DNA of 64,000 nt, taken from the NCBI RefSeq assembly GCF_003478035.1, contig NZ_QUEP01000009.1, positions 69,794 through 133,793 of the forward strand. Direction: 5' to 3'. Position numbers and translations under genes: made by a program. The stretch's first letter is position 1; every line of letters begins with the position of its first letter. This DNA is from Clostridium sp. OF03-18AA (GTDB lineage: Bacteria; Bacillota; Clostridia; Lachnospirales; Lachnospiraceae). The notes under the pieces are model-generated. The model was not told the DNA's origin and made no database searches. It saw only the letters and a program-made list of their open reading frames with translations. This document shows positions 1 to 64,000 of this stretch, one piece after another.

Positions 1-1800
1 ATCGAGTTAAAGGCTGCGGACGCAGGCGTAACTCCGAAGGAGTTCGTTGACAACGTAGCAGGACAGATCAAGGAGATCTGGGACCTCATGAACACTTCCT
101 ATGATAAATTCATCCGTACCACAGATGATTACCATGAGAAACAGGTCCAGAAGATCTTCAAGAAATTATATGATCAGGGCGATATCTACAAAGGACATTA
201 TGAGGGACTTTACTGCACACCGTGTGAGTCCTTCTGGACTCCGTCCCAGGTCGTAGACGGAAAATGCCCGGACTGCGGACGTCCGGTACAGCCGGCAAAG
301 GAAGAGGCATATTTCTTCCGTATGAGTAAATATGCTCCGAAGCTCATCGAATATATCAACGAGCATCCAGAGTTTATCCAGCCGGTATCCAGAAAGAACG
401 AGATGATGAACAACTTCCTGCTTCCGGGACTTCAGGATCTCTGTGTATCCAGAACCTCCTTCAAGTGGGGAATTCCGGTCACTTTTGATCCGAAGCACGT
501 TACCTATGTATGGCTTGACGCGCTGACCAACTATATCACGGGAATCGGATATGACTGTGACGGAAACAGCGACGAGAAGTTTAAGAAATACTGGCCGGCA
601 GACCTTCATCTGATCGGTAAAGATATTATCCGCTTCCATACCATTTACTGGCCGATCTTCTTAATGGCTCTCGGTCTTCCGCTTCCGAAGCAGGTATTCG
701 GACATCCGTGGCTGTTACAGGGCGACGGCAAGATGAGTAAGTCTAAAGGAAACGTCCTCTATGCAGATACGCTCGTTGACTTCTTCGGTGTAGATGCAGT
801 CCGCTACTTCGTACTTCATGAGATGCCGTTTGAGAACGATGGCGTGATCTCCTGGGATCTTATGGTTGAACGCATGAACTCTGACCTTGCCAACATTCTC
901 GGAAACCTTGTAAATCGTACTGTTTCCATGACAAATAAATATTTTGGCGGAATTGTCGAGAACAAGGGCGCTGCAGAGCCGGTGGATGAAGAGTTAAAGG
1001 CAACCGTTCTTGAGACGGTCAAGAAAGTAGACGAGAAGATGAACAAGCTCCGCGTTGCAGACGCGATCACAGAGATCTTCAATATCTTCCGCCGCAGCAA
1101 CAAATATATCGATGAGACAACTCCGTGGACACTCGCAAAGGACGAGGCAAAGAAGGACCGTCTTGCAACCGTTCTTTACAATCTCACAGAGGCGATCACC
1201 ATCGGTGCGTCCCTGTTATTCTCCTTCATGCCGGAAACTTCTGAGAAGATCCTCGCTCAGTTAAACACAGAGAAGAGATCGCTGGAGAACATGAATACCT
1301 TCGGTCTGTACCCGAACGGAAACAAGGTTACAGAGAAGCCGGAGATCCTGTTTGCCCGTATGGACATCAAGGACGTTATGGAGAAGGTTGAGGCCATGAA
1401 GGCAGCAGCCGCAGCAGAGAAACAGGAAGAGAAGAAGGAAGAAGAGAAGCCGGGCATGGACGTTGAGAAGAAGCCGGAGATCACATATGATGATTTCGCA
1501 AAGCTTCAGTTCCAGATCGGTGAGATCGTGAAGTGTGAAGAGGTTCCGAAGTCCAAAAAATTACTTTGCTCCCAGGTTAAGATCGGTTCTGAGACAAGAC
1601 AGATCTTAAGCGGAATCAAGGCATGGTATAAACCGGAAGATATGGTCGGCAGAAAGGTTATGGTCGTTACGAACTTAAAACCGGCGAAGCTCGCAGGCAT
1701 GTTATCGGAAGGCATGATCCTCTGCGCGGAGGATGATGAGGGCAACCTCGCATTAATGACACCGGCAAAGGATATCAAGTCCGGTTCTGAGGTCTGCTAA
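1..1800 (+). CDS. metG: Methionyl-tRNA synthetase, 3' part (5' end outside window)
   Basis: Charges tRNA-Met with methionine in the cytoplasm. The frame is open from base 1, so the gene continues upstream; the first internal ATG (88) lies inside the catalytic domain and is not the real start. About 599 residues remain. Visible are a zinc knuckle (CTPC...CPDC, around residues 73-95), the class I signature KMSKS near 244, the anticodon-binding helical region, an Ala/Glu/Lys-rich linker, and a C-terminal tRNA-binding OB-fold (starting around ITYDDFAKLQFQIGEI) that mediates dimerisation. The HIGH motif is outside the window. The stop abuts the next gene's GTG. metG followed by tatD and rsmA is a conserved Firmicutes order. 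Confidence 0.97.
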   Translation: MELKAADAGVTPKEFVDNVAGQIKEIWDLMNTSYDKFIRTTDDYHEKQVQKIFKKLYDQGDIYKGHYEGLYCTPCESFWTPSQVVDGKCPDCGRPVQPAKEEAYFFRMSKYAPKLIEYINEHPEFIQPVSRKNEMMNNFLLPGLQDLCVSRTSFKWGIPVTFDPKHVTYVWLDALTNYITGIGYDCDGNSDEKFKKYWPADLHLIGKDIIRFHTIYWPIFLMALGLPLPKQVFGHPWLLQGDGKMSKSKGNVLYADTLVDFFGVDAVRYFVLHEMPFENDGVISWDLMVERMNSDLANILGNLVNRTVSMTNKYFGGIVENKGAAEPVDEELKATVLETVKKVDEKMNKLRVADAITEIFNIFRRSNKYIDETTPWTLAKDEAKKDRLATVLYNLTEAITIGASLLFSFMPETSEKILAQLNTEKRSLENMNTFGLYPNGNKVTEKPEILFARMDIKDVMEKVEAMKAAAAAEKQEEKKEEEKPGMDVEKKPEITYDDFAKLQFQIGEIVKCEEVPKSKKLLCSQVKIGSETRQILSGIKAWYKPEDMVGRKVMVVTNLKPAKLAGMLSEGMILCAEDDEGNLALMTPAKDIKSGSEVC

Positions 1801-2583
1801 GTGAAGGTACGTTTTTCGGCGGAACAGCTAAAAAACATTGCTCTGGTCAGCATGGTCATCGACCATGCTGCCGTTGGGCTTATTGAACAGTCAGAACTGG
1901 CTTCGGGCGCTGCCTGGAGTCTCTGTGGGACAGCCATGCGCCTTGTGGGGCGTGTGGCTTTTCCTCTCTTTGCGTTTATGATCGCGGAGGGCGCAGTGCA
2001 CACGAGGGACCGGAGAAGGTATGCACTGAGGCTGCTTCTGCTGGCGGTTATTTCGGAGATCCCCTTTGATCTTGTTGCGGGGGGAACATGGCTTTTTCCG
2101 GTGGATCAGAATACGGTGTTCACATTACTTCTGGGACTTCTGGCAGTCTGGGTCGGCGATCTGATCTGTGGGACCGGATCTGGAGTGTCATACGGAAACC
2201 GGGAAAAAACAGGAGATGGCGGCAGGAAGGCGGTAGGCCAGAGGAGATTTCCGTTGGAATATGAGCGGTATATCCGGGTTCTGGCGGCGGTTCCTTTCGG
2301 ACTGGCAGCCTATTATCTGAAGACGGATTATGGGTTTATGGGCGTGCTGTTGATCGTTATATTGTATACATTGCGCACGGAACCACAGTTTCGCACGGCT
2401 GTCTGCATTGTGTTTTTATTTTGTATGTATATGGATTTCTATGGCGCTGCGGCTTGCGTTGCAATTTTCCTGATAAACCGTTACAATGGAGAAAAAGGCA
2501 GTGGGAACGGAAGAATTTTCTATCTGTTTTATCCGCTGCATCTGCTGGTGATCCGGGGAATCAAGATGGCTGTGGGACTGTAG
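1801..2583 (+). CDS. TraX family membrane protein
   Basis: A 260-residue integral membrane protein starting with GTG directly after the metG stop. The N-terminus carries the TraX-type pattern LKNIALVSMVIDHAAV, then several hydrophobic segments and a GRVAFPLFAFMIAEG motif typical of the family. TraX was first known as a pilin N-acetylase of F plasmids; chromosomal copies are common in Lachnospiraceae and their substrates are unknown. Residues 115-150 are a polar, Gly/Arg-rich loop that looks like an insertion. No strong Shine-Dalgarno is seen, so translation may depend on coupling to metG. Family is recognised; function is not. Confidence 0.8.
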   Translation: MKVRFSAEQLKNIALVSMVIDHAAVGLIEQSELASGAAWSLCGTAMRLVGRVAFPLFAFMIAEGAVHTRDRRRYALRLLLLAVISEIPFDLVAGGTWLFPVDQNTVFTLLLGLLAVWVGDLICGTGSGVSYGNREKTGDGGRKAVGQRRFPLEYERYIRVLAAVPFGLAAYYLKTDYGFMGVLLIVILYTLRTEPQFRTAVCIVFLFCMYMDFYGAAACVAIFLINRYNGEKGSGNGRIFYLFYPLHLLVIRGIKMAVGL

Positions 2584-2665
2584 AAAATGAGATGGTGCAA
2601 AAAAGTCTTACGGATGCCAGCTCCGGATGAAAAAGAAAACGACATATGACTTGAGGACAGAAAGA

Positions 2666-3442
2666 ATGGACTATATTTTTGACACACATGCCCATTACGA
2701 CGATGAGGCATTTGACGCGGACCGGGAGGAAGTGCTCACGGGACTGAAAGAACAGGGAGTCGGAACCGTTGTGAATGTCGGAGCGAGCATCGCGTCAACA
2801 AAGACAACGCTGGCACTGGCCGAGGCGCATCCCTTCATGTATGCGGCGGTGGGCGTGCATCCGAACGAGACGACGGAGCTTACGGATGCGGACATGAAAT
2901 GGCTGGAATCTCTGGCAGAAAACCCGAAGGTTGTGGCGATCGGTGAGATCGGTCTTGACTACTACTGGGACGAGCCGGAACGAGAGATCCAGAAACACTG
3001 GTTTTCGGCGCAGCTTGAGATCGCAAAGAAGACGGGACTCCCGGTGATCATCCACAGCCGTGATGCGGCGAAGGACACGTTAGATATTATGAAAGTGGAA
3101 CACAACGGTGCCACCGGCGGCGTGATCCACTGCTTTTCCTACGGAGTGGAGATGGCGAGAGAATATCTGAATATGGGATATTACATCGGGATCGGCGGAG
3201 TACTGACCTTCAAGAACGCGAAAAAGTTGATTGAGGTGGCGGAATACGCACCACTAGACAGGATTGTTCTTGAGACGGACTGCCCATATCTGGCACCGGT
3301 GCCGAATCGCGGAAAGAGAAATTATTCCGGAAATCTGCCGTATGTGGCGGAGAAACTGGCAGAGATCAAGGGTGTTTCCAAGGAAGAGATCATCCGAGAG
3401 ACGGCGAAGAACGCTAGAGCGCTGTATCGGATCACAGAGTAG
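2666..3442 (+). CDS. tatD: TatD family metal-dependent hydrolase (DNase)
   Basis: A 258-residue TIM-barrel metal hydrolase of the TatD/YcfH family, which act as deoxyribonucleases or D-aminoacyl-tRNA deacylase-like enzymes. The N-terminal FDTHAHYDD holds the first metal ligands; GEIGLDYYW, PVIIHSRDA, GVIHCFSYG and LETDCPYLAP are the other family motifs. I chose the ATG at 2666, which begins the expected MDYIFDTHAHYD and has GAGGA about 9 nt upstream; an upstream ATG at 2627 would add 13 atypical residues. It lies between metG and rsmA, its usual place in Firmicutes. Confidence 0.95.
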   Translation: MDYIFDTHAHYDDEAFDADREEVLTGLKEQGVGTVVNVGASIASTKTTLALAEAHPFMYAAVGVHPNETTELTDADMKWLESLAENPKVVAIGEIGLDYYWDEPEREIQKHWFSAQLEIAKKTGLPVIIHSRDAAKDTLDIMKVEHNGATGGVIHCFSYGVEMAREYLNMGYYIGIGGVLTFKNAKKLIEVAEYAPLDRIVLETDCPYLAPVPNRGKRNYSGNLPYVAEKLAEIKGVSKEEIIRETAKNARALYRITE

Positions 3443-3531
3443 GAGTTTCGGGACGATCAGACCGATCGGACTGCGATATCGGAATGGTATCAAATTTTGT
3501 ATACAAGATGCACCTCATGCAACAAAAGCAC

Positions 3532-3547
3532 CTGCGCAAAAGCGCAG
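3532..3547. other. Small perfect hairpin upstream of rsmA
   Basis: CTGCGC-AAAA-GCGCAG, a 6-bp perfect stem with a tetraloop, 25 nt before the rsmA start. There is no T-run, so it is not a canonical terminator. It may be an RNA stability or processing element. Confidence 0.35.
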
Positions 3548-3571
3548 TCAAAAATAGAAAGAGAGAAATAA

Positions 3572-4438
3572 ATGGCAAATCTGGGAAACCCAAAGAATAC
3601 CATAGAGATCATACAGAAGTATGAATTCATGTTTCAGAAAAAGTTCGGTCAGAACTTTTTGATCGATACCCATGTACTGGAGAAGATCATCTCTGCAGCC
3701 GGGATCACAAAGGATGACTGCGTTCTTGAGATCGGACCTGGAATCGGAACCATGACCCAGTACCTTGCGGAGAATGCCGGACATGTTGTAGCTGTTGAGA
3801 TCGACCGGAACCTGATCCCCATCTTAAAGGAGACACTGGCGGATTACGACAACGTGACCGTCATCAACGAGGATATCTTAAGAGTCGATATCAAGGCACT
3901 GGCCGAGGAATACAACGGCGGAAAGCCGATCAAGGTCGTTGCGAACCTGCCGTACTATATCACGACCCCAATCATCATGGGGCTCTTTGAGAGCGGAGTG
4001 CCGATCGACAATATTACCGTCATGGTCCAGAAGGAAGTTGCGGATCGCATGAAGGAAGGACCGGGGTCCAAGGATTACGGCGCTCTGTCCCTGGCTGTCC
4101 AGTATTACGCGGAGCCGGAGATCGTAGCGAACGTACCGCCGAACTGCTTTATCCCGCGCCCGAATGTGGGATCAGCGGTGATCCGGCTTACAAGACATAA
4201 GGAGATGCCGGTGGAGGTGAAGGATCCTGCCATGATGTTTAAGATCATCCGCGCATCCTTCAATCAGAGAAGAAAGACGCTGCAGAACGGTCTCGGAAAT
4301 GCGCCTGAACTTCCGTATACAAAGGAACAGATCGCGGCAGCGATCGCAGAGATGGGACTCACTCCGACGATCCGCGGCGAGGTGTTAAGCCTTGCACAGT
4401 TTGCGCAGTTGTCGGATATTCTTGGAGAGATGAAATAA
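3572..4438 (+). CDS. rsmA: 16S rRNA dimethyladenosine transferase
   Basis: RsmA (KsgA) dimethylates the two adjacent adenines in the 3' hairpin of 16S rRNA during small-subunit maturation. The protein is 288 residues, normal for the family. Motifs: KKFGQNFLID at the N-terminus, SAM-binding ILEIGPGIGTMT-like (LEIGPGIGTMT), the acidic VEIDRNL, and the catalytic NLPYYITTP. The C-terminal small helical domain is complete. A purine-rich ribosome site (AGAGAG) precedes ATG 3572. The ribonuclease M5 gene (rnmV), usually between tatD and rsmA, is absent here. Confidence 0.97.
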   Translation: MANLGNPKNTIEIIQKYEFMFQKKFGQNFLIDTHVLEKIISAAGITKDDCVLEIGPGIGTMTQYLAENAGHVVAVEIDRNLIPILKETLADYDNVTVINEDILRVDIKALAEEYNGGKPIKVVANLPYYITTPIIMGLFESGVPIDNITVMVQKEVADRMKEGPGSKDYGALSLAVQYYAEPEIVANVPPNCFIPRPNVGSAVIRLTRHKEMPVEVKDPAMMFKIIRASFNQRRKTLQNGLGNAPELPYTKEQIAAAIAEMGLTPTIRGEVLSLAQFAQLSDILGEMK

Positions 4439-4557
4439 GAAGCATGCGGATATCTGGTCATGCGGGAAAATGAGTCTGTCGGCAGCATGGACTTTGTATA
4501 CAAGCCAGAGCGCTATGGTGAAGCAGAAGAATAGAATATTGGACGGGAGGAAGCATT

Positions 4558-5250
4558 ATGGGATTTACAGAACTGTCACACGCGTTTATCGCGGCAAAAT
4601 ATTATGTTTACCTGAAGGAAATCTTCGGTGACCGCGGCGAGGCGGCATTTTTGCATGCTACCCGATATTACGGCGAACAGCGTGGACGTCGGATGGCGCA
4701 GCGGGCGATCCGGGACGGAAAACCTCTGACTTATGAGACATACTGCCAATACGGTGAATGGGTCAACACGGAAGAGGTAAAAGCACAAGGACTCGGAAAC
4801 CAGTCCGAGACGACAAGCTTAAGCCCGGACTTTCAGATCCACATCCATGTCTGTCCGTGGCACACCCAGTTTAAGAATATGGGACTCCCGGAAGCGGGGC
4901 TTCTCTATTGTAAAGACCTGGATGCGTCCATTTCCCGAGGTTTCAACCCGGAGATTCGCTATGAGGTCTCCCAGACACTCCATGACCATGATTATTGTAT
5001 ACAGACGATCCGGAACGCCGGTTTGACGCCGGAGTCCAATATGGCAAAAAATCCGGCAGGCCTCAGATCTTTCGAGTACCACTGCGCTCACTCCTACTGG
5101 GCATACCGGGAAGTTTGTGAAGCAATCTTCGGGGAAGAGGGGACACGGATCGCTGAAAGAGTCCTTGATGATTTTGCCGCAGAGTATGGAAAAAAGATGG
5201 CAGACACGCTGGCAGGATATGCAAGGACGAATTTTAACATCGCAGACTAA
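4558..5250 (+). CDS. L-2-amino-thiazoline-4-carboxylate hydrolase family protein
   Basis: A 230-residue soluble protein that resembles the ATC hydrolase family. Visible hallmarks are HVCPWHTQF near residue 100 and YCKDLDASISRGFNP near 120, including conserved Cys, His and Asp residues. The founding enzyme opens the thiazoline ring on the way to L-cysteine, but most family members have unknown substrates. GGGAGG lies about 7 nt before ATG 4558. Monocistronic by spacing: 119 nt after rsmA, and followed by a hairpin at 5255-5282. The family call is from motif recall; the substrate is unknown. Confidence 0.75.
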   Translation: MGFTELSHAFIAAKYYVYLKEIFGDRGEAAFLHATRYYGEQRGRRMAQRAIRDGKPLTYETYCQYGEWVNTEEVKAQGLGNQSETTSLSPDFQIHIHVCPWHTQFKNMGLPEAGLLYCKDLDASISRGFNPEIRYEVSQTLHDHDYCIQTIRNAGLTPESNMAKNPAGLRSFEYHCAHSYWAYREVCEAIFGEEGTRIAERVLDDFAAEYGKKMADTLAGYARTNFNIAD

Positions 5251-5254
5251 GAAA

Positions 5255-5282
5255 TCAGCAGCTTTGCAAAAAGAGCTGCTGA
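5255..5282 (+). terminator. Hairpin after the ATC-hydrolase-family gene
   Basis: Perfect 8-bp inverted repeat TCAGCAGC...GCTGCTGA starting 4 nt after the stop codon. It is followed by AAATATTG rather than a T-run, so termination is possible but not certain. Confidence 0.45.
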
Positions 5283-5352
5283 AATATTGCTGTTAGAAAG
5301 AAGAACAAGGTATATCGAAATACATTTTGAAGAATATTGAGGAGCAACACTT

Positions 5353-6666
5353 ATGAAACAGATCAACATGCTGGAATCCCCGGTCCGCCAGGTATTTTTC
5401 AGTTACCTGGTGCCGTCCATCAGCGCAACACTCGTGACCTCCATTTATATTCTGGCGGACACGATGATGATCGGACGCGGAGTCGGTGGTTCCGGTATTG
5501 CGGCGATGAATATTTTACTGCCGCTCTACAACACATATTTCGGGATCGGAATGATGTGCGGAGTCGGCGGCAGCGTCCTCTTTGGGTTTTCCAGAGGACG
5601 CTGCGATGAAAAACGCGCCAGAAGTTATTTTACGGCGGCACTCTGTGTGGTGCTTGCTCTGTCAGCAGTCTTTCTGATATTGGGAAGAATCTTTTTCAAA
5701 CCTCTGATTACTTTTATGGGAAATACCCCACTCTTAAATGAATACACCGTGCCTTACGGAACTGTGCTCACAACAGCGGCTCCCATGTTTGCCCTGTCTT
5801 CATTCCTTCAGGCATTCGTCCGAAATGACGGTGCGCCGAAGCTTGCCATGGCGGGCGTGATTAGTGGAGGCGTCACCAATGTGATCCTGGATTATGTATA
5901 CATTTTTATCATGAAATGGGGAATGGGAGGTGCGGCGCTGGCGACAGCCACCGGAACGACACTCACGGTGCTGATCCTCGCAAGCCATTTTTTCTCGAAA
6001 GATAACCACTTGAAGCTGGAATTTAGCGATGTGTGGAGACGGGTGCCGGAGGTGCTCGGAAATGGGCTCGCAAGCTTTATTCTGGAGATCTCCAACGGCT
6101 TCGTGATGCTGCTGTTTAACCGCCAGCTCCTCGCTTACGTGGGAGAGATGGGAATCACGGTCTATGGAATCATCACAAACACCGCGCTTGTGGCATCGTC
6201 CATTTCCAACGGTATCGCTCAGGCAGTACAGCCGCTGCTTTCCGCGAACTTTGGCGCGGGAAACCTGAAGAGAGTCGGCGAGGCGAGAAAACTGGGAGTT
6301 CGGACCGGATTTGCCGCAGGCTTCATATTCACTGCGATCGGCATGCTGATCCCGGTACAGTTGTCCTATCTGTTTCTGGACCCGACACCGGAGATCCTCA
6401 CAATGGCGGTCCCGGCGATCCGGCTGTATTTCCTCTGCTTCTTAGTCAGCGAGTGGAACATCATCAGCGGAATGTATTTCCAGTCTACTGTAAGACCGCG
6501 GTTTTCTTTAACGATCACACTGCTTCGAGGCGTAATCTTAAACAGCGTGTTTGTATTCCTACTTCCGGCACTCTTTGGAGTGGACGGAATCTGGCTTACG
6601 GTGACTGTATCAGAGTTCATCACGGCGGGCGTTGCGTTTGTGCTTATGAAAAGGGAAAAACATTAA
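5353..6666 (+). CDS. MATE family efflux transporter (1)
   Basis: A 437-residue polytopic membrane protein with the 12-helix layout of MATE Na+/H+-drug antiporters. It starts LESPVRQVFFSYLVPSI, with the two pseudo-repeats typical of the fold; the second contains FNRQLLAYVGEMGI and SNGIAQAVQPLLSANFGAG, the family's conserved QxxQPxxxxNxGA element. GAGGAGCAAC precedes ATG 5353. It probably exports cationic drugs, metabolites or peptides; the substrate cannot be read from sequence. It is one of three distinct MATE proteins in the first 20 kb. Confidence 0.93.
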   Translation: MKQINMLESPVRQVFFSYLVPSISATLVTSIYILADTMMIGRGVGGSGIAAMNILLPLYNTYFGIGMMCGVGGSVLFGFSRGRCDEKRARSYFTAALCVVLALSAVFLILGRIFFKPLITFMGNTPLLNEYTVPYGTVLTTAAPMFALSSFLQAFVRNDGAPKLAMAGVISGGVTNVILDYVYIFIMKWGMGGAALATATGTTLTVLILASHFFSKDNHLKLEFSDVWRRVPEVLGNGLASFILEISNGFVMLLFNRQLLAYVGEMGITVYGIITNTALVASSISNGIAQAVQPLLSANFGAGNLKRVGEARKLGVRTGFAAGFIFTAIGMLIPVQLSYLFLDPTPEILTMAVPAIRLYFLCFLVSEWNIISGMYFQSTVRPRFSLTITLLRGVILNSVFVFLLPALFGVDGIWLTVTVSEFITAGVAFVLMKREKH

Positions 6667-6683
6667 TATATTAAAAAATATGT

Positions 6684-6742
6684 AAACAACGGACTCAGGG
6701 ATCTTTGAGAAAAAGGATTTCGGATTCCGTTGTTTCTTTTTT
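6684..6742 (+). terminator. Rho-independent terminator after MATE 1
   Basis: Stem AAACAACGGA (6684-6693) pairs with TCCGTTGTTT (6726-6735), followed by CTTTTTT. Confidence 0.8.
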
Positions 6743-6833
6743 CATTGCCGCGTTCCCAGAAGAACCTTCCGGTGGCAGGTTTTGCAGGTGTATCTGGAAG
6801 AAACAGGAGATAAATTCGTTAAACTTATTTCAA

Positions 6834-6862
6834 TTGACACTATAACGGCCTATTGGTAAAAT
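6834..6862 (+). promoter_or_regulatory. Sigma-A promoter of ddh
   Basis: TTGACA (6834-6839), 17-nt spacer, TAAAAT (6857-6862), about 40 nt upstream of the ddh start. Near-consensus. Confidence 0.75.
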
Positions 6863-6903
6863 GGAGATAGCGACATTAAATAAAGAAAGAAGAGGAGAAC
6901 AAT

Positions 6904-7890
6904 ATGACGATCAGAATCGGAATTATGGGTTATGGAAATCTTGGACGCGGCGTTGAGTGCGCCATCAAACAGAATCCGGATATGGAGCTTGCGGCAGTAT
7001 TTACAAGAAGAGATCCGAAAAATGTCAGGATCCTGACCGAAAGCGCAAAGGTTTACCATGCGGACGAAGCGAAGCATATGACAGATAAGATCGATGTCCT
7101 GATCCTTTGCGGCGGAAGTGCGACAGATCTTCCGGTGCAGACACCGGAGTATGCGAAATATTTCACCGTAGTGGACAGCTTTGACACACACGCGAGAATT
7201 CCGGAGCATTTTGCAGCTGTCGATGCAGCGGCAAAGGAAGCAGGAAATGTAGCAGTGATCTCCGCAGGCTGGGATCCGGGTATGTTCTCCTTAAATCGTG
7301 TATACGCAAATGCAATTCTCCCGGATGGTAAAGACTATACATTCTGGGGCAAAGGTGTAAGTCAGGGGCATTCCGACGCGATCCGCCGCATTGATGGCGT
7401 GAAGGACGCAAGACAGTATACAGTCCCGGTTGAGAGCGTGCTGGAGAGAATCAGAAACGGCGAGACTCCGGAGCTCACAACGAGAGAGAAACACACAAGA
7501 GAGTGCTATGTTGTTGCTGAAGAGGGTGCTGATCTTGCACGCATCGAAAAAGAGATCGTAACGATGCCGAACTACTTCTCCGACTATGACACAACGGTTC
7601 ATTTCATCAGCGAGGAAGAGATGAAGCGTGACCACTCCACACTCCCGCACGGCGGTTTCGTGATCAGAAACGGAAAGACCGGATGGAATCAGGAGAATAC
7701 ACATGTGATTGAGTATCGTCTGAAACTGGATTCCAACCCGGAGTTCACTTCCTCCGTGATCGTTTGCTGTGCCCGCGCCGCATTCCGCATGAAACAGGAG
7801 GGAATGAGCGGATGCAAGACTATTCTTGACATTCCGCCGGCATACCTTTCCGCAAAGAGCGGCGAGGAACTCAGAAAGAATCTCCTGTAA
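6904..7890 (+). CDS. ddh: meso-Diaminopimelate D-dehydrogenase
   Basis: NADPH-dependent enzyme that aminates tetrahydrodipicolinate to meso-diaminopimelate in one step, feeding peptidoglycan and lysine. The 328-residue length is right. The N-terminal IGIMGYGNLGRGVE is the dinucleotide-binding loop; FTRRDP supports NADPH use; CGGSATDLP, SFDTHARIPEH, SAGWDPGMFSLNR and KGVSQGHSDAIRRI are the substrate-site motifs of the family. AAGAGGAG lies upstream of ATG 6904, and it has its own promoter, so it is probably a single-gene transcript. An orthodox member of the family. Confidence 0.96.
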   Translation: MTIRIGIMGYGNLGRGVECAIKQNPDMELAAVFTRRDPKNVRILTESAKVYHADEAKHMTDKIDVLILCGGSATDLPVQTPEYAKYFTVVDSFDTHARIPEHFAAVDAAAKEAGNVAVISAGWDPGMFSLNRVYANAILPDGKDYTFWGKGVSQGHSDAIRRIDGVKDARQYTVPVESVLERIRNGETPELTTREKHTRECYVVAEEGADLARIEKEIVTMPNYFSDYDTTVHFISEEEMKRDHSTLPHGGFVIRNGKTGWNQENTHVIEYRLKLDSNPEFTSSVIVCCARAAFRMKQEGMSGCKTILDIPPAYLSAKSGEELRKNLL

Positions 7891-7940
7891 TCATAAAAAG
7901 AACCTTTAAAGGCGGCGAAAGAGCCGGCCTTTGATCAATC

Positions 7941-7987
7941 ATACCTCCGCCCTGTGTCCGCAGCCGACAGATACAGGGCGGAAGTAT
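7941..7987. terminator. Long hairpin between ddh and MATE 2
   Basis: ATACCTCCGCCCTGT (7941-7955) pairs with ACAGGGCGGAAGTAT (7973-7987) with a single mismatch. No T-run follows. Just upstream, AAAGGC...GCCTTT (7918-7932 area) forms a second, smaller hairpin. Likely the ddh 3' end. Confidence 0.5.
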
Positions 7988-8057
7988 CAATTGCCATGCA
8001 TTCAGAAAAGACTGCAAACGGGATCCATGCATGGCGGATTTTGTAGAGGGTGAAGAT

Positions 8058-9434
8058 ATGACACTTAAGAAGAATCATCCGGCAGGCTACAACGGGATTA
8101 CGGACGGCGTGATCTGGCAGCAGCTCCTGCTCTTTTTCTTTCCGATCCTGTTCGGGACATTTTTCCAGCAGCTTTACAACACGGCGGATGCCATGATCGT
8201 TGGAAAATTCGTTGGAAAAGAAGCACTTTCCGCGGTAGGGGGTACGACAGGAACGTTGATCAACCTGTTAGTTGGTTTCTTCGTCGGAATGTCCTCCGGC
8301 GCGGCCGTTGTCGTATCCCAGTTCTATGGGGCAAAGGAAGACCAGCAGGTGCAGAAATCGGTCCACACATCGTTCTGTCTGGCGCTGGCCGGCGGTGTGG
8401 CACTCTTAGTGATCGGTGAGATCTTCACTCCGGCTGCAATCCGGGCTATGGGTGCTCCCGAAGAGATCCTTGGATATTCTGTGACATATCTCAGGATCTA
8501 TTTTCTGGGTATCATAGGAAATTTGGTCTATAACATGGGCGCTGCGATCTTACGAGCTGTGGGAGATTCGAAGAGACCACTCTATTTCCTTGTGGCGAGC
8601 TGCCTGACCAATATTGCTCTGGATCTCCTGTTTGTAGTCTGTTTTCATATGGAAGTTGCTGGGGCGGCGCTTGCGACGATCATGTCCCAGCTTTTATCGG
8701 CAGTACTCGTTATGATAACGCTGATCCGGACAAAAGAATCTTACCGTTTTATCCCAAAGGAACTCCGTGTGGAGCCGGTATTATTAAAGAGGATCATAAA
8801 GATCGGTCTTCCGGCGGGACTCCAGTCCATGATGTACTCGATCTCCAATATCCTGATTCAGGCAAACATCAATGGATACGGAACGAATACGATTGCGTCC
8901 TGGGCAGTTTATGGAAAGATTGATGGTATCTTCTGGATGACCATGGATGCCATGGGAATTTCTGTGACGACTTTTGCGGGACAGAATTTCGGTGCAGGAA
9001 AGATCAAACGTCTGAAAAAGGGCACCTATGTGGGGCTTCTCATGTCGACGATCATTACGGCAGCACTTGGTGTATTTATGTTTACGGCAGGTCCGGTACT
9101 CATCAGTCTCTTTACCAACGATGTGGATGTCATGGCGGAGAGCATGAGTATTATCCGCTTCCTGGTGCCGTTCTGGTTCTGCTACATCTGCGTCAACGTA
9201 TATCCGTGTACGCTGCGCGGCGTGGGCGATGCCCTGATCCCAATGCTGATCATCTGTGTTGGAACCTGTATCCTGCGTGTGCTCTGGGTATTCGGCGCGG
9301 GCGCGATTCATCCGGGGCTGTATACAACGCTGACGAGTTATCCGTTAAGCTGGACTATCACTTCGCTGGCATTCCTGGTATACTATTACCGGTTTAGTGC
9401 GATGAGAAAGTTAAATAAACTGATTGAAGAATAA
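8058..9434 (+). CDS. MATE family efflux transporter (2)
   Basis: A 458-residue MATE exporter distinct from the copy at 5353. Motifs include FFPILFGTFFQQLYNTADAM, VGKFVGKEALSAVGG, AILRAVGDSKRPL and TTFAGQNFGAGK, which belong to the NorM/DinF-like bacterial branch. I chose ATG 8058, with GAGGGTGA 5-11 nt upstream; an in-frame ATG at 8031 has no ribosome site and adds nine polar residues. Exported substrate unknown. The stop codon lies 3 nt before a mini copy of the dispersed palindromic element. Confidence 0.93.
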   Translation: MTLKKNHPAGYNGITDGVIWQQLLLFFFPILFGTFFQQLYNTADAMIVGKFVGKEALSAVGGTTGTLINLLVGFFVGMSSGAAVVVSQFYGAKEDQQVQKSVHTSFCLALAGGVALLVIGEIFTPAAIRAMGAPEEILGYSVTYLRIYFLGIIGNLVYNMGAAILRAVGDSKRPLYFLVASCLTNIALDLLFVVCFHMEVAGAALATIMSQLLSAVLVMITLIRTKESYRFIPKELRVEPVLLKRIIKIGLPAGLQSMMYSISNILIQANINGYGTNTIASWAVYGKIDGIFWMTMDAMGISVTTFAGQNFGAGKIKRLKKGTYVGLLMSTIITAALGVFMFTAGPVLISLFTNDVDVMAESMSIIRFLVPFWFCYICVNVYPCTLRGVGDALIPMLIICVGTCILRVLWVFGAGAIHPGLYTTLTSYPLSWTITSLAFLVYYYRFSAMRKLNKLIEE

Positions 9435-9437
9435 GCA

Positions 9438-9488
9438 TAACTGTTCGGCAGGTCTGTGAACTAATTGTTCTGGTCTGCTGAACAATTA
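9438..9488. mobile_element. Mini derivative of the 133-bp palindromic element
   Basis: Inverted ends TAACTGTTCGGCAG (9438-9451) and CTGCTGAACAATTA (9475-9488) match the termini of the full-length copies at 11870 and 22038, but the internal hairpins are missing. AATAAG occurs on both flanks (9430-9435 and 9490-9495), a possible target duplication. It sits directly between MATE 2 and the LRR gene. Confidence 0.6.
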
Positions 9489-9507
9489 TAATAAGTGTAA
9501 CTGGAAT

Positions 9508-10488
9508 ATGGATGTTGAATTTGAATTTAAAGAGAAAAATGGGGGCGCTTGTGTGACAAAGCTTTTGGCACCAGGCGCCGTCTGCGTGGTACCGGAAAGT
9601 CTGGGCGGACTTCCGGTGACAGAGCTGGCAGACAAGGTATTTTCGGGGAGTACGGTGGAGAAAGTCTATCTACCGCGGACACTCACCCGGATCGGAAGAT
9701 ATGAATTTTATGGATGTGAGAAGCTTCAGGAGATCCATTTTTACGGGGCGCTCCGGGAAGTCGGCGGCGGCGTGTTTACGGGCTGCCGGAATATCAGGAG
9801 TCTGACTGTGCATATGGGGGTGGATGAAGAGTCGGCACTCAGGGATTTTGTGACGGAGATCAATGAGAGAGTCATAGTACATGTGTTTATACAGAGCGGA
9901 CAAAATCGAATGCAGGACGAGAGAGACACGGACTCTGCACGAACATCGCTGGCTTCAAGTACTTTTGAGGAAGAGAACGGGGAGATAGAGACTGCGCGTG
10001 TGATCTTCCCGGAATACTACGACGAGGCGGTGGAAAATACGCCCGCCAGGATCACGGTATCCAATATCCACGGTGCAGGGCAGAAGTATCGCTACTGTTT
10101 TGAGGGACGAAAATTCCGATTTGACAGGTATGATAAAATGTTTGTGTATGAAAAAGCAGAGGAATCGGTTCTCATGGCATCGAAGATCGCGGTGACCCGG
10201 CTGCAGTATCCGAAAGGACTGTGGGAGAGCGCGAAAAAGGAATATGAAAAGTTTCTTATGGAGAATCTTTATGAGGTACTTCTTGGAACTCTTGAGGACC
10301 CGGAGACCATAAAATGGATTGCGGGACAGTATTTAACACCGGAAAAGAATCCGCTGACGGTGGATAAGATGTCGGGGCTGATCACGGAGATCTCGAAAAA
10401 GCATCTGCCGGAGCTTTTGGGGATGTTTATGGAGATCCAGAGGAAGAAGTTTGGCGTAAAGAAGAAAAAGTTTGATTTTGATTTGTGA
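9508..10488 (+). CDS. BspA-type leucine-rich-repeat protein of the LRR-VWA-MoxR cluster
   Basis: A 326-residue cytoplasmic protein with no signal peptide or membrane segment. Residues 25-105 hold LRR_5/BspA-like repeats (LPVTELADKVFSGS, EKVYLPRTLTRIG, FYGCEKLQEIHFYG, FTGCRNIRSLTV). The remaining two thirds is unfamiliar, largely helical, and ends in a Lys-rich tail. BspA-type repeats usually mediate protein contacts. Only a weak ribosome site precedes ATG 9508, and the mini palindromic element lies 20 nt upstream, so the native leader may be altered. The stop is followed at once by the VWA gene's AGGAGG, suggesting joint translation. No catalytic function can be assigned. Confidence 0.8.
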   Translation: MDVEFEFKEKNGGACVTKLLAPGAVCVVPESLGGLPVTELADKVFSGSTVEKVYLPRTLTRIGRYEFYGCEKLQEIHFYGALREVGGGVFTGCRNIRSLTVHMGVDEESALRDFVTEINERVIVHVFIQSGQNRMQDERDTDSARTSLASSTFEEENGEIETARVIFPEYYDEAVENTPARITVSNIHGAGQKYRYCFEGRKFRFDRYDKMFVYEKAEESVLMASKIAVTRLQYPKGLWESAKKEYEKFLMENLYEVLLGTLEDPETIKWIAGQYLTPEKNPLTVDKMSGLITEISKKHLPELLGMFMEIQRKKFGVKKKKFDFDL

Positions 10489-10505
10489 GGAGGTCAGAAA
10501 TCGTC

Positions 10506-11870
10506 ATGAGAGAAGATGCGGCATGGTCGCCGATCCTGAGAGAGCAGGGCGCGCTGGAAGAACTGGCGGTGATCGGCGTTGAGATCATACGGAACGCGAG
10601 GAATGAGCTGTATCTTTCCATGCGGTTTCTCGACGTGGCCTTAAATGGTCTGTTCCCGGTGGCGGACAACAGCATCAAGGGAATCGGAACGGACGGAACC
10701 TTATTATCATTTGAGACAGGATACATCTGCGGCTGGTACCGGAGAAATCCTGTTTATGTAAACCGCATGATCCTGCACGAGACCTTCCACTGTCTTTTTG
10801 TCCACCCATGGTCGAGAAAAAAGCGGGCGGAGGAATACTGGAATCTGGCATGCGATATCGCTGTGGAGTCCTTGATCGACGGGATCCACAAGCCGTGCGT
10901 CCATCTGCCGATGTCCCCGGTGCGGGCGGAATTTTACGGACGTCTGAGGAAAAAGATCAAGGTACTGAACGCGGAGAGCATCTATCACACTATGCAGGAG
11001 ATGGAGCTTTCGGAGATCGAATATGAGCGGCTCTGCCGGGAATTCTGCCGGGACGATCATTCCAGATGGGAGAAAGAGGACGAGAAGAAATCTCCGAATC
11101 CCAACCGGAACCGAAAAAACGATTGGGATGACAAGCGGGAGAAGATGCAGGCGGAGATGGAGGCGTTTTCCAACGAGGCGGCGGATGACTCCAGGGAGCT
11201 GATGGATCAGCTGGCGGTGGAGAACCGGGAGCGGTACGATTACCGGAAATTTTTGCAGAAATTTTCGGTGCTGAAGGAGACAGTCCAGATCGATCCGGAT
11301 GCGTTCGACTATGTATTCTACAATTATGGCATGCAGTTATACGGAAATATGCCGTTGATCGAGCCCCTTGAGACGAAGGAAGTCCGGCGGATCGAGGATT
11401 TTGTGGTCGTTATCGACACTTCGATGTCATGTTCCGGGGAGCTGGTGAAGAAATTCCTGGAAGAGACCTACGGGGTGCTGGCCCAATCAGAGAGTTTCTT
11501 TAAGAAGGTCAATATCCATATTTTGCAGTGCGATGATAAAGTACGGCAGGATGTGAAGATCGAGAGCGAGGAAGACCTTCGGAATTACATGGACCACATG
11601 GAGCTTCACGGCATGGGTGGGACAGATTTCCGCCCGGCATTCCTGCATGTGGACCAGATGATCAAGGCGGGAAAATTCAGCAGGCTGCGGGGACTCCTCT
11701 ATTTTACGGATGGATATGGGACATTCCCGGTGAAAATGCCGCCCTACGACACGGCATTTGTGTTTATGCGGGACAATTACACCGACGCGGATGTTCCACC
11801 TTGGGCGATGAAGGTGATTCTGGACCCGGAGTCGATGGAGGACGTGGGGAAAATATTAGATGGAAAATAG
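10506..11870 (+). CDS. Metallopeptidase-like / VWA domain protein (DUF2201 type)
   Basis: A 454-residue soluble protein. The N-terminal part carries a zinc-peptidase-like HETFH at residues 91-95, followed by NLACDIAVESLIDG, as in the DUF2201 putative metallopeptidase domain. A charged linker (about 180-240) leads to a C-terminal von Willebrand A domain with MIDAS residues DTSMS at 304-308 and GGTDFRPAF further on. The start is ATG 10506, with AGGAGG 12 nt upstream; a GTG at 10485 overlapping the previous stop is a weaker alternative. VWA proteins of this kind work as adaptors for MoxR AAA+ ATPases, and one is encoded next. The stop codon's last base is the first base of the palindromic element. 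Confidence 0.88.
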   Translation: MREDAAWSPILREQGALEELAVIGVEIIRNARNELYLSMRFLDVALNGLFPVADNSIKGIGTDGTLLSFETGYICGWYRRNPVYVNRMILHETFHCLFVHPWSRKKRAEEYWNLACDIAVESLIDGIHKPCVHLPMSPVRAEFYGRLRKKIKVLNAESIYHTMQEMELSEIEYERLCREFCRDDHSRWEKEDEKKSPNPNRNRKNDWDDKREKMQAEMEAFSNEAADDSRELMDQLAVENRERYDYRKFLQKFSVLKETVQIDPDAFDYVFYNYGMQLYGNMPLIEPLETKEVRRIEDFVVVIDTSMSCSGELVKKFLEETYGVLAQSESFFKKVNIHILQCDDKVRQDVKIESEEDLRNYMDHMELHGMGGTDFRPAFLHVDQMIKAGKFSRLRGLLYFTDGYGTFPVKMPPYDTAFVFMRDNYTDADVPPWAMKVILDPESMEDVGKILDGK

Positions 11871-12002
11871 TAACTGTTCAGTAGGTCTGCGTATTTACTG
11901 CGCTGACTGTAAGAAAATTTAGAATGGAAGGCAAAAATCCTATCGGCATAGCCGATTTGGAATGGATTTTTGCGTGTAACTGTGGGGGTACTGAACAGTT
12001 AC
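11870..12002. mobile_element. 133-bp palindromic MITE-like element, copy A
   Basis: Perfect 14-bp terminal inverted repeats GTAACTGTTCAGTA (11870-11883) and TACTGAACAGTTAC (11989-12002). Inside are three hairpins: GTC-x-GCGTA.../TGCGC-x-GAC, GGCAAAAATCC/GGATTTTTGC, and nested in it ATCGGC-ATA-GCCGAT. The flanks GGAAAATA (11862-11869) and GGAAAGTA (12003-12010) form an 8-bp duplication with one mismatch. No coding capacity. It lies between the VWA and MoxR genes; removing it and one flank copy would restore an ordinary spacing of about 54 nt. Confidence 0.9.
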
Positions 12003-12065
12003 GGAAAGTAAAAGGTTTGACAGGCTGGTTCACGGACTGTAAAAATTATACCGGAGTAAAAAGAT

Positions 12066-13613
12066 ATGAACATCAAGCGTGCAAAACAGGAAATTAAAAA
12101 TACGATACAGGTGTATCTGACGAAGAACGCACACGGGGAATACGAGATCCCGTCCATGCGGCAGCGCCCGGTGCTGCTCATCGGTCCGCCAGGAATCGGA
12201 AAGACCCAGATCATGGAGCAGGTGGCGCGGGAGTGCGGGATCGGTCTCGTCTCCTACACGATCACACACCATACGAGACAGAGTGCCATCGGTCTCCCGT
12301 TTATCTCGGAGAAGACTTACAGTGGGAAGAATGTCCATGTGACGGAATATACCATGAGTGAGATCGTCGCGGCGATCTACAATAAGATCGAAGACACAGG
12401 ACTCTCCGAGGGACTTCTTTTCATCGATGAGATCAACTGCGTTTCCGAGACACTGGCCCCGGCCATGCTGCAGTTTTTGCAGTATAAGACTTTCGGAAAT
12501 CATAAGATCCCGGATGGCTGGATCATCGTGGCGGCAGGAAACCCGCCGGAATACAATAAATCCGTGCGGGAATTCGATATTGCGACCCTGGACCGCATCA
12601 AAAAGATTGATGTGGAGGCAGATTTTGAGGTCTGGAAGGAATACGCGAAACAGGCGGATATTCATCCGGCGATCCTGTCGTTCCTCACCGCAAAGCCGCA
12701 GTATTTTTACCAGGTGGAGACCACCGTGGACGGAAAAGTGTTCGCGACACCTCGTGGATGGGAAGACCTCTCCGGATTTTTGAAGGTCTGCGAGAAGGTG
12801 GGGCTTACCTGCGACCGGGAGGTTGTGGTACAGTATATCGAGCACCCGCGGATCGCGAAAGATTTTGCGAACTATCTGGAATTATATAAGAAGTATCAGG
12901 CGAGATACCAGATCGACGAGATCCTGGAAGGAAAGCGGGACGAGCACCTGATGGAACAGGCGGCGAAAGCGCCGTTTGATGAGAAGCTTTCGATCATCAG
13001 CCTGATTTTAGCGAAGCTCGATGTGGAGTTCAAGGCTTATGCGCAGAAAGAGGATTATCTGGAAGTGCTGTTTGGAGAGCTGAAAGCATTCAAGAGAAGC
13101 TTGGAAGGTAAAGCGGAGGCAGGAGAAACGATAGAGACAGTGCCGCAGACTCCGATCGCCATCTTTTCCCAGCAGATCGAGGCATTCACTGCAGTATCCG
13201 AGCAGAAACAGAAAGCCGGACTCCTCACGAGGGCGGAAAAGTATCGCTGTGCCGATATCACAGCGGCCATGAACCGGTATCTACAGACGGTGAAAGCAGA
13301 ACTGTTATCTGATGGCGGTGAGATATTCGATCGGTTCCGGGAGATGTTTGGCGAAGAACGGACAGAACTGGAAAATCTGTGTGCCCATGCCGGACAGGCG
13401 CTGGAGTACGCCTTTGATTTCATGGAAGGAACCTTCGGCAGCAGTCAGGAGATGGTGGTGTTTATCACGGAACTCAACTCCAGCGCCCCGGCAGTGCGGT
13501 TCTTACAGGAGAATGAGTGCGAACGGTATTATGAATACAATAAAAATCTATTGTTTGATGAAAAACGGGCAGATATTTTGAGCCGGTTGGACAGATTGGG
13601 AGCATTCTTTTAA
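12066..13613 (+). CDS. MoxR-type AAA+ ATPase
   Basis: A 515-residue AAA+ ATPase. Walker A GPPGIGKT spans residues 40-47, Walker B LLFIDEIN lies near 120, and the sensor-1 region VAAGNPPEYN follows, with an arginine-containing DIATLDRIKKI segment. The first 290 residues match MoxR/AAA_5 ATPases, which remodel or activate partner proteins together with VWA co-factors. The C-terminal 220 residues are helical and unfamiliar. CCGGAG lies 9 nt before ATG 12066. Its neighbour is a VWA/metallopeptidase-like gene, the usual partner arrangement, here with an extra LRR protein. Confidence 0.92.
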   Translation: MNIKRAKQEIKNTIQVYLTKNAHGEYEIPSMRQRPVLLIGPPGIGKTQIMEQVARECGIGLVSYTITHHTRQSAIGLPFISEKTYSGKNVHVTEYTMSEIVAAIYNKIEDTGLSEGLLFIDEINCVSETLAPAMLQFLQYKTFGNHKIPDGWIIVAAGNPPEYNKSVREFDIATLDRIKKIDVEADFEVWKEYAKQADIHPAILSFLTAKPQYFYQVETTVDGKVFATPRGWEDLSGFLKVCEKVGLTCDREVVVQYIEHPRIAKDFANYLELYKKYQARYQIDEILEGKRDEHLMEQAAKAPFDEKLSIISLILAKLDVEFKAYAQKEDYLEVLFGELKAFKRSLEGKAEAGETIETVPQTPIAIFSQQIEAFTAVSEQKQKAGLLTRAEKYRCADITAAMNRYLQTVKAELLSDGGEIFDRFREMFGEERTELENLCAHAGQALEYAFDFMEGTFGSSQEMVVFITELNSSAPAVRFLQENECERYYEYNKNLLFDEKRADILSRLDRLGAFF

Positions 13614-13735
13614 AGAAATGTGGATCTGAAAAATCCTTAAAGACAGGATTTGCAAAATAAGTATATAAAATAGGGTTGTGCTTACGGAATCATGTGAGCA
13701 TGTGTTAAAGAGAAATTGGAAAGGAAAATTATCAT

Positions 13736-14608
13736 ATGGAATACGAAGGAACCGTATACCGCCCGCCGAGCGAGGCGAGAAGCTTAATTATTCAGGTGAC
13801 TGTGGGCTGTGCCCATAACCGGTGCACCTTCTGCAACATGTACCGGGTGAAAAAATTCCGAGTGCGGACAAAAGAAGAGATCATGAAGGATCTGGACGAA
13901 TGCCGCGATTATTACGGACCGTATGTCAGCCGTGTATTCTTTGCGGACGGTGATGCACTGGTGGTAAAGACAGAACTTCTTTTAGAGCTTTTAGCCTATG
14001 TCCACAAAAATTTCCCGTATGTGGAGCGGATCACCTCCTACGGGACTGCAAAGGATGTTCTGGCAAAGTCTGAGGAAGATTTAAAAGCCTTAGCGGCAGC
14101 AGGACTCGAGATGGTCTATATCGGAGCGGAATCCGGCGATGACCGTGTTCTGGAGCATATCCATAAGGATGTGACGGCGGCCCAGATTGCGGCGGCGGGA
14201 CAGAAATTGAAGCGCTGCGGCATCAAGACTTCTGTGACGCTGATCTCCGGCCTCGGTGGAAGAAAAGGGATCCGGGAACATGCCATCAAGTCGGCGGAGC
14301 TGATCAATCAGATGAATCCGGAGTATGCCTCCTTCCTGACATTGCGCCTCTATGAGGGGACCCAGATGAATGAGGAAGTAAAACGCGGGGAGATGGAGCT
14401 TATCACCCCGGACGAGATCGTGGAGGAAATGGAGCTGTTTTTAACACACATTGATTCTCCCGGAACGATCTTCCGGACAAACCACGCGTCCAACTATGTA
14501 GTGCTTGCGGGAACTTTTAACGAAGATATTCCGAAAATGCTGGCACAACTGGAGGACGCAAAGAAAAGACAGCGTTACCGCCTTGAAGAATGGCGCAGAC
14601 ATATTTAA
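13736..14608 (+). CDS. Radical SAM protein with CX4CX2C cluster motif
   Basis: A 290-residue radical SAM-like protein. The cluster motif is C25-x4-C30-x2-C33 (GCAHNRCTFCNMY), one residue longer than the canonical CX3CX2C. The rest fits the partial TIM barrel: FFADGDALV, TSYGTAKDVL, GLEMVYIGAESGDD and TSVTLISGLGG. No B12-binding, TRAM or SPASM domain is present. GAAAGGAAAA precedes ATG 13736. It lies upstream of the anaerobic reductase genes but has its own downstream hairpin. The reaction is unknown. Confidence 0.88.
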   Translation: MEYEGTVYRPPSEARSLIIQVTVGCAHNRCTFCNMYRVKKFRVRTKEEIMKDLDECRDYYGPYVSRVFFADGDALVVKTELLLELLAYVHKNFPYVERITSYGTAKDVLAKSEEDLKALAAAGLEMVYIGAESGDDRVLEHIHKDVTAAQIAAAGQKLKRCGIKTSVTLISGLGGRKGIREHAIKSAELINQMNPEYASFLTLRLYEGTQMNEEVKRGEMELITPDEIVEEMELFLTHIDSPGTIFRTNHASNYVVLAGTFNEDIPKMLAQLEDAKKRQRYRLEEWRRHI

Positions 14609-14630
14609 GTAAGAAGAGCAGAGAAAACAG

Positions 14631-14680
14631 TCCCGCGGGCTTTCTGGACGCTTAAAACGGCAGAAAAATGGCTCGCGGGA
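14631..14680 (+). terminator. Hairpin after the radical SAM gene
   Basis: TCCCGCGGGC (14631-14640) pairs with GCTCGCGGGA (14671-14680), ten base pairs including one G-U. Followed by TATGCCTTTTC, so terminator activity is plausible. Confidence 0.5.
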
Positions 14681-14748
14681 TATGCCTTTTCAGGGCTTTC
14701 CGGAACGATCCCGGAGGGGACTCTTCTTGTAGATTGTATTCAAAAAAC

Positions 14749-14795
14749 AACAATATATAGTTTTGAATCATGAATTTTTCACCATATATATGGTT
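14749..14795 (+). promoter_or_regulatory. Tandem NrdR boxes upstream of nrdDG
   Basis: Two AT-rich palindromes: AACAATATATAGTTTT (14749-14764) and CACCATATATATGGTT (14780-14795, with a perfect inner dyad ACCATATATATGGT). Their centres are 31 bp apart, three helical turns, which is the known spacing of NrdR repressor box pairs, and the cores resemble the consensus ACACTATATATAGTGT. The downstream operon is a ribonucleotide reductase, NrdR's usual target. Confidence 0.8.
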
Positions 14796-14826
14796 TTGGT
14801 ATATCATATTTATATAGCAGTACTCC

Positions 14827-14855
14827 TTGCAATCCGGGAACAATACAGTTATAAT
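14827..14855 (+). promoter_or_regulatory. Promoter candidate for nrdDG
   Basis: TTGCAA (14827-14832), 17-nt spacer, TATAAT (14850-14855). It lies 32 nt downstream of the second NrdR box and implies a leader of about 325 nt. That leader contains hairpins GTTCTCGC/GCGGGAAC (about 14863-14898) and GACCGCC/GGCGG (about 14908-14935); I recognise no riboswitch class in it. Confidence 0.6.
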
Positions 14856-15189
14856 AGAATCGTTCTCGCGTGAGTGACTAAAAATAACGTGGCGGGAACA
14901 TGACATGACCGCCTTAAGAGACTCGTGGCGGCAGGTCCGACAGATCAATCATAAAATATCTAAATCAGATAAAATTTCTGTATAATTCTGAAAAAAACAA
15001 ACTGTATATACAACCAAGAAAACTATCAGCAACTGAAATGTACATGCCTGAGGCCGGCCAGTAAATGCGCGGACCTGTAGGTCAGCTGTGTTTTTTAGCA
15101 GAATAGACAGAAGAGAAAAACAGGCAACGGCAGTTGTGCGTAAAGCGGACAATTCTGCCAACACAATGAAATGAAACGGGGAATCAGGG

Positions 15190-17379
15190 ATGAAGATCAT
15201 CAAAAGAAACGGAGCGGAGGAAAGTTTTGACACGCTCAAGATCGTGAATGCGGTCCAGAAGGCATGCAACGCCACAGAAAATGCCTATCTGGCACCGGAA
15301 CAGCTTACGGATATCGCGGATTATGTAGAGTACAAGTGCAATAAGCTGGGACGTGCGGTGTCCGTAGAAGAGATCCAGGATATGGTCGAGAACCAGTTGA
15401 TGGCGATCGGTGCTTTTGCGATCGCAAAAAATTATGTGCGCTACCGCTATGACCGCTCTCTGGTGCGGAAAGCAAATACGACGGACAACCGGATCCTGTC
15501 CCTGATCGAGTGCAACAACGAAGAGGTTATGCAGGAAAATTCCAACAAGAATCCGACGGTCAACAGCGTACAGCGTGACTATATGGCTGGCGAAGTCAGC
15601 AAGGATCTCACGAGAAGACTTCTTCTTCCGGAAGATATTGTTGAGGCGGATAAGCAGGGAATCATCCACTTCCATGACTCCGACTATTTTGCACAGCATA
15701 TGCACAACTGCGATCTTGTAAACCTGGAGGATATGCTGCAGAACGGCACCGTGATCAGCGAGACATTGATCGAGCGCCCGCACAGCTTCTCCACAGCCTG
15801 CAACATCGCGACCCAGATCATCGCCCAGGTTGCCAGCAACCAGTATGGCGGACAGAGCATCAGCCTTGCGCATCTCGCTCCGTTCGTTCAGGTATCGAGA
15901 GTGAAGATCCGTCAGGAAGTGATCGGCGAGATGAAGGATCTTGGAATTGCTGTGACAGAGGATCAGATCGATAAGCTCACGGAGGAGCGTCTCCGCAGAG
16001 AGATCACGAAGGGAATCCAGACGATCCAGTATCAGGTCGTAACACTCCTCACCACAAACGGACAGGCACCGTTCGTTACCGTTTACATGTACCTCGACGA
16101 GGCGAAGAATCCGCAGGAGAAAAAAGACCTTGCGATGATCATCGAGGAGACCTTAAAACAGAGATATCTCGGCGTTAAGAATGAAGCTGGCGTATGGATC
16201 ACACCGGCATTCCCGAAGCTGATCTATGTGCTCGATGAGGACAATATCACTCCGGATGCGCCGTATTACTATTTGACAGAGCTTGCGGCAAAATGTACTG
16301 CAAAGCGCATGGTTCCGGATTATATCTCCGCGAAGAAGATGCGGGAGTTAAAGGGCGATGTGTATACATGCATGGGCTGCCGTTCCTTCCTGACCCCGGA
16401 CCGTTCCTATGTAAAAGGAAACCTTGCGAATGCAGGAAACTACCGGGAAGGCGAGCGCAAGTATTATGGGCGCTTCAATCAGGGCGTTGTGACGGTAAAC
16501 CTTGTTGATATCGGACTCAGCGCAAGAAAAGACATGAACAGGTTCTGGGAGATCTTTGATGAGAGAATGGAACTCTGCCACCGCGCAATGCGCTGCCGCC
16601 ACGAGAGATTAAAGGGAACTCTATCCGACGCGGCTCCGATCCTCTGGCAGTATGGCGCTCTTGCCCGCTTAAAGAAAGGTGAGACCATCGACAAGCTCCT
16701 CTATGACGGATATTCCACACTTTCTCTGGGATATGCAGGCCTGTGGGAATGTGTATACAGCTTAATTGAGAAGAAATTAACTGAGCCGGAAGGAAAGAAA
16801 CTTGGTCTTGAGATCATGCAGAAGTTAAATGACTACTGCACGAAGTGGAAAGAGGCGGAGAATATCGATTACAGCATCTATGGAACCCCGCTGGAGTCCA
16901 CAACTTACTCTTTTGCGAAGAGTCTCCAGAGACGTTTCGGTATCGTAAAGGGCGTAACCGACAGAAACTACATCACGAACAGCTACCATGTGCATGTAAC
17001 GGAACCGATCGACGCCTTCAGTAAGTTAAAATTAGAGTCTGAATTTCAGGCACTGTCCCCGGGCGGAGCGATCAGCTACGTGGAAGTTCCGAACATGCAG
17101 GATAATATCCCGGCTGTTCTTCAGGTCATCCGCTACATCTATGACAATATCATGTACGCGGAGTTAAATACGAAGAGCGATTACTGTCAGGTATGCGGCT
17201 ACGACGGCGAGATCAGGATCATCGAGGATGACGGAAAGCTCGTATGGGAATGCCCGCATTGCGGAAACCGTGACCAGAGCAAGCTCAACGTTGCAAGACG
17301 TACCTGCGGATACATCGGAACACAGTTCTGGAATCAGGGCAGAACACAGGAAATTAAGGAAAGGGTACTGCACCTGTAA
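15190..17379 (+). CDS. nrdD: Anaerobic ribonucleoside-triphosphate reductase
   Basis: Class III, oxygen-sensitive glycyl-radical enzyme that makes dNTPs from NTPs. It has 729 residues. An N-terminal ATP-cone (about 1-90, starting MKIIKRNGAEESFD) gives allosteric control. The core includes HDSDYFAQHMHNC and QSISLAHLAPFV. Near the C-terminus is a zinc site (CQVCGYDG...CPHCGNRD) and the glycyl-radical motif RTCGYIG, with the radical Gly at about residue 707. nrdG overlaps its stop by one base. Regulation by NrdR is supported by the upstream boxes. Confidence 0.98.
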   Translation: MKIIKRNGAEESFDTLKIVNAVQKACNATENAYLAPEQLTDIADYVEYKCNKLGRAVSVEEIQDMVENQLMAIGAFAIAKNYVRYRYDRSLVRKANTTDNRILSLIECNNEEVMQENSNKNPTVNSVQRDYMAGEVSKDLTRRLLLPEDIVEADKQGIIHFHDSDYFAQHMHNCDLVNLEDMLQNGTVISETLIERPHSFSTACNIATQIIAQVASNQYGGQSISLAHLAPFVQVSRVKIRQEVIGEMKDLGIAVTEDQIDKLTEERLRREITKGIQTIQYQVVTLLTTNGQAPFVTVYMYLDEAKNPQEKKDLAMIIEETLKQRYLGVKNEAGVWITPAFPKLIYVLDEDNITPDAPYYYLTELAAKCTAKRMVPDYISAKKMRELKGDVYTCMGCRSFLTPDRSYVKGNLANAGNYREGERKYYGRFNQGVVTVNLVDIGLSARKDMNRFWEIFDERMELCHRAMRCRHERLKGTLSDAAPILWQYGALARLKKGETIDKLLYDGYSTLSLGYAGLWECVYSLIEKKLTEPEGKKLGLEIMQKLNDYCTKWKEAENIDYSIYGTPLESTTYSFAKSLQRRFGIVKGVTDRNYITNSYHVHVTEPIDAFSKLKLESEFQALSPGGAISYVEVPNMQDNIPAVLQVIRYIYDNIMYAELNTKSDYCQVCGYDGEIRIIEDDGKLVWECPHCGNRDQSKLNVARRTCGYIGTQFWNQGRTQEIKERVLHL

Positions 17380-17930
17380 TGAATTACGGAGAGATCAAAA
17401 CATGTGATATTGCAAACGGTGAGGGAGTCCGCGTGTCCCTTTTCGTGTCCGGCTGTACACATCACTGTAAAAATTGCTTTAATGATGTGGCGTGGGATTT
17501 CGGATACGGAAAGCCGTTTACGGAAGAGACGGAAGAAATGTTATTAAAGGCGCTGGAGCCGGATTTTGTGGATGGATTATCGCTTCTTGGCGGAGAACCC
17601 TTTGAACCGGAGAACCAGCGGGCACTTCTCCCGTTCTTAAAGAAAGTGCGCGAGAGATTCCCGAAGAAAAATATCTGGTGCTATACCGGTTATCTTTTCG
17701 ATAAAGAGCTTCTCGGTGAGAGCCGGGCGAGATGCGAGTGTACCGATGAGATGTTAAGTCTGATCGACGTTCTCGTGGACGGCGAGTTTGTCCAGGAGCT
17801 CTACAGCGTAGCACTGGCATTCCGCGGTTCGGAGAACCAGAGGATCATCGATGTGAAAAAGTCTCTGGAAACAGGGGAGATCGTCTGGCATGCTCTGATG
17901 AGCCGGGGGATCTCGATGAAGTTTAATTAA
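17379..17930 (+). CDS. nrdG: Anaerobic ribonucleotide reductase activating protein
   Basis: Radical SAM activase that installs the glycyl radical on NrdD. It has 183 residues and the canonical CX3CX2C motif C26-THH-C30-KN-C33, followed by DVAWDFGYGKPF and the GGEPF motif that contacts SAM (LSLLGGEPFEPEN). It starts at the ATG overlapping the nrdD stop (TAATG), so the two are translationally coupled. A strong terminator follows. Confidence 0.97.
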   Translation: MNYGEIKTCDIANGEGVRVSLFVSGCTHHCKNCFNDVAWDFGYGKPFTEETEEMLLKALEPDFVDGLSLLGGEPFEPENQRALLPFLKKVRERFPKKNIWCYTGYLFDKELLGESRARCECTDEMLSLIDVLVDGEFVQELYSVALAFRGSENQRIIDVKKSLETGEIVWHALMSRGISMKFN

Positions 17931-17961
17931 AATATGAAGACAGATCGAATATAAAGGAAAG

Positions 17962-18029
17962 ATCCGGCAGTTGGGTTGTTTTACAGGGATTTTTGATTCT
18001 GTAAGACAACTTGACTGCCGGATTTTTTT
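17962..18029 (+). terminator. Terminator of the nrdDG operon
   Basis: ATCCGGCAG plus an extended arm (17962-17986) pairs with CTGTAAGACAAC...CTGCCGGAT (about 17999-18023), followed by seven T residues. Strong Rho-independent terminator. Confidence 0.88.
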
Positions 18030-18171
18030 GATGTAATAGGAAATTCCGAAAAATTCCCTGTCTCACAAAAGGCACCTCTTTTTTTATAAAATCTGTAGTG
18101 CAGGTAAGGATATCATGTGAAAAATGAAGTCTGGATATGGCATCTGGATAGATTTAGAGCTGCCGCCGCTC

Positions 18172-18200
18172 TTGACTTTTGGAGAGTATTCTCGTATACT
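18172..18200 (+). promoter_or_regulatory. Promoter of marR-MATE operon
   Basis: TTGACT (18172-18177), 17-nt spacer, TATACT (18195-18200). The -10 is followed at once by the operator-like dyads at 18207-18235. Confidence 0.75.
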
Positions 18201-18206
18201 AATATA

Positions 18207-18235
18207 GTTCTAAATAGAACAGTTCACTTTTGAAC
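18207..18235 (+). promoter_or_regulatory. Tandem MarR-type operator dyads
   Basis: Two 14-bp inverted repeats, GTTCTAAATAGAAC (18207-18220) and GTTCACTTTTGAAC (18222-18235), share GTTC...GAAC half-sites and lie 15 bp apart between the -10 element and the start codon. They are well placed for autorepression by the MarR protein. Confidence 0.6.
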
Positions 18236-18249
18236 CAGAGGTGATACAC

Positions 18250-18693
18250 ATGAAATTTGTTGATTTTATGGCGGACAGCCGGGACTTCTATACGGGGCTC
18301 ATTGATCCGGTCTGCAAAAAATACGGGCTGACCCAGATGGAATTCAATATCCTGCTGTTTCTCGCCAACAATCCGGAGTGCGACACTGCTGCCCAGCTCA
18401 TCAAGAAGCGGGCGTTCACAAAGTCCCATGTCTCCATGTCTGTCCGCTCATTGGAAGAGCGCGGACTGCTCACCGGGGAATATTATGGGACGGACCGGAG
18501 GACGATCCATCTGAAACTCACGGACGCTGCTGCGCCGATGGTCTCTGACGGGAAAAACGTCCAGAAACGGGCCGCCGAGATCATCTGCCGCGGATTCACC
18601 CCGGAAGAGCACCGGATGCTGTTCGAACTTATGAACCGGATCAATTCAAACATCTCGGATTACAGGAAAGAAGGAAAGCTGCATGAACAATAG
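18250..18693 (+). CDS. MarR family transcriptional regulator
   Basis: A 147-residue winged-helix dimer regulator. The DNA-binding domain includes LTQMEFNILLFLANNPEC, AAQLIKKRAFTKSHVSMSVRSLEERGLL (recognition helix region) and a GTDRRTIHLKLT wing. ATG 18250 follows GAGGTGA with good spacing; the in-frame GTG at 18241 lies within that ribosome site. It overlaps the next MATE gene by 11 nt, the classic arrangement of a regulator with the exporter it represses. Its own operator is probably the dyad pair just upstream. Confidence 0.92.
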   Translation: MKFVDFMADSRDFYTGLIDPVCKKYGLTQMEFNILLFLANNPECDTAAQLIKKRAFTKSHVSMSVRSLEERGLLTGEYYGTDRRTIHLKLTDAAAPMVSDGKNVQKRAAEIICRGFTPEEHRMLFELMNRINSNISDYRKEGKLHEQ

Positions 18694-20047
18694 TAAAGAA
18701 TTTCTTGGGACAGAGCCGATCGGAAAACTCCTCTTTAAGCTTGCCGTTCCATCTGTCATCGCACAGATCGTCAACATGCTGTACAATATCGTTGACCGGA
18801 TCTACATTGGACATATCCCGGGAAGCGGAAGTCTCGCCCTGACCGGTGTCGGTGTCTGCCTGCCGATCATCATGGTGGTCTCCGCCTTCGCGGCCCTCGT
18901 AGGCTCCGGCGGTGCGCCGAGAGCGTCGATCTTTATGGGAAAAGATGATATGGACTCTGCGGAGAAGATTCTCAGCGGCTGTTTTACGGTTCAGATCATC
19001 ATTTCTGCGATCCTGACAGCAGTCTTACTGTTGTTTGGCCGCTCTATGCTCTTGACTTTTGGAGCCAGTGAAAACACCATCGACTATGCCGTTGATTACA
19101 TGAGTATTTACGCTGTCGGAACGATCTTTGTCCAGATGACGTTAGGCATGAACATGTTCATCACGGCCCAGGGATTTTCAAAGACCAGTATGCTGACGGT
19201 TACCATCGGAGCTGTCTGCAACATCATTTTGGACCCGATCTTTATCTTCGGGTTTGGCATGGGCGTAAAGGGTGCGGCTCTCGCGACGATCATCTCTCAG
19301 GCGGTATCCTGCGGATGGGTTCTCGCGTTCCTGACCGGAAAGAAGACCTTCTTACGGATCAAAAAGGAGTATTTAAAGCCGGTTCCATCTATCGTTTTTC
19401 CGTGTCTTGCGCTGGGACTTTCCACATTTGTGATGCAGTCCAGTGAGAGCGTCATCTCCGTATGCTTTAACTCTTCCCTGTTAAAATACGGTGGAGATCT
19501 GGCGGTCGGTGCCATGACGATCCTTACAAGTACGATGCAGTTCGCGATGCTGCCGCTTCAGGGAATCGGACAGGGCGCACAGCCGATCATGAGCTATAAC
19601 TACGGAGCGAGAAATATCGACCGTATGAAGAAGACATTCAAGCTCCATCTCGTGATCTCCCTGATCTATTCCACGTTGTTCTGGCTCTTTGTCCAGCTTT
19701 TCCCGGCAACCTTCGCGGGAATCTTCAGCTCCGATCCAGAACTCGTTTCCTTCACTGCAGGCGCTCTGCGGATCTACTGCGGTGCGATGTTCCTCTTTGG
19801 AATCCAGCTCGCCTGCCAGATGACCTTCGTTGCCATCGGATATGCGGTATGCTCGATCATCGTGGCAGTTGTGCGTAAATTTGTGCTTCTGCTTCCGTTA
19901 ATCTTCATTGTTCCGATGTTCATCAGCAATAAAACGATGGGCGTCTACATGGCGGAGCCGATCGCAGATGCGATCGCAGTGACATTCACGGCGATTTTGT
20001 TCTCAATCCAGTTCAGGAAAGCACTCAGAAAGCTGGAGAAAGCGTGA
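18683..20047 (+). CDS. MATE family efflux transporter (3), MarR-linked
   Basis: A 454-residue MATE protein, the third in the window and different from the other two. It contains LFKLAVPSVIAQIVNMLYNIVDRIYIGHI at the N-terminus, GAVCNIILDPIFIFGFGMGVKGAALAT in the first half and LPLQGIGQGAQPIMSYNYGA in the second. This pattern matches the MepA-like branch, whose founder is controlled by the MarR protein MepR; the same pairing is seen here. It overlaps marR and ends before a bidirectional terminator. Confidence 0.94.
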   Translation: MNNSKEFLGTEPIGKLLFKLAVPSVIAQIVNMLYNIVDRIYIGHIPGSGSLALTGVGVCLPIIMVVSAFAALVGSGGAPRASIFMGKDDMDSAEKILSGCFTVQIIISAILTAVLLLFGRSMLLTFGASENTIDYAVDYMSIYAVGTIFVQMTLGMNMFITAQGFSKTSMLTVTIGAVCNIILDPIFIFGFGMGVKGAALATIISQAVSCGWVLAFLTGKKTFLRIKKEYLKPVPSIVFPCLALGLSTFVMQSSESVISVCFNSSLLKYGGDLAVGAMTILTSTMQFAMLPLQGIGQGAQPIMSYNYGARNIDRMKKTFKLHLVISLIYSTLFWLFVQLFPATFAGIFSSDPELVSFTAGALRIYCGAMFLFGIQLACQMTFVAIGYAVCSIIVAVVRKFVLLLPLIFIVPMFISNKTMGVYMAEPIADAIAVTFTAILFSIQFRKALRKLEKA

Positions 20048-20062
20048 TAAAAATTATATAAT

Positions 20063-20128
20063 AAAAATCCGGTAATCAGAGATAACCGCAATGTATGGCT
20101 GCGTGATATTCTGATTACCGGATTTTTG
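20063..20128. terminator. Bidirectional terminator between MATE 3 and the dehydratase genes
   Basis: AAAATCCGGTAATCAGA (20063-20080) pairs with TCTGATTACCGGATTTTT (20110-20127). A/T runs on both sides allow use by the converging gene pair. Confidence 0.85.
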
Positions 20129-20190
20129 TATTTCAATGGGATGATACCGACAGATGCTCGATTTGCTTACAGTTGTCGACGCGTTTTTTC

Positions 20191-21435
20191 CTATTCCGGA
20201 CAAACGATCTTACCGGCCACTGCACATGCCGCAGCCGTTCTCGGGGAGGCGAGATAGATCTGGACTTTGGATGTTCCCATTCGTCCAAGGAAGTTACGGT
20301 TGTTGGTAGCGACAACACGTTCACCGTCTGTCAGGATGCCGCCTGCGCGTCCGCAGCAGAGACCGCAGCCCGGATGGGTGATCATAGCACCTGACTCGGC
20401 CAGTGTCTCAAGGATTCCAAGGTCAGCGGCCTGTCTGTAGATCTTTCGGCTGGCAGGAGTCACGATGAGCTTTACAAATTTCGCGACTTTCTTTCCTTTT
20501 AAGACTTCCGCAGCCGCAGCCAGATCCTCAAGCCGTCCGTTTGTGCAGGAACCGATGAATACCTGATCGATCTCTGTGCCCTCAAGTTCGCTGACATTGC
20601 GGATCTTGTCGACCTGGGACGGACATGCCATAACCGGAACGAAGTCCTCGGCGTTGTATTCCATCACGCGGCAGTAATTTGCGTCCGGATCGCCGAAAAG
20701 ACTCTTCTGATAGTCATTTAATGTCACATCACAGTACTCCGCTGTCTTCTCGTCCGGTGTGAACAGAGCGCACTTTGCGCCGGCCTCGATAGCCATATTG
20801 GAGATCGTCATACGGCTTGCGACTGTCATGCTCTCCACTGCGCTTCCGGAGAACTCCAGAGCCTTATAAGTAGCGCCGTCTGCGCCGAGATCACCGATGA
20901 GACGGAGAATTACGTCCTTGGACATAACATTCTCCGGCAGTTTTCCGTTGATGATGACTTTGATGGTCTCCGGCACACGGATCCACATGGTTCCGGTTCC
21001 CAGGATGCTGGCCATCTCCGTATATCCGATTCCGGAGGAGAATGCGCCGACACAGCCGTAGGTCGTTGTGTGGCTGTCTGTACCGAAGGCAACATCGCCC
21101 GGTTTTACATATCCGGCTTCTGTCATTAACTGGTGGCAGATTCCGTCGCTTCTGTGGACGTGGGTCATGCCGTATTTTGCGGCAAACGCATCGCCGACAT
21201 GGAAATGTCTTGTATCGTCAAGCTGGCTTGCCGGAACAAGGTGGTCGTAGATCAGAACGACCTTATCCGGATCCCACAGCTTTTCAAAGCCCATTTCTTT
21301 AAATTTCTCCGCCACGAACGGAATAAAAATGTCGTGGATCATGACGCGGTCAACATTTACGGTCACGATATCGCCAGGCTTTACGGACCTGCCGGTGTTA
21401 TGTTCAACGATCTTCTCAATTACAGTCTTTCCCAT
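20191..21435 (-). CDS. Aconitase / 3-isopropylmalate dehydratase family, large subunit (pair 1)
   Basis: A 414-residue [4Fe-4S] hydro-lyase subunit. Cluster cysteines sit in IGSCTNGR and HPGCGLCCG; substrate motifs include YDHLVPAS, GTDSHTTTYG and EAGAKCALF. The family covers LeuC, homoaconitase, citramalate and 2,3-dimethylmalate dehydratases, and sequence alone does not settle the substrate. The start is ATG 21435, with GGGAGG about 9 nt before it. The small subunit gene lies just upstream. No leuA or leuB is nearby, so a leucine role is not proven. Confidence 0.88.
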   Translation of the reverse strand: MGKTVIEKIVEHNTGRSVKPGDIVTVNVDRVMIHDIFIPFVAEKFKEMGFEKLWDPDKVVLIYDHLVPASQLDDTRHFHVGDAFAAKYGMTHVHRSDGICHQLMTEAGYVKPGDVAFGTDSHTTTYGCVGAFSSGIGYTEMASILGTGTMWIRVPETIKVIINGKLPENVMSKDVILRLIGDLGADGATYKALEFSGSAVESMTVASRMTISNMAIEAGAKCALFTPDEKTAEYCDVTLNDYQKSLFGDPDANYCRVMEYNAEDFVPVMACPSQVDKIRNVSELEGTEIDQVFIGSCTNGRLEDLAAAAEVLKGKKVAKFVKLIVTPASRKIYRQAADLGILETLAESGAMITHPGCGLCCGRAGGILTDGERVVATNNRNFLGRMGTSKVQIYLASPRTAAACAVAGKIVCPE

Positions 21436-21451
21436 TTCGTTTTCCTCCCGT

Positions 21452-21943
21452 TCAGTCCAAACCATTCAGCTTGCGCATGGCCTTGACAAGGCCGCCTGCG
21501 CGGATAATGTCCATCAGATTCTCAGGAAGAGACGCAATCGGGTACTCTTTTCCGTTGTAGTCGATGTGCTCGTTCATCACAACGGATACGGTATCGCCCT
21601 CTTTGATGTCATCGTAGAGTGTCGGCTGTTCGATGAGGAGCAGGCCGTTGTTGATGGAGTTGCGGAAGAAGATCCTCGCGAAGGATTTCGCGATCACGCA
21701 CTGGATTCCCAACGCTTTGATGATCTCCGGTGCCTGTTCTCTGGAAGAACCGCAGCCGAAGTTTTTTCCGGCAACGATGATGTCACCGGGTTTGATCTGG
21801 GCAGCCAGCTCCGGGCGGAGCGGGGAAAATCCATACTGTTTCATATCGTCAATGGTCTTTAATGCAAGGTACTCGGTCGGGATGATGATATCGGTGTCGA
21901 TGTCATCGCCCAGGACCCAGACCTTTCCAGTCATTTTTTCCAT
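21452..21943 (-). CDS. Aconitase / 3-isopropylmalate dehydratase family, small subunit (pair 1)
   Basis: A 163-residue swivel-domain subunit with GDDIDTDIIIPTEYL at the N-terminus and GKNFGCGSSREQAP and AKSFARIFFRNSINNGL, the LeuD signature residues. It forms the active site with the large subunit encoded 16 nt downstream. GAGGA precedes its ATG at 21943. It probably starts the operon; a palindromic element copy lies about 95 bp upstream. Confidence 0.9.
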   Translation of the reverse strand: MEKMTGKVWVLGDDIDTDIIIPTEYLALKTIDDMKQYGFSPLRPELAAQIKPGDIIVAGKNFGCGSSREQAPEIIKALGIQCVIAKSFARIFFRNSINNGLLLIEQPTLYDDIKEGDTVSVVMNEHIDYNGKEYPIASLPENLMDIIRAGGLVKAMRKLNGLD

Positions 21944-22037
21944 GTAAATATCCTCGATTTCTATACAAATATAGTGATCATATTCAAAGATGCATATTGC
22001 CGTATCATTCTGGCAAATACCAATAAGTAATTTATCC

Positions 22038-22170
22038 GTAACTGTTCAGTAGGTCTGCGCACTTGCTGCGCTGACCGTAAGAAAACATAGGCTGGAAGGC
22101 AAAAATCCCATCAGCGAAGCTGATCTGGAATGGATTTTTGCACGTAACTATGAAGGTACTGAATAGTTAC
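22038..22170. mobile_element. 133-bp palindromic MITE-like element, copy B
   Basis: Same length and orientation as copy A. Ends are GTAACTGTTCAGTA (22038-22051) and TACTGAATAGTTAC (22157-22170), one mismatch. Compared with copy A, the nested stem changes from ATCGGC/GCCGAT to ATCAGC/GCTGAT, and the first hairpin changes a T-G pair to C-G; both are compensatory. Flanks ATTTATCC (22030-22037) and ATTTATTC (22171-22178) are an 8-bp duplication with one mismatch. It separates the two dehydratase pairs. Confidence 0.9.
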
Positions 22171-22207
22171 ATTTATTCTATGTATAGGGGCATTACTGGT
22201 GGAACGA

Positions 22208-22241
22208 CACTTCTGCCTGTATAAAAATACAGGCAGAAGTG
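22208..22241. other. Perfect 15-bp hairpin downstream of dehydratase pair 2
   Basis: CACTTCTGCCTGTAT (22208-22222) and ATACAGGCAGAAGTG (22227-22241) are perfect complements with a 4-nt loop. No T-run follows on the minus strand, but the position just after the minus-strand stop suggests transcript 3'-end formation or stabilisation. Confidence 0.6.
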
Positions 22242-22268
22242 AAAATAGTCTTTACAAATCTGTGCAGA

Positions 22269-23519
22269 TTATAAATCACTTGCTAATGCAATTTCTCCCT
22301 TAATAGCAGACGCCGTAACCGTCGCTGCGGATCCAAGATATACCTTGGAGCTCGGATGACCTGCGCGGCCCTTGAAGTTTCTCGTACCGGTGCTGATCAG
22401 GACTTCGTTCTCGCCGATAACACCCTGGCAGCTGCCCCAGCATACGCTGCAGTTCGGGTTCATAACAATTGCACCGGCTTCCATAAAGATGTCGATCAGG
22501 CCTTCCTTCAGTGCCTGGAGATAGACAGTCTGGCTTGCCGGAACCACAAGGAAACGAACTTTTTCAGCGACTTTCTTTCCTTTAATAATAGAAGCGCCGA
22601 CTCTCAGATCCTCGATACGTCCGTTGTTGCAGGAACCTAAGAATGCCTCGTCGATCTTCACGCCGCGGACTTCCTCAGCCGGAACAAGGTTGTCAACGAA
22701 GTCTGGTTTTGCCACTACCGGACGGATCTTGGAGAGGTCAAAGGTATATTTTCTCGCGTATACAGCATCCGGATCGCTCTTAAAGAGTGCCTTCGGCTTT
22801 CTTCCGTGAGCTTCCAGATATTCGATGGCTTTCTCGTCCGGCTCAAAGATACCGGTCTTTGCACCTGCCTCAACAGCCATGTTGCAGAGGACCATACGCT
22901 CACTGATGCTTAATGTCTTAGCGCCCTCGCCTGTGAACTCCATAACCTGGTAGTTGCAGCCGTTTGCGCCGATGGTGCCGATGATGGTTAAGATCAGGTC
23001 TCTCGCGTAAACGCCTTCCGGCAGCTTTCCGACGAGGTTGAATTTTACAGTCTCCGGAACGAGAACCCAGGATTTGCCTGTCACCATGCCGTAGAGAAGG
23101 TCGGTACAGCCAACGCCGGTACCGAAGGCACCGAGAGCGCCGTAAGAGCAGGTATGGCTGTCAGCACCGAAGATCAGCTCGCCCGGGCAGACATAATGTT
23201 CCATCATAACCTGGTGGCAGACGCCTTTTCCCTCCCAGAAATCAATGTTGTTTTCCTTCGCGAAGTCGCGCATCTTCTTCTGGGATGCCGCTGTCTTCGG
23301 GCAGTCGGACGGAACATTGTGGTCTACAATGAATACCATCTTCTTTGTGTCCGCGATATGCGGATGTTTTAATTTATTGCGGTACATGTCAACGGTCAGA
23401 TGGGTAGTTCCGTCGTTACTCATCATACGGTCTAATGTTACAGTATGGATATCTCCCGGTTTTACGTAGTCAACTCCGGCTGCCGCCGCAATGATCTTTT
23501 CTGCAATCGTCATTCCCAT
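22269..23519 (-). CDS. Aconitase / 3-isopropylmalate dehydratase family, large subunit (pair 2)
   Basis: A 416-residue paralogue of the large subunit at 20191. Cluster cysteines sit in LGSCNNGR and NPNCSVCWG; GADSHTCSYGALGAFGTG is the substrate loop. It differs clearly from pair 1 in length and loops, so it is not a recent duplicate. The start is ATG 23519, nine nt after AGGAGG that overlaps the end of the small-subunit gene; an in-frame GTG at 23537 lies before that ribosome site. LeuC, dimethylmalate dehydratase or related roles are all possible. Confidence 0.88.
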   Translation of the reverse strand: MGMTIAEKIIAAAAGVDYVKPGDIHTVTLDRMMSNDGTTHLTVDMYRNKLKHPHIADTKKMVFIVDHNVPSDCPKTAASQKKMRDFAKENNIDFWEGKGVCHQVMMEHYVCPGELIFGADSHTCSYGALGAFGTGVGCTDLLYGMVTGKSWVLVPETVKFNLVGKLPEGVYARDLILTIIGTIGANGCNYQVMEFTGEGAKTLSISERMVLCNMAVEAGAKTGIFEPDEKAIEYLEAHGRKPKALFKSDPDAVYARKYTFDLSKIRPVVAKPDFVDNLVPAEEVRGVKIDEAFLGSCNNGRIEDLRVGASIIKGKKVAEKVRFLVVPASQTVYLQALKEGLIDIFMEAGAIVMNPNCSVCWGSCQGVIGENEVLISTGTRNFKGRAGHPSSKVYLGSAATVTASAIKGEIALASDL

Positions 23520-23523
23520 TGTC

Positions 23524-24006
23524 TTAGTCCTCCTCACGGTTTAAAGAAGCGATCAGTCCGCCCTGATTTAAGATGTTCTGCATGTATTCCGGCAGCTTTG
23601 TGCAGGAATATGTCTTTCCGTTTGCGTGGGCAGTTCCGTCAGACATGGAAAGTTCCATGGTGTCGCCGGTCTTTACATCATCCGGCAGGTCTTTACAGAC
23701 GATGACCGGAAGTCCGATGTTGATGGCATTTCTGTAGAAGATCCTCGCGAAGGATTTCGCAACAACAGCCTGTACGCCGAGAGCTTTTAAGACGCCCGGT
23801 GCCTGTTCTCTGGAAGAACCGCAGCCGAAGTTCTCGCCGCCGACAACAAAATCACCAGGTTTTACTTTTTTCGGGAAATCCGGGTCAAGAGACTCGAATG
23901 TGTGCTCTTTCATCTCTTCCAGATTTGGTAAGAGCAGATACTGGGATGCAATGATCTGATCGGTATCAAGGTCATTATGAAATTTAAAGATCGTTCCTTC
24001 TGCCAT
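23524..24006 (-). CDS. Aconitase / 3-isopropylmalate dehydratase family, small subunit (pair 2)
   Basis: A 160-residue LeuD-like subunit: FHNDLDTDQIIASQYL, GENFGCGSSREQAP and AKSFARIFYRNAINIGLP are the signature blocks. It is 4 nt upstream of its large subunit and its end holds that gene's Shine-Dalgarno, so expression is coupled. An extended -10 (TGCTATAAT on the minus strand, 24108-24116) lies about 100 nt upstream. Confidence 0.9.
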   Translation of the reverse strand: MAEGTIFKFHNDLDTDQIIASQYLLLPNLEEMKEHTFESLDPDFPKKVKPGDFVVGGENFGCGSSREQAPGVLKALGVQAVVAKSFARIFYRNAINIGLPVIVCKDLPDDVKTGDTMELSMSDGTAHANGKTYSCTKLPEYMQNILNQGGLIASLNREED

Positions 24007-24107
24007 GACTTTATATGTTCCTTTCTTATCTAAGAAATATTAAAAGACAGCTGCAAAAATTCAGACCGTCAGCCGCCTTAACAGTTCATGAATTCTTTCG
24101 TTTCCTC

Positions 24108-24116
24108 ATTATAGCA
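24108..24116 (-). promoter_or_regulatory. Extended -10 promoter for dehydratase pair 2
   Basis: On the minus strand TGCTATAAT gives an extended -10 box. The -35 candidate TTTATT (24131-24136) is poor. Apart from this, the 24007-24321 spacer shows no gene or recognisable RNA. Confidence 0.5.
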
Positions 24117-24321
24117 TAGGATTAGGCATAAATAAAATGGCGCGTATTGATATGGCACATAACTTAAAGTTATAAAATTATGATGCTTTCCAACGCCGGG
24201 AAAAGGCCATAAAAATTGCTGCAGTTAAACTCTGTATTTGAACGGACATGACAGCTGTATTTTTACACTGCCGGTCGGATCATCACGGAAAACTGCAGCA
24301 AAAATGGAACTTATCGGTTTA

Positions 24322-24942
24322 TTACAGCTTTAAAACCGCTGTCTGCGGTCTCGTCTCAGTCGTCAGCACCAGTGTGGTGGAATCGTACTCCACTACATTC
24401 CGGCAGAGTCCCGTAAATTCCTCGAGACGTCCGATCACCGGATAGCCAAAGTGGTCGGAGCGGTAATGCATCGGGATCACAACGCGGGGAGCGAGGTCAT
24501 CTGCCAGAGCTTTTGCCTGAACAGCGTCGATGGTGTAGTAGCCGCCGACCGGGATCAGGATCGCGTCGAGATGCTTTAACAGATCCTTTTGTTCTCTGAT
24601 AAGAGGACATCCGATATCACCCATATGGGCAATTTTAAGCCCGTCTGATTCTAAAATGTGGATCCGGTTTGGTCCGCGGAGGGCTCCCTGTTCCGGGTCA
24701 TGCCAGGTGTCAATTTTCGTGATGGAAAACGGGTTCTTTGTCCCGCTGTGCTTTAAGGTCACTGCGTCCGTGTACCCGTGGTCACCATGTTCGTGGCTGC
24801 AGAGTACCATGTCTGCGGTGAGGGAAAGCGGCGCGAGTCCCGGTACCGTATTTGGGCCATATGGATCAAAAACAATGGAAAACCCATCTTTTTCAACGGT
24901 AAAACAGGAATGACCATTCCAGGTGATAGAAATAGAATTCAT
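24322..24942 (-). CDS. MBL-fold metal-dependent hydrolase
   Basis: A 206-residue single-domain metallo-beta-lactamase-fold protein. Metal ligands are visible in CSHEHGDHGYTD (HxHxDH) near residues 49-57, with MGDIGCP and PMHYRSDHFG supplying later ligands. The layout matches the UPF0173/UlaG-like branch of cytoplasmic hydrolases; the substrate is unknown. An AGGAGG-type site precedes its start at 24942. Divergent from the M20 gene, with about 200 bp between them. Confidence 0.9.
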   Translation of the reverse strand: MNSISITWNGHSCFTVEKDGFSIVFDPYGPNTVPGLAPLSLTADMVLCSHEHGDHGYTDAVTLKHSGTKNPFSITKIDTWHDPEQGALRGPNRIHILESDGLKIAHMGDIGCPLIREQKDLLKHLDAILIPVGGYYTIDAVQAKALADDLAPRVVIPMHYRSDHFGYPVIGRLEEFTGLCRNVVEYDSTTLVLTTETRPQTAVLKL

Positions 24943-25076
24943 AATTATGTCCTCCTCTCGAGCAGTTAGAAATGATTGAGCAGATGACTATATTTTATCA
25001 TGAAACGCAAGGAGATTCAATGGACGAAAAGCAAGGTCCCACCTGTGCCAGAGTGGGAAATTTATGTGATCAGTGC

Positions 25077-25106
25077 TTGAGAAATCAGGAGCAGCCGCGG
25101 TATAAT
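25077..25106 (+). promoter_or_regulatory. Promoter of the M20 amidohydrolase gene
   Basis: TTGAGA (25077-25082), 18-nt spacer, TATAAT (25101-25106), 39 nt before the chosen start. Confidence 0.65.
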
Positions 25107-25144
25107 AGTGGATATAATATCGGGCATAACAGGAGGAAATGGCG

Positions 25145-26287
25145 ATGGATCTTACACAGGTAAAGCACGAGATTGAAACATTGGCGGAGAAACACCGGGA
25201 TGAGTTTGAGGTTGTCAGTGCATACATATTTGCTCATCCGGAGTTGGCATACCATGAAACGCTGGCGCAGGATCAGCTATGCGGGCTGCTGGAAAAGCAT
25301 GGCTTTAAAGTACAGCGGGGAGCCGGCTCTCTGGAGACCGCATTTGTGGCGGAATACCGGAGCGGAAAGCCGGGAATGACTTTTGCCTTTATGTGCGAGT
25401 ACGACGCGCTCCCTGAAATTGGACATGCATGCGGACACAATCTGATCGGCACCAGCGGAGCCGGAGCCGGTGTGATATTAAAAGAGATCATGGAAAAATA
25501 TGGGATCGGCGGAACCCTGAAGGTTCTTGGAACACCGGCAGAGGAAAACGGAAGCGGAAAGATCACGATGCTGGACGAAGGAATCTTCGATGGTGTGGAT
25601 ATGGCGCTGATCATGCATCCGAGTGATATGTCCATGGCAGATGATATCTCATTTGCAGCCGTAAATAAGACATATACCTTCACCGGAAAACCGGCACATA
25701 CCGCAGCGTGCCCGTGGATGGGGGCCAGTGCATTAAACGGAGTTCTCCAGATGTTCCATGCGGTAGATTCCCAGAGACTTCATTTTAAGGATTACACGAG
25801 GGTTCATGGAATTATCCTGGAGGGCGGAACCGTTGTGAATATTGTTCCGGAGAAAGCTGTATGCCGGTTTAATATCCGGGCATTAGACGCAGGCTATTTA
25901 GAAGAAGTGATCGCAGTCATTGACCGCTGCGCAAAGGGTGCGGCGATTTGCGCCGGTGTAGAGGTTGAGATCAAACAGGACGGTTATCTCATCAAGGATG
26001 TGCGCAACAACCGGGAACTTGTGACAGCAGTGGAAAAGAACATGGATTTCATTGGAGAACATCATATCCCTCGCGATCTGACTCAGGGAATCGGTTCCAC
26101 GGATGTCGGCAATGTAACTCAGGCACTCCCTGCAGCCCAGTTCTATATCGGTGTGGGCGAAGGATTAGGAACCCATACAGCAGCATTTGCGGACGCTGCA
26201 GGAGGCGAAGCAGGAAGACGTGCTCTCACTGCCGCAGTAAAGGTGCTGGCAATGACAGGACTTGATATGATGTCCGGCCGATCATAA
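25145..26287 (+). CDS. M20 family amidohydrolase (AbgB-like)
   Basis: A 380-residue metal-dependent peptidase/amidase of the M20D type. EYDALPEIGHACGHN carries metal ligands, GTPAEENGSGK the catalytic Glu, and PAHTAACPWMGASALNG belongs to the dimerisation (lid) domain; a late GVGEGLGTHT gives the final ligand. Relatives cleave p-aminobenzoyl-glutamate or N-acyl amino acids. AGGAGG ends 8 nt before ATG 25145 but only 2 nt before the alternative ATG 25139, so I prefer 25145. Confidence 0.92.
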   Translation: MDLTQVKHEIETLAEKHRDEFEVVSAYIFAHPELAYHETLAQDQLCGLLEKHGFKVQRGAGSLETAFVAEYRSGKPGMTFAFMCEYDALPEIGHACGHNLIGTSGAGAGVILKEIMEKYGIGGTLKVLGTPAEENGSGKITMLDEGIFDGVDMALIMHPSDMSMADDISFAAVNKTYTFTGKPAHTAACPWMGASALNGVLQMFHAVDSQRLHFKDYTRVHGIILEGGTVVNIVPEKAVCRFNIRALDAGYLEEVIAVIDRCAKGAAICAGVEVEIKQDGYLIKDVRNNRELVTAVEKNMDFIGEHHIPRDLTQGIGSTDVGNVTQALPAAQFYIGVGEGLGTHTAAFADAAGGEAGRRALTAAVKVLAMTGLDMMSGRS

Positions 26288-26374
26288 AAAATAACAAAGC
26301 ATGAAGGTGGTTGTTCATGCGACCAGGACGAAGATGAAAGAAATCTAAGGAAACTAAAGAAATTGACAGAAATA

Positions 26375-26422
26375 AAAATCTCTGCCCGGACACGTCGAGG
26401 TGTGTCCAGACAGAGATTTTTT
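26375..26422 (+). terminator. Terminator of the M20 gene
   Basis: AAATCTCTG...CCGGACAC pairs with GTGTGTCC...CAGAGATTTTTT across a short loop, ending in six T residues. Confidence 0.8.
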
Positions 26423-26477
26423 GTGCACTGTGCGAAAATATAGATTGTCGCAAACGACCGCGCGAGATGCGAGTAAC

Positions 26478-26512
26478 AAAAAACGGACACAGAATAGATA
26501 TTTCTGTGTCCG
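26478..26512 (-). terminator. Terminator of the two-component operon
   Basis: CGGACACAGAA (26484-26494) pairs with TTCTGTGTCCG (26502-26512). On the minus strand the stem is followed by TTTTTTG, just after the histidine kinase stop. Confidence 0.85.
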
Positions 26513-26526
26513 GATGTTTGGCTGTA

Positions 26527-27933
26527 TTACAGTGCCGTCGCCTTCGGCAGCGTAAAGATAAATTCCGATCCGACCCCCTGGGTGCTGATCACATCAATAT
26601 TTTCCCCATGTGCCTGTATGATCTCTTTTACGATTGCCAGACCGAGTCCTGTTCCCTTCTTATCCTTACCTCTGGAGAGATCCGACTTATAGAAACGGTC
26701 CCAGATCTTCTTGATACTCTCTTTCGGAATACCGATTCCCGTATCCTTCACGGAAACAAAGACTTTCTCGTACTTCAGCGAAGTCTGGATATAGATTACA
26801 GAGTTCTCACGGCTGAATTTGATGGCGTTGTCGATCAGATTGTAGAGCACCTGCTGGATCTTACCGAGGTCTGCATACACCATCTGGATATCCGCAGCGA
26901 AGGTGAGATCGAGAACGATATCCTTTGCATTGCAGGTTCCTTCAAAGGTTGCCGCAGTATCTTTAATAACGCGGTTGATGTCGAAGTTGCTGCGGGTCAG
27001 GAATCCTTTGCTGTCGAGAGAGTTTAACGTCAGCATGCCCTGCGTGAGCTTGTTCAGACGCTCGGTTTCAGAGATCAGAATGCCGAGGTATTTGTCATAA
27101 AGTTCCGGCGGGATCGTTCCGTCCTTGATCGCCTCGAGGTATCCTTTGATCGAGGTCAGCGGGGAGCGGAAGTCATGGGAGACGTTCGCGATGAAGGAGT
27201 GTTGGTATTCCTCCATTTTATTTAACTCACTGGACATATAATTTAAAGTATTAGCAAGATATCCCATCTCGTCGGCGGAAGTTACCTTGATCATGTGATT
27301 TAAGTTCCCGGCCGCATATTCTTTTGCGCCTTCCGTGATCTTCTTTAAAGGGAAGAAAACGGTTTTTGTGAAGACGAGGAGAATGATCAGGGACAGGATG
27401 AAGATGACCAGTGCCGTAATGTATACAATGTTCAGAATACGGTCTTTCCCATGAACGATCTGTTCGATAGGCATGTGGATCACCACGTATCCATACGTGT
27501 TAAAATTTCCTGTGATCGGTGCGATGACAGACAGCATGTCCTCATCAAACATGCCGAAAAATCTGCCGGTCATGTACGAGCGGTTTCCCGCCGCTGTGGG
27601 GTCAAAACCATCGATGGAGGTGCCGATGTGGGAGGCAGGAGATGTCTCCGCAACGACGCTGCCTTTCTGGTTGATGACCCAGGCCTGGGCCTTTAAGTAA
27701 GTGGCGACAGCCTGTAGCTGCGGGTTGGCTGTCGAAAGACTGATATTTTTTCCCTGATAGATATCGCTGTAGGTGGAGGCGAGAAGATTTGCCTCATCAT
27801 AGAGGGATTCGGATCGTTCCTCCAGAAGATACCGGTAAGTGATCTCGGAGGACATGGTCGCGATAAAAATGAATCCCAGAAGACCGAAGACGAGATATCC
27901 CAGAAGAAATTTACTGTAAAGAGAACGGGTCAT
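26527..27933 (-). CDS. Sensor histidine kinase
   Basis: A 468-residue membrane kinase. Transmembrane helix 1 (about 8-30), an extracytoplasmic sensor domain (about 31-165), helix 2 (about 168-190), a HAMP linker, a HisKA domain with the phospho-acceptor His in NVSHDFRSPL (near 250), and a HATPase with N box NLIDNAIKFS, G1 DTGIGIP and G2 GTGLGLA. It overlaps the response regulator gene by 4 nt (ATGA), so the two form a coupled pair. The ligand is unknown. Confidence 0.95.
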   Translation of the reverse strand: MTRSLYSKFLLGYLVFGLLGFIFIATMSSEITYRYLLEERSESLYDEANLLASTYSDIYQGKNISLSTANPQLQAVATYLKAQAWVINQKGSVVAETSPASHIGTSIDGFDPTAAGNRSYMTGRFFGMFDEDMLSVIAPITGNFNTYGYVVIHMPIEQIVHGKDRILNIVYITALVIFILSLIILLVFTKTVFFPLKKITEGAKEYAAGNLNHMIKVTSADEMGYLANTLNYMSSELNKMEEYQHSFIANVSHDFRSPLTSIKGYLEAIKDGTIPPELYDKYLGILISETERLNKLTQGMLTLNSLDSKGFLTRSNFDINRVIKDTAATFEGTCNAKDIVLDLTFAADIQMVYADLGKIQQVLYNLIDNAIKFSRENSVIYIQTSLKYEKVFVSVKDTGIGIPKESIKKIWDRFYKSDLSRGKDKKGTGLGLAIVKEIIQAHGENIDVISTQGVGSEFIFTLPKATAL

Positions 27934-28640
27934 CGTCTTACCTCGAATTTATAACCGATCCCCCAGACGGTGGACAGCGCCCAGTTTTCATCGTCGCGGA
28001 TCTTCTCGCGAAGGCGTTTGATGTGGACGTCTACGGTCCGGGTATCGCCGATATACTCATATCCCCAGATATGGTCCAGCAGCTGCTCACGGGTGAAGAC
28101 CTGATTCGGGGAGGAAGCAAGGAAATATAAGAGTTCCAGCTCCTTTGGCGGCATGTCGACCGAATGGCCTTTATAGAGGACTGAATAGTTCGTCAGGTTG
28201 ACGATCAGGTTCGGATATTCCACATATTCGCCCTGCTGTTTTGTTGCGGCTGCCATGCTGGCCGGAGCCGCCTGGTAGCGTCGGAGAACTGCTTTGACTC
28301 TCGCGACGAGCTCTTTGGAGTCAAACGGTTTGATCATATAGTCGTCGGCGCCCAGCTCGAGACCTAAGACCTTGTCGAAAACCTCGCCTTTCGCGGACAG
28401 CATGATGATCGGTACCTGGGAAGTCGTGCGGATCTCCCGGCAGACCTGGTAGCCGTCCATGCCCGGCAGCATCAGGTCGAGAAGAATCAGATTCGGCTTA
28501 AAGACCGGAACCTCCTTCAATGCGGATTCTCCGTCCCCGACAATTTTTGTCTCATAACATTCCTTCATCAGGTACAGGGAAATTAATTCTGCAATGTTTT
28601 CATCGTCATCCACGATGAGGATTCTCTGCTTATCGACCAT
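27930..28640 (-). CDS. OmpR/PhoB-type response regulator
   Basis: A 236-residue regulator: a receiver domain (ILIVDDDE acidic pair; phospho-acceptor Asp in LILLDLMLPGMDG; conserved Lys in MIKPF) and a C-terminal winged helix (PPKELELLYFLASSPNQVFTREQL, GDTRTVDVHIKRLREKI). AAGGAGG lies six nt before ATG 28640; longer in-frame starts reach back to 28724 but lack a site. It is first in the operon with the kinase; mutS2 ends 108 nt upstream on the same strand, with a 9-bp hairpin (CCATGAAAG/CTTTCATGG, about 28670-28706) between. Confidence 0.95.
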   Translation of the reverse strand: MVDKQRILIVDDDENIAELISLYLMKECYETKIVGDGESALKEVPVFKPNLILLDLMLPGMDGYQVCREIRTTSQVPIIMLSAKGEVFDKVLGLELGADDYMIKPFDSKELVARVKAVLRRYQAAPASMAAATKQQGEYVEYPNLIVNLTNYSVLYKGHSVDMPPKELELLYFLASSPNQVFTREQLLDHIWGYEYIGDTRTVDVHIKRLREKIRDDENWALSTVWGIGYKFEVRR

Positions 28641-28748
28641 TTGAGGCCTCCTTCTTATGAGATGGTCCCATGAAAGGACTGACAGCGCGCAACGGCCAGC
28701 TTTCATGGAAGTTGAAGTCTGCATCAGCAGACAGATCAGTTTCTTAAG

Positions 28749-31145
28749 TTACTTGAATGTCACGATCGTGACGCCGGTATCACCTTCTCCGAACTCACCG
28801 AGCCGGAATTCTTTCACATATTTGAGCTTTTTCAGATGCTTATGGACCGCAGCTCTCAGAGCACCGGTTCCCCGTCCGTGTACAACGCGGACCTGCGGAA
28901 GATGGGCGAGGTAAGCGTCATCCAGATATTTGTCGAGGACAGGCATCGCCTCGTCCGTGGTCATTCCGATCAGATTGACTTCCGGGGAGACAGAGAAGGA
29001 CTTCGCCATCTTGATCTTTCCGCTTCCCGTGTTGTTCCGCTTCATGGCAGCCGGATCGAGTCCCGGTCCGGATACGGATGCCTCGTCTAAAAGTTCCAGA
29101 TCTTTGATATTCACAAGGGAGCGCAGGATCCCCATCTGCACATAGAGATCGCCTTTTGCGTTCGGCAGTGTGCTGACAGTTCCCTTTAAGTTCATCGTGA
29201 GAACTTTGACACCGTCGCCGATCTTTAATTTCTTCGGCGAGATCGTCTTTTTCGGTCCCTTATTGTTCTTGAGACTTAAATTTTTATCGACTTTGTCCAA
29301 CTTTTCGCGGAGCTTTGTCCGTTCGGCTTCCAGTTCTTTTCCGACACCGGAACTTGCGGCGAGCTTGTTGATATTCCGGATCGTCTGGTCAGCGGTCTCC
29401 TTTGCTTCGCGCAGGATCCGCTGTGCTTCCTCGTTGGCATTCTTTAAGAGCTTTTCTTTCCGCTCGTCAAGACGCTCTTCCTTCTGCTCGATATTCTTCT
29501 TTAAGCGGGAGATTTCTTCTTTATAGCTTGCAATCTCTTCACGCTCTTTCTCGATCGTCACGCGGCTCTGTTCGAGGTTCGCGAGAAGATCCTCAAATGC
29601 CTCATCATTGGATTCGAGGTGTGTTTTCGCGTCGTCGATAATATAATCCGGCAGACCGAGCTGCTTGGAGATCGCGAACGCGTTGCTCTTTCCCGGAATT
29701 CCGATGAGGAGCTTGTAGGTCGGACGAAGTGTCTCGACATTGAACTCGCAGCATGCATTTTCGACACCCGGAGTAGACAGGGCAAATACCTTTAACTCAC
29801 TGTAGTGGGTGGTCGCCATGGTCCGGCACTTCATATTGTGAAGGAAGGACAGGATGGAGATCGCCAGTGCGGCACCTTCCGTCGGGTCTGTTCCGGCACA
29901 CAACTCATCGAAAAGACAGAGAGAGTGGCTGTCTGCCTGATTTAAGATCTTCACGATATTCGTCATATGGGCGGAGAAGGTACTTAAACTCTGCTCGATG
30001 CTCTGCTCGTCGCCGATATCCGCGAAGACTTCATCGAAGACGGAAAGTTCTGATCCGTCAAAAGCCGGGATCTGAAGTCCGGACTGTCCCATCAGGGTAA
30101 ACAGGCCGACCGTCTTTAGGGAGACGGTCTTACCGCCGGTATTCGGTCCGGTCACGATCAGCAGGTCGAAATCTCTTCCCATCCAGATATTGATCGGAAC
30201 GACCTTTTTCGGGTCGAGGAGCGGATGACGGCCGTCTTTGATATGGATGTAACCTTTCCGGTTGAATTTCGGCATGGAACAGTTGTAGATCCTGGCCAGG
30301 GCCGCCTTCGCGAAGATGAAATCCAGCTTTGTCAGGATCTCAAAATCTGTTGTGATCGGCTCGATATACGGAACAAGTTCGGTACTCAGGGCAGCCAGGA
30401 TCATCTCGATCTCTTTCTGCTCTTTTAATTCCAGTTCACGCAGCTCATTGTTCAATTTGATGATCGCCATCGGCTCGATAAAGAGTGTGGAACCGGTGGA
30501 GGACTGGTCGTGGACCATTCCGGCAAACTGGCTCTTGTACTCCGCGCGGACCGGGAGACAGTAACGCCCGTCGCGCATCGTAATTACGGCGTCCTGCAGC
30601 ATGGTCCGACTGGAATTTAAGATCGCGTTCAGCTGAGTGTGGACTTTGTCCGCGGTGATCTTCATCTGGCGGCGGACATGGTGGAGTCCCGGACTTGCGT
30701 CATCGGCGATCTCATCTTCTCCGAGAATACAGCGGGTGATCTCACTGTTGACATTTGTCAGCGGTTCCAGTGTCCGGAACATCTCATCAAGAGAATCGTC
30801 AGGCAGCTCTGTATTTTCCGGGTGACGGCCGTAGTTTTTCGCACGCGCCGCGCATGTCAGAAGTCCGCTGACGGAGAGGAGTTCCATAATGCTTAAGGAA
30901 CTGCCGATCTCCAGGCGTTTTAAAGAATCTCTCACATCCCGGACTCCGGCCAGTGAGAGACTTCCTTTCTGGCGGACACGGGTTACAGCGTCCGCGGTTT
31001 CCGTCTGCGCCTGAACGATCTCGTTAAAATCTGAGGACGGGGTCAGTTCCCGGCACATCTTCTTTCCGGGTTCAGACGCCGCACAGTCAGTCAGGCGTTC
31101 AATGATTTTATAATATTCAAGTGTTTTTAATACTTTCTGATTCAT
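28749..31145 (-). CDS. mutS2: Endonuclease MutS2 / RqcU-type ribosome-associated ATPase
   Basis: A 798-residue MutS2. It contains the core and clamp helices, an ABC-type ATPase with Walker A GPNTGGKT and Walker B region LCLFDELCAGTDPTEG, a long coiled coil (about 515-625, Glu/Lys-rich), a KOW-like segment, and a C-terminal Smr domain with HGRGTGALR. Members suppress homologous recombination, and in Bacillus split collided ribosomes for quality control. Full length, with no missing key residues. Confidence 0.97.
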   Translation of the reverse strand: MNQKVLKTLEYYKIIERLTDCAASEPGKKMCRELTPSSDFNEIVQAQTETADAVTRVRQKGSLSLAGVRDVRDSLKRLEIGSSLSIMELLSVSGLLTCAARAKNYGRHPENTELPDDSLDEMFRTLEPLTNVNSEITRCILGEDEIADDASPGLHHVRRQMKITADKVHTQLNAILNSSRTMLQDAVITMRDGRYCLPVRAEYKSQFAGMVHDQSSTGSTLFIEPMAIIKLNNELRELELKEQKEIEMILAALSTELVPYIEPITTDFEILTKLDFIFAKAALARIYNCSMPKFNRKGYIHIKDGRHPLLDPKKVVPINIWMGRDFDLLIVTGPNTGGKTVSLKTVGLFTLMGQSGLQIPAFDGSELSVFDEVFADIGDEQSIEQSLSTFSAHMTNIVKILNQADSHSLCLFDELCAGTDPTEGAALAISILSFLHNMKCRTMATTHYSELKVFALSTPGVENACCEFNVETLRPTYKLLIGIPGKSNAFAISKQLGLPDYIIDDAKTHLESNDEAFEDLLANLEQSRVTIEKEREEIASYKEEISRLKKNIEQKEERLDERKEKLLKNANEEAQRILREAKETADQTIRNINKLAASSGVGKELEAERTKLREKLDKVDKNLSLKNNKGPKKTISPKKLKIGDGVKVLTMNLKGTVSTLPNAKGDLYVQMGILRSLVNIKDLELLDEASVSGPGLDPAAMKRNNTGSGKIKMAKSFSVSPEVNLIGMTTDEAMPVLDKYLDDAYLAHLPQVRVVHGRGTGALRAAVHKHLKKLKYVKEFRLGEFGEGDTGVTIVTFK

Positions 31146-31197
31146 AGGTCGATCCTTTTTCCTTTCAATGGCAGATATTTGATTTCATTCACTGCCA

Positions 31198-31235
31198 GTT
31201 ACAGTGCGCGGGCAGGGACGCCCGTGTCCGGTAAC
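31198..31235. repeat. Hairpin related to the 55358 palindromic element
   Basis: GTTAC...GTAAC imperfect hairpin. Its first 17 nt (31198-31214) are identical to the reverse complement of 55380-55396 inside the second palindromic element family. No flanking duplication is seen, so it may be a solo arm. It lies between mutS2 and the PDZ gene. Confidence 0.55.
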
Positions 31236-31391
31236 AAGATTCCTTTTTATGGAATATGCAGAGATTTCAGGCGAAGATGCCTGTCTGCACAGAAAAAGTA
31301 TAACACAAACAGTTCAAATATCATAGGGATTTTTTCCTGTGAAAAGTAACAGGGATGCTCTCACTCAGGACCCGTGGATGCCAAGTTTTTC

Positions 31392-31420
31392 TTGCATAAT
31401 AAGTAGAAAAAAATTATAAT
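31392..31420 (+). promoter_or_regulatory. Promoter of the pseudo-HtrA gene
   Basis: TTGCAT (31392-31397), 17-nt spacer, TATAAT (31415-31420). The leader of about 110 nt contains a hairpin GCAGCA/TGCTGC (about 31486-31511) shortly before the ribosome site AAGGAG. Confidence 0.65.
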
Positions 31421-31536
31421 GGAAAAAAGATAGGCTAAAAGCAAAGAATCCGCAAATGTGACAGGATCTTGATGGATATTTGCCCGCAGCAGAAAGAATT
31501 CCGGATTGCTGCGAGATATGAAAAGGAGATTTTTTC

Positions 31537-32862
31537 ATGTCAGATACACCTAACGAAAAAAATTTTATGAGAGAAAAGATCGTAAAACCCCCGATCGATA
31601 AGCGCAGGGCCGCAGGCCGGATCCTGTGCTATGTTCTTTTTGCGGTTGTTTTCGGCGGCGTTGCGGCGGTAAGCTTTGTGGTATCCCTTCCGACAGCAAA
31701 AAAAATCCTGGGAAAAGACCAGCCGGCAACATCCGCGCCGATCACGATCGAGCGCGATCAGGATCCGTCCGGCGAGCCGACACCGGTGGAGACGATGGCG
31801 GAGACCACAGGAGAGGGGATCCGCTCGGAAGACCTGAAGGACGAGGTGGAAAAGATCGTTGGGGATGCCATGGAAAAATTCCCCTGGACGACGAAAAACC
31901 TGACCGAGTTCAACGATGCGTTCCGGAACATCTACCTGGAATCAGAAAAAAGCATCGTGACAGTCTCGGCGGTGAAAAACGATGTGGACTGGTTTGACAA
32001 CCCTATCGAGACGACGGGACAGTACGCCGGGATCATTATCGCGGTAAACCCAAGCGAAGCGCTGATCTTAACAGAACAGAGCGCAGTGGCGGGAGCTGAT
32101 TCCCTGCGTGTGACCTTCGGGGATGGATCAATAGCGGCAGTGGAATTAAAATCCCAGGATTCAACAGCCGGGATGGCGGTTGTCAGTGCGAAGATCGCTG
32201 ATATTGAAGAACAGACGGTAAACTGGATGAAGGCGGTGGAGCTTGGAAATTCCTATTCCGTCCGCACCGGGGACATGGTCCTCGCAGTGGGAAGTCCGTC
32301 CGGACATGTCCATTCCGTCAAACAGGGACTGGTCTCCTATGTGGCGAAAGGTGTCCAGGCAGTGGACGGTCAGACCCGTATCCTGTATACAGAATTTGAG
32401 AGTCATGCGGATGAGGGAACATTCCTTATAAATCTTTCCGGTCAGCTTGTGGGTTGGGCGACGTCCATTTATCAGGCCGGGGACAACACACAGGCGGAAG
32501 ATAGGACGATGGCAATGCCGATCTCGGAGTACAAGGGCGTGCTCCAGAAACTCACAAACGGACAGTCCGCTCCGTATTTTGGAATCCGCGGCCAGGATGT
32601 GAACTCCGCGATGATGGAGAGCGGGATCCCGAGCGGTGTGTATATTACAGATTCCATTGCAGATGGGCCGGCTTATAATGTGGGAATCCAGAACGGGGAT
32701 ATCCTGACAAAGTTTGATGATCTGGAGATCCAGACGATCCGGGACTTCCAGAACCGGCTGGAGGAGACAAAGACCGGGGATACCGTGAAAGTTACAGTAA
32801 AACGGAAGTCTATTGATGAATATAAAGAAATAGAGTATCAGGTAACGATCGGAGCCAGGTAA
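31537..32862 (+). CDS. HtrA-like PDZ membrane protein with degenerate protease triad
   Basis: A 441-residue protein with a cytoplasmic N-terminus, one transmembrane helix (about 29-52), a polar linker (60-120), a trypsin-like S1C fold (about 135-335) and a C-terminal PDZ domain (about 345-438, with YITDSIADGPAYNVGIQNGDILTKFD-like features). The fold landmarks are clear, but all three catalytic positions are changed: HtrA LTNNHVV is LTEQSAV (His to Ser182), TDLAVL is AGMAVV (Asp to Gly212), and GNSGGPL is ADEGTFL (Ser to Glu293). It is therefore probably a non-proteolytic binder or sensor at the cell surface. AAGGAG precedes ATG 31537. Confidence 0.85.
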   Translation: MSDTPNEKNFMREKIVKPPIDKRRAAGRILCYVLFAVVFGGVAAVSFVVSLPTAKKILGKDQPATSAPITIERDQDPSGEPTPVETMAETTGEGIRSEDLKDEVEKIVGDAMEKFPWTTKNLTEFNDAFRNIYLESEKSIVTVSAVKNDVDWFDNPIETTGQYAGIIIAVNPSEALILTEQSAVAGADSLRVTFGDGSIAAVELKSQDSTAGMAVVSAKIADIEEQTVNWMKAVELGNSYSVRTGDMVLAVGSPSGHVHSVKQGLVSYVAKGVQAVDGQTRILYTEFESHADEGTFLINLSGQLVGWATSIYQAGDNTQAEDRTMAMPISEYKGVLQKLTNGQSAPYFGIRGQDVNSAMMESGIPSGVYITDSIADGPAYNVGIQNGDILTKFDDLEIQTIRDFQNRLEETKTGDTVKVTVKRKSIDEYKEIEYQVTIGAR

Positions 32863-32918
32863 ACATACCTGGCTCAGCGATTGTGTGAGAAGTATGACCG
32901 ATCAGAAAAGGAGAAATT

Positions 32919-33863
32919 ATGAGATTTATTGAAACATTCCGGGAAGGAAATCACATTTCGGATGTATATCTGTGCAAAACAAAACAGATCGCACTTACAA
33001 AAAATGGAAAAGAGTACGGCTCTCTTGTACTTCAGGATAAGACGGGAACCGTTGACGCGAAGATCTGGGAGCTGAGTTCTCCGGGGATCAATGAGTTTTC
33101 CGCTCTGGATTATGTATATGTCGATGCGGATGTGACCCTGTTCCAGGGACAGAACCAGTTAAACGTAAAGAGGATCCGCAAGGCAGACGAAGGTGAGTAC
33201 CATCCGGCAGATTATCTTCCGGTGACGACGAAGGATATCCCTGCGATGCAGCATGAACTGATTCAGTACATTACGACGATCAAAAATGAATATCTGAGAA
33301 AACTTGCATCCGGTTATTTTAATGATCCGGAATTTATGAAGGCATTTTCCTTCCACTCAGCGGCAAAGAGTGTTCACCACGGTTTTGTCGGCGGACTTTT
33401 AGAGCATACGTTAAGTGTCGTGAAGATGTGCGACTATTTCAGCAAACAGTATCCGCTGATCAACCGCGATCTTCTTCTAACAGCAGCGATGTTCCATGAT
33501 ATCGGAAAGACAAAGGAACTTTCTGCATTCCCGGCCAATGATTATACGGATGACGGACAGCTTCTCGGACATATCATCATTGGTTCCCAGATGGTAAAGG
33601 AACGGATCGATGCGATGCCGGGATTCCCGAAAAAACTGGAGAGTGAGTTGATCCACTGCATTCTTGCCCACCATGGCGAGCTGGAATACGGTTCCCCGAA
33701 GAAACCGGCGCTGATCGAGGCGATGGCGCTGAACCTTGCGGACAATGCGGACGCGAGAATGGAGACGATGACAGAGGTGTTAAGAGGAGCCGGTGACAAC
33801 ATGGGATGGCTCGGTTATAACCGCTTCATGGAGACAAATGTTCGCCGTACGAGCGAAGAATAG
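32919..33863 (+). CDS. yhaM: 3'-5' exoribonuclease YhaM family (OB + HD domains)
   Basis: A 314-residue cytoplasmic nuclease. The N-terminal OB-fold (about 10-90, ALTKNGKEYGSLVLQDKTG) binds nucleic acid, and an HD domain follows: HHGFVGGLLEHT supplies His ligands, FHDIGK near residue 191 is the HD pair, and LAHHGELEYGSPKKP completes the site. YhaM trims short RNA ends in Firmicutes. AAAGGAG precedes ATG 32919. It follows the pseudo-HtrA gene by 56 nt and ends in a terminator. Confidence 0.95.
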   Translation: MRFIETFREGNHISDVYLCKTKQIALTKNGKEYGSLVLQDKTGTVDAKIWELSSPGINEFSALDYVYVDADVTLFQGQNQLNVKRIRKADEGEYHPADYLPVTTKDIPAMQHELIQYITTIKNEYLRKLASGYFNDPEFMKAFSFHSAAKSVHHGFVGGLLEHTLSVVKMCDYFSKQYPLINRDLLLTAAMFHDIGKTKELSAFPANDYTDDGQLLGHIIIGSQMVKERIDAMPGFPKKLESELIHCILAHHGELEYGSPKKPALIEAMALNLADNADARMETMTEVLRGAGDNMGWLGYNRFMETNVRRTSEE

Positions 33864-33881
33864 AAGATAGAGAATAGAGAG

Positions 33882-33925
33882 AACCTGCCGTTATGCACTG
33901 AAAAAGATGCAGACGGCAGGTTTTG
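33882..33925 (+). terminator. Terminator after yhaM
   Basis: AACCTGCCGT (33882-33891) pairs perfectly with ACGGCAGGTT (33913-33922), followed by TTG. The next 150 bp (33930-34080) hold no gene; they contain inverted repeats GTCCGTC/GACGGAC and CACATAAG/CTTATGTG of unknown meaning. Confidence 0.7.
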
Positions 33926-34081
33926 TAAGTTGTAGAAAAATTGGTCCGTCCAATTCGATAAATCGTGCAAAATTTCACTGTGAATTTGCTGGAGACGGAC
34001 ACATAAGAAAGCATGTCCGCTATACAAAGACTTATGTGCGCTGGAAAGCGATAAGAACGTGCAAAGATAAAAAAGAAGCGG

Positions 34082-34109
34082 TTGACAAAATCAATTTTCT
34101 GACTAAAAT
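34082..34109 (+). promoter_or_regulatory. Promoter of the T-box leader / cstA
   Basis: TTGACA (34082-34087), 16-nt spacer, TAAAAT (34104-34109), placing the transcript start just before the T-box stem I. Confidence 0.7.
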
Positions 34110-34130
34110 GATTGTTGTTCATATTCAAAT

Positions 34131-34430
34131 GCGATGAACGGGACAGGACTTTCAATCGAAATCTTATTCAGAGAACTGCCGGATGGTGCGAGGCAGGTAA
34201 GAAGGGTGGAAGTTATCACCTGCAAGCAGCCGGGGTGAACAAAACGTTTTAGTAATCCCGGACGGAAACCTCACCGTTAAAAGGGGACCGATTCATCTGA
34301 AAGTACTGCAGATACTTGAGGAGGATGGGACTGAGAGGCCGGTTTTCCGGCAACAGAAGTGGTAACGCGGAGAATGTTAGATCCTTCGTCTTCTAAGGGA
34401 GCGATCCCTGTGGAGACGAGGGATTTTTTG
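34131..34430 (+). promoter_or_regulatory. T-box riboswitch controlling cstA
   Basis: A tRNA-sensing leader. Seen: the GATGAACGGGACAGGA start of stem I, the AGAGA bulge with the distal loop (CTGCC-GGATGGTGCGA-GGCAG), and the T-box sequence AGAAGTGGTAACGCGG (34355-34370) in the antiterminator. It ends with a terminator: ATCCTTCGTCTTC (34381-34393) pairs with GGAGACGAGGGAT, then six Ts. Uncharged tRNA should favour antitermination. The T-box TGGT implies a tRNA with A at the discriminator position. The specifier is not certain; GGAAGTTATCACC in the 3' strand could present ATC (Ile) or a neighbouring triplet. Confidence 0.88.
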
Positions 34431-34558
34431 TTTTGTACGTAGATTCCACAGCGATTTCTGCCGTATTTTCAGGATCGTTTGAATATGGATGGACTACAGG
34501 GACCGGAACTTGCGACATTCCGGTATGACAAAATGAATTTACAAAGGAGCGAAATGAC

Positions 34559-36259
34559 ATGAACACATTAGTAATCGTTCTCATCGCAGCTGTGTGTCTG
34601 TTATGCGGATATATGGTATACGGACGCTGGCTGGCAAAGACCTGGGGCATCGACCCGAAGGCAAAAACACCTGCCTATACACATGAAGATGGACAGGACT
34701 ATGTACCGACAAACGGCTGGATCGTTTTCTCACACCAGTTTTCTTCTATCGCAGGTGCCGGTCCTGTAACGGGTGCCATCCAGGCGGCTGCATTCGGCTG
34801 GGTTCCGGTTCTTCTCTGGATCCTTGTCGGCGGTATCTTCTTCGGAGCTGTCACAGACTTCGGAGCTCTTTACGCAAGTGTAAAGAACGAAGGTAAGTCC
34901 ATGGGACTTCTGATCGAAAAGTACATCGGTAAGACAGGTAAGAGATTATTCCTGATCTTCTGCTGGCTCTTCACTTTGATCGTAATCGCTGCTTTCGCAG
35001 ATATGGTTGCAGGCACATTCAACGCTTACACCGTTAAGGACGGCGTTACAGAGCTTGCGGCAGCAGCCCAGACAAACGGAGCTGCAGGTTCCATCTCCAT
35101 CGCATTCATCGTATTTGCAATGTTCTTCGGCGTTCTTCAGAAGAAGCTCAACCTGGAAGGAAAGAGCGAGTTCTTTGTAGGACTTGCCTGCACAGTTGCA
35201 TCTCTTGCGATCGGTATGGCATTCCCGCTGATCGGCGGTAAGGAAGCATGGACCGGATTTACATTCGCTTACATCTTCTTTGCATCTGTCCTTCCGATGT
35301 GGCTCTTAAAACAGCCGCGTGACTACATGACAACTTTCATGTTCGCAGGCATGATCCTTGGTGCCGTTGTCGGTATCGTTGTTGCTCATCCGAACATGAA
35401 CCTTCCGATGTACACAGGTTTTACAAATGAGAAGCTTGGAAACATGTTCCCGATCCTTTTCGTAACCGTAGCATGCGGAGCCGTTTCCGGTTTCCACAGC
35501 CTTGTTTCCTCCGGTACTTCCTCCAAGACCGTTGAGAACGAGAAAGATATGTTAAAAGTTGGCTACGGCGCTATGGTTCTTGAGAGCCTCTTAGCCGTAC
35601 TTGCACTCTGCGTAGCAGGCGCAGCTGCAGCCGCTGACGGTACTGCAGCAGTAGGAACTCCGTTCCAGATCTTCTCCTCCGGTGTTGCCGGACTTCTTGA
35701 GATGTTCGGTCTTCCGATCTACATTGCACAGTGCTTTATGACCATGTGTGTATCCGCGCTTGCCCTTACAAGCCTTGACGCGGTGGCACGTATCGGGCGT
35801 ATGTCCTTCCAGGAGCTTTTCTCCGTAGACAATATGGAGAACGCAGAGGGCTGGAGAAAATTCCTCTGCAACAAATATGTATCCACGATCATCACACTTG
35901 TATTCGGCTACATCCTTACAAGAGTCGGCTACTCCAACATCTGGCCGTTATTCGGAAGCGCAAACCAGCTGTTAAGCGCACTTGTTCTGATCACTCTCTG
36001 CGTATTCTTAAAAGTAACAGGCAGACAGAACAAGACCCTGATCGTACCGTGCGTGATCATGCTCTGCGTAACCTTCACAGCACTGGTTCAGAGAACACTT
36101 GCTCTTGTAAACGCATTCAGCGCAGGTACTGCAGTATTTATGGTTGAAGGACTTCAGCTGATCGTTGCGATCCTTCTTATGGTTCTCGGTGTGATCATCG
36201 TTGTTACATCCGGTAAGGAGCTGTTTAGTAAGAAGGCTGGGTCTGAGGCGAGAGCGTAA
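34559..36259 (+). CDS. cstA: CstA family carbon starvation / peptide or pyruvate transporter
   Basis: A 566-residue polytopic membrane protein. The CstA hallmark sequences are present: YGRWLAKTWGIDP, DYVPTNGWIVFSHQFSSIAGAGPVTGA, GGIFFGAVTDFGALYASVKNEGKS and SGFHSLVSSGTSSKT. CstA proteins import peptides or pyruvate under starvation. Control by a T-box leader points to uptake of an amino acid source rather than catabolite control alone. AAAGGAG precedes ATG 34559. Codon use is that of a highly expressed gene (GTT, CTT, ATC rich). Confidence 0.93.
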   Translation: MNTLVIVLIAAVCLLCGYMVYGRWLAKTWGIDPKAKTPAYTHEDGQDYVPTNGWIVFSHQFSSIAGAGPVTGAIQAAAFGWVPVLLWILVGGIFFGAVTDFGALYASVKNEGKSMGLLIEKYIGKTGKRLFLIFCWLFTLIVIAAFADMVAGTFNAYTVKDGVTELAAAAQTNGAAGSISIAFIVFAMFFGVLQKKLNLEGKSEFFVGLACTVASLAIGMAFPLIGGKEAWTGFTFAYIFFASVLPMWLLKQPRDYMTTFMFAGMILGAVVGIVVAHPNMNLPMYTGFTNEKLGNMFPILFVTVACGAVSGFHSLVSSGTSSKTVENEKDMLKVGYGAMVLESLLAVLALCVAGAAAAADGTAAVGTPFQIFSSGVAGLLEMFGLPIYIAQCFMTMCVSALALTSLDAVARIGRMSFQELFSVDNMENAEGWRKFLCNKYVSTIITLVFGYILTRVGYSNIWPLFGSANQLLSALVLITLCVFLKVTGRQNKTLIVPCVIMLCVTFTALVQRTLALVNAFSAGTAVFMVEGLQLIVAILLMVLGVIIVVTSGKELFSKKAGSEARA

Positions 36260-36358
36260 GCGAACCAGATAAGCCGCAAAGTGGATTGCGAATACCTGTT
36301 TGACATTGCGGTTTACATAATGCTTAACTTGTAGAGTTGATATTCGAAAACCGGTTTT

Positions 36359-36414
36359 CCGGTTCCGGAGACTTCTGAATGGGAGTTTTCGGGGCGCGGG
36401 GAGCCGGTTTTTTG
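36359..36414 (+). terminator. Terminator after cstA
   Basis: CCGGTTCC (36359-36366) pairs with GGGAGCCGG (about 36399-36407), followed by TTTTTTG. A weaker stem AAGCCGCAA/TTGCGGTTT lies closer to the cstA stop. Confidence 0.65.
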
Positions 36415-36529
36415 TATTGACGCAAAAATGTGACTCATTTGAAAGTGCGGATCGGATTCATTTTTCGCTGTCGTTTTGCCTGTATGCGGTATAGGGCAGA
36501 GATTTTCACATTCGTTTATATGATGGGGG

Positions 36530-36559
36530 TTGCAAATGCGGGAGTAGTTCTTGTATACT
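36530..36559 (+). promoter_or_regulatory. Promoter candidate for rlmD
   Basis: TTGCAA (36530-36535), 18-nt spacer, TATACT (36554-36559). A leader of about 165 nt follows, with a small AAAAACTGAG/CTCATTTTT hairpin (about 36565-36592). The rest of the 36260-36731 gap shows nothing recognisable. Confidence 0.55.
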
Positions 36560-36731
36560 TAAGAAAAACTGAGCATTGAGACTCATTTTTAGGTCTGTTC
36601 TGTATTTTGTGTATTCGGTATATTCTCAGTACGGGATGTACGCTATTAGTTTGGCTTAGTGAGGTGAAAGGACAGAGTGGGCTCAGCGATAAAAATGTAC
36701 AACAAGAATATTTATATAGAAGGAACAAATT

Positions 36732-38159
36732 ATGGAAATCAAGAAAAACGATAAATTTACAGTGACCATCGAGGACATGGGAGAGGACGGTGCAGGTATC
36801 GGCCGCGTGGACGGATATATCTGGTTCGTGAAGGATGCCCTGATCGGGGATACGATCGAGGCGTCAGCCATGAAAATGAAAAAAAATTACGGCTTTGCCC
36901 GCCTCGTGCGCGTCATCACCCCGGCAAAAGGCCGCGTGGAGGCGAAATGTCCGGTGGCGAGAGCTTGCGGCGGATGCCAGCTTCAGGAACTGGACTATAA
37001 AGAACAGTTAAAATTCAAGGAAAAGAAAGTATACAATCATTTAAAACGCATCGGCGGCATGGAAAACCTGTTCCTGCCGGAAGAGGCGGACCAGGCAGCA
37101 GGAGTGCCGGACGCAGTCATCATGGAACCGATCATAGGAATGGAAGACCCGTGGAGATATCGCAACAAAGCGCAATATCCGATCGGACGCGGAAAGGACG
37201 GAAAACCGACGGCCGGATTCTTTGCCGGCCGGACCCACTCCCTGATCCCGGTACCGGAGCTGGACTGCCTGCTTGGCTGCGGAGAAAATAAGGATTATCT
37301 GGCGGCAGTGCTGAAATTCATGGAAGATTTTGGTGTGGAACCTTATGATGAGGCAAACCACAAGGGACTTGTGCGCCATGTTCTCTTAAGAAAAGGTTTC
37401 GCCAGCGGTGAACATATGGTATGTCTCGTGATCAACGGAAAGAAACTGCCCCATGAGAAAGAGTTTACCGAGCGGATGCGTGAAGTCGGCGCGGACAGTA
37501 TCTCCCTGTCCTTCAATATGGAAAAGACAAACGTGATCCTGGGAACCGAGATCAAAAATCTCTACGGGCCGGGTTATATCACGGATAAGATCGGAAACAT
37601 CGAATATCGGATCTCTCCGCTATCGTTCTATCAGGTAAACCCGGTCCAGACAGAACGTCTCTACGGAACAGCACTGGAATTCGCTGATTTAAACGGCGGC
37701 GAGACCGTCTGGGATCTTTACTGTGGAATCGGAACGATATCATCCTTCCTTGCACAGAAGGCGGGGAAAGTCTGCGGCGTCGAGATCATCCCGGCGGCCA
37801 TCGAGGACGCGAGAGAGAATGCGAAGCGCAACGGCCTCGATAACGTAGAATTCTTCGTCGGAAAAGCCGAAGAAGTCCTCCCGGAACAGTACGAAAAGAA
37901 CCACATCAAAGCCGATGTGATTGTTGTCGATCCGCCAAGAAAGGGATGTGATGAGCTCTGCCTCGAGACGATCGTAAAGATGGCACCGGAGAAGGTCGTT
38001 TATGTGAGCTGTGATTCCTCGACGTTGGCAAGAGATGTGAAATATCTCGGGGAGAACGGTTACGCTGTAAAACGCGTCAGAACCGTTGACATGTTCGGAA
38101 TGTCAGGGCATGTAGAGACGGTAGCATTATTAACTAAAAAAGATATCACGTCTTGCTGA
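36732..38159 (+). CDS. rlmD: 23S rRNA (uracil-C5)-methyltransferase, RlmD/RumA type
   Basis: A 475-residue SAM-dependent RNA methyltransferase. It has an N-terminal TRAM domain (about 5-65), a [4Fe-4S] cysteine cluster (CPVARACGGCQLQ plus a later Cys), a SAM-binding region VWDLYCGIGTISSFLAQKA, the DPPRKGCDE motif and the catalytic-Cys motif VYVSCDSSTLARD. It methylates a specific uracil in 23S rRNA (U1939 in E. coli; some Firmicutes members modify U747 as well). Clear ribosome site AGAAGGAAC before ATG 36732. Confidence 0.95.
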   Translation: MEIKKNDKFTVTIEDMGEDGAGIGRVDGYIWFVKDALIGDTIEASAMKMKKNYGFARLVRVITPAKGRVEAKCPVARACGGCQLQELDYKEQLKFKEKKVYNHLKRIGGMENLFLPEEADQAAGVPDAVIMEPIIGMEDPWRYRNKAQYPIGRGKDGKPTAGFFAGRTHSLIPVPELDCLLGCGENKDYLAAVLKFMEDFGVEPYDEANHKGLVRHVLLRKGFASGEHMVCLVINGKKLPHEKEFTERMREVGADSISLSFNMEKTNVILGTEIKNLYGPGYITDKIGNIEYRISPLSFYQVNPVQTERLYGTALEFADLNGGETVWDLYCGIGTISSFLAQKAGKVCGVEIIPAAIEDARENAKRNGLDNVEFFVGKAEEVLPEQYEKNHIKADVIVVDPPRKGCDELCLETIVKMAPEKVVYVSCDSSTLARDVKYLGENGYAVKRVRTVDMFGMSGHVETVALLTKKDITSC

Positions 38160-38237
38160 CAAGAATTAACTAAAAGTTCAGCGGTTGCAAAATTTGCAAC
38201 AACGGTAGAGGAAATTGAAAAATCGAAGGGATATAAA

Positions 38238-38462
38238 ATGGAACAGGAATACATTATTCTCCAGATCCAGGAAGATGATTACGGCTGTGAGGAACGCTCT
38301 GCAGGGGCAAAGAAAACCGTTCTCGTCCGGCTGAAAGACGCTAAGGAAAGCGAGCGGATGATCCGTCAGGAAGATGACTGGCTTTATGAGCAGGGGATTG
38401 ATGAAGGTGATCTGGTAGTATTAACGGAGAATCACCTGTATAAGAAAATGGAAGAGAGGTAA
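38238..38462 (+). CDS. Small hypothetical protein (74 aa) before the GNAT gene
   Basis: A 74-residue acidic, soluble protein with no recognisable domain. Support for a real gene: GAAGGGAT lies 8 nt before the ATG, the composition is coding-like (YIILQIQEDDYG, VLVRLKDAKESERMI, GDLVVLTENHLYKKM), and it ends 6 nt before the GNAT start, with the GNAT ribosome site inside its last codons. Possibly a small partner or regulator of the acetyltransferase; function unknown. Confidence 0.65.
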   Translation: MEQEYIILQIQEDDYGCEERSAGAKKTVLVRLKDAKESERMIRQEDDWLYEQGIDEGDLVVLTENHLYKKMEER

Positions 38463-38468
38463 ATAAAG

Positions 38469-39014
38469 ATGGAATTACAGACAAAACGACTGATTTTAAG
38501 ACCATGGCAGGAGAGCGATGCAGAGAGCTGCTATGAATACGCGAAAGACCCGCAGGTCGGTCCATCTGCCGGCTGGCCGGTACACACGAGTGTGGAGAAC
38601 AGCAGAGAGACGATTAAAAACGTATTGTCGGCCGATGGAACGTATGCGGTCGTATTAAAAGCTTCCGGAAAACCGGTCGGCTGCGCGGGATTAACTGTGG
38701 GAGCTGCCAGCAATTTAAAGCTTCCGGAAGATGAAGGTGAGATTGGCTGCTGGCTCGGCGTTCCGTACTGGGGACAGGGAATCATCCCGGAGGCAGTACA
38801 GGAGCTGATCCGTTATGGATTTGAGGATCTGGGATTAAAACGGATCTGGTATGCGTTTTTTGATGGGAATGAAAAATCAAAGCGCGTGGCGGAGAAATGC
38901 GGATTCAGCTATCATCACACGAATGAAAACCTGGAGTGGAAATTACTGAACAGGACAGTTACAGAGCATGTGTATGTTCTTGACAGGCATAGAAAGTTAT
39001 CTGGTGCGCAGTAA
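38469..39014 (+). CDS. GNAT family N-acetyltransferase (RimJ/RimL-like)
   Basis: A 181-residue acetyltransferase. The start MELQTKRLILRPWQESDAESCYEYAKDP is typical of the RimJ/RimL group; GCWLGVPYWGQGIIPEAVQELIRYGFEDLGLKRIW includes the acetyl-CoA loop (variant of Q/RxxGxG/A), and ENEKSKRVAEKCGF-like residues follow. Targets may be ribosomal-protein N-termini or small molecules. AGAGAGG precedes ATG 38469. Confidence 0.9.
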   Translation: MELQTKRLILRPWQESDAESCYEYAKDPQVGPSAGWPVHTSVENSRETIKNVLSADGTYAVVLKASGKPVGCAGLTVGAASNLKLPEDEGEIGCWLGVPYWGQGIIPEAVQELIRYGFEDLGLKRIWYAFFDGNEKSKRVAEKCGFSYHHTNENLEWKLLNRTVTEHVYVLDRHRKLSGAQ

Positions 39015-39104
39015 TTCTGAGAGAAATTTGTCAGCTTGCGCTGACAGGAATTAAACGCCAAGTCTTACGTGTGCTCGACTTAAAAGAAAGAAGGAACCCC
39101 GAGA

Positions 39105-39653
39105 ATGAAAAAACTTATGATCGCGTCCGACATCCACGGCTCCGCATACTATTGCCGGAAAATGCTGGAGGCATTTGACCGGGAACAGGCAGACCGCCTG
39201 TTGCTTTTGGGCGATATTTTGTACCATGGACCGAGAAATGATCTTCCGAAAGAGTATGCGCCGAAGGAAGTCATCAAAATGTTAAATGAGCGGAAAACGA
39301 AAATCTTCTGTGTCCGCGGAAACTGCGATACGGAGGTTGACCAGATGGTGCTGGAGTTCCCGATCCTTGCGGATTACGCGGTATTTCCGGCGGCAGACCG
39401 CCTGATCTACGCTACTCATGGCCATCACTTTCATATGAACCAGCTCCCGCCTCTCCAGCCGGGAGACATTCTCCTCCACGGCCACACGCACATTCCGGCG
39501 TGGGAACCGTTCGGGGATGGAAATCTGTACCTGAATCCGGGTTCCGTGTCGATCCCGAAAGCGGAAAGTGAACATAGCTATATGCTCCTTCAGGATGGGA
39601 AAGTGATCTGGAAAACACTGGAAGGAACTGCTTATCATAGTGAATGTTTATAA
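39105..39653 (+). CDS. yfcE: Metallophosphoesterase, YfcE/MJ0936 family
   Basis: A 182-residue calcineurin-like phosphodiesterase. Metal ligands appear in order: SDIHGS (DxH), LLGDILYHGPRN (GD), VRGNCDTEVDQ (GN), ATHGHHFHMNQ and LHGHTHIPAW (GHxH). Length and order match YfcE, a cytoplasmic Mn-dependent phosphodiesterase. The GAAGGAACCCC site precedes ATG 39105. The stop lies shortly before the cobalamin riboswitch promoter. Confidence 0.93.
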   Translation: MKKLMIASDIHGSAYYCRKMLEAFDREQADRLLLLGDILYHGPRNDLPKEYAPKEVIKMLNERKTKIFCVRGNCDTEVDQMVLEFPILADYAVFPAADRLIYATHGHHFHMNQLPPLQPGDILLHGHTHIPAWEPFGDGNLYLNPGSVSIPKAESEHSYMLLQDGKVIWKTLEGTAYHSECL

Positions 39654-39670
39654 AAACGTCTCAATGGTCC

Positions 39671-39699
39671 TTGCATAATAAACCCGAAGATGCTAAAAT
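39671..39699 (+). promoter_or_regulatory. Promoter of the cobalamin riboswitch transcript
   Basis: TTGCAT (39671-39676), 17-nt spacer, TAAAAT (39694-39699). The transcript would begin 10-20 nt before the aptamer. Confidence 0.65.
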
Positions 39700-39719
39700 A
39701 TCTCCTATAACAATTGAAG

Positions 39720-39942
39720 AGGCATCCGGTGCTGCTGCCGCCCTGAAGGGGGCGGACAGCAGGTAAAAGGGAAACAGGTGAAAGACCTGTGCGATCTCGT
39801 CACTGTGAGCAGGGAATACAAAGCCATGCGCGAACGCGCGGTCACTGAAAAAACGGAGCAGCCTGACAGGACTGTTTTGAAATATTTGGGAAGGCGGCTT
39901 TGTGTGATGATCTGTGAGTCAGGAAACCTGCCGGAATGCTGG
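39720..39942 (+). promoter_or_regulatory. Cobalamin (B12) riboswitch aptamer
   Basis: Conserved blocks occur in the right order: GGTGCTGCTGCC (P2), AAAAGGGAAACAGGTGAAA, GCGATCTCGTCACTGTGAGCAGGG, GGTCACTG, GGGAAGGCGG, and the B12-box-like GTGAGTCAGGAAACCTGCC (about 39913-39931). GCAT (39722-39725) and ATGC (39936-39939) can close P1. Cobalamin binding is expected to favour the downstream terminator and reduce transporter expression. Confidence 0.92.
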
Positions 39943-39990
39943 TACAGGAAGAAAAATTCCAGATCACGAGGCATTGATCGTACCGTTTAT

Positions 39991-40021
39991 ATGTCGGCTG
40001 ATTCCAGCGGACATCTTTTTC
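39991..40021 (+). terminator. Riboswitch-controlled terminator
   Basis: ATGTC-G-GCTG (39991-40000), loop ATTC, CAGC-G-GACAT (40005-40014), then CTTTTTC. Its position 50 nt after the aptamer makes it the likely expression platform. Confidence 0.75.
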
Positions 40022-40099
40022 TGATGCTTAAGCATTCGGTATTCGAAAAAATTCTCAGATGGAACATCTCCATACTAACTCCGAAATTGTAAAAACAAT

Positions 40100-40233
40100 G
40101 AAACTGTTCAGAACTTTCATGATTACGGGCAAAAAATGTATTTCAGATGGCTGAACCAATAGGACTTTTGCTTTAAAACCAATGGGGTTATTACAGTCGG
40201 CGCAGCAAGTGCGCAGGCCTGGTGAACAGTTGC
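40100..40233. mobile_element. 133-134-bp palindromic element, inverted divergent copy C
   Basis: Read on the minus strand, it runs from GCAACTGTTCACCA (40220-40233) through CTGCGCACTTGCTGCGC (17 nt identical to copy B), GGCAAAAG...TTTTTTGCC with a nested TTCAG/CTGAA stem, to the end TTCTGAACAGTTTC (40100-40113). The flanks are A-rich and give no clean duplication (AAAACAAT left; AAAACATT begins 3 nt beyond the right end). It occupies the leader between the riboswitch terminator and the first transporter gene. Confidence 0.8.
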
Positions 40234-40272
40234 AAAAAAACATTATAATCTTTACACAACATGGAGGACAAC

Positions 40273-41916
40273 ATGAAGAAGAAACATGTAAGTCTGCTCT
40301 TAGCGGCAGCAATGGCGGCATCCGTAATTTCCGGATGCGGAAGCAGCGCGAATAACAGCACGGCTGAGACGACAAAAGCAGAAGGAGCTGCAGCGGAGAC
40401 AACGGCTGCAGGAGAGACAGAAGCCACAGCAGAGGCAGTGGAAGACACAGAGAAAAACGAGACAGATGAGGTTGTCATCGCGACTCCGCGTGATGCTGTG
40501 CAGGGAAGCGGCGATGCGTATTACTGCTGGGAAGGCGCTTATGTATGGGAAGCGCTCACAGCAAACAACGGTGGTGTGATCGATCCGTGGCTTGCAAAAT
40601 CCTGGGAGCACAACGATGACTGTACCGAGTGGACTTTCAGCCTGCGCGATGACGCATATTTTACAGACGGTGTTCAGTTTAATGCCGATGTGTGCCTGAA
40701 AAACATTGAGCGTTGGGGCCATGGGATCAATTCTACATACACAACACTCAGCATCGAAAAATCTCTCCCGAATCTCGACAAGATGGAGAAAGTCGACGAC
40801 TTCACTGTAAAGTTCACATTTACACAGCCGATCACAACACTTGAGTATGTCCTTTCCGACTATGGCAGCCCGATGTACAGCCCGAACTGCTTCGACGAGG
40901 AGACAGGTGTGATCTCCGACTATGCGATCGGAACCGGTCCATATAAGATCGTTGACCATGTGGAGTCCGAGTATGTGACACTTGAGAGAAATGACAACTA
41001 TTATGGCGAGAACGGCAAGGTAAAGACCTTCAAGATCCGCTGCATCCCGGATGCCGAGACTCGTGTATCCGCGTTAAAATCCGGCGAAGTCATGGGACTT
41101 GCAGACAACGGCGCGATCACCATGGATGCTGCAAAGAATCTCTGCGACACAGACTCCAACTTTGAGATGGACAGCACTCCGAGCCATATGACTGAGTACA
41201 TCATGTTCAACGATAAAAACGAGTACCTTGCGGATAAGCGCATGAGAGAGGCGTTCAACCTTGCGACAGACCGCGACAGCATCTGCAGTGTGATCTACGG
41301 AGGACTTTTACAGCCGGCATACTCCTTCTTAAGCACCCAGTCCACCTTCCATCTGGACATCCAGGGAACTTATGATATGGAGAAGGCAAAATCTCTCGCA
41401 AAAGAAGTTCTCGGAGACAAGACGGCCGACATGACCATGATCATCCGTTCCAGCACCGCGTCCGATTACAACTGCAAGGCTGTTGCAGAATACTTAAAGC
41501 AGGTTTACGCGGAGCTTGGCGTCAACATCAATATTGAGATCGTGGACTCCTCCCTCTACAAAGAGAGACAGCAGGAAGGCACCTACGACATGACACTTAC
41601 TGTATTCGGTATCAACAATGCGGATCCGACTTCCACATTTAAGCAGTACTTCGCAAGCGAAGGAAACAGCAACACGACATTAAACTACAACTACTACAAC
41701 GAGAAGATCGATGAACTTGTCGCAAAAGCTCCGACGATCGCTGATGTGAGCGAGCGCAGCAAGATCTATGATGAGATCCAGCAGGAACTCTTCGATGACA
41801 GCGCGTGCGTTCCGATCTGCTACCAGATCAACGTAAACATCCACAACAAGGCGATCACACACTATGCAGGAAAGACCTTCGGTGTTGGACTTCCGACAAT
41901 TTCCTGGGTGAAATAA
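40273..41916 (+). CDS. NikA-like substrate-binding lipoprotein (ABC transporter family 5)
   Basis: A 547-residue solute-binding protein. A lipoprotein signal peptide has the lipobox ISGC near residues 19-22, then a Thr/Glu/Ala-rich linker to about 65. The mature part matches family 5 (SBP_bac_5): GVIDPWLAKSW, WTFSLRDDAYFTDG, GTGPYKI, and SSLYKERQQEGTYDMTL, which align best with nickel-binding NikA. GGAGG precedes ATG 40273; ATG 40261 lies upstream of that site. The upstream cobalamin riboswitch suggests cobalt, nickel or a corrinoid precursor as substrate; peptides are not excluded. Confidence 0.88.
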   Translation: MKKKHVSLLLAAAMAASVISGCGSSANNSTAETTKAEGAAAETTAAGETEATAEAVEDTEKNETDEVVIATPRDAVQGSGDAYYCWEGAYVWEALTANNGGVIDPWLAKSWEHNDDCTEWTFSLRDDAYFTDGVQFNADVCLKNIERWGHGINSTYTTLSIEKSLPNLDKMEKVDDFTVKFTFTQPITTLEYVLSDYGSPMYSPNCFDEETGVISDYAIGTGPYKIVDHVESEYVTLERNDNYYGENGKVKTFKIRCIPDAETRVSALKSGEVMGLADNGAITMDAAKNLCDTDSNFEMDSTPSHMTEYIMFNDKNEYLADKRMREAFNLATDRDSICSVIYGGLLQPAYSFLSTQSTFHLDIQGTYDMEKAKSLAKEVLGDKTADMTMIIRSSTASDYNCKAVAEYLKQVYAELGVNINIEIVDSSLYKERQQEGTYDMTLTVFGINNADPTSTFKQYFASEGNSNTTLNYNYYNEKIDELVAKAPTIADVSERSKIYDEIQQELFDDSACVPICYQINVNIHNKAITHYAGKTFGVGLPTISWVK

Positions 41917-41921
41917 TCAAT

Positions 41922-42875
41922 ATGTCACTTTTAAAGTACATCCTGAAAAAAATGCTGATGCTTTTGCCGGTGCTCGTCGGGATCAGTATCATTGCATTTG
42001 CACTTGGGATCATGTCACCGGGGGATCCGGTGGACCAGGTGTTAAATCCAAACGGAAACGAATCCTACACGCAGGAAGAATATGATGCCATGGCTGCAAA
42101 GATGGGGCTGGACCAGCCTGCCGTCGTCCAGTATTTTAACTGGGTCGACGGCCTGGCTCACGGCGATCTGGGCAGGTCCTTTTTCACGAACAAAAGTGTC
42201 ATGGACCAGCTCGCAAAGCGGATCCCGATCTCATTGAAGCTTGCGGGTTTCAGCATGATCCTGACCATCGTGTTCGGTGTGGGATTCGGAGTCCTGATGG
42301 CGGTGGGAAAAGACCGGCTGCCGGATCATGTGCTGGGAACATTTTCAACGGTTGCATTGTCCGTTCCGGGGTTCTGGATCGCCATTGTCCTGATCTTTAT
42401 CTTTGCGGAACAGTGGAAGATCCTGCCGAGCAGCGGGATCTCCGACGGATCCGGCTTTATTCTCCCGGCGGTCACGCTGGCGCTCCCGAGTATCGGAGTC
42501 TGTGCGAGACTGACAAGGAGCGCGATCCTCGATGAGATCGGAAGACAGTACATGACTGTGGCGGATGCAAAAGGAATGAGCCGCCGCCGCGCAGTGGTTC
42601 GCCATGCGTTCGGAAACGCGCTGATCCCGATCATCACCTACCTGGGAACCCATATGGCGGGCATCATCGGCGGCGCCTCGATCGTGGAGACGATCTTTGC
42701 GATCCCCGGGATCGGAAGCTACGCGATCGCGGGTGTGCAGTCGAAGGATTATTATGTGGTGCAGGCGTATGTTCTGTTTTCAGGCTGTATCTATGTGCTG
42801 ACAAACATTCTGATCGACCTGATCTATATCGCACTTGATCCGAAGATCCGGGCGGGAGAGGCGGTGGAATCATGA
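41922..42875 (+). CDS. NikB-like ABC transporter permease
   Basis: A 317-residue inner-membrane permease of the Dpp/Opp/Nik type with about six helices. It starts LLKYILKKMLMLLPVLVGIS, has GRSFFTNKSV, and holds the EAA-loop region RQYMTVADAKGMSRRRAVVRHAFGNALIP that docks on the ATPases, then GGASIVETIFAIPGIG. The ATG at 41922 lies 5 nt after the binding-protein stop; a longer in-frame start inside that gene is rejected because its N-terminus is not hydrophobic. It overlaps the next permease by 4 nt. Confidence 0.93.
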   Translation: MSLLKYILKKMLMLLPVLVGISIIAFALGIMSPGDPVDQVLNPNGNESYTQEEYDAMAAKMGLDQPAVVQYFNWVDGLAHGDLGRSFFTNKSVMDQLAKRIPISLKLAGFSMILTIVFGVGFGVLMAVGKDRLPDHVLGTFSTVALSVPGFWIAIVLIFIFAEQWKILPSSGISDGSGFILPAVTLALPSIGVCARLTRSAILDEIGRQYMTVADAKGMSRRRAVVRHAFGNALIPIITYLGTHMAGIIGGASIVETIFAIPGIGSYAIAGVQSKDYYVVQAYVLFSGCIYVLTNILIDLIYIALDPKIRAGEAVES

Positions 42876-43711
42876 ATAAATTAAAGGAACTCCACCTGTC
42901 AGGAAAAGCAAAGACCGGTCTGGTAATCTTATTATTGATCCTTTTGACCAGCGTACTCGCGCCGGTCCTTGCTCCCTATGATCCGCTGGTCTCGAACCTG
43001 TCGGAAGCACTTCAGAAACCGTCTGCCGCGCATCTTTTAGGCACGGATAATATCGGAAGAGATACGCTGAGCCGTGTTCTCTACGGCGGAAGACAGTCGA
43101 TCCTTCTCGCCCTGGTGGCGACCGTCCTCTCGATGCTGCTCGGTTTTGCACTGGGACTTTTCGCGGGATATTTCGGTGGCTGGATCGACGGGATCATCAC
43201 GACGATCTCCAGCATTTTCCAGGGACTTCCCGGCTTGACGCTGATGATCGCGGTGGCCGGACTTCTTGGACAGGGCGTGAAGAGCATGCTGATCGCGATC
43301 GTGATCAATTCCTGGGTCGGATTTTCCAGGATCGTCCGCGGTGAAGTCATGAAACTGAAACAGGAGAGCTTTATTAAAGGACTGAGAACCATCGGAGCCG
43401 GAGACCTCCGGATCCTGTTCCTGCATATTTCTCCGAATATTTTAGGAACTTTGAGCGTCCTTTTTGCCACCAGGATCGCCGGAAATGTGATCTCGGTGGC
43501 GTCCATGAGTTATCTTGGTCTGGGACTTCAGCCCCCGACACCGGACTGGGGCGTCATGATCAACGATGCGAGACAGTATTTCCGCCAGGAACCGCTGCTC
43601 GTCATCGCTCCGGGACTCTGTATTTTGCTTCTTTCCCTCAGCATCAACCTTCTGGCAGATGAACTGCGTGACCGGCTGGATGTGCGGAAAGATGTGATGA
43701 AGACGATGTGA
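42872..43711 (+). CDS. NikC-like ABC transporter permease
   Basis: A 279-residue permease that pairs with the previous one. It has the DppC/NikC features LAPYDPLVSNLSEAL, HLLGTDNIGRDTLSRVLYGGR, an EAA-type loop ESFIKGLRTIGAGDLRILFLHISPN and SMSYLGLGLQPPTPDWGVMINDA. It starts at the ATGA overlap. A half copy of the palindromic element lies directly after its stop, still inside the operon. Confidence 0.94.
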   Translation: MNKLKELHLSGKAKTGLVILLLILLTSVLAPVLAPYDPLVSNLSEALQKPSAAHLLGTDNIGRDTLSRVLYGGRQSILLALVATVLSMLLGFALGLFAGYFGGWIDGIITTISSIFQGLPGLTLMIAVAGLLGQGVKSMLIAIVINSWVGFSRIVRGEVMKLKQESFIKGLRTIGAGDLRILFLHISPNILGTLSVLFATRIAGNVISVASMSYLGLGLQPPTPDWGVMINDARQYFRQEPLLVIAPGLCILLLSLSINLLADELRDRLDVRKDVMKTM

Positions 43712-43732
43712 TGTCGGAAAGCATGCAAAAAA

Positions 43733-43802
43733 AGGCAAAATTTCCTCAGCATAGCTGAGCCGGAACAGATTTTTGCCTGTAACTGTGAAAAAGCGGAACA
43801 GC
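43733..43802 (+). mobile_element. Half copy of the palindromic element inside the transporter operon
   Basis: GGCAAAATTTCC, CTCAGC-ATA-GCTGAG, GATTTTTGCC and TGTAACTGTGAA match the 3' half of copies A and B in order and spacing. The 5' half is missing, and the right end decays to GCGGAACAG. It fills most of the 107-nt gap between the second permease and first ATPase genes. Confidence 0.65.
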
Positions 43803-43818
43803 CAGGAGAGAAGATCAG

Positions 43819-44790
43819 ATGGAAGATAAAAAAGAATGGAAAACAGAAGAAAAAAGTGACATTGAGATCCGCGACCTCTCCGTCACCTTCCAGGACGGCG
43901 GCGAGATGATCCATGCCATGGAAGATGTCAGCGCATACTTTCCGTCGGGCAGTGTCACAGGACTCATCGGGGAGAGCGGAAGCGGAAAATCGCTTTTAGG
44001 CATGTCCATCCTGGGACTTCTCTCCGGGCAGGCCCGGGTGGAAGGAAGCTGTATGTATAAAGGGATGGATTTGTACCGGCTGCCGGAAAAAGAGATGCAG
44101 AAGATCCGTGGAAAAGAGATCGCCCTGATCCCACAGAATCCCACGGAATCCTTAAACCCGATCCGCAGGATCGGAAAACAGCTCACGGAGTGCATGACAG
44201 TCCACGGAAATAAGGACAAAGAGCTTGCCGATTCCCGGAGGGATGAGTTTCTCCGCAGATTTGGCTTTTCAGATCCGGACCGGATCAACCGCGCTTACTC
44301 ATTCCAGCTGAGCGGCGGCATGAACCAGCGAGTGATCTCTGCCATGGGACTCATGAACCGGCCGAAATGGGTCATCGCCGATGAGCCGACAAAAGGTCTG
44401 GATGCGATTCTCCGGCGCCAGGTCTACCGGGTCCTGAAAGAGATATCAGAGACGGACACCGAAGGCATGATCGTGATCACCCATGATATTGCCCTGGCAG
44501 GGGCATTGTGTGACCGGCTGATGGTGCTCTATAAAGGGAGCATCATGGAAGCCGGGGAGACAAAGACGATCCTTGAACATCCGGCACATCCATACACGAA
44601 AGGACTGATCGCATCGCTCCCGGGGAAGGGAATGAACCCGATCGGGCGCGCAGTGAGAAAAAAAGAGGGAAATTCCGGCTGCAGTTTTTACCCGAGATGT
44701 GTGCATGCAGTGGACGCATGCAAAAATGGACGGATCCCGGAGGCGGAACTTCCGGACGGAAGGAAAGTGAGGTGCGTCCGGTATGCTTAA
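43819..44790 (+). CDS. NikD/DppD-like ABC transporter ATPase
   Basis: A 323-residue ATPase: Walker A GESGSGKS, signature QLSGGMNQR, Walker B WVIADEPTKGLD, H-loop VITHDI. The C-terminus has the Opp/Dpp extension with cysteines SGCSFYPRCVHAVDACKNG, a region that in some members binds an iron-sulfur cluster. It overlaps the second ATPase gene by 8 nt. GGAGAG precedes ATG 43819. Confidence 0.93.
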   Translation: MEDKKEWKTEEKSDIEIRDLSVTFQDGGEMIHAMEDVSAYFPSGSVTGLIGESGSGKSLLGMSILGLLSGQARVEGSCMYKGMDLYRLPEKEMQKIRGKEIALIPQNPTESLNPIRRIGKQLTECMTVHGNKDKELADSRRDEFLRRFGFSDPDRINRAYSFQLSGGMNQRVISAMGLMNRPKWVIADEPTKGLDAILRRQVYRVLKEISETDTEGMIVITHDIALAGALCDRLMVLYKGSIMEAGETKTILEHPAHPYTKGLIASLPGKGMNPIGRAVRKKEGNSGCSFYPRCVHAVDACKNGRIPEAELPDGRKVRCVRYA

Positions 44791-45499
44791 AGTCAGCCAT
44801 ATCAGCAAGACATTTACTGGCGGGATCATTAAAAAGACCCGCGTGGAAGCGGTGAAGGACGTGTCTTTTACGGTACAGGACGGGAAAACATTCGGGATCG
44901 TAGGAAATTCCGGCTGCGGAAAATCGACGATCGCGAACATGCTCCTGTCACTGATAAAGCCGGACTCCGGAACCATCGAGATTGATGGAACGATCCAGAT
45001 CATCTTCCAGCATCCGGAGACATCCCTGGATCCTGCAAAAAAGATCGGATACAGCCTGGAAGAGCCGATGATCATCCACAGGATGTATGACAAAGCGGGG
45101 AGAAAAGCGCGGGTCAGAGAACTTCTGGATCTGGTAGATCTCGGAGAGGAACTTCTGGACCGCTATCCGCACCAGATCAGCGGAGGTGAGGCGCAGAGGA
45201 TCATGATCGCCCGGGCACTCTCACTGGATCCGAAGATCCTGATCCTGGATGAACCGACCAGCATGTTAGATGTCTCCGTGCAGGCCCAGGTCATGACACT
45301 CTTAAAGGAACTCCAGGAAAAGCTGGGATTGAGCTATCTGTTTATCTCCCATGACCTCGATGTGGTCCGCTGGTTCTGCGATGAGATCGCAGTGATGGAA
45401 GAAGGAAAGTTCGTGGAGACAGGGCGGACGGAGGATGTGATCGGACATCCGAAGATGGAGTTCACGAAAAAACTGGTGGAAAATTTTATACTGGAATAA
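44783..45499 (+). CDS. NikE/DppF-like ABC transporter ATPase
   Basis: A 238-residue ATPase: Walker A GNSGCGKS, signature QISGGEAQR, Walker B ILILDEPTSMLD, H-loop FISHDLDVV. It is shorter than DppF because it lacks the C-terminal Cys extension, as in NikE. It closes the five-gene transporter, and a terminator follows at once. Confidence 0.93.
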   Translation: MLKVSHISKTFTGGIIKKTRVEAVKDVSFTVQDGKTFGIVGNSGCGKSTIANMLLSLIKPDSGTIEIDGTIQIIFQHPETSLDPAKKIGYSLEEPMIIHRMYDKAGRKARVRELLDLVDLGEELLDRYPHQISGGEAQRIMIARALSLDPKILILDEPTSMLDVSVQAQVMTLLKELQEKLGLSYLFISHDLDVVRWFCDEIAVMEEGKFVETGRTEDVIGHPKMEFTKKLVENFILE

Positions 45500-45503
45500 A
45501 AGA

Positions 45504-45556
45504 TACGGCGTGGAGAGAAAGTTACAGTAACGAGAGAAATTTCTACGCCGTTTTTT
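45504..45556 (+). terminator. Terminator of the NikABCDE-like operon
   Basis: TACGGCGTGGAGA pairs with TCTACGCCG across an A-rich loop containing GTTACAGTAAC, then six T residues. Confidence 0.8.
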
Positions 45557-45570
45557 AGGCTGCTTTTTTA

Positions 45571-45600
45571 TTGACATTTCATACTTTCAAGTGATACGAT
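45571..45600 (+). promoter_or_regulatory. Promoter candidate for the GGT-like gene
   Basis: TTGACA (45571-45576), 18-nt spacer, TACGAT (45595-45600). A hairpin GCAATAAAC/GTTTATTGC (about 45615-45641) lies in the leader. Confidence 0.55.
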
Positions 45601-45690
45601 TCCAGCATGATAAAGCAATAAACGGACTTTCTGTTTATTGCGGTACACTTACAACCCAGGAATAAATGGCTTGATCAGGAGGAAATGGAT

Positions 45691-47301
45691 ATGCTGAAAT
45701 TTGATGCGCAGAAATATGATTATCCATCACGAAGAAGTGTTGTGTACGGGAAAAAAGGTATGGTCTGCACGAGCCAGCCTTTGGCGGCCCAGGCGGGACT
45801 CGACATCATAAAACGGGGCGGAAACGCAGTTGACGCGGCGATCGCGACAGCGGCGTGTATGACAGTTCTGGAGCCGACGTCCAACGGGATCGGAAGCGAC
45901 GCCTTCGCCCTGGTCTGGACAAAGGGAGAACTTCACGGGCTGAATGCCAGCGGAAGATCACCTATGGCGATCACTGCAGAAGAAGTGAAAAAACAGGGAT
46001 ACACCGAAATGCCGAAACGAGGCTGGATCCCGGTGATGGTCCCGGGCGCCCCGTCCGCATGGGCGGAACTCTCGGAAAAGTTTGGAAGACTTCCGCTGGA
46101 AAAGGTGCTGGAACCGGCGATCACATATGCACGCGAGGGATATCCGGTGAGTCCGGTGACATCAAAAATATGGAACAATGCATACAGAGAGTTTTCAGAA
46201 ACGCTGACGGAAGAATGTTTCCGGCCATGGTTTGAAACGTTCGCCCCGGACGGACATGCCCCGCAGCCGGGAGAAATCTGGAGGTCGGAAGCTCATGCAA
46301 AGACGCTGGAAATGATCGCGCAGACTCATGCAAAAGCGTTTTATCGTGGAGAACTTGCGGATCAGATCGACGAATTTTCAAGAAAAACCGGCGGATATCT
46401 CCGGAGATCAGATCTTGAAAATTACTGGTGTGAGTGGGTGAAACCGATCCACATAAATTACAGGGGATATGATGTCTGCGAGATCCCGCCGAACGGAGAC
46501 GGGATCATTGCGTTGATGGCATTGAACATTTTAAAGAGGTATTCCTTTGCGGAGCGGGACAATGCAGATACCGTGCATAAACAGCTGGAGGCGATGAAAC
46601 TGGCATTTGCGGACGGAAACCGGTATGTTGCGGACCTGGATTATATGAAAGCACCGGTGGAGACGCTGCTTTCTGATGAATATGCGGACGGAAGATGGGC
46701 ACTCATCAGAGAACAGGCGCTCACACCGGAGCCAGGCAATCCGTTCCGCGGAGGAACGATCTATCTCTGCACAGCGGACGGGGAAGGCAATATGGTCTCC
46801 TACATCCAGAGCAATTACATGGGATTTGGATCCGGGATCGTAATACCTGGAACAGGGATCGCGCTGCAGAACCGCGGGGCGAACTTCACACTGGATGAGA
46901 CAATGGAAAACTGTCTGGGACCGGGAAAGAAATCTCTGCACACGATCATTCCGGGATTTCTGATGAAGGAAGGAAAAGCAGTTGGACCGTTCGGCGTTAT
47001 GGGCGGTTTCATGCAGCCGCAGGGCCATGTCCAGGTTATCATGAATACAGTGGACTTCCTGATGAATCCGCAGGATGCGCTCAACGCGCCGAGATGGCAG
47101 TGGATCGGTGGAAAGAAGATCCAGGTGGAAAAGACATTCCCGGCCGGGATCGTGGAAGAGCTGAAAAAACGGGGGCATGAGATGGAAGTCCTCGAGAGTT
47201 CCCTGTCCTTCGGGCGAGGACAGATTATCTGGAGAGATGAAAACGATGTGCTCTGCGGAGCAACGGAACCGCGGGCAGACGGAACGGTGGCAGCGTGGTA
47301 G
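45691..47301 (+). CDS. Gamma-glutamyltransferase-like Ntn hydrolase
   Basis: A 536-residue GGT-family protein. N-terminal GMVCTSQPLAAQAGLDIIKRGGNAVDAAIATA and GSDAFALVW are typical; the likely autoprocessing nucleophile is the Thr in RGGTIYLCTADGEGN, near residue 352; later ALQNRGANF and GPFGVMGGFMQPQGH form the glutamate-binding side. There is no signal peptide, unlike classic periplasmic GGT, so a cytoplasmic role is likely. AGGAGG ends 8 nt before ATG 45691 but 2 nt before ATG 45685, so I chose 45691. It has its own promoter, but follows the NikABCDE-like genes directly. Confidence 0.88.
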   Translation: MLKFDAQKYDYPSRRSVVYGKKGMVCTSQPLAAQAGLDIIKRGGNAVDAAIATAACMTVLEPTSNGIGSDAFALVWTKGELHGLNASGRSPMAITAEEVKKQGYTEMPKRGWIPVMVPGAPSAWAELSEKFGRLPLEKVLEPAITYAREGYPVSPVTSKIWNNAYREFSETLTEECFRPWFETFAPDGHAPQPGEIWRSEAHAKTLEMIAQTHAKAFYRGELADQIDEFSRKTGGYLRRSDLENYWCEWVKPIHINYRGYDVCEIPPNGDGIIALMALNILKRYSFAERDNADTVHKQLEAMKLAFADGNRYVADLDYMKAPVETLLSDEYADGRWALIREQALTPEPGNPFRGGTIYLCTADGEGNMVSYIQSNYMGFGSGIVIPGTGIALQNRGANFTLDETMENCLGPGKKSLHTIIPGFLMKEGKAVGPFGVMGGFMQPQGHVQVIMNTVDFLMNPQDALNAPRWQWIGGKKIQVEKTFPAGIVEELKKRGHEMEVLESSLSFGRGQIIWRDENDVLCGATEPRADGTVAAW

Positions 47302-47527
47302 ATGATTAAAACCTGGCGGCAATGTGCGGAGAGAAATAAAAAGCAGTTTCCTTTTCAGAGTGAGTGTGGTAAACTCGAGATTAAGCAGATCAGGAACTGC
47401 CCGGAAAAGAATACGAAAACTGTGGGAAAGGATCTGACCGCCGGAAATGGGAAAATACAGATCATCCGGAGACAGGAGACCGCAGGGCAGTCTGGTAATG
47501 ATAATGAATTCGCAGGAGGAAAGCGCA

Positions 47528-48703
47528 ATGAATTTCAATGAAGCAGCGTTAAAGCTCCATGAGGAACATCATGGAAAGATCGAAGTTACGAGCAAGGTTC
47601 CGGTAAAGACAAGAGATGACTTAAGCACCGCCTATACACCGGGTGTTGCGGAGCCATGCAGAAAGATTCATGATAATAAGAAAGATGTTTACAAGTACAC
47701 TGCAAAGGGCAATCTGGTAGCAGTTGTTTCTGATGGAACCGCAGTTTTAGGTCTTGGAAATATCGGACCGGAAGCTGCTATGCCGGTCATGGAAGGAAAG
47801 GCAGTCCTCTTTAAAGAGTTCGGCGGCGTTGATGCGTTCCCGATCTGTCTCGATACGACAGACACCGAGGAGATCATCAAGGCAGTGAAATACATTGCTC
47901 CGTGCTTCGGCGGCATTAACCTGGAAGATATCGCTTCCCCGAAATGCTTCGAGGTTGAGGCACGTCTGGAGAAAGAGCTTGATATTCCGGTATTCCACGA
48001 TGACCAGCACGGCACAGCAGTTGTCGTTACAGCGGCTCTCTTAAACGCATTAAAAGTTGTCGGAAAGAAGATTGATGAGATCCATGTTGTATTAAACGGA
48101 CCGGGATCTGCCGGAACTGCGATCATCAAGATGCTGCTTGCGACAGGCGTGAAAAATATCATCGCCTGCGACGAAAACGGAATCCTCTATAAAGACCGCG
48201 GAGTCGGCATCAAGGATCACAAGAAGATGCTCTGCGAGATCACAAACCTTGAGGACAAGCGCGGAACTCTTGCAGACGCTCTCGTCGGAGCGGACGTATT
48301 TATCGGCGTGTCCGTAGCAGGTGCACTGAAGCCGGAGATGATCAAGACGATGGCGAAAGACCCGATCGTCTTTGCAATGGCGAACCCGAATCCGGAGATC
48401 ATGTATGATGAGGCGATGGCAGCAGGCGTAAAGGTAATGGGAACAGGCCGTTCCGACTTCCCGAACCAGATCAACAACGTCCTTGCATTCCCGGGAATCT
48501 TCCGCGGCGCATTAGACTGCGGCGCAAGAGATATCAACTACGATATGAAGGTTGCTGCAGCCCAGGCGATCGCTGAGCTTGTAACACCGGACAAACTCTC
48601 CGCAGAGTATATCATTCCGGGTGCGCTCGAAGAAGGCGTTGCAGAGCATGTTGCAAAACGTGTTGCTGAGGCGGCTGTAAAATCCGGAGCGATCCGCAAA
48701 TAA
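47528..48703 (+). CDS. NAD(P)-dependent malic enzyme
   Basis: A 391-residue short-form malic enzyme that oxidatively decarboxylates malate to pyruvate. Motifs: STAYTPGVAEPC, VSDGTAVLGLGNIGP, GGINLEDI, FHDDQHGTAVV and a dinucleotide loop LNGPGSAGTAI (GxGxxG variant), then NPNPEI. No phosphotransacetylase extension. AGGAGG with 8-nt spacing marks ATG 47528. The 226-bp gap before it has no clear promoter. Confidence 0.95.
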   Translation: MNFNEAALKLHEEHHGKIEVTSKVPVKTRDDLSTAYTPGVAEPCRKIHDNKKDVYKYTAKGNLVAVVSDGTAVLGLGNIGPEAAMPVMEGKAVLFKEFGGVDAFPICLDTTDTEEIIKAVKYIAPCFGGINLEDIASPKCFEVEARLEKELDIPVFHDDQHGTAVVVTAALLNALKVVGKKIDEIHVVLNGPGSAGTAIIKMLLATGVKNIIACDENGILYKDRGVGIKDHKKMLCEITNLEDKRGTLADALVGADVFIGVSVAGALKPEMIKTMAKDPIVFAMANPNPEIMYDEAMAAGVKVMGTGRSDFPNQINNVLAFPGIFRGALDCGARDINYDMKVAAAQAIAELVTPDKLSAEYIIPGALEEGVAEHVAKRVAEAAVKSGAIRK

Positions 48704-48780
48704 TAGATCTCTCTGAAAGATCGGCATATTTCCGGATAAGATCATTGATGGCAAATGACAATTAAAAAATAGTTATGAGA

Positions 48781-48824
48781 AACACTCCTTCCGCATATAC
48801 ATAAGTGCAGAAGGAGTGTTTTTG
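48781..48824 (+). terminator. Terminator hairpin that overlaps the next gene's Shine-Dalgarno
   Basis: AACACTCCTTC (48781-48791) pairs perfectly with GAAGGAGTGTT (48810-48820), then TTTG. The 3' arm contains AAGGAG (48811-48816), the only ribosome site for the gene starting at 48828, so the same stem can both end the malic enzyme transcript and hide that site. Confidence 0.8.
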
Positions 48825-48827
48825 ATT

Positions 48828-50408
48828 ATGGCAGATTATCGCAGACTGATTTCTTATATTTACGAGTACGAAGGAAAAAAGAAAGGGAAAAATGTGGGAT
48901 TTGTGAAGCTGGAGGCGCGGAACGGGCAGTGCAGGATCAATGTCAATGTGAAGCGGATCTATATGGGCGGCAATGCCATTGGCGCGTATCTTTTAGGGAC
49001 AGGCGGTCGTGAGACATTTCTTGGAAACGTTTTTGTGCGCGGCGGAAACGGGGAGTTCCGGGTCAATGTGGACGCGAAGAACGTGGAGGGAAGCGGTACC
49101 GGACTTGATACATATTTCGGCCTGTCGGTCCATGACGTAAAGAATTCCTGGCGGTGCTATAAGACGATCTGGGAGGACGCGCTGGCAGCGGAGGAGGGAA
49201 ATACCGGGGAGAATCCGGTCCTCTCGGTTCCGAAATTTACTGCCCAGATGCTGCCGGAGGCGGAAAAAGGAATGGATACACAGGCGGTTTCCAAGGTGGT
49301 AAAAGAGATCGAGGAGGAGATCGCCAGGGAAGAAGAGCGGAGAGAGCAGGAGGAAAAGAGCGTACATGATCCGGGACCGGGGAAAAAAGAGGAAAGCGGA
49401 GCCCCAGAGAAGCGGAATATGCATACGGTGGAATCAGACGAGAGAGAAAAGACGGCGCATGCAGCAGAGCTGAGCGGTGCAGAGGGAGACCTAAAGACGG
49501 AGAAAGCGCCGGCATATGATGGGAAAGCGGAAGAGGAAGACACTGCGGATCATGAAGTACAGCAGCAGGAAGAACAAAGTGAAGACCGTGGCAGGTTCTA
49601 CTTGTCGGGGGAAGACGATGAAATCGGTGAAAAATCGGATGACACATGCGGAAACGTGGAAGACAGACCGATAGAGCGGAAAATGGAAGAGACTTCCGGG
49701 GATGAAGAGGAGAATGATCAGACGGCGAACCTGGATCCGGAGAAAACTTCTGAGTCGGAAACAGAAAAACAACAGGTGGAAACAGCGCAGCAGGAGCAGG
49801 GAATATCGCAGGAAACAGACCTGCCGTTTTACATGAAAACTGCTCAAAGAGTACAGCGGCCGAATAGCCAGAAGTTCAGACAAAATCCAGTACAGACTTC
49901 CGGTATGACGGCGCAGTCCCCCAAAAGTGCAGCTTCACAGGCAGCACATTCAACTGCCCCCACAGCTCCCATGGTCTCCCCGGAACTTGAAAATCCGGAG
50001 GTTCTGCGTTATCTGCAGGAGACGGAAGATCCTGCGGCCGATCCGGAAAAACTGTGGGAGGAATTTAAAAGGACATACCCGAAGATCCAGCCGTTCGAGT
50101 ATGAGGACGGCTGCGATATCCTGACGATTCGTCCGCAGGATATCGGAAAACTCCCGCGAGAGTGCTGGGTTTATGGAAACAACAGCTTTCTGCTCCACGG
50201 CTACTATAATTTCCGCTATCTGATCCTCGTAAAGCTCGGCGGGAACAAAAAGAAATCCCGCTACCTGTTGGGAGTCCCCGGGCACTACTACAGCAGCGAA
50301 AAATACATGGCCACCATGTTCGGCTTCCCAAATTTCGTCCTCTCCAGGCGCCAGCCGGTCGGGGACGGGCGGTTTGGGTACTGGTATACGGATCTGAAGA
50401 TACGGTGA
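48828..50408 (+). CDS. Lachnospiraceae-type protein with N- and C-terminal conserved domains (DUF6128-like)
   Basis: A 526-residue cytoplasmic protein. Residues 1-120 form a compact conserved-looking domain (ISYIYEYEGKKKGKNVGFVK, INVNVKRIYMG, FGLSVHD). About 120-390 is a Glu/Gln/Asp-rich disordered linker. The C-terminal 135 residues (LWEEFKRTYPKIQPFEYEDG, LPRECWVYGNNSFLLHGYYNFRYLIL, GVPGHYYSSEKYMATMFGFPNF) resemble what I recall as DUF6128. No function is known. ATG 48828 is preferred over the in-frame GTG 48816, which lies in the hairpin. Confidence 0.8.
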   Translation: MADYRRLISYIYEYEGKKKGKNVGFVKLEARNGQCRINVNVKRIYMGGNAIGAYLLGTGGRETFLGNVFVRGGNGEFRVNVDAKNVEGSGTGLDTYFGLSVHDVKNSWRCYKTIWEDALAAEEGNTGENPVLSVPKFTAQMLPEAEKGMDTQAVSKVVKEIEEEIAREEERREQEEKSVHDPGPGKKEESGAPEKRNMHTVESDEREKTAHAAELSGAEGDLKTEKAPAYDGKAEEEDTADHEVQQQEEQSEDRGRFYLSGEDDEIGEKSDDTCGNVEDRPIERKMEETSGDEEENDQTANLDPEKTSESETEKQQVETAQQEQGISQETDLPFYMKTAQRVQRPNSQKFRQNPVQTSGMTAQSPKSAASQAAHSTAPTAPMVSPELENPEVLRYLQETEDPAADPEKLWEEFKRTYPKIQPFEYEDGCDILTIRPQDIGKLPRECWVYGNNSFLLHGYYNFRYLILVKLGGNKKKSRYLLGVPGHYYSSEKYMATMFGFPNFVLSRRQPVGDGRFGYWYTDLKIR

Positions 50409-50455
50409 GTTTTAACAGACAGGCTGCTTTGTATTGTCTTTCATATTTATTTATC

Positions 50456-50483
50456 TTGCCAGAAATAAAAAATAAGGTACAAT
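50456..50483 (+). promoter_or_regulatory. Promoter of tadA
   Basis: TTGCCA (50456-50461), 16-nt spacer, TACAAT (50478-50483), 84 nt before the tadA start. Confidence 0.55.
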
Positions 50484-50566
50484 AAAAAAGGAATGAAAGG
50501 CGAGGATCTGGAACCATTTCCTGATCCATGACCATAGACAACATTACCTGAAATTCGGAGAAACAT

Positions 50567-51082
50567 ATGAAAAAGATGACAATAGAAGAACACTATATGA
50601 AAGAAGCAATCCGCCAGGCAAAAAAGGCGGCGGCTTTAAAAGAAGTGCCGATCGGCTGCGTGATCGTGCATGACGGGAAGATCATCGCGCGGGGATATAA
50701 CCGGCGGACCGTGGATAAGAACGTGCTGGCCCACGCGGAGATCATCGCGATGCGGAAGGCCTGCCGGATCATCGGGGACTGGCGGCTTGAGGACTGTACG
50801 ATGTATGTGACGCTGGAACCATGTCCGATGTGTGCCGGTGCGATCGTCCAGGCGCGGATCCCGAAAGTCGTGATCGGCTGCATGAACCCGAAGGCAGGCT
50901 GCGCCGGATCCGTGCTCGACATGCTGCATGAAGATGGATTCAACCACCAGGTGGAGACGGAAGTCGGACTTTGCGGGGATGAATGCTCTCAGATGCTGAA
51001 GGATTTCTTTAAAGCACTGCGGGAAGAAGGAAAACGTAAGAAGCTGGAGCAGGCGGAGAAAGAAACCTCAGAAAATGCATAA
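50567..51082 (+). CDS. tadA: tRNA-specific adenosine deaminase
   Basis: Converts A34 to inosine in tRNA-Arg(ACG). It has 171 residues. The zinc deaminase signature is complete: HAE with H56 and E58, and PCPMC with C86 and C89. YNRRTVDKNVLAHAE and GCMNPKAGCAGS are TadA family features. The C-terminal Lys/Glu-rich tail is slightly longer than usual. tadA next to SRP RNA and dnaX-ybaB-recR is an ancestral Firmicutes grouping, here spread out by inserted genes. Confidence 0.96.
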   Translation: MKKMTIEEHYMKEAIRQAKKAAALKEVPIGCVIVHDGKIIARGYNRRTVDKNVLAHAEIIAMRKACRIIGDWRLEDCTMYVTLEPCPMCAGAIVQARIPKVVIGCMNPKAGCAGSVLDMLHEDGFNHQVETEVGLCGDECSQMLKDFFKALREEGKRKKLEQAEKETSENA

Positions 51083-51176
51083 AAGACAAACGGAGAATCG
51101 GTTTTTGCCGTGAAACCGAAAAATGCCAGTGGATGGTTCTGCAGGCAGAAAAGTTGCAATAGAATTACTTATAATA

Positions 51177-51257
51177 AAAGACCGCTGCCAGATCTGATAT
51201 GATAGATACCCGGAATTCCGGACACATATCAGATAAGATCTGGTGACGGTCTTTTCT
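51177..51257. terminator. Long bidirectional terminator between tadA and yitT
   Basis: AAAAGACCG (51177-51185) pairs with CGGTCTTTT (51247-51255); inside are CAGATCT/AGATCTG, ATATGA/TATCA-type pairing and CGGAATTCCG at the tip. A/T runs on both sides suit the converging genes. Confidence 0.8.
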
Positions 51258-51306
51258 GTCTCCATATAATCACAGAAAACTGGCAATGGAAGCGTTTACA
51301 TGCATG

Positions 51307-52158
51307 TTACGCGCTGAATTTCTTCGGCCGGTACCGGATATCCGAAACCTTATATATCGTGATAAATGCCTCCGGATCACTGGAACTGATATAGTTCATG
51401 AGCGCCTGGTATTCGCGCTTATCGACGATCGTGATGATCTCGTTGTGCTTCTCAAAATTGTAAGCACCGGTGGCTTCATAGATCGTGGCCCCGCTGTGCA
51501 GGTTGTCGATGATGAACTTGCGGAGTTCCTCTTCCTTTTTAGTGATAATGCAGACACGCCTCTTGACGTTCTGATCGAAAATAAAGTAGTCGAGGACGAT
51601 CCCGTTCACATATGTACCGAGGACACTGAGTACGACCGTCTTTTTGTCGTAAACCAGTGCGGAGGAGAGCGCCACGCACATACCGGAGAGGGACATGGCC
51701 TTTCCAAGATCCATATGCAGATATTTGTTCATGATCTTCGCAACGATATCAAGTCCGCCGGATGATGCGTTCATGTTAAAGAGCATCGCAAGTCCGACAC
51801 TGACGACGAGGACGTAACAGATAACATCCAGCTCCTGGCTCCCGGTGAGAGAGGTGAAATCTGGGAAGATCTTCTCAAAAATTCCCAGAAATACCGGCAG
51901 CATGACGCTTGTATACACGGTCTTTGCTCCGAACTCTTTTCCACAGAGGATAAACCCGATGATCAGTAAAATGACATTGAAGGCCATCGTGATCACGGAG
52001 AGCGGAAGCGGAATAAAGTGGGTCAATACGATCCCGAGACCGGAGATACTGCTGATCGAGGTGTGGCTCGGCACCAGAAAAAAGTAGACTGCGATGGCTG
52101 TGATCGCATCAGCCAGGGTCATGACAAGCACTTCTTTGATAAACCCCTTGTTGTTCAT
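51307..52158 (-). CDS. YitT family membrane protein (DUF161 + DUF2179)
   Basis: A 283-residue protein with an N-terminal five- to six-helix membrane domain (residues 1-175: MTLADAITAIAVYFFLVPSHTSISSISGLG, MNASSGGLDIVAKIM) and a C-terminal cytoplasmic DUF2179 domain (about 200-283: VCIITKKEEELRKFIIDNLHSGATIYEATGAY). The family is widespread in Firmicutes and poorly understood. Its promoter lies on the minus strand at 52271-52299. Confidence 0.92.
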   Translation of the reverse strand: MNNKGFIKEVLVMTLADAITAIAVYFFLVPSHTSISSISGLGIVLTHFIPLPLSVITMAFNVILLIIGFILCGKEFGAKTVYTSVMLPVFLGIFEKIFPDFTSLTGSQELDVICYVLVVSVGLAMLFNMNASSGGLDIVAKIMNKYLHMDLGKAMSLSGMCVALSSALVYDKKTVVLSVLGTYVNGIVLDYFIFDQNVKRRVCIITKKEEELRKFIIDNLHSGATIYEATGAYNFEKHNEIITIVDKREYQALMNYISSSDPEAFITIYKVSDIRYRPKKFSA

Positions 52159-52268
52159 GATAATAAATCCTTTCCTGCAGAGACATTTGCGTTACCGTGT
52201 ACAGCATCAGGCAGGATTTCCTGTTTGGAAATTCGCTGCTGTCCGCGGGAAACAATCATTTTGCCTCA

Positions 52269-52299
52269 CCAGTATATACTGGACGGACATGGAATGCAA
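52269..52299 (-). promoter_or_regulatory. yitT promoter with overlapping palindrome
   Basis: Minus-strand TTGCAT (52294-52299), 17-nt spacer, TATACT (52271-52276). The -10 is embedded in a perfect 14-bp palindrome CCAGTATATACTGG (52269-52282), a possible operator. Confidence 0.65.
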
Positions 52300-52440
52300 G
52301 AGAAAGTGGTGAAGTGTGAATAGAGTAAAAGGGCGCTGCGCACCGCACAAAATGCCTGGAAATGGACAGGGAAAGTTAAGAAAGTTTATATATAGAAGTA
52401 ATAACTGTATGGTAAGATGAAATAAATCCGGAGGATGCAC

Positions 52441-52614
52441 ATGAGATTTGGCAGAGACGACTTCCCGGCAATCCCGGGCGGTGCAAACGGATAAATGGTC
52501 TTTCTGATCAATGAACCTCATGGGCAGAAAATTTCGGAATGGAAGATTCCATATGACACAGTTATGATCACAGATCCTGTTAATTCAGAAACGGAGAAAA
52601 AGTATGAAAAATAA
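52441..52614 (+). pseudogene. Short reading frame split by one in-frame stop (17 + 39 codons)
   Basis: ATG 52441 follows GGAGGATGCAC, an excellent ribosome site, and encodes 17 residues (MRFGRDDFPAIPGGANG) before TAA. The very next codon is ATG (52495) in the same frame and runs 39 residues (ending NSETEKKYEK) to 52614, overlapping the next gene's start. It could be a small gene broken by a nonsense change, or two coupled micropeptides. No homologue recognised. The rest of the 52159-52603 gap contains only the yitT promoter. Confidence 0.35.
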
Positions 52615-53395
52615 AAAGAAGATCCTGGCGGCTGCAGGAATTCTGGTGCTTGCGGGAGTTGCCGCAGTGTGTTATATCCAGAATAGAGATAAAAAGGAGG
52701 CAGTATCTATCGGAATCATCGGCGGAGCAGACGGACCAACGAAGATCTTTCTGGCCGGGAAAATCGGTTCTCCTGACGAAGAAACAAAAGCGGCTGTTTT
52801 GGACCTTGAAACCGCGAAAAAGCAGTCCTATGGGGATGTCGTGGAACTTGACTATGTGAGCAAAGACAAAATCTCTTTGCATGGTTCCTTCGGATACATT
52901 TCATTTAATATCAATAGTTCCGATGACCCTGCGACGCTGGAGCCGGCTGCAGCCTACACGTTGGAGGAAGCGGGACCGATCGTAACCCAGGGCGATGATT
53001 ACACGGAGGTTGTCGGAGATGCGGATGGCTGCGTGGTGGCACCGAAAGCATACACGAAGGAAAAGAACCCGATGTACCTTTACTCTGACACTTATGGGGA
53101 TGTGACGGAACTTCCGGAAGAAGTCTGCAAAGTGTTCAGGGAAGATAAGGAAAAAGGTGCTTTCAAGGATGCATATCTGGCGGATGACCGGTTAAATGAG
53201 ATGGCTGCGGATCTTTATAAGGAATACGGCAGCAGGCTGCTGTACGGTCCGGTGGAAATCCCGGAGTACGACAGTGAAGTTTACGGATTTCTGGCAGCCG
53301 ACGGCGATAACCTGGAAGATATCTGGTACGGGATCTGGCATGCACCGTTAGAGAACCAGACATTCCCGATCACAAAAATGCCGCTGTTCAAATAA
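52604..53395 (+). CDS. Membrane-anchored/secreted protein with GIIGGADGPT motif
   Basis: A 263-residue protein with a hydrophobic N-terminal anchor or signal (about 7-25) and no lipobox of standard form. Residues 36-52 read IGIIGGADGPTKIFLAG, a near copy of the signature loop of Na+-translocating decarboxylase beta subunits (OadB/GcdB), although those are 9-11-helix membrane proteins and this one is otherwise soluble. The rest is acidic and unfamiliar, with a Tyr/Asp-rich C-terminal half (YSDTYGDVTELPEE, YGIWHAPLENQTFP). GGAG precedes ATG 52604. Function unknown; automated pipelines may mislabel it as a decarboxylase subunit. Confidence 0.75.
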   Translation: MKNKKKILAAAGILVLAGVAAVCYIQNRDKKEAVSIGIIGGADGPTKIFLAGKIGSPDEETKAAVLDLETAKKQSYGDVVELDYVSKDKISLHGSFGYISFNINSSDDPATLEPAAAYTLEEAGPIVTQGDDYTEVVGDADGCVVAPKAYTKEKNPMYLYSDTYGDVTELPEEVCKVFREDKEKGAFKDAYLADDRLNEMAADLYKEYGSRLLYGPVEIPEYDSEVYGFLAADGDNLEDIWYGIWHAPLENQTFPITKMPLFK

Positions 53396-53469
53396 GCAGA
53401 TGAATACGATTTAGTGAAATCAGGGAAGAAATTTGCAGATAGTTCACTGTCACCGGGGGATTTCGCAAC

Positions 53470-53498
53470 TTGACAAAATGCCCCCGTCCATGTATACT
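53470..53498 (+). promoter_or_regulatory. Promoter of the SRP RNA
   Basis: TTGACA (53470-53475), 17-nt spacer, TATACT (53493-53498), a near-consensus strong promoter just before the RNA. Confidence 0.85.
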
Positions 53499-53503
53499 TA
53501 ACT

Positions 53504-53740
53504 GGTCCGCACAGCCGGGGAGATAGCGGTGCCCTGTACCTGCAATCCGCTACAGCAGGGGTGATGTTCTGCCGCGGGTACTTCCTTGTGAAGCTGCCCC
53601 TGGTAAGCGGCGCTGACGTTTTGGTCTCGCGCAATGGGACTCTCTGAACCATGTCAGGGCAGGAATGCAGCAGCATTAAGGAGAACCTTCCATGTGCCGC
53701 GAGGGAGCCGGGACCGAGCTGGCTGCCAGGGTAACGTTTA
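53504..53740 (+). ncRNA. ffs: Signal recognition particle RNA, large bacterial type
   Basis: A scaffold RNA of the SRP that targets membrane proteins with Ffh. It is the Gram-positive long form with an Alu-like domain: CCGGGGAGATAGCGGTGCCC and CTGCAATCCGCTACAGCAGGGG at the 5' end, and the Ffh-binding helix 8 region ATGTCAGGGCAGGAATGC, AGCAGCATTAAGGAGAACC, CATGTGCCGCGAGGGAGCCGGG towards the 3' end. Ends are approximate; no T-run terminator is seen, so the 3' end is probably processed. Confidence 0.93.
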
Positions 53741-53799
53741 TGAGACGTATTCAAAGCAGAGCGTGCGGATAAAAAAGAAATCTTAAGAGGTGACAGTGA

Positions 53800-55296
53800 A
53801 TGAGAAAGAAATTTCTGCTATTGCTGGCGCTTCTTTTTTTATTGGCCGGGGTGATCTTTGTCCTGCCCGCAGTGCGGGATCATGTTCCGGATCAAACAAA
53901 AGAGAGTGCCGCGGAAGAGACAGAACCGTCAACAACCGAGTCGGAACCGCCGACAGAGACGGAAACGGAATCGGAGACTGGGACAGAAACCGAGGAGCCG
54001 ACCGAAGAGGAGACGGAAGGTCCCGGAGATCCGGTGGACCGGGAAAAGATCGAGACGCATCTGATCATCGCGTCTGACACCCACTACATGTCACCGTCGT
54101 TGACGGATTATGGCGTAGCATTTGACCAGCTTGTAAACAGCAGTGATGGAAAAGTGATCCGCTATCAGCCACAGTTATGGCAGGCGTTTGAATCGGAAGT
54201 TCTTGAGGCACATCCGGATGCCCTGATCCTGAGCGGCGACCTGAGTTTAAATGGAGAAAAGGCAAACCACCTGGAATTTGCGGAAAAACTCCGGAAGATC
54301 AAAGACGCAGGGATCCCGGTCTATGTGATCCCCGGAAATCACGATATCAACAAGCCGAATGCCGGAGAATACTTCGGGGATCAGAGAACGGATGTGGAAA
54401 GCGTGACGTCGGAAGAATTCCGGGAGATTTACGGAGATTTCGGATACAATGAGGCAAAGAGCGAAGCACCGGATTCCCTGAGTTATCTGGTGGAACTGAA
54501 TGATACCACCTGGTTCATGATGCTTGATACGACGGTCTGCGAGCCGGAAAATGAGGTGTACGGTGAGATTAAAGAGGGAACGCTGGAATGGATGGAAGAA
54601 TGCCTGAAAGAGGCGTATGCCGAAGGAATCACCGTGATCCCGGTTGGACACCACAATCTCCAGCGCCTGAGCCGTGTCTATGTGGAGGAATGCGTGATCG
54701 AGAACTGTGACGAGGTCCGGGAACTCTTTGAACGTTATCTGACGCCTGTGTACTTCAGCGGCCATCTCCACACGCAGAAGGTCATGAAACACCTGACAGA
54801 GCCGGGAATGGGCTCAGACACTTACGGAATCTGGGAGATCGTGAGCAATTCCCTGATCCTGCCGCCATGTCAGTACGGGACTGTAACGTTAAACACGGAC
54901 GGCAGCATCGATTATCTCGCAAAGACCGTGGATGTTTCCACCTGGGCGGCCGCAAACGGGGAGACGGATCCGAACCTTCTTGAGTTCTCAGCCTATGCAG
55001 CGGATTATCTGCAGACGGTCATCAAGAATCAGATCTTTAAAACCCTGGAGGATGTGCCGAAAGAATTAAAAGAAGTTATGGCGGACTTTTATACGGATAT
55101 CTACAAGGATTACTATGCCGGAGTGCCGATCAGTTATTCGGAGAAGAAAAACGAGTTCGGATACGGCCTCTGGGTCCGCTACATGGATCCGAGCGTTGAG
55201 TTCCGCCAGCTCGACGGAATGATGCGCGACACGATGTCGGCAAATAACCATGCCGAGATCCCGAATCCGGTCCGTTTGAAACGCCCGGAACAATAA
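53800..55296 (+). CDS. Secreted/membrane-anchored metallophosphoesterase
   Basis: A 498-residue calcineurin-like phosphoesterase. Signal or anchor helix (about 4-24), then a Glu/Thr-rich linker (about 35-80), then the catalytic domain with SDTHYMSPS (D93, H95), LSGDLSLNGEKANH, IPGNHDINKP, VGHHNLQ and FSGHLHTQ. The C-terminal 150 residues are a separate helical region. It acts outside the membrane, probably on nucleotides or cell-wall phosphodiesters; substrate unknown. GAGGTGA precedes ATG 53800. It lies between SRP RNA and pfkA. Confidence 0.9.
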   Translation: MRKKFLLLLALLFLLAGVIFVLPAVRDHVPDQTKESAAEETEPSTTESEPPTETETESETGTETEEPTEEETEGPGDPVDREKIETHLIIASDTHYMSPSLTDYGVAFDQLVNSSDGKVIRYQPQLWQAFESEVLEAHPDALILSGDLSLNGEKANHLEFAEKLRKIKDAGIPVYVIPGNHDINKPNAGEYFGDQRTDVESVTSEEFREIYGDFGYNEAKSEAPDSLSYLVELNDTTWFMMLDTTVCEPENEVYGEIKEGTLEWMEECLKEAYAEGITVIPVGHHNLQRLSRVYVEECVIENCDEVRELFERYLTPVYFSGHLHTQKVMKHLTEPGMGSDTYGIWEIVSNSLILPPCQYGTVTLNTDGSIDYLAKTVDVSTWAAANGETDPNLLEFSAYAADYLQTVIKNQIFKTLEDVPKELKEVMADFYTDIYKDYYAGVPISYSEKKNEFGYGLWVRYMDPSVEFRQLDGMMRDTMSANNHAEIPNPVRLKRPEQ

Positions 55297-55357
55297 AAAA
55301 GAGAGGACGCACCGTCTGCCGGTCTGCATGAGGACCTTATTTTTGTCCATAATATGT

Positions 55358-55498
55358 GTTACAGTACACGGACACTCTATGCCCGCGCACTGTAACACGA
55401 TTTTGCCGATGCTTCGCATTCCGAATCGGCAAAATCTGCTGCCACAACTGTATTGTACGGAATTTTCAGTTCAGAAAATTCCTACCGTGTACAGTAAC
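55358..55498. mobile_element. 141-bp palindromic element of a second family
   Basis: Terminal inverted repeats GTTACAGTACACGG (55358-55371) and CCGTGTACAGTAAC (55485-55498), one mismatch. Internal hairpins: GATTTTGCCGAT/ATCGGCAAAATC and GGAATTTTC/GAAAATTCC, plus an inner arm TGCCCGCGCACTGTAAC. Flanks TAATATGT (55350-55357) and TAATATGC (55499-55506) are an 8-bp duplication with one mismatch. It resembles the 133-bp family in termini (GTWACWGT) and layout, but differs in sequence. Non-coding, between the phosphoesterase and pfkA. Confidence 0.85.
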
Positions 55499-55508
55499 TA
55501 ATATGCCT

Positions 55509-55554
55509 AGAAAAGAGAGAGGAGACAAGTTTTTCTTGCCCGTCTCTTTTCTTT
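55509..55554 (+). terminator. Terminator before pfkA
   Basis: AGAAAAGAGA (55509-55518) pairs with TCTCTTTTCT (55543-55552), with an inner CAAG/CTTG pair around TTTTT. It ends the upstream transcript and overlaps the pfkA promoter. Confidence 0.65.
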
Positions 55555-55564
55555 GTATTATAAT
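55536..55564 (+). promoter_or_regulatory. Promoter of pfkA-dnaX
   Basis: TTGCCC (55536-55541), 17-nt spacer, TATAAT (55559-55564), 61 nt before the pfkA start. The -35 lies in the 3' arm of the terminator. Confidence 0.65.
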
Positions 55565-55624
55565 CTTATCTTGGATACATGCATTCACATTTCGACTGAA
55601 AGAAATCGGAGAAAGGACAAGACG

Positions 55625-56707
55625 ATGAAGAGAGTTGGATTCCTTACGAGCGGCGGCGACTGCCAGGCATTAAACGCAACGATGCGCGGAGTCGCAAAAG
55701 GTCTGTATCAGATCTACAAAGATGAAGTGGAAATTATCGGATTTGAAGATGGATATAAAGGTCTGATGTATGCAAATTATCAGATGATGAAACAATCAGA
55801 TTTTTCAGGCGTCCTCACAAAAGGCGGAACGATGCTCGGCACTTCCAGACAGCCGTTCAAGCTGATGCGTGTACCGGACGAGAACGGACTCGACAAGGTG
55901 GAGCTCATGAAGCACACCTACTATAAATTGAAGTTGGACGCTTTAGTCGTCCTCGGCGGAAACGGAAGCCAGAAAACGGCAAATCTCTTAAGCCAGGAAG
56001 GACTCAACGTGATCGGACTTCCGAAGACCATCGATAACGATCTCTGGGGAACGGATATGACGTTCGGATTCCAGAGCGCTGTGGATATCGCGACGAATGC
56101 GATCGACTGTATCCACACGACCGCGTCCTCCCACGGACGTGTCTTCATCGTGGAAATCATGGGACATAAAGTCGGCTGGCTCACACTTCATGCAGGCATC
56201 GCCGGCGGAGCGGATATCATCCTGATCCCGGAGATCCCGTATGACTTAAATAAAGTCGTAAAGAAGATCAAAGAGCGGACGAAGAACGGAAGCCGTTTCT
56301 CGATCCTTGCGGTGGCTGAGGGTGCGATCTCAAAAGAACAGGCAGCTCTTTCCAAGAAGGAGTATAAGAAGTATCTGGAGGAACGCGCAACGAAATACCA
56401 GTCCGTCGCGTATGAGATCGGCGCGAAGATCCAGGAGATGACAGGACAGGAGATCCGTGTGACCGTTCCGGGCCATATGCAGCGCGGCGGCACTCCGGTC
56501 CCGTATGACCGCGTTCTCTCCACAAGGATCGGCGCTCATGCCGCCGACATGATCAAAAATAATGAATTCGGCAAGCTGGTCGTTGTAAAAAACAATGTGA
56601 TCACGGATATCCCGCTGGCAGAATCTGCCGGCAAACTGAAATATGTGGATCCGCAGTCCGATATTGTAAAAGAAGCGAAGCTTATCGGAATCAGTTTCGG
56701 AGACTGA
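55625..56707 (+). CDS. pfkA: 6-Phosphofructokinase, Gly-Lys variant
   Basis: A 360-residue phosphofructokinase. SGGDCQALNA is the phosphate loop, GGTMLGTSR and PKTIDNDLWGTD (catalytic Asp137) the active site, EIMGHKVGWL and PGHMQRGGTP the sugar-phosphate site. At the phosphoryl-donor positions it has Gly114 (GGNGS) and Lys134 (LPKTIDND). ATP enzymes of the classic type have Gly-Gly and PPi enzymes Asp-Lys, so this is the group III Gly-Lys type, usually ATP-using. GAAAGGAC precedes ATG 55625. dnaX follows after 6 nt. Confidence 0.95.
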   Translation: MKRVGFLTSGGDCQALNATMRGVAKGLYQIYKDEVEIIGFEDGYKGLMYANYQMMKQSDFSGVLTKGGTMLGTSRQPFKLMRVPDENGLDKVELMKHTYYKLKLDALVVLGGNGSQKTANLLSQEGLNVIGLPKTIDNDLWGTDMTFGFQSAVDIATNAIDCIHTTASSHGRVFIVEIMGHKVGWLTLHAGIAGGADIILIPEIPYDLNKVVKKIKERTKNGSRFSILAVAEGAISKEQAALSKKEYKKYLEERATKYQSVAYEIGAKIQEMTGQEIRVTVPGHMQRGGTPVPYDRVLSTRIGAHAADMIKNNEFGKLVVVKNNVITDIPLAESAGKLKYVDPQSDIVKEAKLIGISFGD

Positions 56708-56713
56708 TAGAAC

Positions 56714-58441
56714 ATGTCATATCAAGCGTTATACAGGAAATGGCGTCCGCAGGTCTTTGCGGATGTAAAAGGCCAGGACCATATCGTTAAAACTTTACAG
56801 AATCAGATCGGTTCCGGCAGGATCGGGCACGCGTATCTGTTCTGCGGAACCCGCGGAACCGGTAAGACAACGGTGGCGAAGATCCTGGCCAGGGCGGTAA
56901 ACTGTGAACATCCGGTGGACGGAAGTCCCTGTGGAGAATGCCCGAGCTGCAGGCAGATCGCGGCGGGAACCTCGTTAAACGTGGTGGAGATCGATGCTGC
57001 GTCCAACAATGGCGTTGAGAACATCCGTGAGATCCGTGAGCAGGTCCAGTACCCGCCGACGGAGGGAAAATATCGCGTATACATCATCGATGAGGTTCAT
57101 ATGCTCTCAACAGGCGCGTTCAACGCCCTGTTAAAGACACTGGAGGAGCCGCCGTCCTATGTAATCTTTATCCTGGCGACCACAGAGGTCCACAAGATCC
57201 CGATCACGGTGCTTTCCAGATGCCAGCGGTATGATTTCCGGCGCATTACGCTGGACACGATCACGGCCCGGTTAAAAGAACTTACGGAAGCGGAAAACAT
57301 GCCGGTGGAGGATAAAGCGCTCCGCTATGTGGCAAAAGCCGGAGACGGCTCCATGCGAGACGCTCTAAGTCTCCTGGACCAGTGCGCGGCGTTCCACTTC
57401 GGCGAGACGCTGACGTATGAACATGTGCTGGATGTCCTCGGCGCTGTCGACAACAGCGTATTCCGGGATCTGTTCCATGCGATCCGGGAGAACCGGACGA
57501 AGGACTGTATCCTGAAGCTTGAGGAGATGGTAGTCCAGGGCCGGGAACTTTCCCAGTTTGTCGTGGATTTCATCTGGTTTCTCCGAAATCTGCTCCTGTT
57601 AAAGACGGCGGATGATGCGGAAGACCTTCTGGATATGTCGGAGGACAATCTGGCACAGATGCGGGAAGACGCGGCGCTTGTGGACGAGAATACTCTGATG
57701 AGATATATCCGCGTGTTCTCGGAGCTCTCCAACCAGATCCGTTTCGCAAACCAGAAACGCGTGCTCATCGAGCTTGCATTCATCAAGCTCACCAAGCCGG
57801 AGATGGAGCAGAACATGGATTCCATCCTGGAGCGCCTGGAAAAGCTGGAGCGCATGGTGGAGGAAGGGATCCCTGCGATGCCCGCAGGCGGCTATGTTCC
57901 CGCGCAGAATGCCGGGATCGCCGGTGATCCGATGATGGGAGCCGCGCAGATTTCACCGCAGATGTATGCACAGCCTGTTTACGACGGTGCCGGAGCACCG
58001 GGAAATGGCGCGGGACTGGCAGGTCAGCCAGCGCAGAATCCGGCGGGAATGCAGAATCCCCCGGCTTCCGGTCAGACTTATGAGCCGAGGACTGTATCAC
58101 TGCCGAAAGCCCAGCTGGAGGATCTCAACATGATCCGGAATGAGTGGGGCAAGATCGTCCGCGACATGGGTATGTCCATCCGCCCGAGTTTCCGGGAAAC
58201 TGTAGTGGAACCGGCGGGCGACAGCTGTCTCTGCATCGTGTTCAATGATCCGATGAATTTTGCCATCGGAAGCCGTCCGAGCGTCCTCGGTGATCTGGAA
58301 AGGTATGTGGAGCAGAAATACGGAAAATCCCTGTATTTTAAATCCCGCATGCGGGAAAACGGGGAACGGATGGATACCCGCTATATCAGCGATGATGAGC
58401 TGAGAGAAAACATCCATATGGATATTACAATCGAAGATTAG
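56714..58441 (+). CDS. dnaX: DNA polymerase III subunits gamma/tau
   Basis: Clamp-loader ATPase, 575 residues. It has YRKWRPQVFADVKGQDHIVKTL at the start, Walker A GTRGTGKT, a zinc module (C...CGECPSC), Walker B VYIIDEVHML, SRC-type sensor LSRCQRYDF, then domain III and a Pro/Gly/Ala/Met-rich linker (about 395-455) before a tau C-terminal domain. No obvious A-rich frameshift site was found, so a gamma form is not supported. Upstream of ybaB and recR as usual. Confidence 0.97.
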   Translation: MSYQALYRKWRPQVFADVKGQDHIVKTLQNQIGSGRIGHAYLFCGTRGTGKTTVAKILARAVNCEHPVDGSPCGECPSCRQIAAGTSLNVVEIDAASNNGVENIREIREQVQYPPTEGKYRVYIIDEVHMLSTGAFNALLKTLEEPPSYVIFILATTEVHKIPITVLSRCQRYDFRRITLDTITARLKELTEAENMPVEDKALRYVAKAGDGSMRDALSLLDQCAAFHFGETLTYEHVLDVLGAVDNSVFRDLFHAIRENRTKDCILKLEEMVVQGRELSQFVVDFIWFLRNLLLLKTADDAEDLLDMSEDNLAQMREDAALVDENTLMRYIRVFSELSNQIRFANQKRVLIELAFIKLTKPEMEQNMDSILERLEKLERMVEEGIPAMPAGGYVPAQNAGIAGDPMMGAAQISPQMYAQPVYDGAGAPGNGAGLAGQPAQNPAGMQNPPASGQTYEPRTVSLPKAQLEDLNMIRNEWGKIVRDMGMSIRPSFRETVVEPAGDSCLCIVFNDPMNFAIGSRPSVLGDLERYVEQKYGKSLYFKSRMRENGERMDTRYISDDELRENIHMDITIED

Positions 58442-58542
58442 CCGCAGTGATAAAAGCTGCGATTAATATAAACACAGATTCAACTTGAAACCTGTGAATC
58501 GGTCATACCTATATGGGCAATGTCCGGTCAGCGTTGACGGAA

Positions 58543-58566
58543 GGACTCAAAAAGCTTTTTTGAGCC
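58543..58566. terminator. Hairpin between dnaX and ybaB
   Basis: GGACTCAAAAAGC pairs with GCTTTTTTGAGCC around a HindIII-like AAGCTT centre. It may act as a partial terminator in the 170-nt gap between dnaX and ybaB. Confidence 0.5.
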
Positions 58567-58612
58567 TGAACATCATTTATAAAAAACTAAGAATATCAGG
58601 AGGAAGTACACC

Positions 58613-58963
58613 ATGGCAAGACGTGGCGGTTTTCCGGGCGGTATGCCCGGCAATATGACAAATCTTATGAAACAGGCGCAGAGAATGCAGCGCCAGATGG
58701 AAGAGAAGACAAAAGAGCTTGAGGAGAAGCAGTACACAGCAACAGCAGGCGGTGGAGCTGTATCCGTTACCGTATCCGGCAAGAAGGAAGTTGTCGCTGT
58801 AAAGATCTCCCCGGAGGCAGTAGATCCGGATGATGTTGAGATGCTCGAGGATCTTATCGTTGCTGCGACAAATGAGGCGTTCCACCAGATGGAGGCTGAG
58901 TCCAGCGCAGTGATGTCCGAGCTCACAGGCGGTCTCGGAAACCTGGGAGGACTTTCCTTCTAA
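58613..58963 (+). CDS. ybaB: YbaB/EbfC family nucleoid-associated protein
   Basis: A 116-residue DNA-binding protein. The N-terminus is Gly/Arg-rich (ARRGGFPGGMPGNMTNLMKQAQRMQRQMEE), then YTATAGGGAVSVTVSGKKEV and the C-terminal LIVAATNEAFHQMEAESSAVMSELTGGL. It binds DNA as a dimer and is encoded next to dnaX and recR in most bacteria. AGGAGG lies about 10 nt before ATG 58613. Confidence 0.95.
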   Translation: MARRGGFPGGMPGNMTNLMKQAQRMQRQMEEKTKELEEKQYTATAGGGAVSVTVSGKKEVVAVKISPEAVDPDDVEMLEDLIVAATNEAFHQMEAESSAVMSELTGGLGNLGGLSF

Positions 58964-58966
58964 ATT

Positions 58967-59566
58967 ATGGATTACTACAGCAGTCAGATATCAAAATTGA
59001 TAGAGGAGCTGTCGAAACTGCCGGGAATCGGAAATAAGACGGCCCAGCGTCTGGCATTCCACATCATCAACATGCCGGAGGAACAGGTGGAACGGCTCTC
59101 GAACTCGATCCGGGATGCGAAACACAATGTTCATTACTGCAAGGAGTGCTTCACCCTGACGGACCAGGAACTCTGCCCGATCTGCCGGAGCCAGACCAGA
59201 GACCACAGCGTGATCATGGTCGTGGAGAACCCGCGTGATCTGGCGGCATACGAAAAAACGGGAAAATTCGACGGGGTGTACCATGTGCTCCACGGCGCGA
59301 TCTCCCCGATGCTTGGGATCGGACCGGGAGATATCAAATTAAAAGAGCTGATGACGCGTCTTCAGACGGAAGAAGTGAAGGAAGTCATTATCGCCACAAA
59401 CTCAAGTCTTGAGGGCGAGACGACGGCAATGTACATAAGCAAACTGATCAAGCCGACAGGGATCAAGGTGACGAGGATCGCCAGCGGTGTTCCGGTCGGC
59501 GGAGATCTGGAATATATTGATGAAGTCACACTTCTCCGGGCGTTGGAAGGCCGGGTGGAATTATAA
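58967..59566 (+). CDS. recR: Recombination mediator RecR
   Basis: A 199-residue RecFOR pathway protein. Helix-hairpin-helix [16 protein letters not shown] near the N-terminus, a four-cysteine zinc site (YCKECF...CPICRS), and a Toprim domain ([27 protein letters not shown]). It begins 3 nt after ybaB; the GGGAGG in the end of ybaB is about 17 nt upstream, so coupling to ybaB translation is likely. Confidence 0.97.
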
Positions 59567-59611
59567 AACCGGCAGCAGATGGCTGTTCCGGTTTCAGGAG
59601 ATGCGAAAGAA

Positions 59612-61870
59612 ATGGATAAATACGAGTTTAATATTAAAGTCGAGCAGATCAAAAAGATGGTCAGCCGCGGAGATTACGGAACTGCGATGAAGATCGCGGA
59701 TACCATCGACTGGCATCGTGTCCGCAACGCGAGCCTTCTGTCCATGATCGCTCAGATCTATGAGAAAAATGAGGAGTACCAGGAGGCGAAGGATATTCTG
59801 CTCCTGGCTTTCGAGCGCGCACCGGTCGGTAAGCGCCTGCTCTATAAACTGGCGGATCTCGCCTTAAAGGACGGAAGTACGGCTGAAGCAGAGGCGTACT
59901 ACAGAGAATTCTGCGATCTCGCACAGGATGATCCGCGCCAGTACCTGCTCCGCTACAAGATCTTAAAGGCGAAAAAGGCACCGGTGGATCAGCTGATCCG
60001 TGCGCTGGAAGTGTATACTTCATCCGAGGTGGATGAGAAATGGCTGTATGAGCTGGCAGAGCTCTACCACAAAGCAGGGATCGAGGACAAGTGTGTTGCC
60101 ACATGTGACCGCATCATGCTCTTATTCGGTCTTGGCAAATATGTGGACAAGGCGATGGATCTGAAACTTCAGTATGCACCGTTGAACAAATATCAGATGG
60201 ACCTTGTGGAGAACAGGGAGAAATACGAGGCAAAACTGCGCGCTGTTGAGGAAGAATACAGCGGAAATGCCCCGGAACAGGATGACTACGAGGAGGAAAC
60301 TCCAGACACGGATGTCTCAAGAGAGGTTGCCCTGCAGATCCATGAGGATGCCCAGACAAAGAAGCTGGCAGACGAGATGTCCAGACTTTCCGAGGAAGAG
60401 GGACGGACGGCTGTTGTCGAGGAAGACAACGACATGGACGCGACAAGAACCATTGCAGATCTCAGTGCGATCCGCCGGGGAAGACAGGAAGCTGCGGAAG
60501 ATGCGCAGGGAACGGAAGAACCGGAGCACACGATCCCGACAGAGGAAGAGCGTGAGATCGAGCGCCAGAAACTGGCGATCCGCGCCGCAAAAGAGCGGGA
60601 AGAGATGGAAGAGGAAGCGCTCCGCCGTGCGGAGGAAGAGCGGGAAGCTGCGAGACGCGAGGAAGAAGAACGCCGTGCGAAAAAACAGGCGGAGATCGAC
60701 AGAGAACGCGCACGCAGAAACCAGGTCCGCAATATTCCGGCTCCGGAAGAGGATGACGACGAGGAAGATCTGGAACTGGAATCCCTGGATGATATGCTCG
60801 ATACCAACAACCTGATGATCGAGGCGGAGACGGACGCGGAAGGTCTTTCCGTGGCTGTTGAATCCTTAAAGGAGATCCACCGCGAGCTCGGGATCAAGAA
60901 CCCGGTTGCAAAGATCAGCAGTGAGAAATTAAATAAGCGCGGGATCAGCGCAGTTGCTGACATGCTCGCAGGGAAAGATCTGATCATCCAGCACGCGGCA
61001 GGTCTTACTGATGCTGTCCAGAATGAACTGGATGACCTGATGGAAAAAGACCGCTCCGGCATGATCGTTGTCCTGATCGATACCCCGGAGAACCTTGAGG
61101 CGCTCCATGCCCACAATACCTCTCTCGCAAGTAAATTCCAGTACATCGGAAGCGATGAGGAAGCGGCTGAACAGAAAAAAGCGGAAGCAGAAATGGAAGC
61201 TGCTCTGAAACGTTCCACAGAAAAACAGGAACAGATCGCCCGCGATGTGGTAAGTGCGGAGCAGGAGATGGAAGAGGAGCCGGAACAGAAACCGGAGGAA
61301 GAGGAAGCTTACACTCTGACACCGGAACCGGAAACACAGACGGAGCCGGAGGAAGAACCAGAGCTGCCGGCGGCTGAAGAAACAGAAGAACCGGAAACAG
61401 ACGCTTACGAGGAAGAAGAGCCGGAAGAGGAACCGGAGGAAGAGGAATATATCCCGCCGAAGAAGACAGGAATATTTGGAAAGTCCAAAGAAGCTCCGAA
61501 GAAGCCGGCTGCAGACAAAGAAAAGCCGAAGACTCCGGTGAAAGCGGAAGCTGCAGAGGAGGTTGTTCCGGAAGACTATGACGATAAGGAAGAGATGGAT
61601 CCGGACGAATTCGCCCAGTATGCTTGCAAATATGCATCAGAGATCGACTGCAGCATCACAGGAAAGAGTCTTCTTGCCCTATATGAGCGCATCGAAATGA
61701 TGGAAGAGGATGAAGTCCGCCTGACAAAGGCAGCGGCTGTCGATCTGATCGAGGAAGCTGCTGATAAGGCAGAGAAAAAGTCTCTCGGAAAGAAGATCGC
61801 AGGACTCTTCTCCCCGACATATACAAAAGAAGGTCTTCTGATCCTTCATGAAAAAGACTTCTTCGACTAA
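59612..61870 (+). CDS. Large TPR protein with a degenerate AAA-like segment
   Basis: A 752-residue cytoplasmic protein. Residues 1-215 contain TPR-like helical repeats (GDYGTAMKIADTIDW, EYQEAKDILLLAFERAP, LADLALKDGSTAEAEAYYREF). About 225-390 is a Glu/Arg/Lys-rich coiled coil. Residues about 390-512 (NKRGISAVADMLAGKDLIIQ, SGMIVVLIDTPENLEALHAHNTSLASKF) resemble the sensor/arginine-finger half of a CbxX-type AAA domain, but there is no Walker A. A Glu/Pro-rich linker follows, and a C-terminal acidic helical domain ends the protein. AGGAG precedes ATG 59612; ATG 59579 is the weaker start. Function unknown. Confidence 0.8.
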   Translation: MDKYEFNIKVEQIKKMVSRGDYGTAMKIADTIDWHRVRNASLLSMIAQIYEKNEEYQEAKDILLLAFERAPVGKRLLYKLADLALKDGSTAEAEAYYREFCDLAQDDPRQYLLRYKILKAKKAPVDQLIRALEVYTSSEVDEKWLYELAELYHKAGIEDKCVATCDRIMLLFGLGKYVDKAMDLKLQYAPLNKYQMDLVENREKYEAKLRAVEEEYSGNAPEQDDYEEETPDTDVSREVALQIHEDAQTKKLADEMSRLSEEEGRTAVVEEDNDMDATRTIADLSAIRRGRQEAAEDAQGTEEPEHTIPTEEEREIERQKLAIRAAKEREEMEEEALRRAEEEREAARREEEERRAKKQAEIDRERARRNQVRNIPAPEEDDDEEDLELESLDDMLDTNNLMIEAETDAEGLSVAVESLKEIHRELGIKNPVAKISSEKLNKRGISAVADMLAGKDLIIQHAAGLTDAVQNELDDLMEKDRSGMIVVLIDTPENLEALHAHNTSLASKFQYIGSDEEAAEQKKAEAEMEAALKRSTEKQEQIARDVVSAEQEMEEEPEQKPEEEEAYTLTPEPETQTEPEEEPELPAAEETEEPETDAYEEEEPEEEPEEEEYIPPKKTGIFGKSKEAPKKPAADKEKPKTPVKAEAAEEVVPEDYDDKEEMDPDEFAQYACKYASEIDCSITGKSLLALYERIEMMEEDEVRLTKAAAVDLIEEAADKAEKKSLGKKIAGLFSPTYTKEGLLILHEKDFFD

Positions 61871-61918
61871 ACGATAAAAAGTACAGATGTGAAGGCTGAA
61901 AGGCTGAAAAATGAATAT

Positions 61919-61967
61919 GCGCACCATGTGATCATTGCGTTTGCAGTGGGATGGTGCGCAAATTTTT
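61919..61967 (+). terminator. Terminator after the TPR gene
   Basis: GCGCACCAT (61919-61927) pairs perfectly with ATGGTGCGC (61951-61959), followed by AAATTTTTC. Confidence 0.75.
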
Positions 61968-62119
61968 CACCAACAGATACGAACTTATGTTTGCTGAGAG
62001 GAATACGATTACTGCCCATGAGAACTGCCGGATAAGAAGATCACCTGCCGGAAAATGACGGCGGCGGGCGGAGCTTAAAAAGATATCTTGTGGGCAGACT
62101 ATGATGACAGGAGAATATT

Positions 62120-62953
62120 ATGGAGATCAGACTGATCGCGGCGGATATGGATGGAACGCTGCTTGACGATGAAAAGAAGATCCCGGAAGAAAATCTGCGC
62201 GTTTTCCGGGAATGTGCGGCGCGTGGGATCGAGATCGTCCCGGCGACCGGCCGCACGATGCGCGGACTGCCGGATGAACTCCGAAATCTGCCGGGTGTAC
62301 ATTATGCGATCCTCACAAACGGGGCACAGGTGGTAGATCTCGCAAAAAATGAGATTATCGACTCCTGCCGGATCCCGGTGGCGCTGGCGGAAAAGATCAT
62401 GATGATGGCGCGGACGAGCCCGGATGAGATTATGTATGATGTATACATTGGCGGGATCGGATATACGATGCCGGAATTTTATAATGATATATATAAATAT
62501 GTATCATCGGAAGGTCTGGCGGAGCTTGTGCGGAGAACCAGGGATTCGGTTCCGGACAACATTGCATATTTGAAAGAACGCGGACAGGACGCGGATAAGA
62601 TCAACATGTTCTTTTGCGATATGGATGCCAGAAAGAGGATGCGTGAGGAACTTTCAAAGATCCCGGGGATCCTTGTCTCTTCATCGATTCCAAATAACCT
62701 CGAGATCAACGCGGAAGGCGCCGATAAAGGCGGAGCACTGATCCGTCTTGCAGCACGCCTTGGAATCGACCGGGAGGCTACTATGAGCTTTGGAGACGGG
62801 GAGAATGACCTGTCCATGATCCGCATGGCGGGGATCGGTGTTGCCATGGAAAACGGCGAAGAATCCGTAAAGGCGGCAGCAGATTATATCACAAAGGCGA
62901 ACAATGAGGCGGGAGTCGCGAAAGCGATCTGCCATTTTACAGGAATTGAGTAA
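62120..62953 (+). CDS. Cof-type HAD-IIB phosphatase
   Basis: A 277-residue sugar-phosphate or cofactor phosphatase. HAD motif I ADMDGTLLDDEK, motif II region PATGR, a C2B cap domain (about 85-190), Lys motif in GADKGGALIRL and motif IV SFGDGENDLSMI. Cytoplasmic. AGGAG precedes ATG 62120, and the stop overlaps the cvpA start by one base. The substrate is not predictable. Confidence 0.93.
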   Translation: MEIRLIAADMDGTLLDDEKKIPEENLRVFRECAARGIEIVPATGRTMRGLPDELRNLPGVHYAILTNGAQVVDLAKNEIIDSCRIPVALAEKIMMMARTSPDEIMYDVYIGGIGYTMPEFYNDIYKYVSSEGLAELVRRTRDSVPDNIAYLKERGQDADKINMFFCDMDARKRMREELSKIPGILVSSSIPNNLEINAEGADKGGALIRLAARLGIDREATMSFGDGENDLSMIRMAGIGVAMENGEESVKAAADYITKANNEAGVAKAICHFTGIE

Positions 62954-63702
62954 TGATGGAAATATTGGAAATGTTATCCGGCCGTTGGCTGGAGGTGGCT
63001 GTTGCGGCATATCTCATCGGGATGATGCTGTACGGTCATTACAGAGGATTTATAAGAATAGCAGTCTCCGTGATGTCACTTTTTATCACGCTGTTCGCGG
63101 TGCGCATTGCGATCCCGCAGACAGCTGCGTGGCTGGAGCACAATACGGCACTCTATGAAACGATGAAGGAGAGTGCACTGAAGGCCAGCGGCCTTGATGA
63201 AAAGATGGATGAGATGGCCCAGACGGCCGGTCTCGCCGGAAAAGCGGGGGAACGCGCAGTTATCGAAAGTCTGGAAATCCCGGACCAGGTCAAAAAGCTT
63301 CTGATCGAGAACAACAACGGCGAAGTATATCAGGAGATGGGAGTACAGATCTTTGAGGACTATGTCGGAAAATATCTGGCGGACCGTGTGATCCGTGTGA
63401 TCATATTTACGGTATTGTTTACGGTATTCTATGCGTCTCTTCACATAGTTATCGGATGGCTGAACCTGCTCTCCCGCCTGCCGATCATATATGGACTCAA
63501 TAAGATCGCAGGGTCAGTCCTGGGACTCACGGAGGCGCTGATCTTTGTGTGGATAGGATGCCTGGTCCTCACCTTGTTTTCCGGCAGTCCGATCGGAAAG
63601 AGCATGATCGACCAGATCAACGGAAGTATCTGGCTGACATGGCTGTATGACCATAACATGCTTTCCTATCTTGTGGTCGGACTGGTGAGAAGCGTTTTGT
63701 AA
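62953..63702 (+). CDS. CvpA family membrane protein
   Basis: A 249-residue membrane protein with four predicted helices (about 15-32, 38-57, 150-170, 190-215). The CvpA pattern is seen in GMMLYGHYRGFIRIAVSVMSLFITLFAVRIA and LPIIYGLNKIAGSVLGLTEALIFVWI. A soluble loop of about 90 residues lies between helices 2 and 3. CvpA proteins are linked to colicin V production and envelope integrity. Coupled to the HAD gene (TAATG). Confidence 0.85.
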   Translation: MMEILEMLSGRWLEVAVAAYLIGMMLYGHYRGFIRIAVSVMSLFITLFAVRIAIPQTAAWLEHNTALYETMKESALKASGLDEKMDEMAQTAGLAGKAGERAVIESLEIPDQVKKLLIENNNGEVYQEMGVQIFEDYVGKYLADRVIRVIIFTVLFTVFYASLHIVIGWLNLLSRLPIIYGLNKIAGSVLGLTEALIFVWIGCLVLTLFSGSPIGKSMIDQINGSIWLTWLYDHNMLSYLVVGLVRSVL

Positions 63703-63840
63703 TAGAAAGAGACGGTAATCGGGAAATGGATCACCCGGTCAGATAAGATGCCACTCCCTTTTAGGCGGCGAGAGTCTATAAAAGTGTCTCGATGGAGATA
63801 CAGTTTTTAACTGAGATAAATACGAATAAGACAATACAGA

Positions 63841-63882
63841 AATGGGGTATATCTTGCCTTGGAAATGCGTATGTACCCCATT
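63841..63882 (+). terminator. Hairpin after cvpA
   Basis: AATGGGGTATAT (63841-63852) pairs with ATGTACCCCATT (63871-63882), 12 bp with one G-U. No T-run, so a weak terminator or a processing signal. Confidence 0.5.
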
Positions 63883-63936
63883 ATGTTGTAAGTGCACATG
63901 CAAAAGAAAAAAATTCGAAAAAAATAGAAAAAACAG

Positions 63937-63965
63937 TTGACTTTTCGGCACAGATTTGTTATTAT
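63937..63965 (+). promoter_or_regulatory. Strong promoter at the window end
   Basis: TTGACT (63937-63942), 17-nt spacer, TATTAT (63960-63965), preceded by an A-rich tract (63905-63932) that looks like an UP element. The style suits a stable-RNA operon, but the transcribed gene lies outside the window. Confidence 0.6.
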
Positions 63966-64000
63966 AATACTCGCCTTGAGCGACAGGGCAAAACTTATTA

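Follow-up and report, generated by a model that had tools for sequence, protein, structure and literature searches.

What is the 133-bp palindromic sequence that separates two genes of an operon in Clostridium sp. OF03-18AA, and how did it come to lie there? An earlier note, made from the letters of a stretch of 64,000 nucleotides (the whole of which is called here the window), had described a non-coding element with 14-bp inverted ends and an 8-bp duplication of its flanks, and had proposed that it was a non-autonomous transposon. We report here that the sequence belongs, as one copy among many, to a superfamily of folded, non-autonomous mobile repeats of the Lachnospiraceae. The copy number, the existence of sibling families and a covarying fold extend the initial description.

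The element and its surroundings

The features of the locus are as follows.

10485..11870, plus strand: upstream gene, VWA-like/DUF2201 (PF09967, PF13203)
11862..11869, no strand: left target-site duplication GGAAAATA, read from the flank; the duplication is family-wide
11870..12002, plus strand: full copy 1 of the 133-bp non-autonomous mobile element (covariance model R1, 149.3 bits, this copy being within the model's training set)
11870..11883, plus strand: left terminal inverted repeat GTAACTGTTCAGTA, near-invariant in alignment A1
11884..11908, plus strand: hairpin 1, from the fold and the alignments
11931..11973, plus strand: hairpin 2, with an outer stem (11931-11940/11964-11973) and an upper stem (11942-11947/11951-11956)
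11942..11956, minus strand: terminator-like stem-loop followed by AGGATTTTTG (consensus match only)
11976..11983, plus strand: internal copy GTAACTGT, which forms the left arm of hairpin 3, the right-end hairpin
11989..12002, plus strand: right terminal inverted repeat, its last eight bases (11995-12002) forming the right arm of hairpin 3
12003..12010, no strand: right target-site duplication GGAAAGTA, 7/8 identical to the left flank
12066..13613, plus strand: downstream gene, MoxR-like AAA+ ATPase (Pfam: AAA, AAA_5), the name MoxR being that of the earlier note

The terminal repeats at 11870-11883 and 11989-12002 are perfect over 14 bp, and the sequence that they bound, in plus orientation, has a predicted RNA fold of -48.5 kcal/mol (z = -4.57). 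The right end has a second possible partner beside the left end, namely the internal GTAACTGT at 11976-11983. The tip of hairpin 2 reads C(ATA)G in this copy and C(GNA)G in most others. No transposase gene is listed within the 133 bp, a length too small for one, and the stop codon of the VWA gene (TAG, 11868-11870) borrows the first base of the element. The palindromic, non-coding character and the position between the VWA-like and AAA+ genes are thus as first described, with a flank duplication that agrees at seven of eight positions.

No Rfam family matches the element in the window, and at a relaxed threshold all its matches stay far under the gathering scores. Elsewhere in the window, Rfam matches a bacterial large SRP RNA (53507-53768), a T-box leader (34125-34396) and a cobalamin riboswitch (39710-39949).

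Further copies and evidence of mobility

The window contains four other sequences of this kind.

22038..22170, plus strand: full copy 2, 133 bp, 85% identical, flanked by ATTTATCC and ATTTATTC (7/8)
40100..40233, minus strand: full copy 3, diverged, 134 bp, 71-75% identity (profile and covariance model)
43688..43805, plus strand: decayed copy in which hairpin 2 and the right-end region are still recognisable (E 8.9e-7)
9437..9489, plus strand: probable 53-bp short derivative with inverted ends, directly after a stop codon (weak profile match at 9438-9467, E 0.03)

Since these further copies exist, a chance origin of the element is excluded; sites resembling the terminal repeats (≤3 mismatches) number 13 in the window against 2.55 expected in shuffles. 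The flanks of copy 3, read in its own orientation (GTTTTTTT and ATTGTTTT), agree poorly. This copy sits between the cobalamin riboswitch and an ORF starting at 40261.

We then considered 95 distinct full copies. The 8-bp duplication is perfect in 58 of them, holds at 7/8 in 27 and at 6/8 or less in 10; the 85 copies at 7/8 or better compare with a mean of 1.5 and a maximum of 6 when the right flanks are shuffled. A de novo scan looked for inverted ends flanked by perfect 8-bp duplications in 1.44 Mb of partly overlapping loci that had been chosen for the element; it yielded 79 candidates, of which 74 have ends of the element's type and five do not. One base-clean empty site was obtained, as the earlier note had advised looking for: a single GTTTATGT in locus L095 corresponds to GTTTATGT-element-GTTTATGT in L066, the joined flanks being 89.7% alike over 292 bp. 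Two other candidate pairs, L035/L124 (87%) and L078/L019 (69%), were rejected as not base-clean. Insertions prefer AT-rich targets starting with GA, and only 4 of the 95 copies lie within a long ORF.

Among 68 VWA-MoxR junctions from other genomes, some of them from the same genome and not all required to be orthologous, none carries the element according to the family profile, so that its presence here is lineage-specific. We infer that the window copy was inserted when the VWA-MoxR gene pair already existed. One could alternatively assume a fixed, non-mobile regulatory element of this operon, and the intergenic location and strong fold would suit such a role; given the 68 junctions devoid of it and the further copies, with their duplications, in the window and in other genomes, we attach practically no credence to this idea. 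Altogether, the element is short, lacks a transposase gene, has terminal inverted repeats and a target duplication, and occurs as dispersed copies with an empty site: we class it as a MITE. It is mobile and has been amplified in many species. The proposed non-autonomous transposon with an 8-bp target duplication is therefore upheld, and neither conservation of the element at this locus nor a lack of further duplicated copies, which would have spoken against it, was found.

Internal-deletion forms of 29-88 bp are recurrent and keep both ends, or end fragments, together with the duplication; the 29-bp form (L001) was identified by eye from its sequence. Longer forms of 158-159 bp also occur (L009, L021, L079, L091, L114 and others), with about 26 extra bp, GGGTCTGCCCCAGCGAAGCGAGGG or similar, in hairpin 1.

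Distribution across Lachnospiraceae

Searching one genome per GTDB species with the 20-base pattern AACTGTTCAGNAGGYCTGCG gave at least 120 stretches. Among the 120 matches listed, 118 belong to Lachnospiraceae or other Clostridia, one to an "uncultured bacterium" and one to a Pseudonocardia; in the latter no right end follows within 200 bp. With a covariance model derived from alignment A1 (72 copies), a match (E ≤ 1e-5) was obtained in 72 of the 397 species sampled from the Lachnospiraceae, the family of Clostridium sp. chh4-2; the filters of this survey were strict and may miss weak matches, and since eight candidates were scored per genome, the copy numbers per genome are lower bounds. The element was matched neither in the viral contigs nor in the plasmids that were searched with it. 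It is present on two contigs from human faeces that are filed as "Bacteriophage sp." (MT837311.1 and MT836459.1; L264:2681-2813 and L265:4235-4367), and a third contig so filed, MT839789.1, has a 92% match; these contigs are possibly chromosomal DNA.

Clostridium fessum is particularly rich in copies, with 70 exact 12-bp ends against 2 for a control pattern. Twenty further copies in this species share 95-100% identity with a single copy over 131-137 bp, a pattern suggestive of a recent burst. It also harbors a second, sequence-divergent 133-bp family (GTTACTGTTCACGGG...), found at L188:1093-1225 and at 17 further places that are 91-95% alike. Perfect duplications flank 13 of 23 distinct rows of this second family, and two more are at 7/8, the rows including partial ones or ones from another genome. 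A third type, GTAACAGTTCAG..., occurs in genome G461. Among 35 family representatives, 30 of which are the best match of a single genome in the covariance survey, the duplication reaches at least 7/8 in 25 and less in 10, with boundary shifts allowed that can inflate the matches.

A fold that covaries

Alignment A1, which was not fitted to structure, allowed us to follow each helix. The right-end hairpin, formed by the internal GTAACTGT and the terminal ACAGTTAC, shows pairing in 97.6% of cells and 35 two-sided changes against 6.1 in shuffles that ignore relatedness, whereas the helix joining the left and right ends displays none. The right end thus pairs with the internal copy and not with the left end. 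Consistent with this, the left end mostly stays GTAACTGT while the internal and right copies covary to the GTATCTGT, GTAATTGT or GTAACTAT types. For the outer stem of hairpin 2 the paired fraction is 89.7% of cells, a value lowered in part by rows out of register. Hairpin 1 hardly varies within A1 (no two-sided change) and changes on both sides in 7 of 9 pairs across families. Over the sibling families as a whole, 28 of 33 pairs show a two-sided change, with 177 such cells against 30.5 shuffled, in an alignment that was fitted to the covariance model and hence leans towards the fold, and with shuffles that again ignore relatedness.

The tip of hairpin 2 behaves differently from its stem. Of the 75 copies with a tip (at least four pairs), 63 read C(GNA)G there, the other 20 of the 95 giving none. 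The closing C-G pair never changes on both sides and is C-G in 65 of 72 copies, whereas the pair next to it swaps between C-G (37), G-C (23) and A-U (7). Loop positions 25-28 combine as T-A in 43 of 72 copies, C-G in 25 and T-G in 4, and never as C-A.

By gene context, the 95 copies divide into 52 between co-directional genes, 20 between divergent and 3 between convergent ones, and 20 with a missing neighbour. The 52 co-directional copies are in plus orientation in 40 cases and minus in 12 (two-sided binomial p = 1.3e-4, with a simple ORF caller), under a test that assumes independent insertions while many copies come from few genomes. A possible reason for this bias is that the minus strand carries the terminator-like stem-loop with AGGATTTTTG after it.

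The covariation and the fixed tip point to a constraint on single-stranded folding. On this basis, one may wonder whether the fold of this mobile element is also selected as a structured RNA or single-stranded DNA, either because it spreads in a SINE-like manner and acts on host mRNA or because transposition requires it, both being compatible with a MITE. Helices that covary while the left end stays fixed, the missing C-A combination, the conserved tip with its unswapped closing pair and the orientation bias all speak for such a selection, which we regard as a serious but tentative possibility; on the other hand, no Rfam family matches, the 29-88 bp derivatives persist with most of the fold lost, and templated repair of palindromes could yield a similar covariation. 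According to this last idea, covariation would be a mutational by-product, imperfect palindrome arms being corrected by template switching with no selection on the fold. Such correction is expected where the arms of a palindrome are short and near each other, as they are here, and the frequent internal deletions fit it as well. It would hardly leave the C(GNA)G tip and its closing pair fixed beside a freely swapping pair, nor a fold retained in sibling families despite much sequence change, and we judge it rather unlikely. Returning to a selected fold, we cautiously advance, as an idea still open to doubt, that the fixed tip and a right-end hairpin evolving apart from the left end mark a functional nucleic acid; the element could then have radiated across the Lachnospiraceae as a passenger of ISBst12-type IS66 transposases, SINE-like and dependent on its structure, each species amplifying its own version.

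Candidate mobiliser

Duplications of 8 bp are a trait of the IS66, IS256, ISL3 and IS1595 families, the very families that the earlier note had listed. IS1595 (PF12762) was found in none of 16 genomes. IS256 (PF00872, 6 of 16 genomes) and ISL3 (PF01610 over the cut-off, 3 of 12 genomes) are both absent from the copy-rich C. fessum, and the ends scanned at the six IS256 loci did not match the element. IS66, detected through PF03050 in 5 of 16 genomes, gives the best fit through its single-ORF, ISBst12-type group. Against this assignment, C. fessum, despite its near-identical copies, has no PF03050 match at E ≤ 1e-3 and only a relic of an IS66 TnpB.

The ends of ISBst12-type elements match GTAACTGTTCAGTA at 9-12 of 14 positions, the corresponding figure for eight TnpB-bearing IS66 elements of the family being 7-10 of 14; the two ranges overlap, one TnpB-bearing element (L299) reaching 10/14. 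ISDge4, a Deinococcus element of the ISBst12 group of IS66, has ends GTGACTACTCAGCA and GTAACTGCTCAGCA and an 8-bp repeat (PMC12898284). ISGka4 has ends GTAACTATTCAGCC/GTATCTATTCAGCC with the 8-bp repeat AACTCGTC twice, and elements of D. radiodurans, Nostoc and Planococcus possess both ends with matching 8-bp repeats. At locus L172, genome G018, which also carries full copies of the element (L015, L096, L110), contains a truncated IS66-type transposase gene (PF03050, E 1.2e-16) with the right end GTTACTGTTCAGTG. A 62-67% relative, with the right end GTTACTGTTCAGAG, is found on L366 (MT837605.1), a human faecal contig filed as phage; an internal GTTAC in this right end was not above background. 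The transposase family comprises 3038 proteins at E ≤ 1e-20, many of the 120 listed being 557-559 aa long, and gut and plasmid proteins share 24-33% identity. We provisionally assign the gut proteins, ISGka4 and the plasmid elements to the ISBst12 group on their mutual similarity, single-gene layout and ends rather than on a tree or on ISfinder. None of the viral contigs searched for the transposase was confirmed.

Among the loci examined, no complete Lachnospiraceae ISBst12-type partner with both ends was recovered, and no interior clearly shared with ISBst12-type elements was seen by eye, the gut relatives being represented by right ends. Several candidate partners were discarded. Longer elements (400-4500 bp) bearing the element's ends had no duplication (≤2 mismatches) at the loci examined; two ends that face each other over 2.1 kb in C. 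fessum likewise had none and enclose, by eye, apparent transporter and epimerase genes; the GTAAGTGTTCAG site near the IS66 of G035 was a coincidence; and the PF03050/IS66 loci scanned gave no matching ends except the TIR-like site of L172.

Could another transposase making 8-bp duplications, that is, a TnpB-bearing IS66, an IS256, an ISL3 or an IS1595, move the element? The eight TnpB-bearing elements have 8-bp duplications and mostly GTAA tips, and L299 comes within the range of the ISBst12 type. The tips of these eight are nevertheless followed by NCG... (ends GTANNCG...). In genome G122, three IS66 copies (L358, L359, L360), 99.3-99.6% identical on one large contig and with perfect 8-bp duplications in two, the third being unresolved by the scan, have ends GTAAACGTCAAACC that differ from GTAACTATTCAGTA, the ends of the element in the same genome. 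Together with the distribution of IS1595, IS256 and ISL3 given above, this makes such a mover improbable. We therefore favor, with good though not complete confidence, a non-coding MITE moved in trans by a DDE transposase, most likely of the single-ORF, ISBst12-type IS66 group, to whose ends its own are similar in sequence.

In this model, an ISBst12-type transposase would recognise GTAAC(T/A)GTTCAG-type ends in trans, and a complete Lachnospiraceae partner would be predicted to end in GTWACTGTTCAG. The enzyme would make an 8-bp staggered cut at the target, and an 8-bp repeat would flank each insertion for that reason. Once transcribed, the element may form hairpins 1-3, and its plus strand would probably be better tolerated in transcripts than the minus strand with its terminator-like hairpin.

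The Lachnospiraceae are major gut bacteria. A repeat present in 72 of 397 sampled species, with 52 of 95 copies between co-directional genes, may account for unannotated operon hairpins and for altered gene spacing among related strains. As a natural system, it lends itself to the question of whether usefulness is what maintains a fold in non-autonomous bacterial transposons, and it draws attention to the little-studied single-ORF IS66 group as their likely mover.

Comparison with known repeats

A literature search that included literal strings and covered little of the subscription literature returned no published description of this repeat. The closest parallel in its ends is the ISBst12 group (ISDge4, and probably ISGka4 and relatives), which shares the GTAAC(T)..TCAG tips and the 8-bp duplications (PMC12898284); its members measure 1.5-2.7 kb and have a transposase gene, whereas our element has 133 bp, is non-coding and folds into three hairpins.

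A parallel can also be drawn with ERIC, YPAL and Correia/NEMIS, folding intergenic repeats of about 100-170 bp that exist in many copies (PMC10969869, PMC2267715). According to the same sources, Correia transcripts are cleaved by RNase III at the inverted repeats, and ERIC alters mRNA decay (PMC10969869, PMC2267715). Compared by description, these repeats belong to other taxa, and our element differs by its variable 8-bp duplications and three hairpins.

The bcr1 repeat of Bacillus cereus, likewise from a Firmicute, belongs to the class of 100-400 bp, is present in many copies and shows traits of mobility (PMC6542083); a conserved fold has been predicted for it (PMC2267715). As described in PMC6542083, the mobility of bcr is tied to a TTTAT motif, and bcr repeats are reported from the B. 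cereus group only. No such target motif was found here, the 58 perfect duplications being variable and AT-rich with a GA start.

REP/REPIN sequences with their RAYT transposases are, like our element, palindromic and intergenic, and our element decays to palindromes of 29-61 bp; RAYT mobilisation is not known to produce 8-bp duplications. REPs measure 20-40 bp (PMC3733652), against 133 bp for the element described here.
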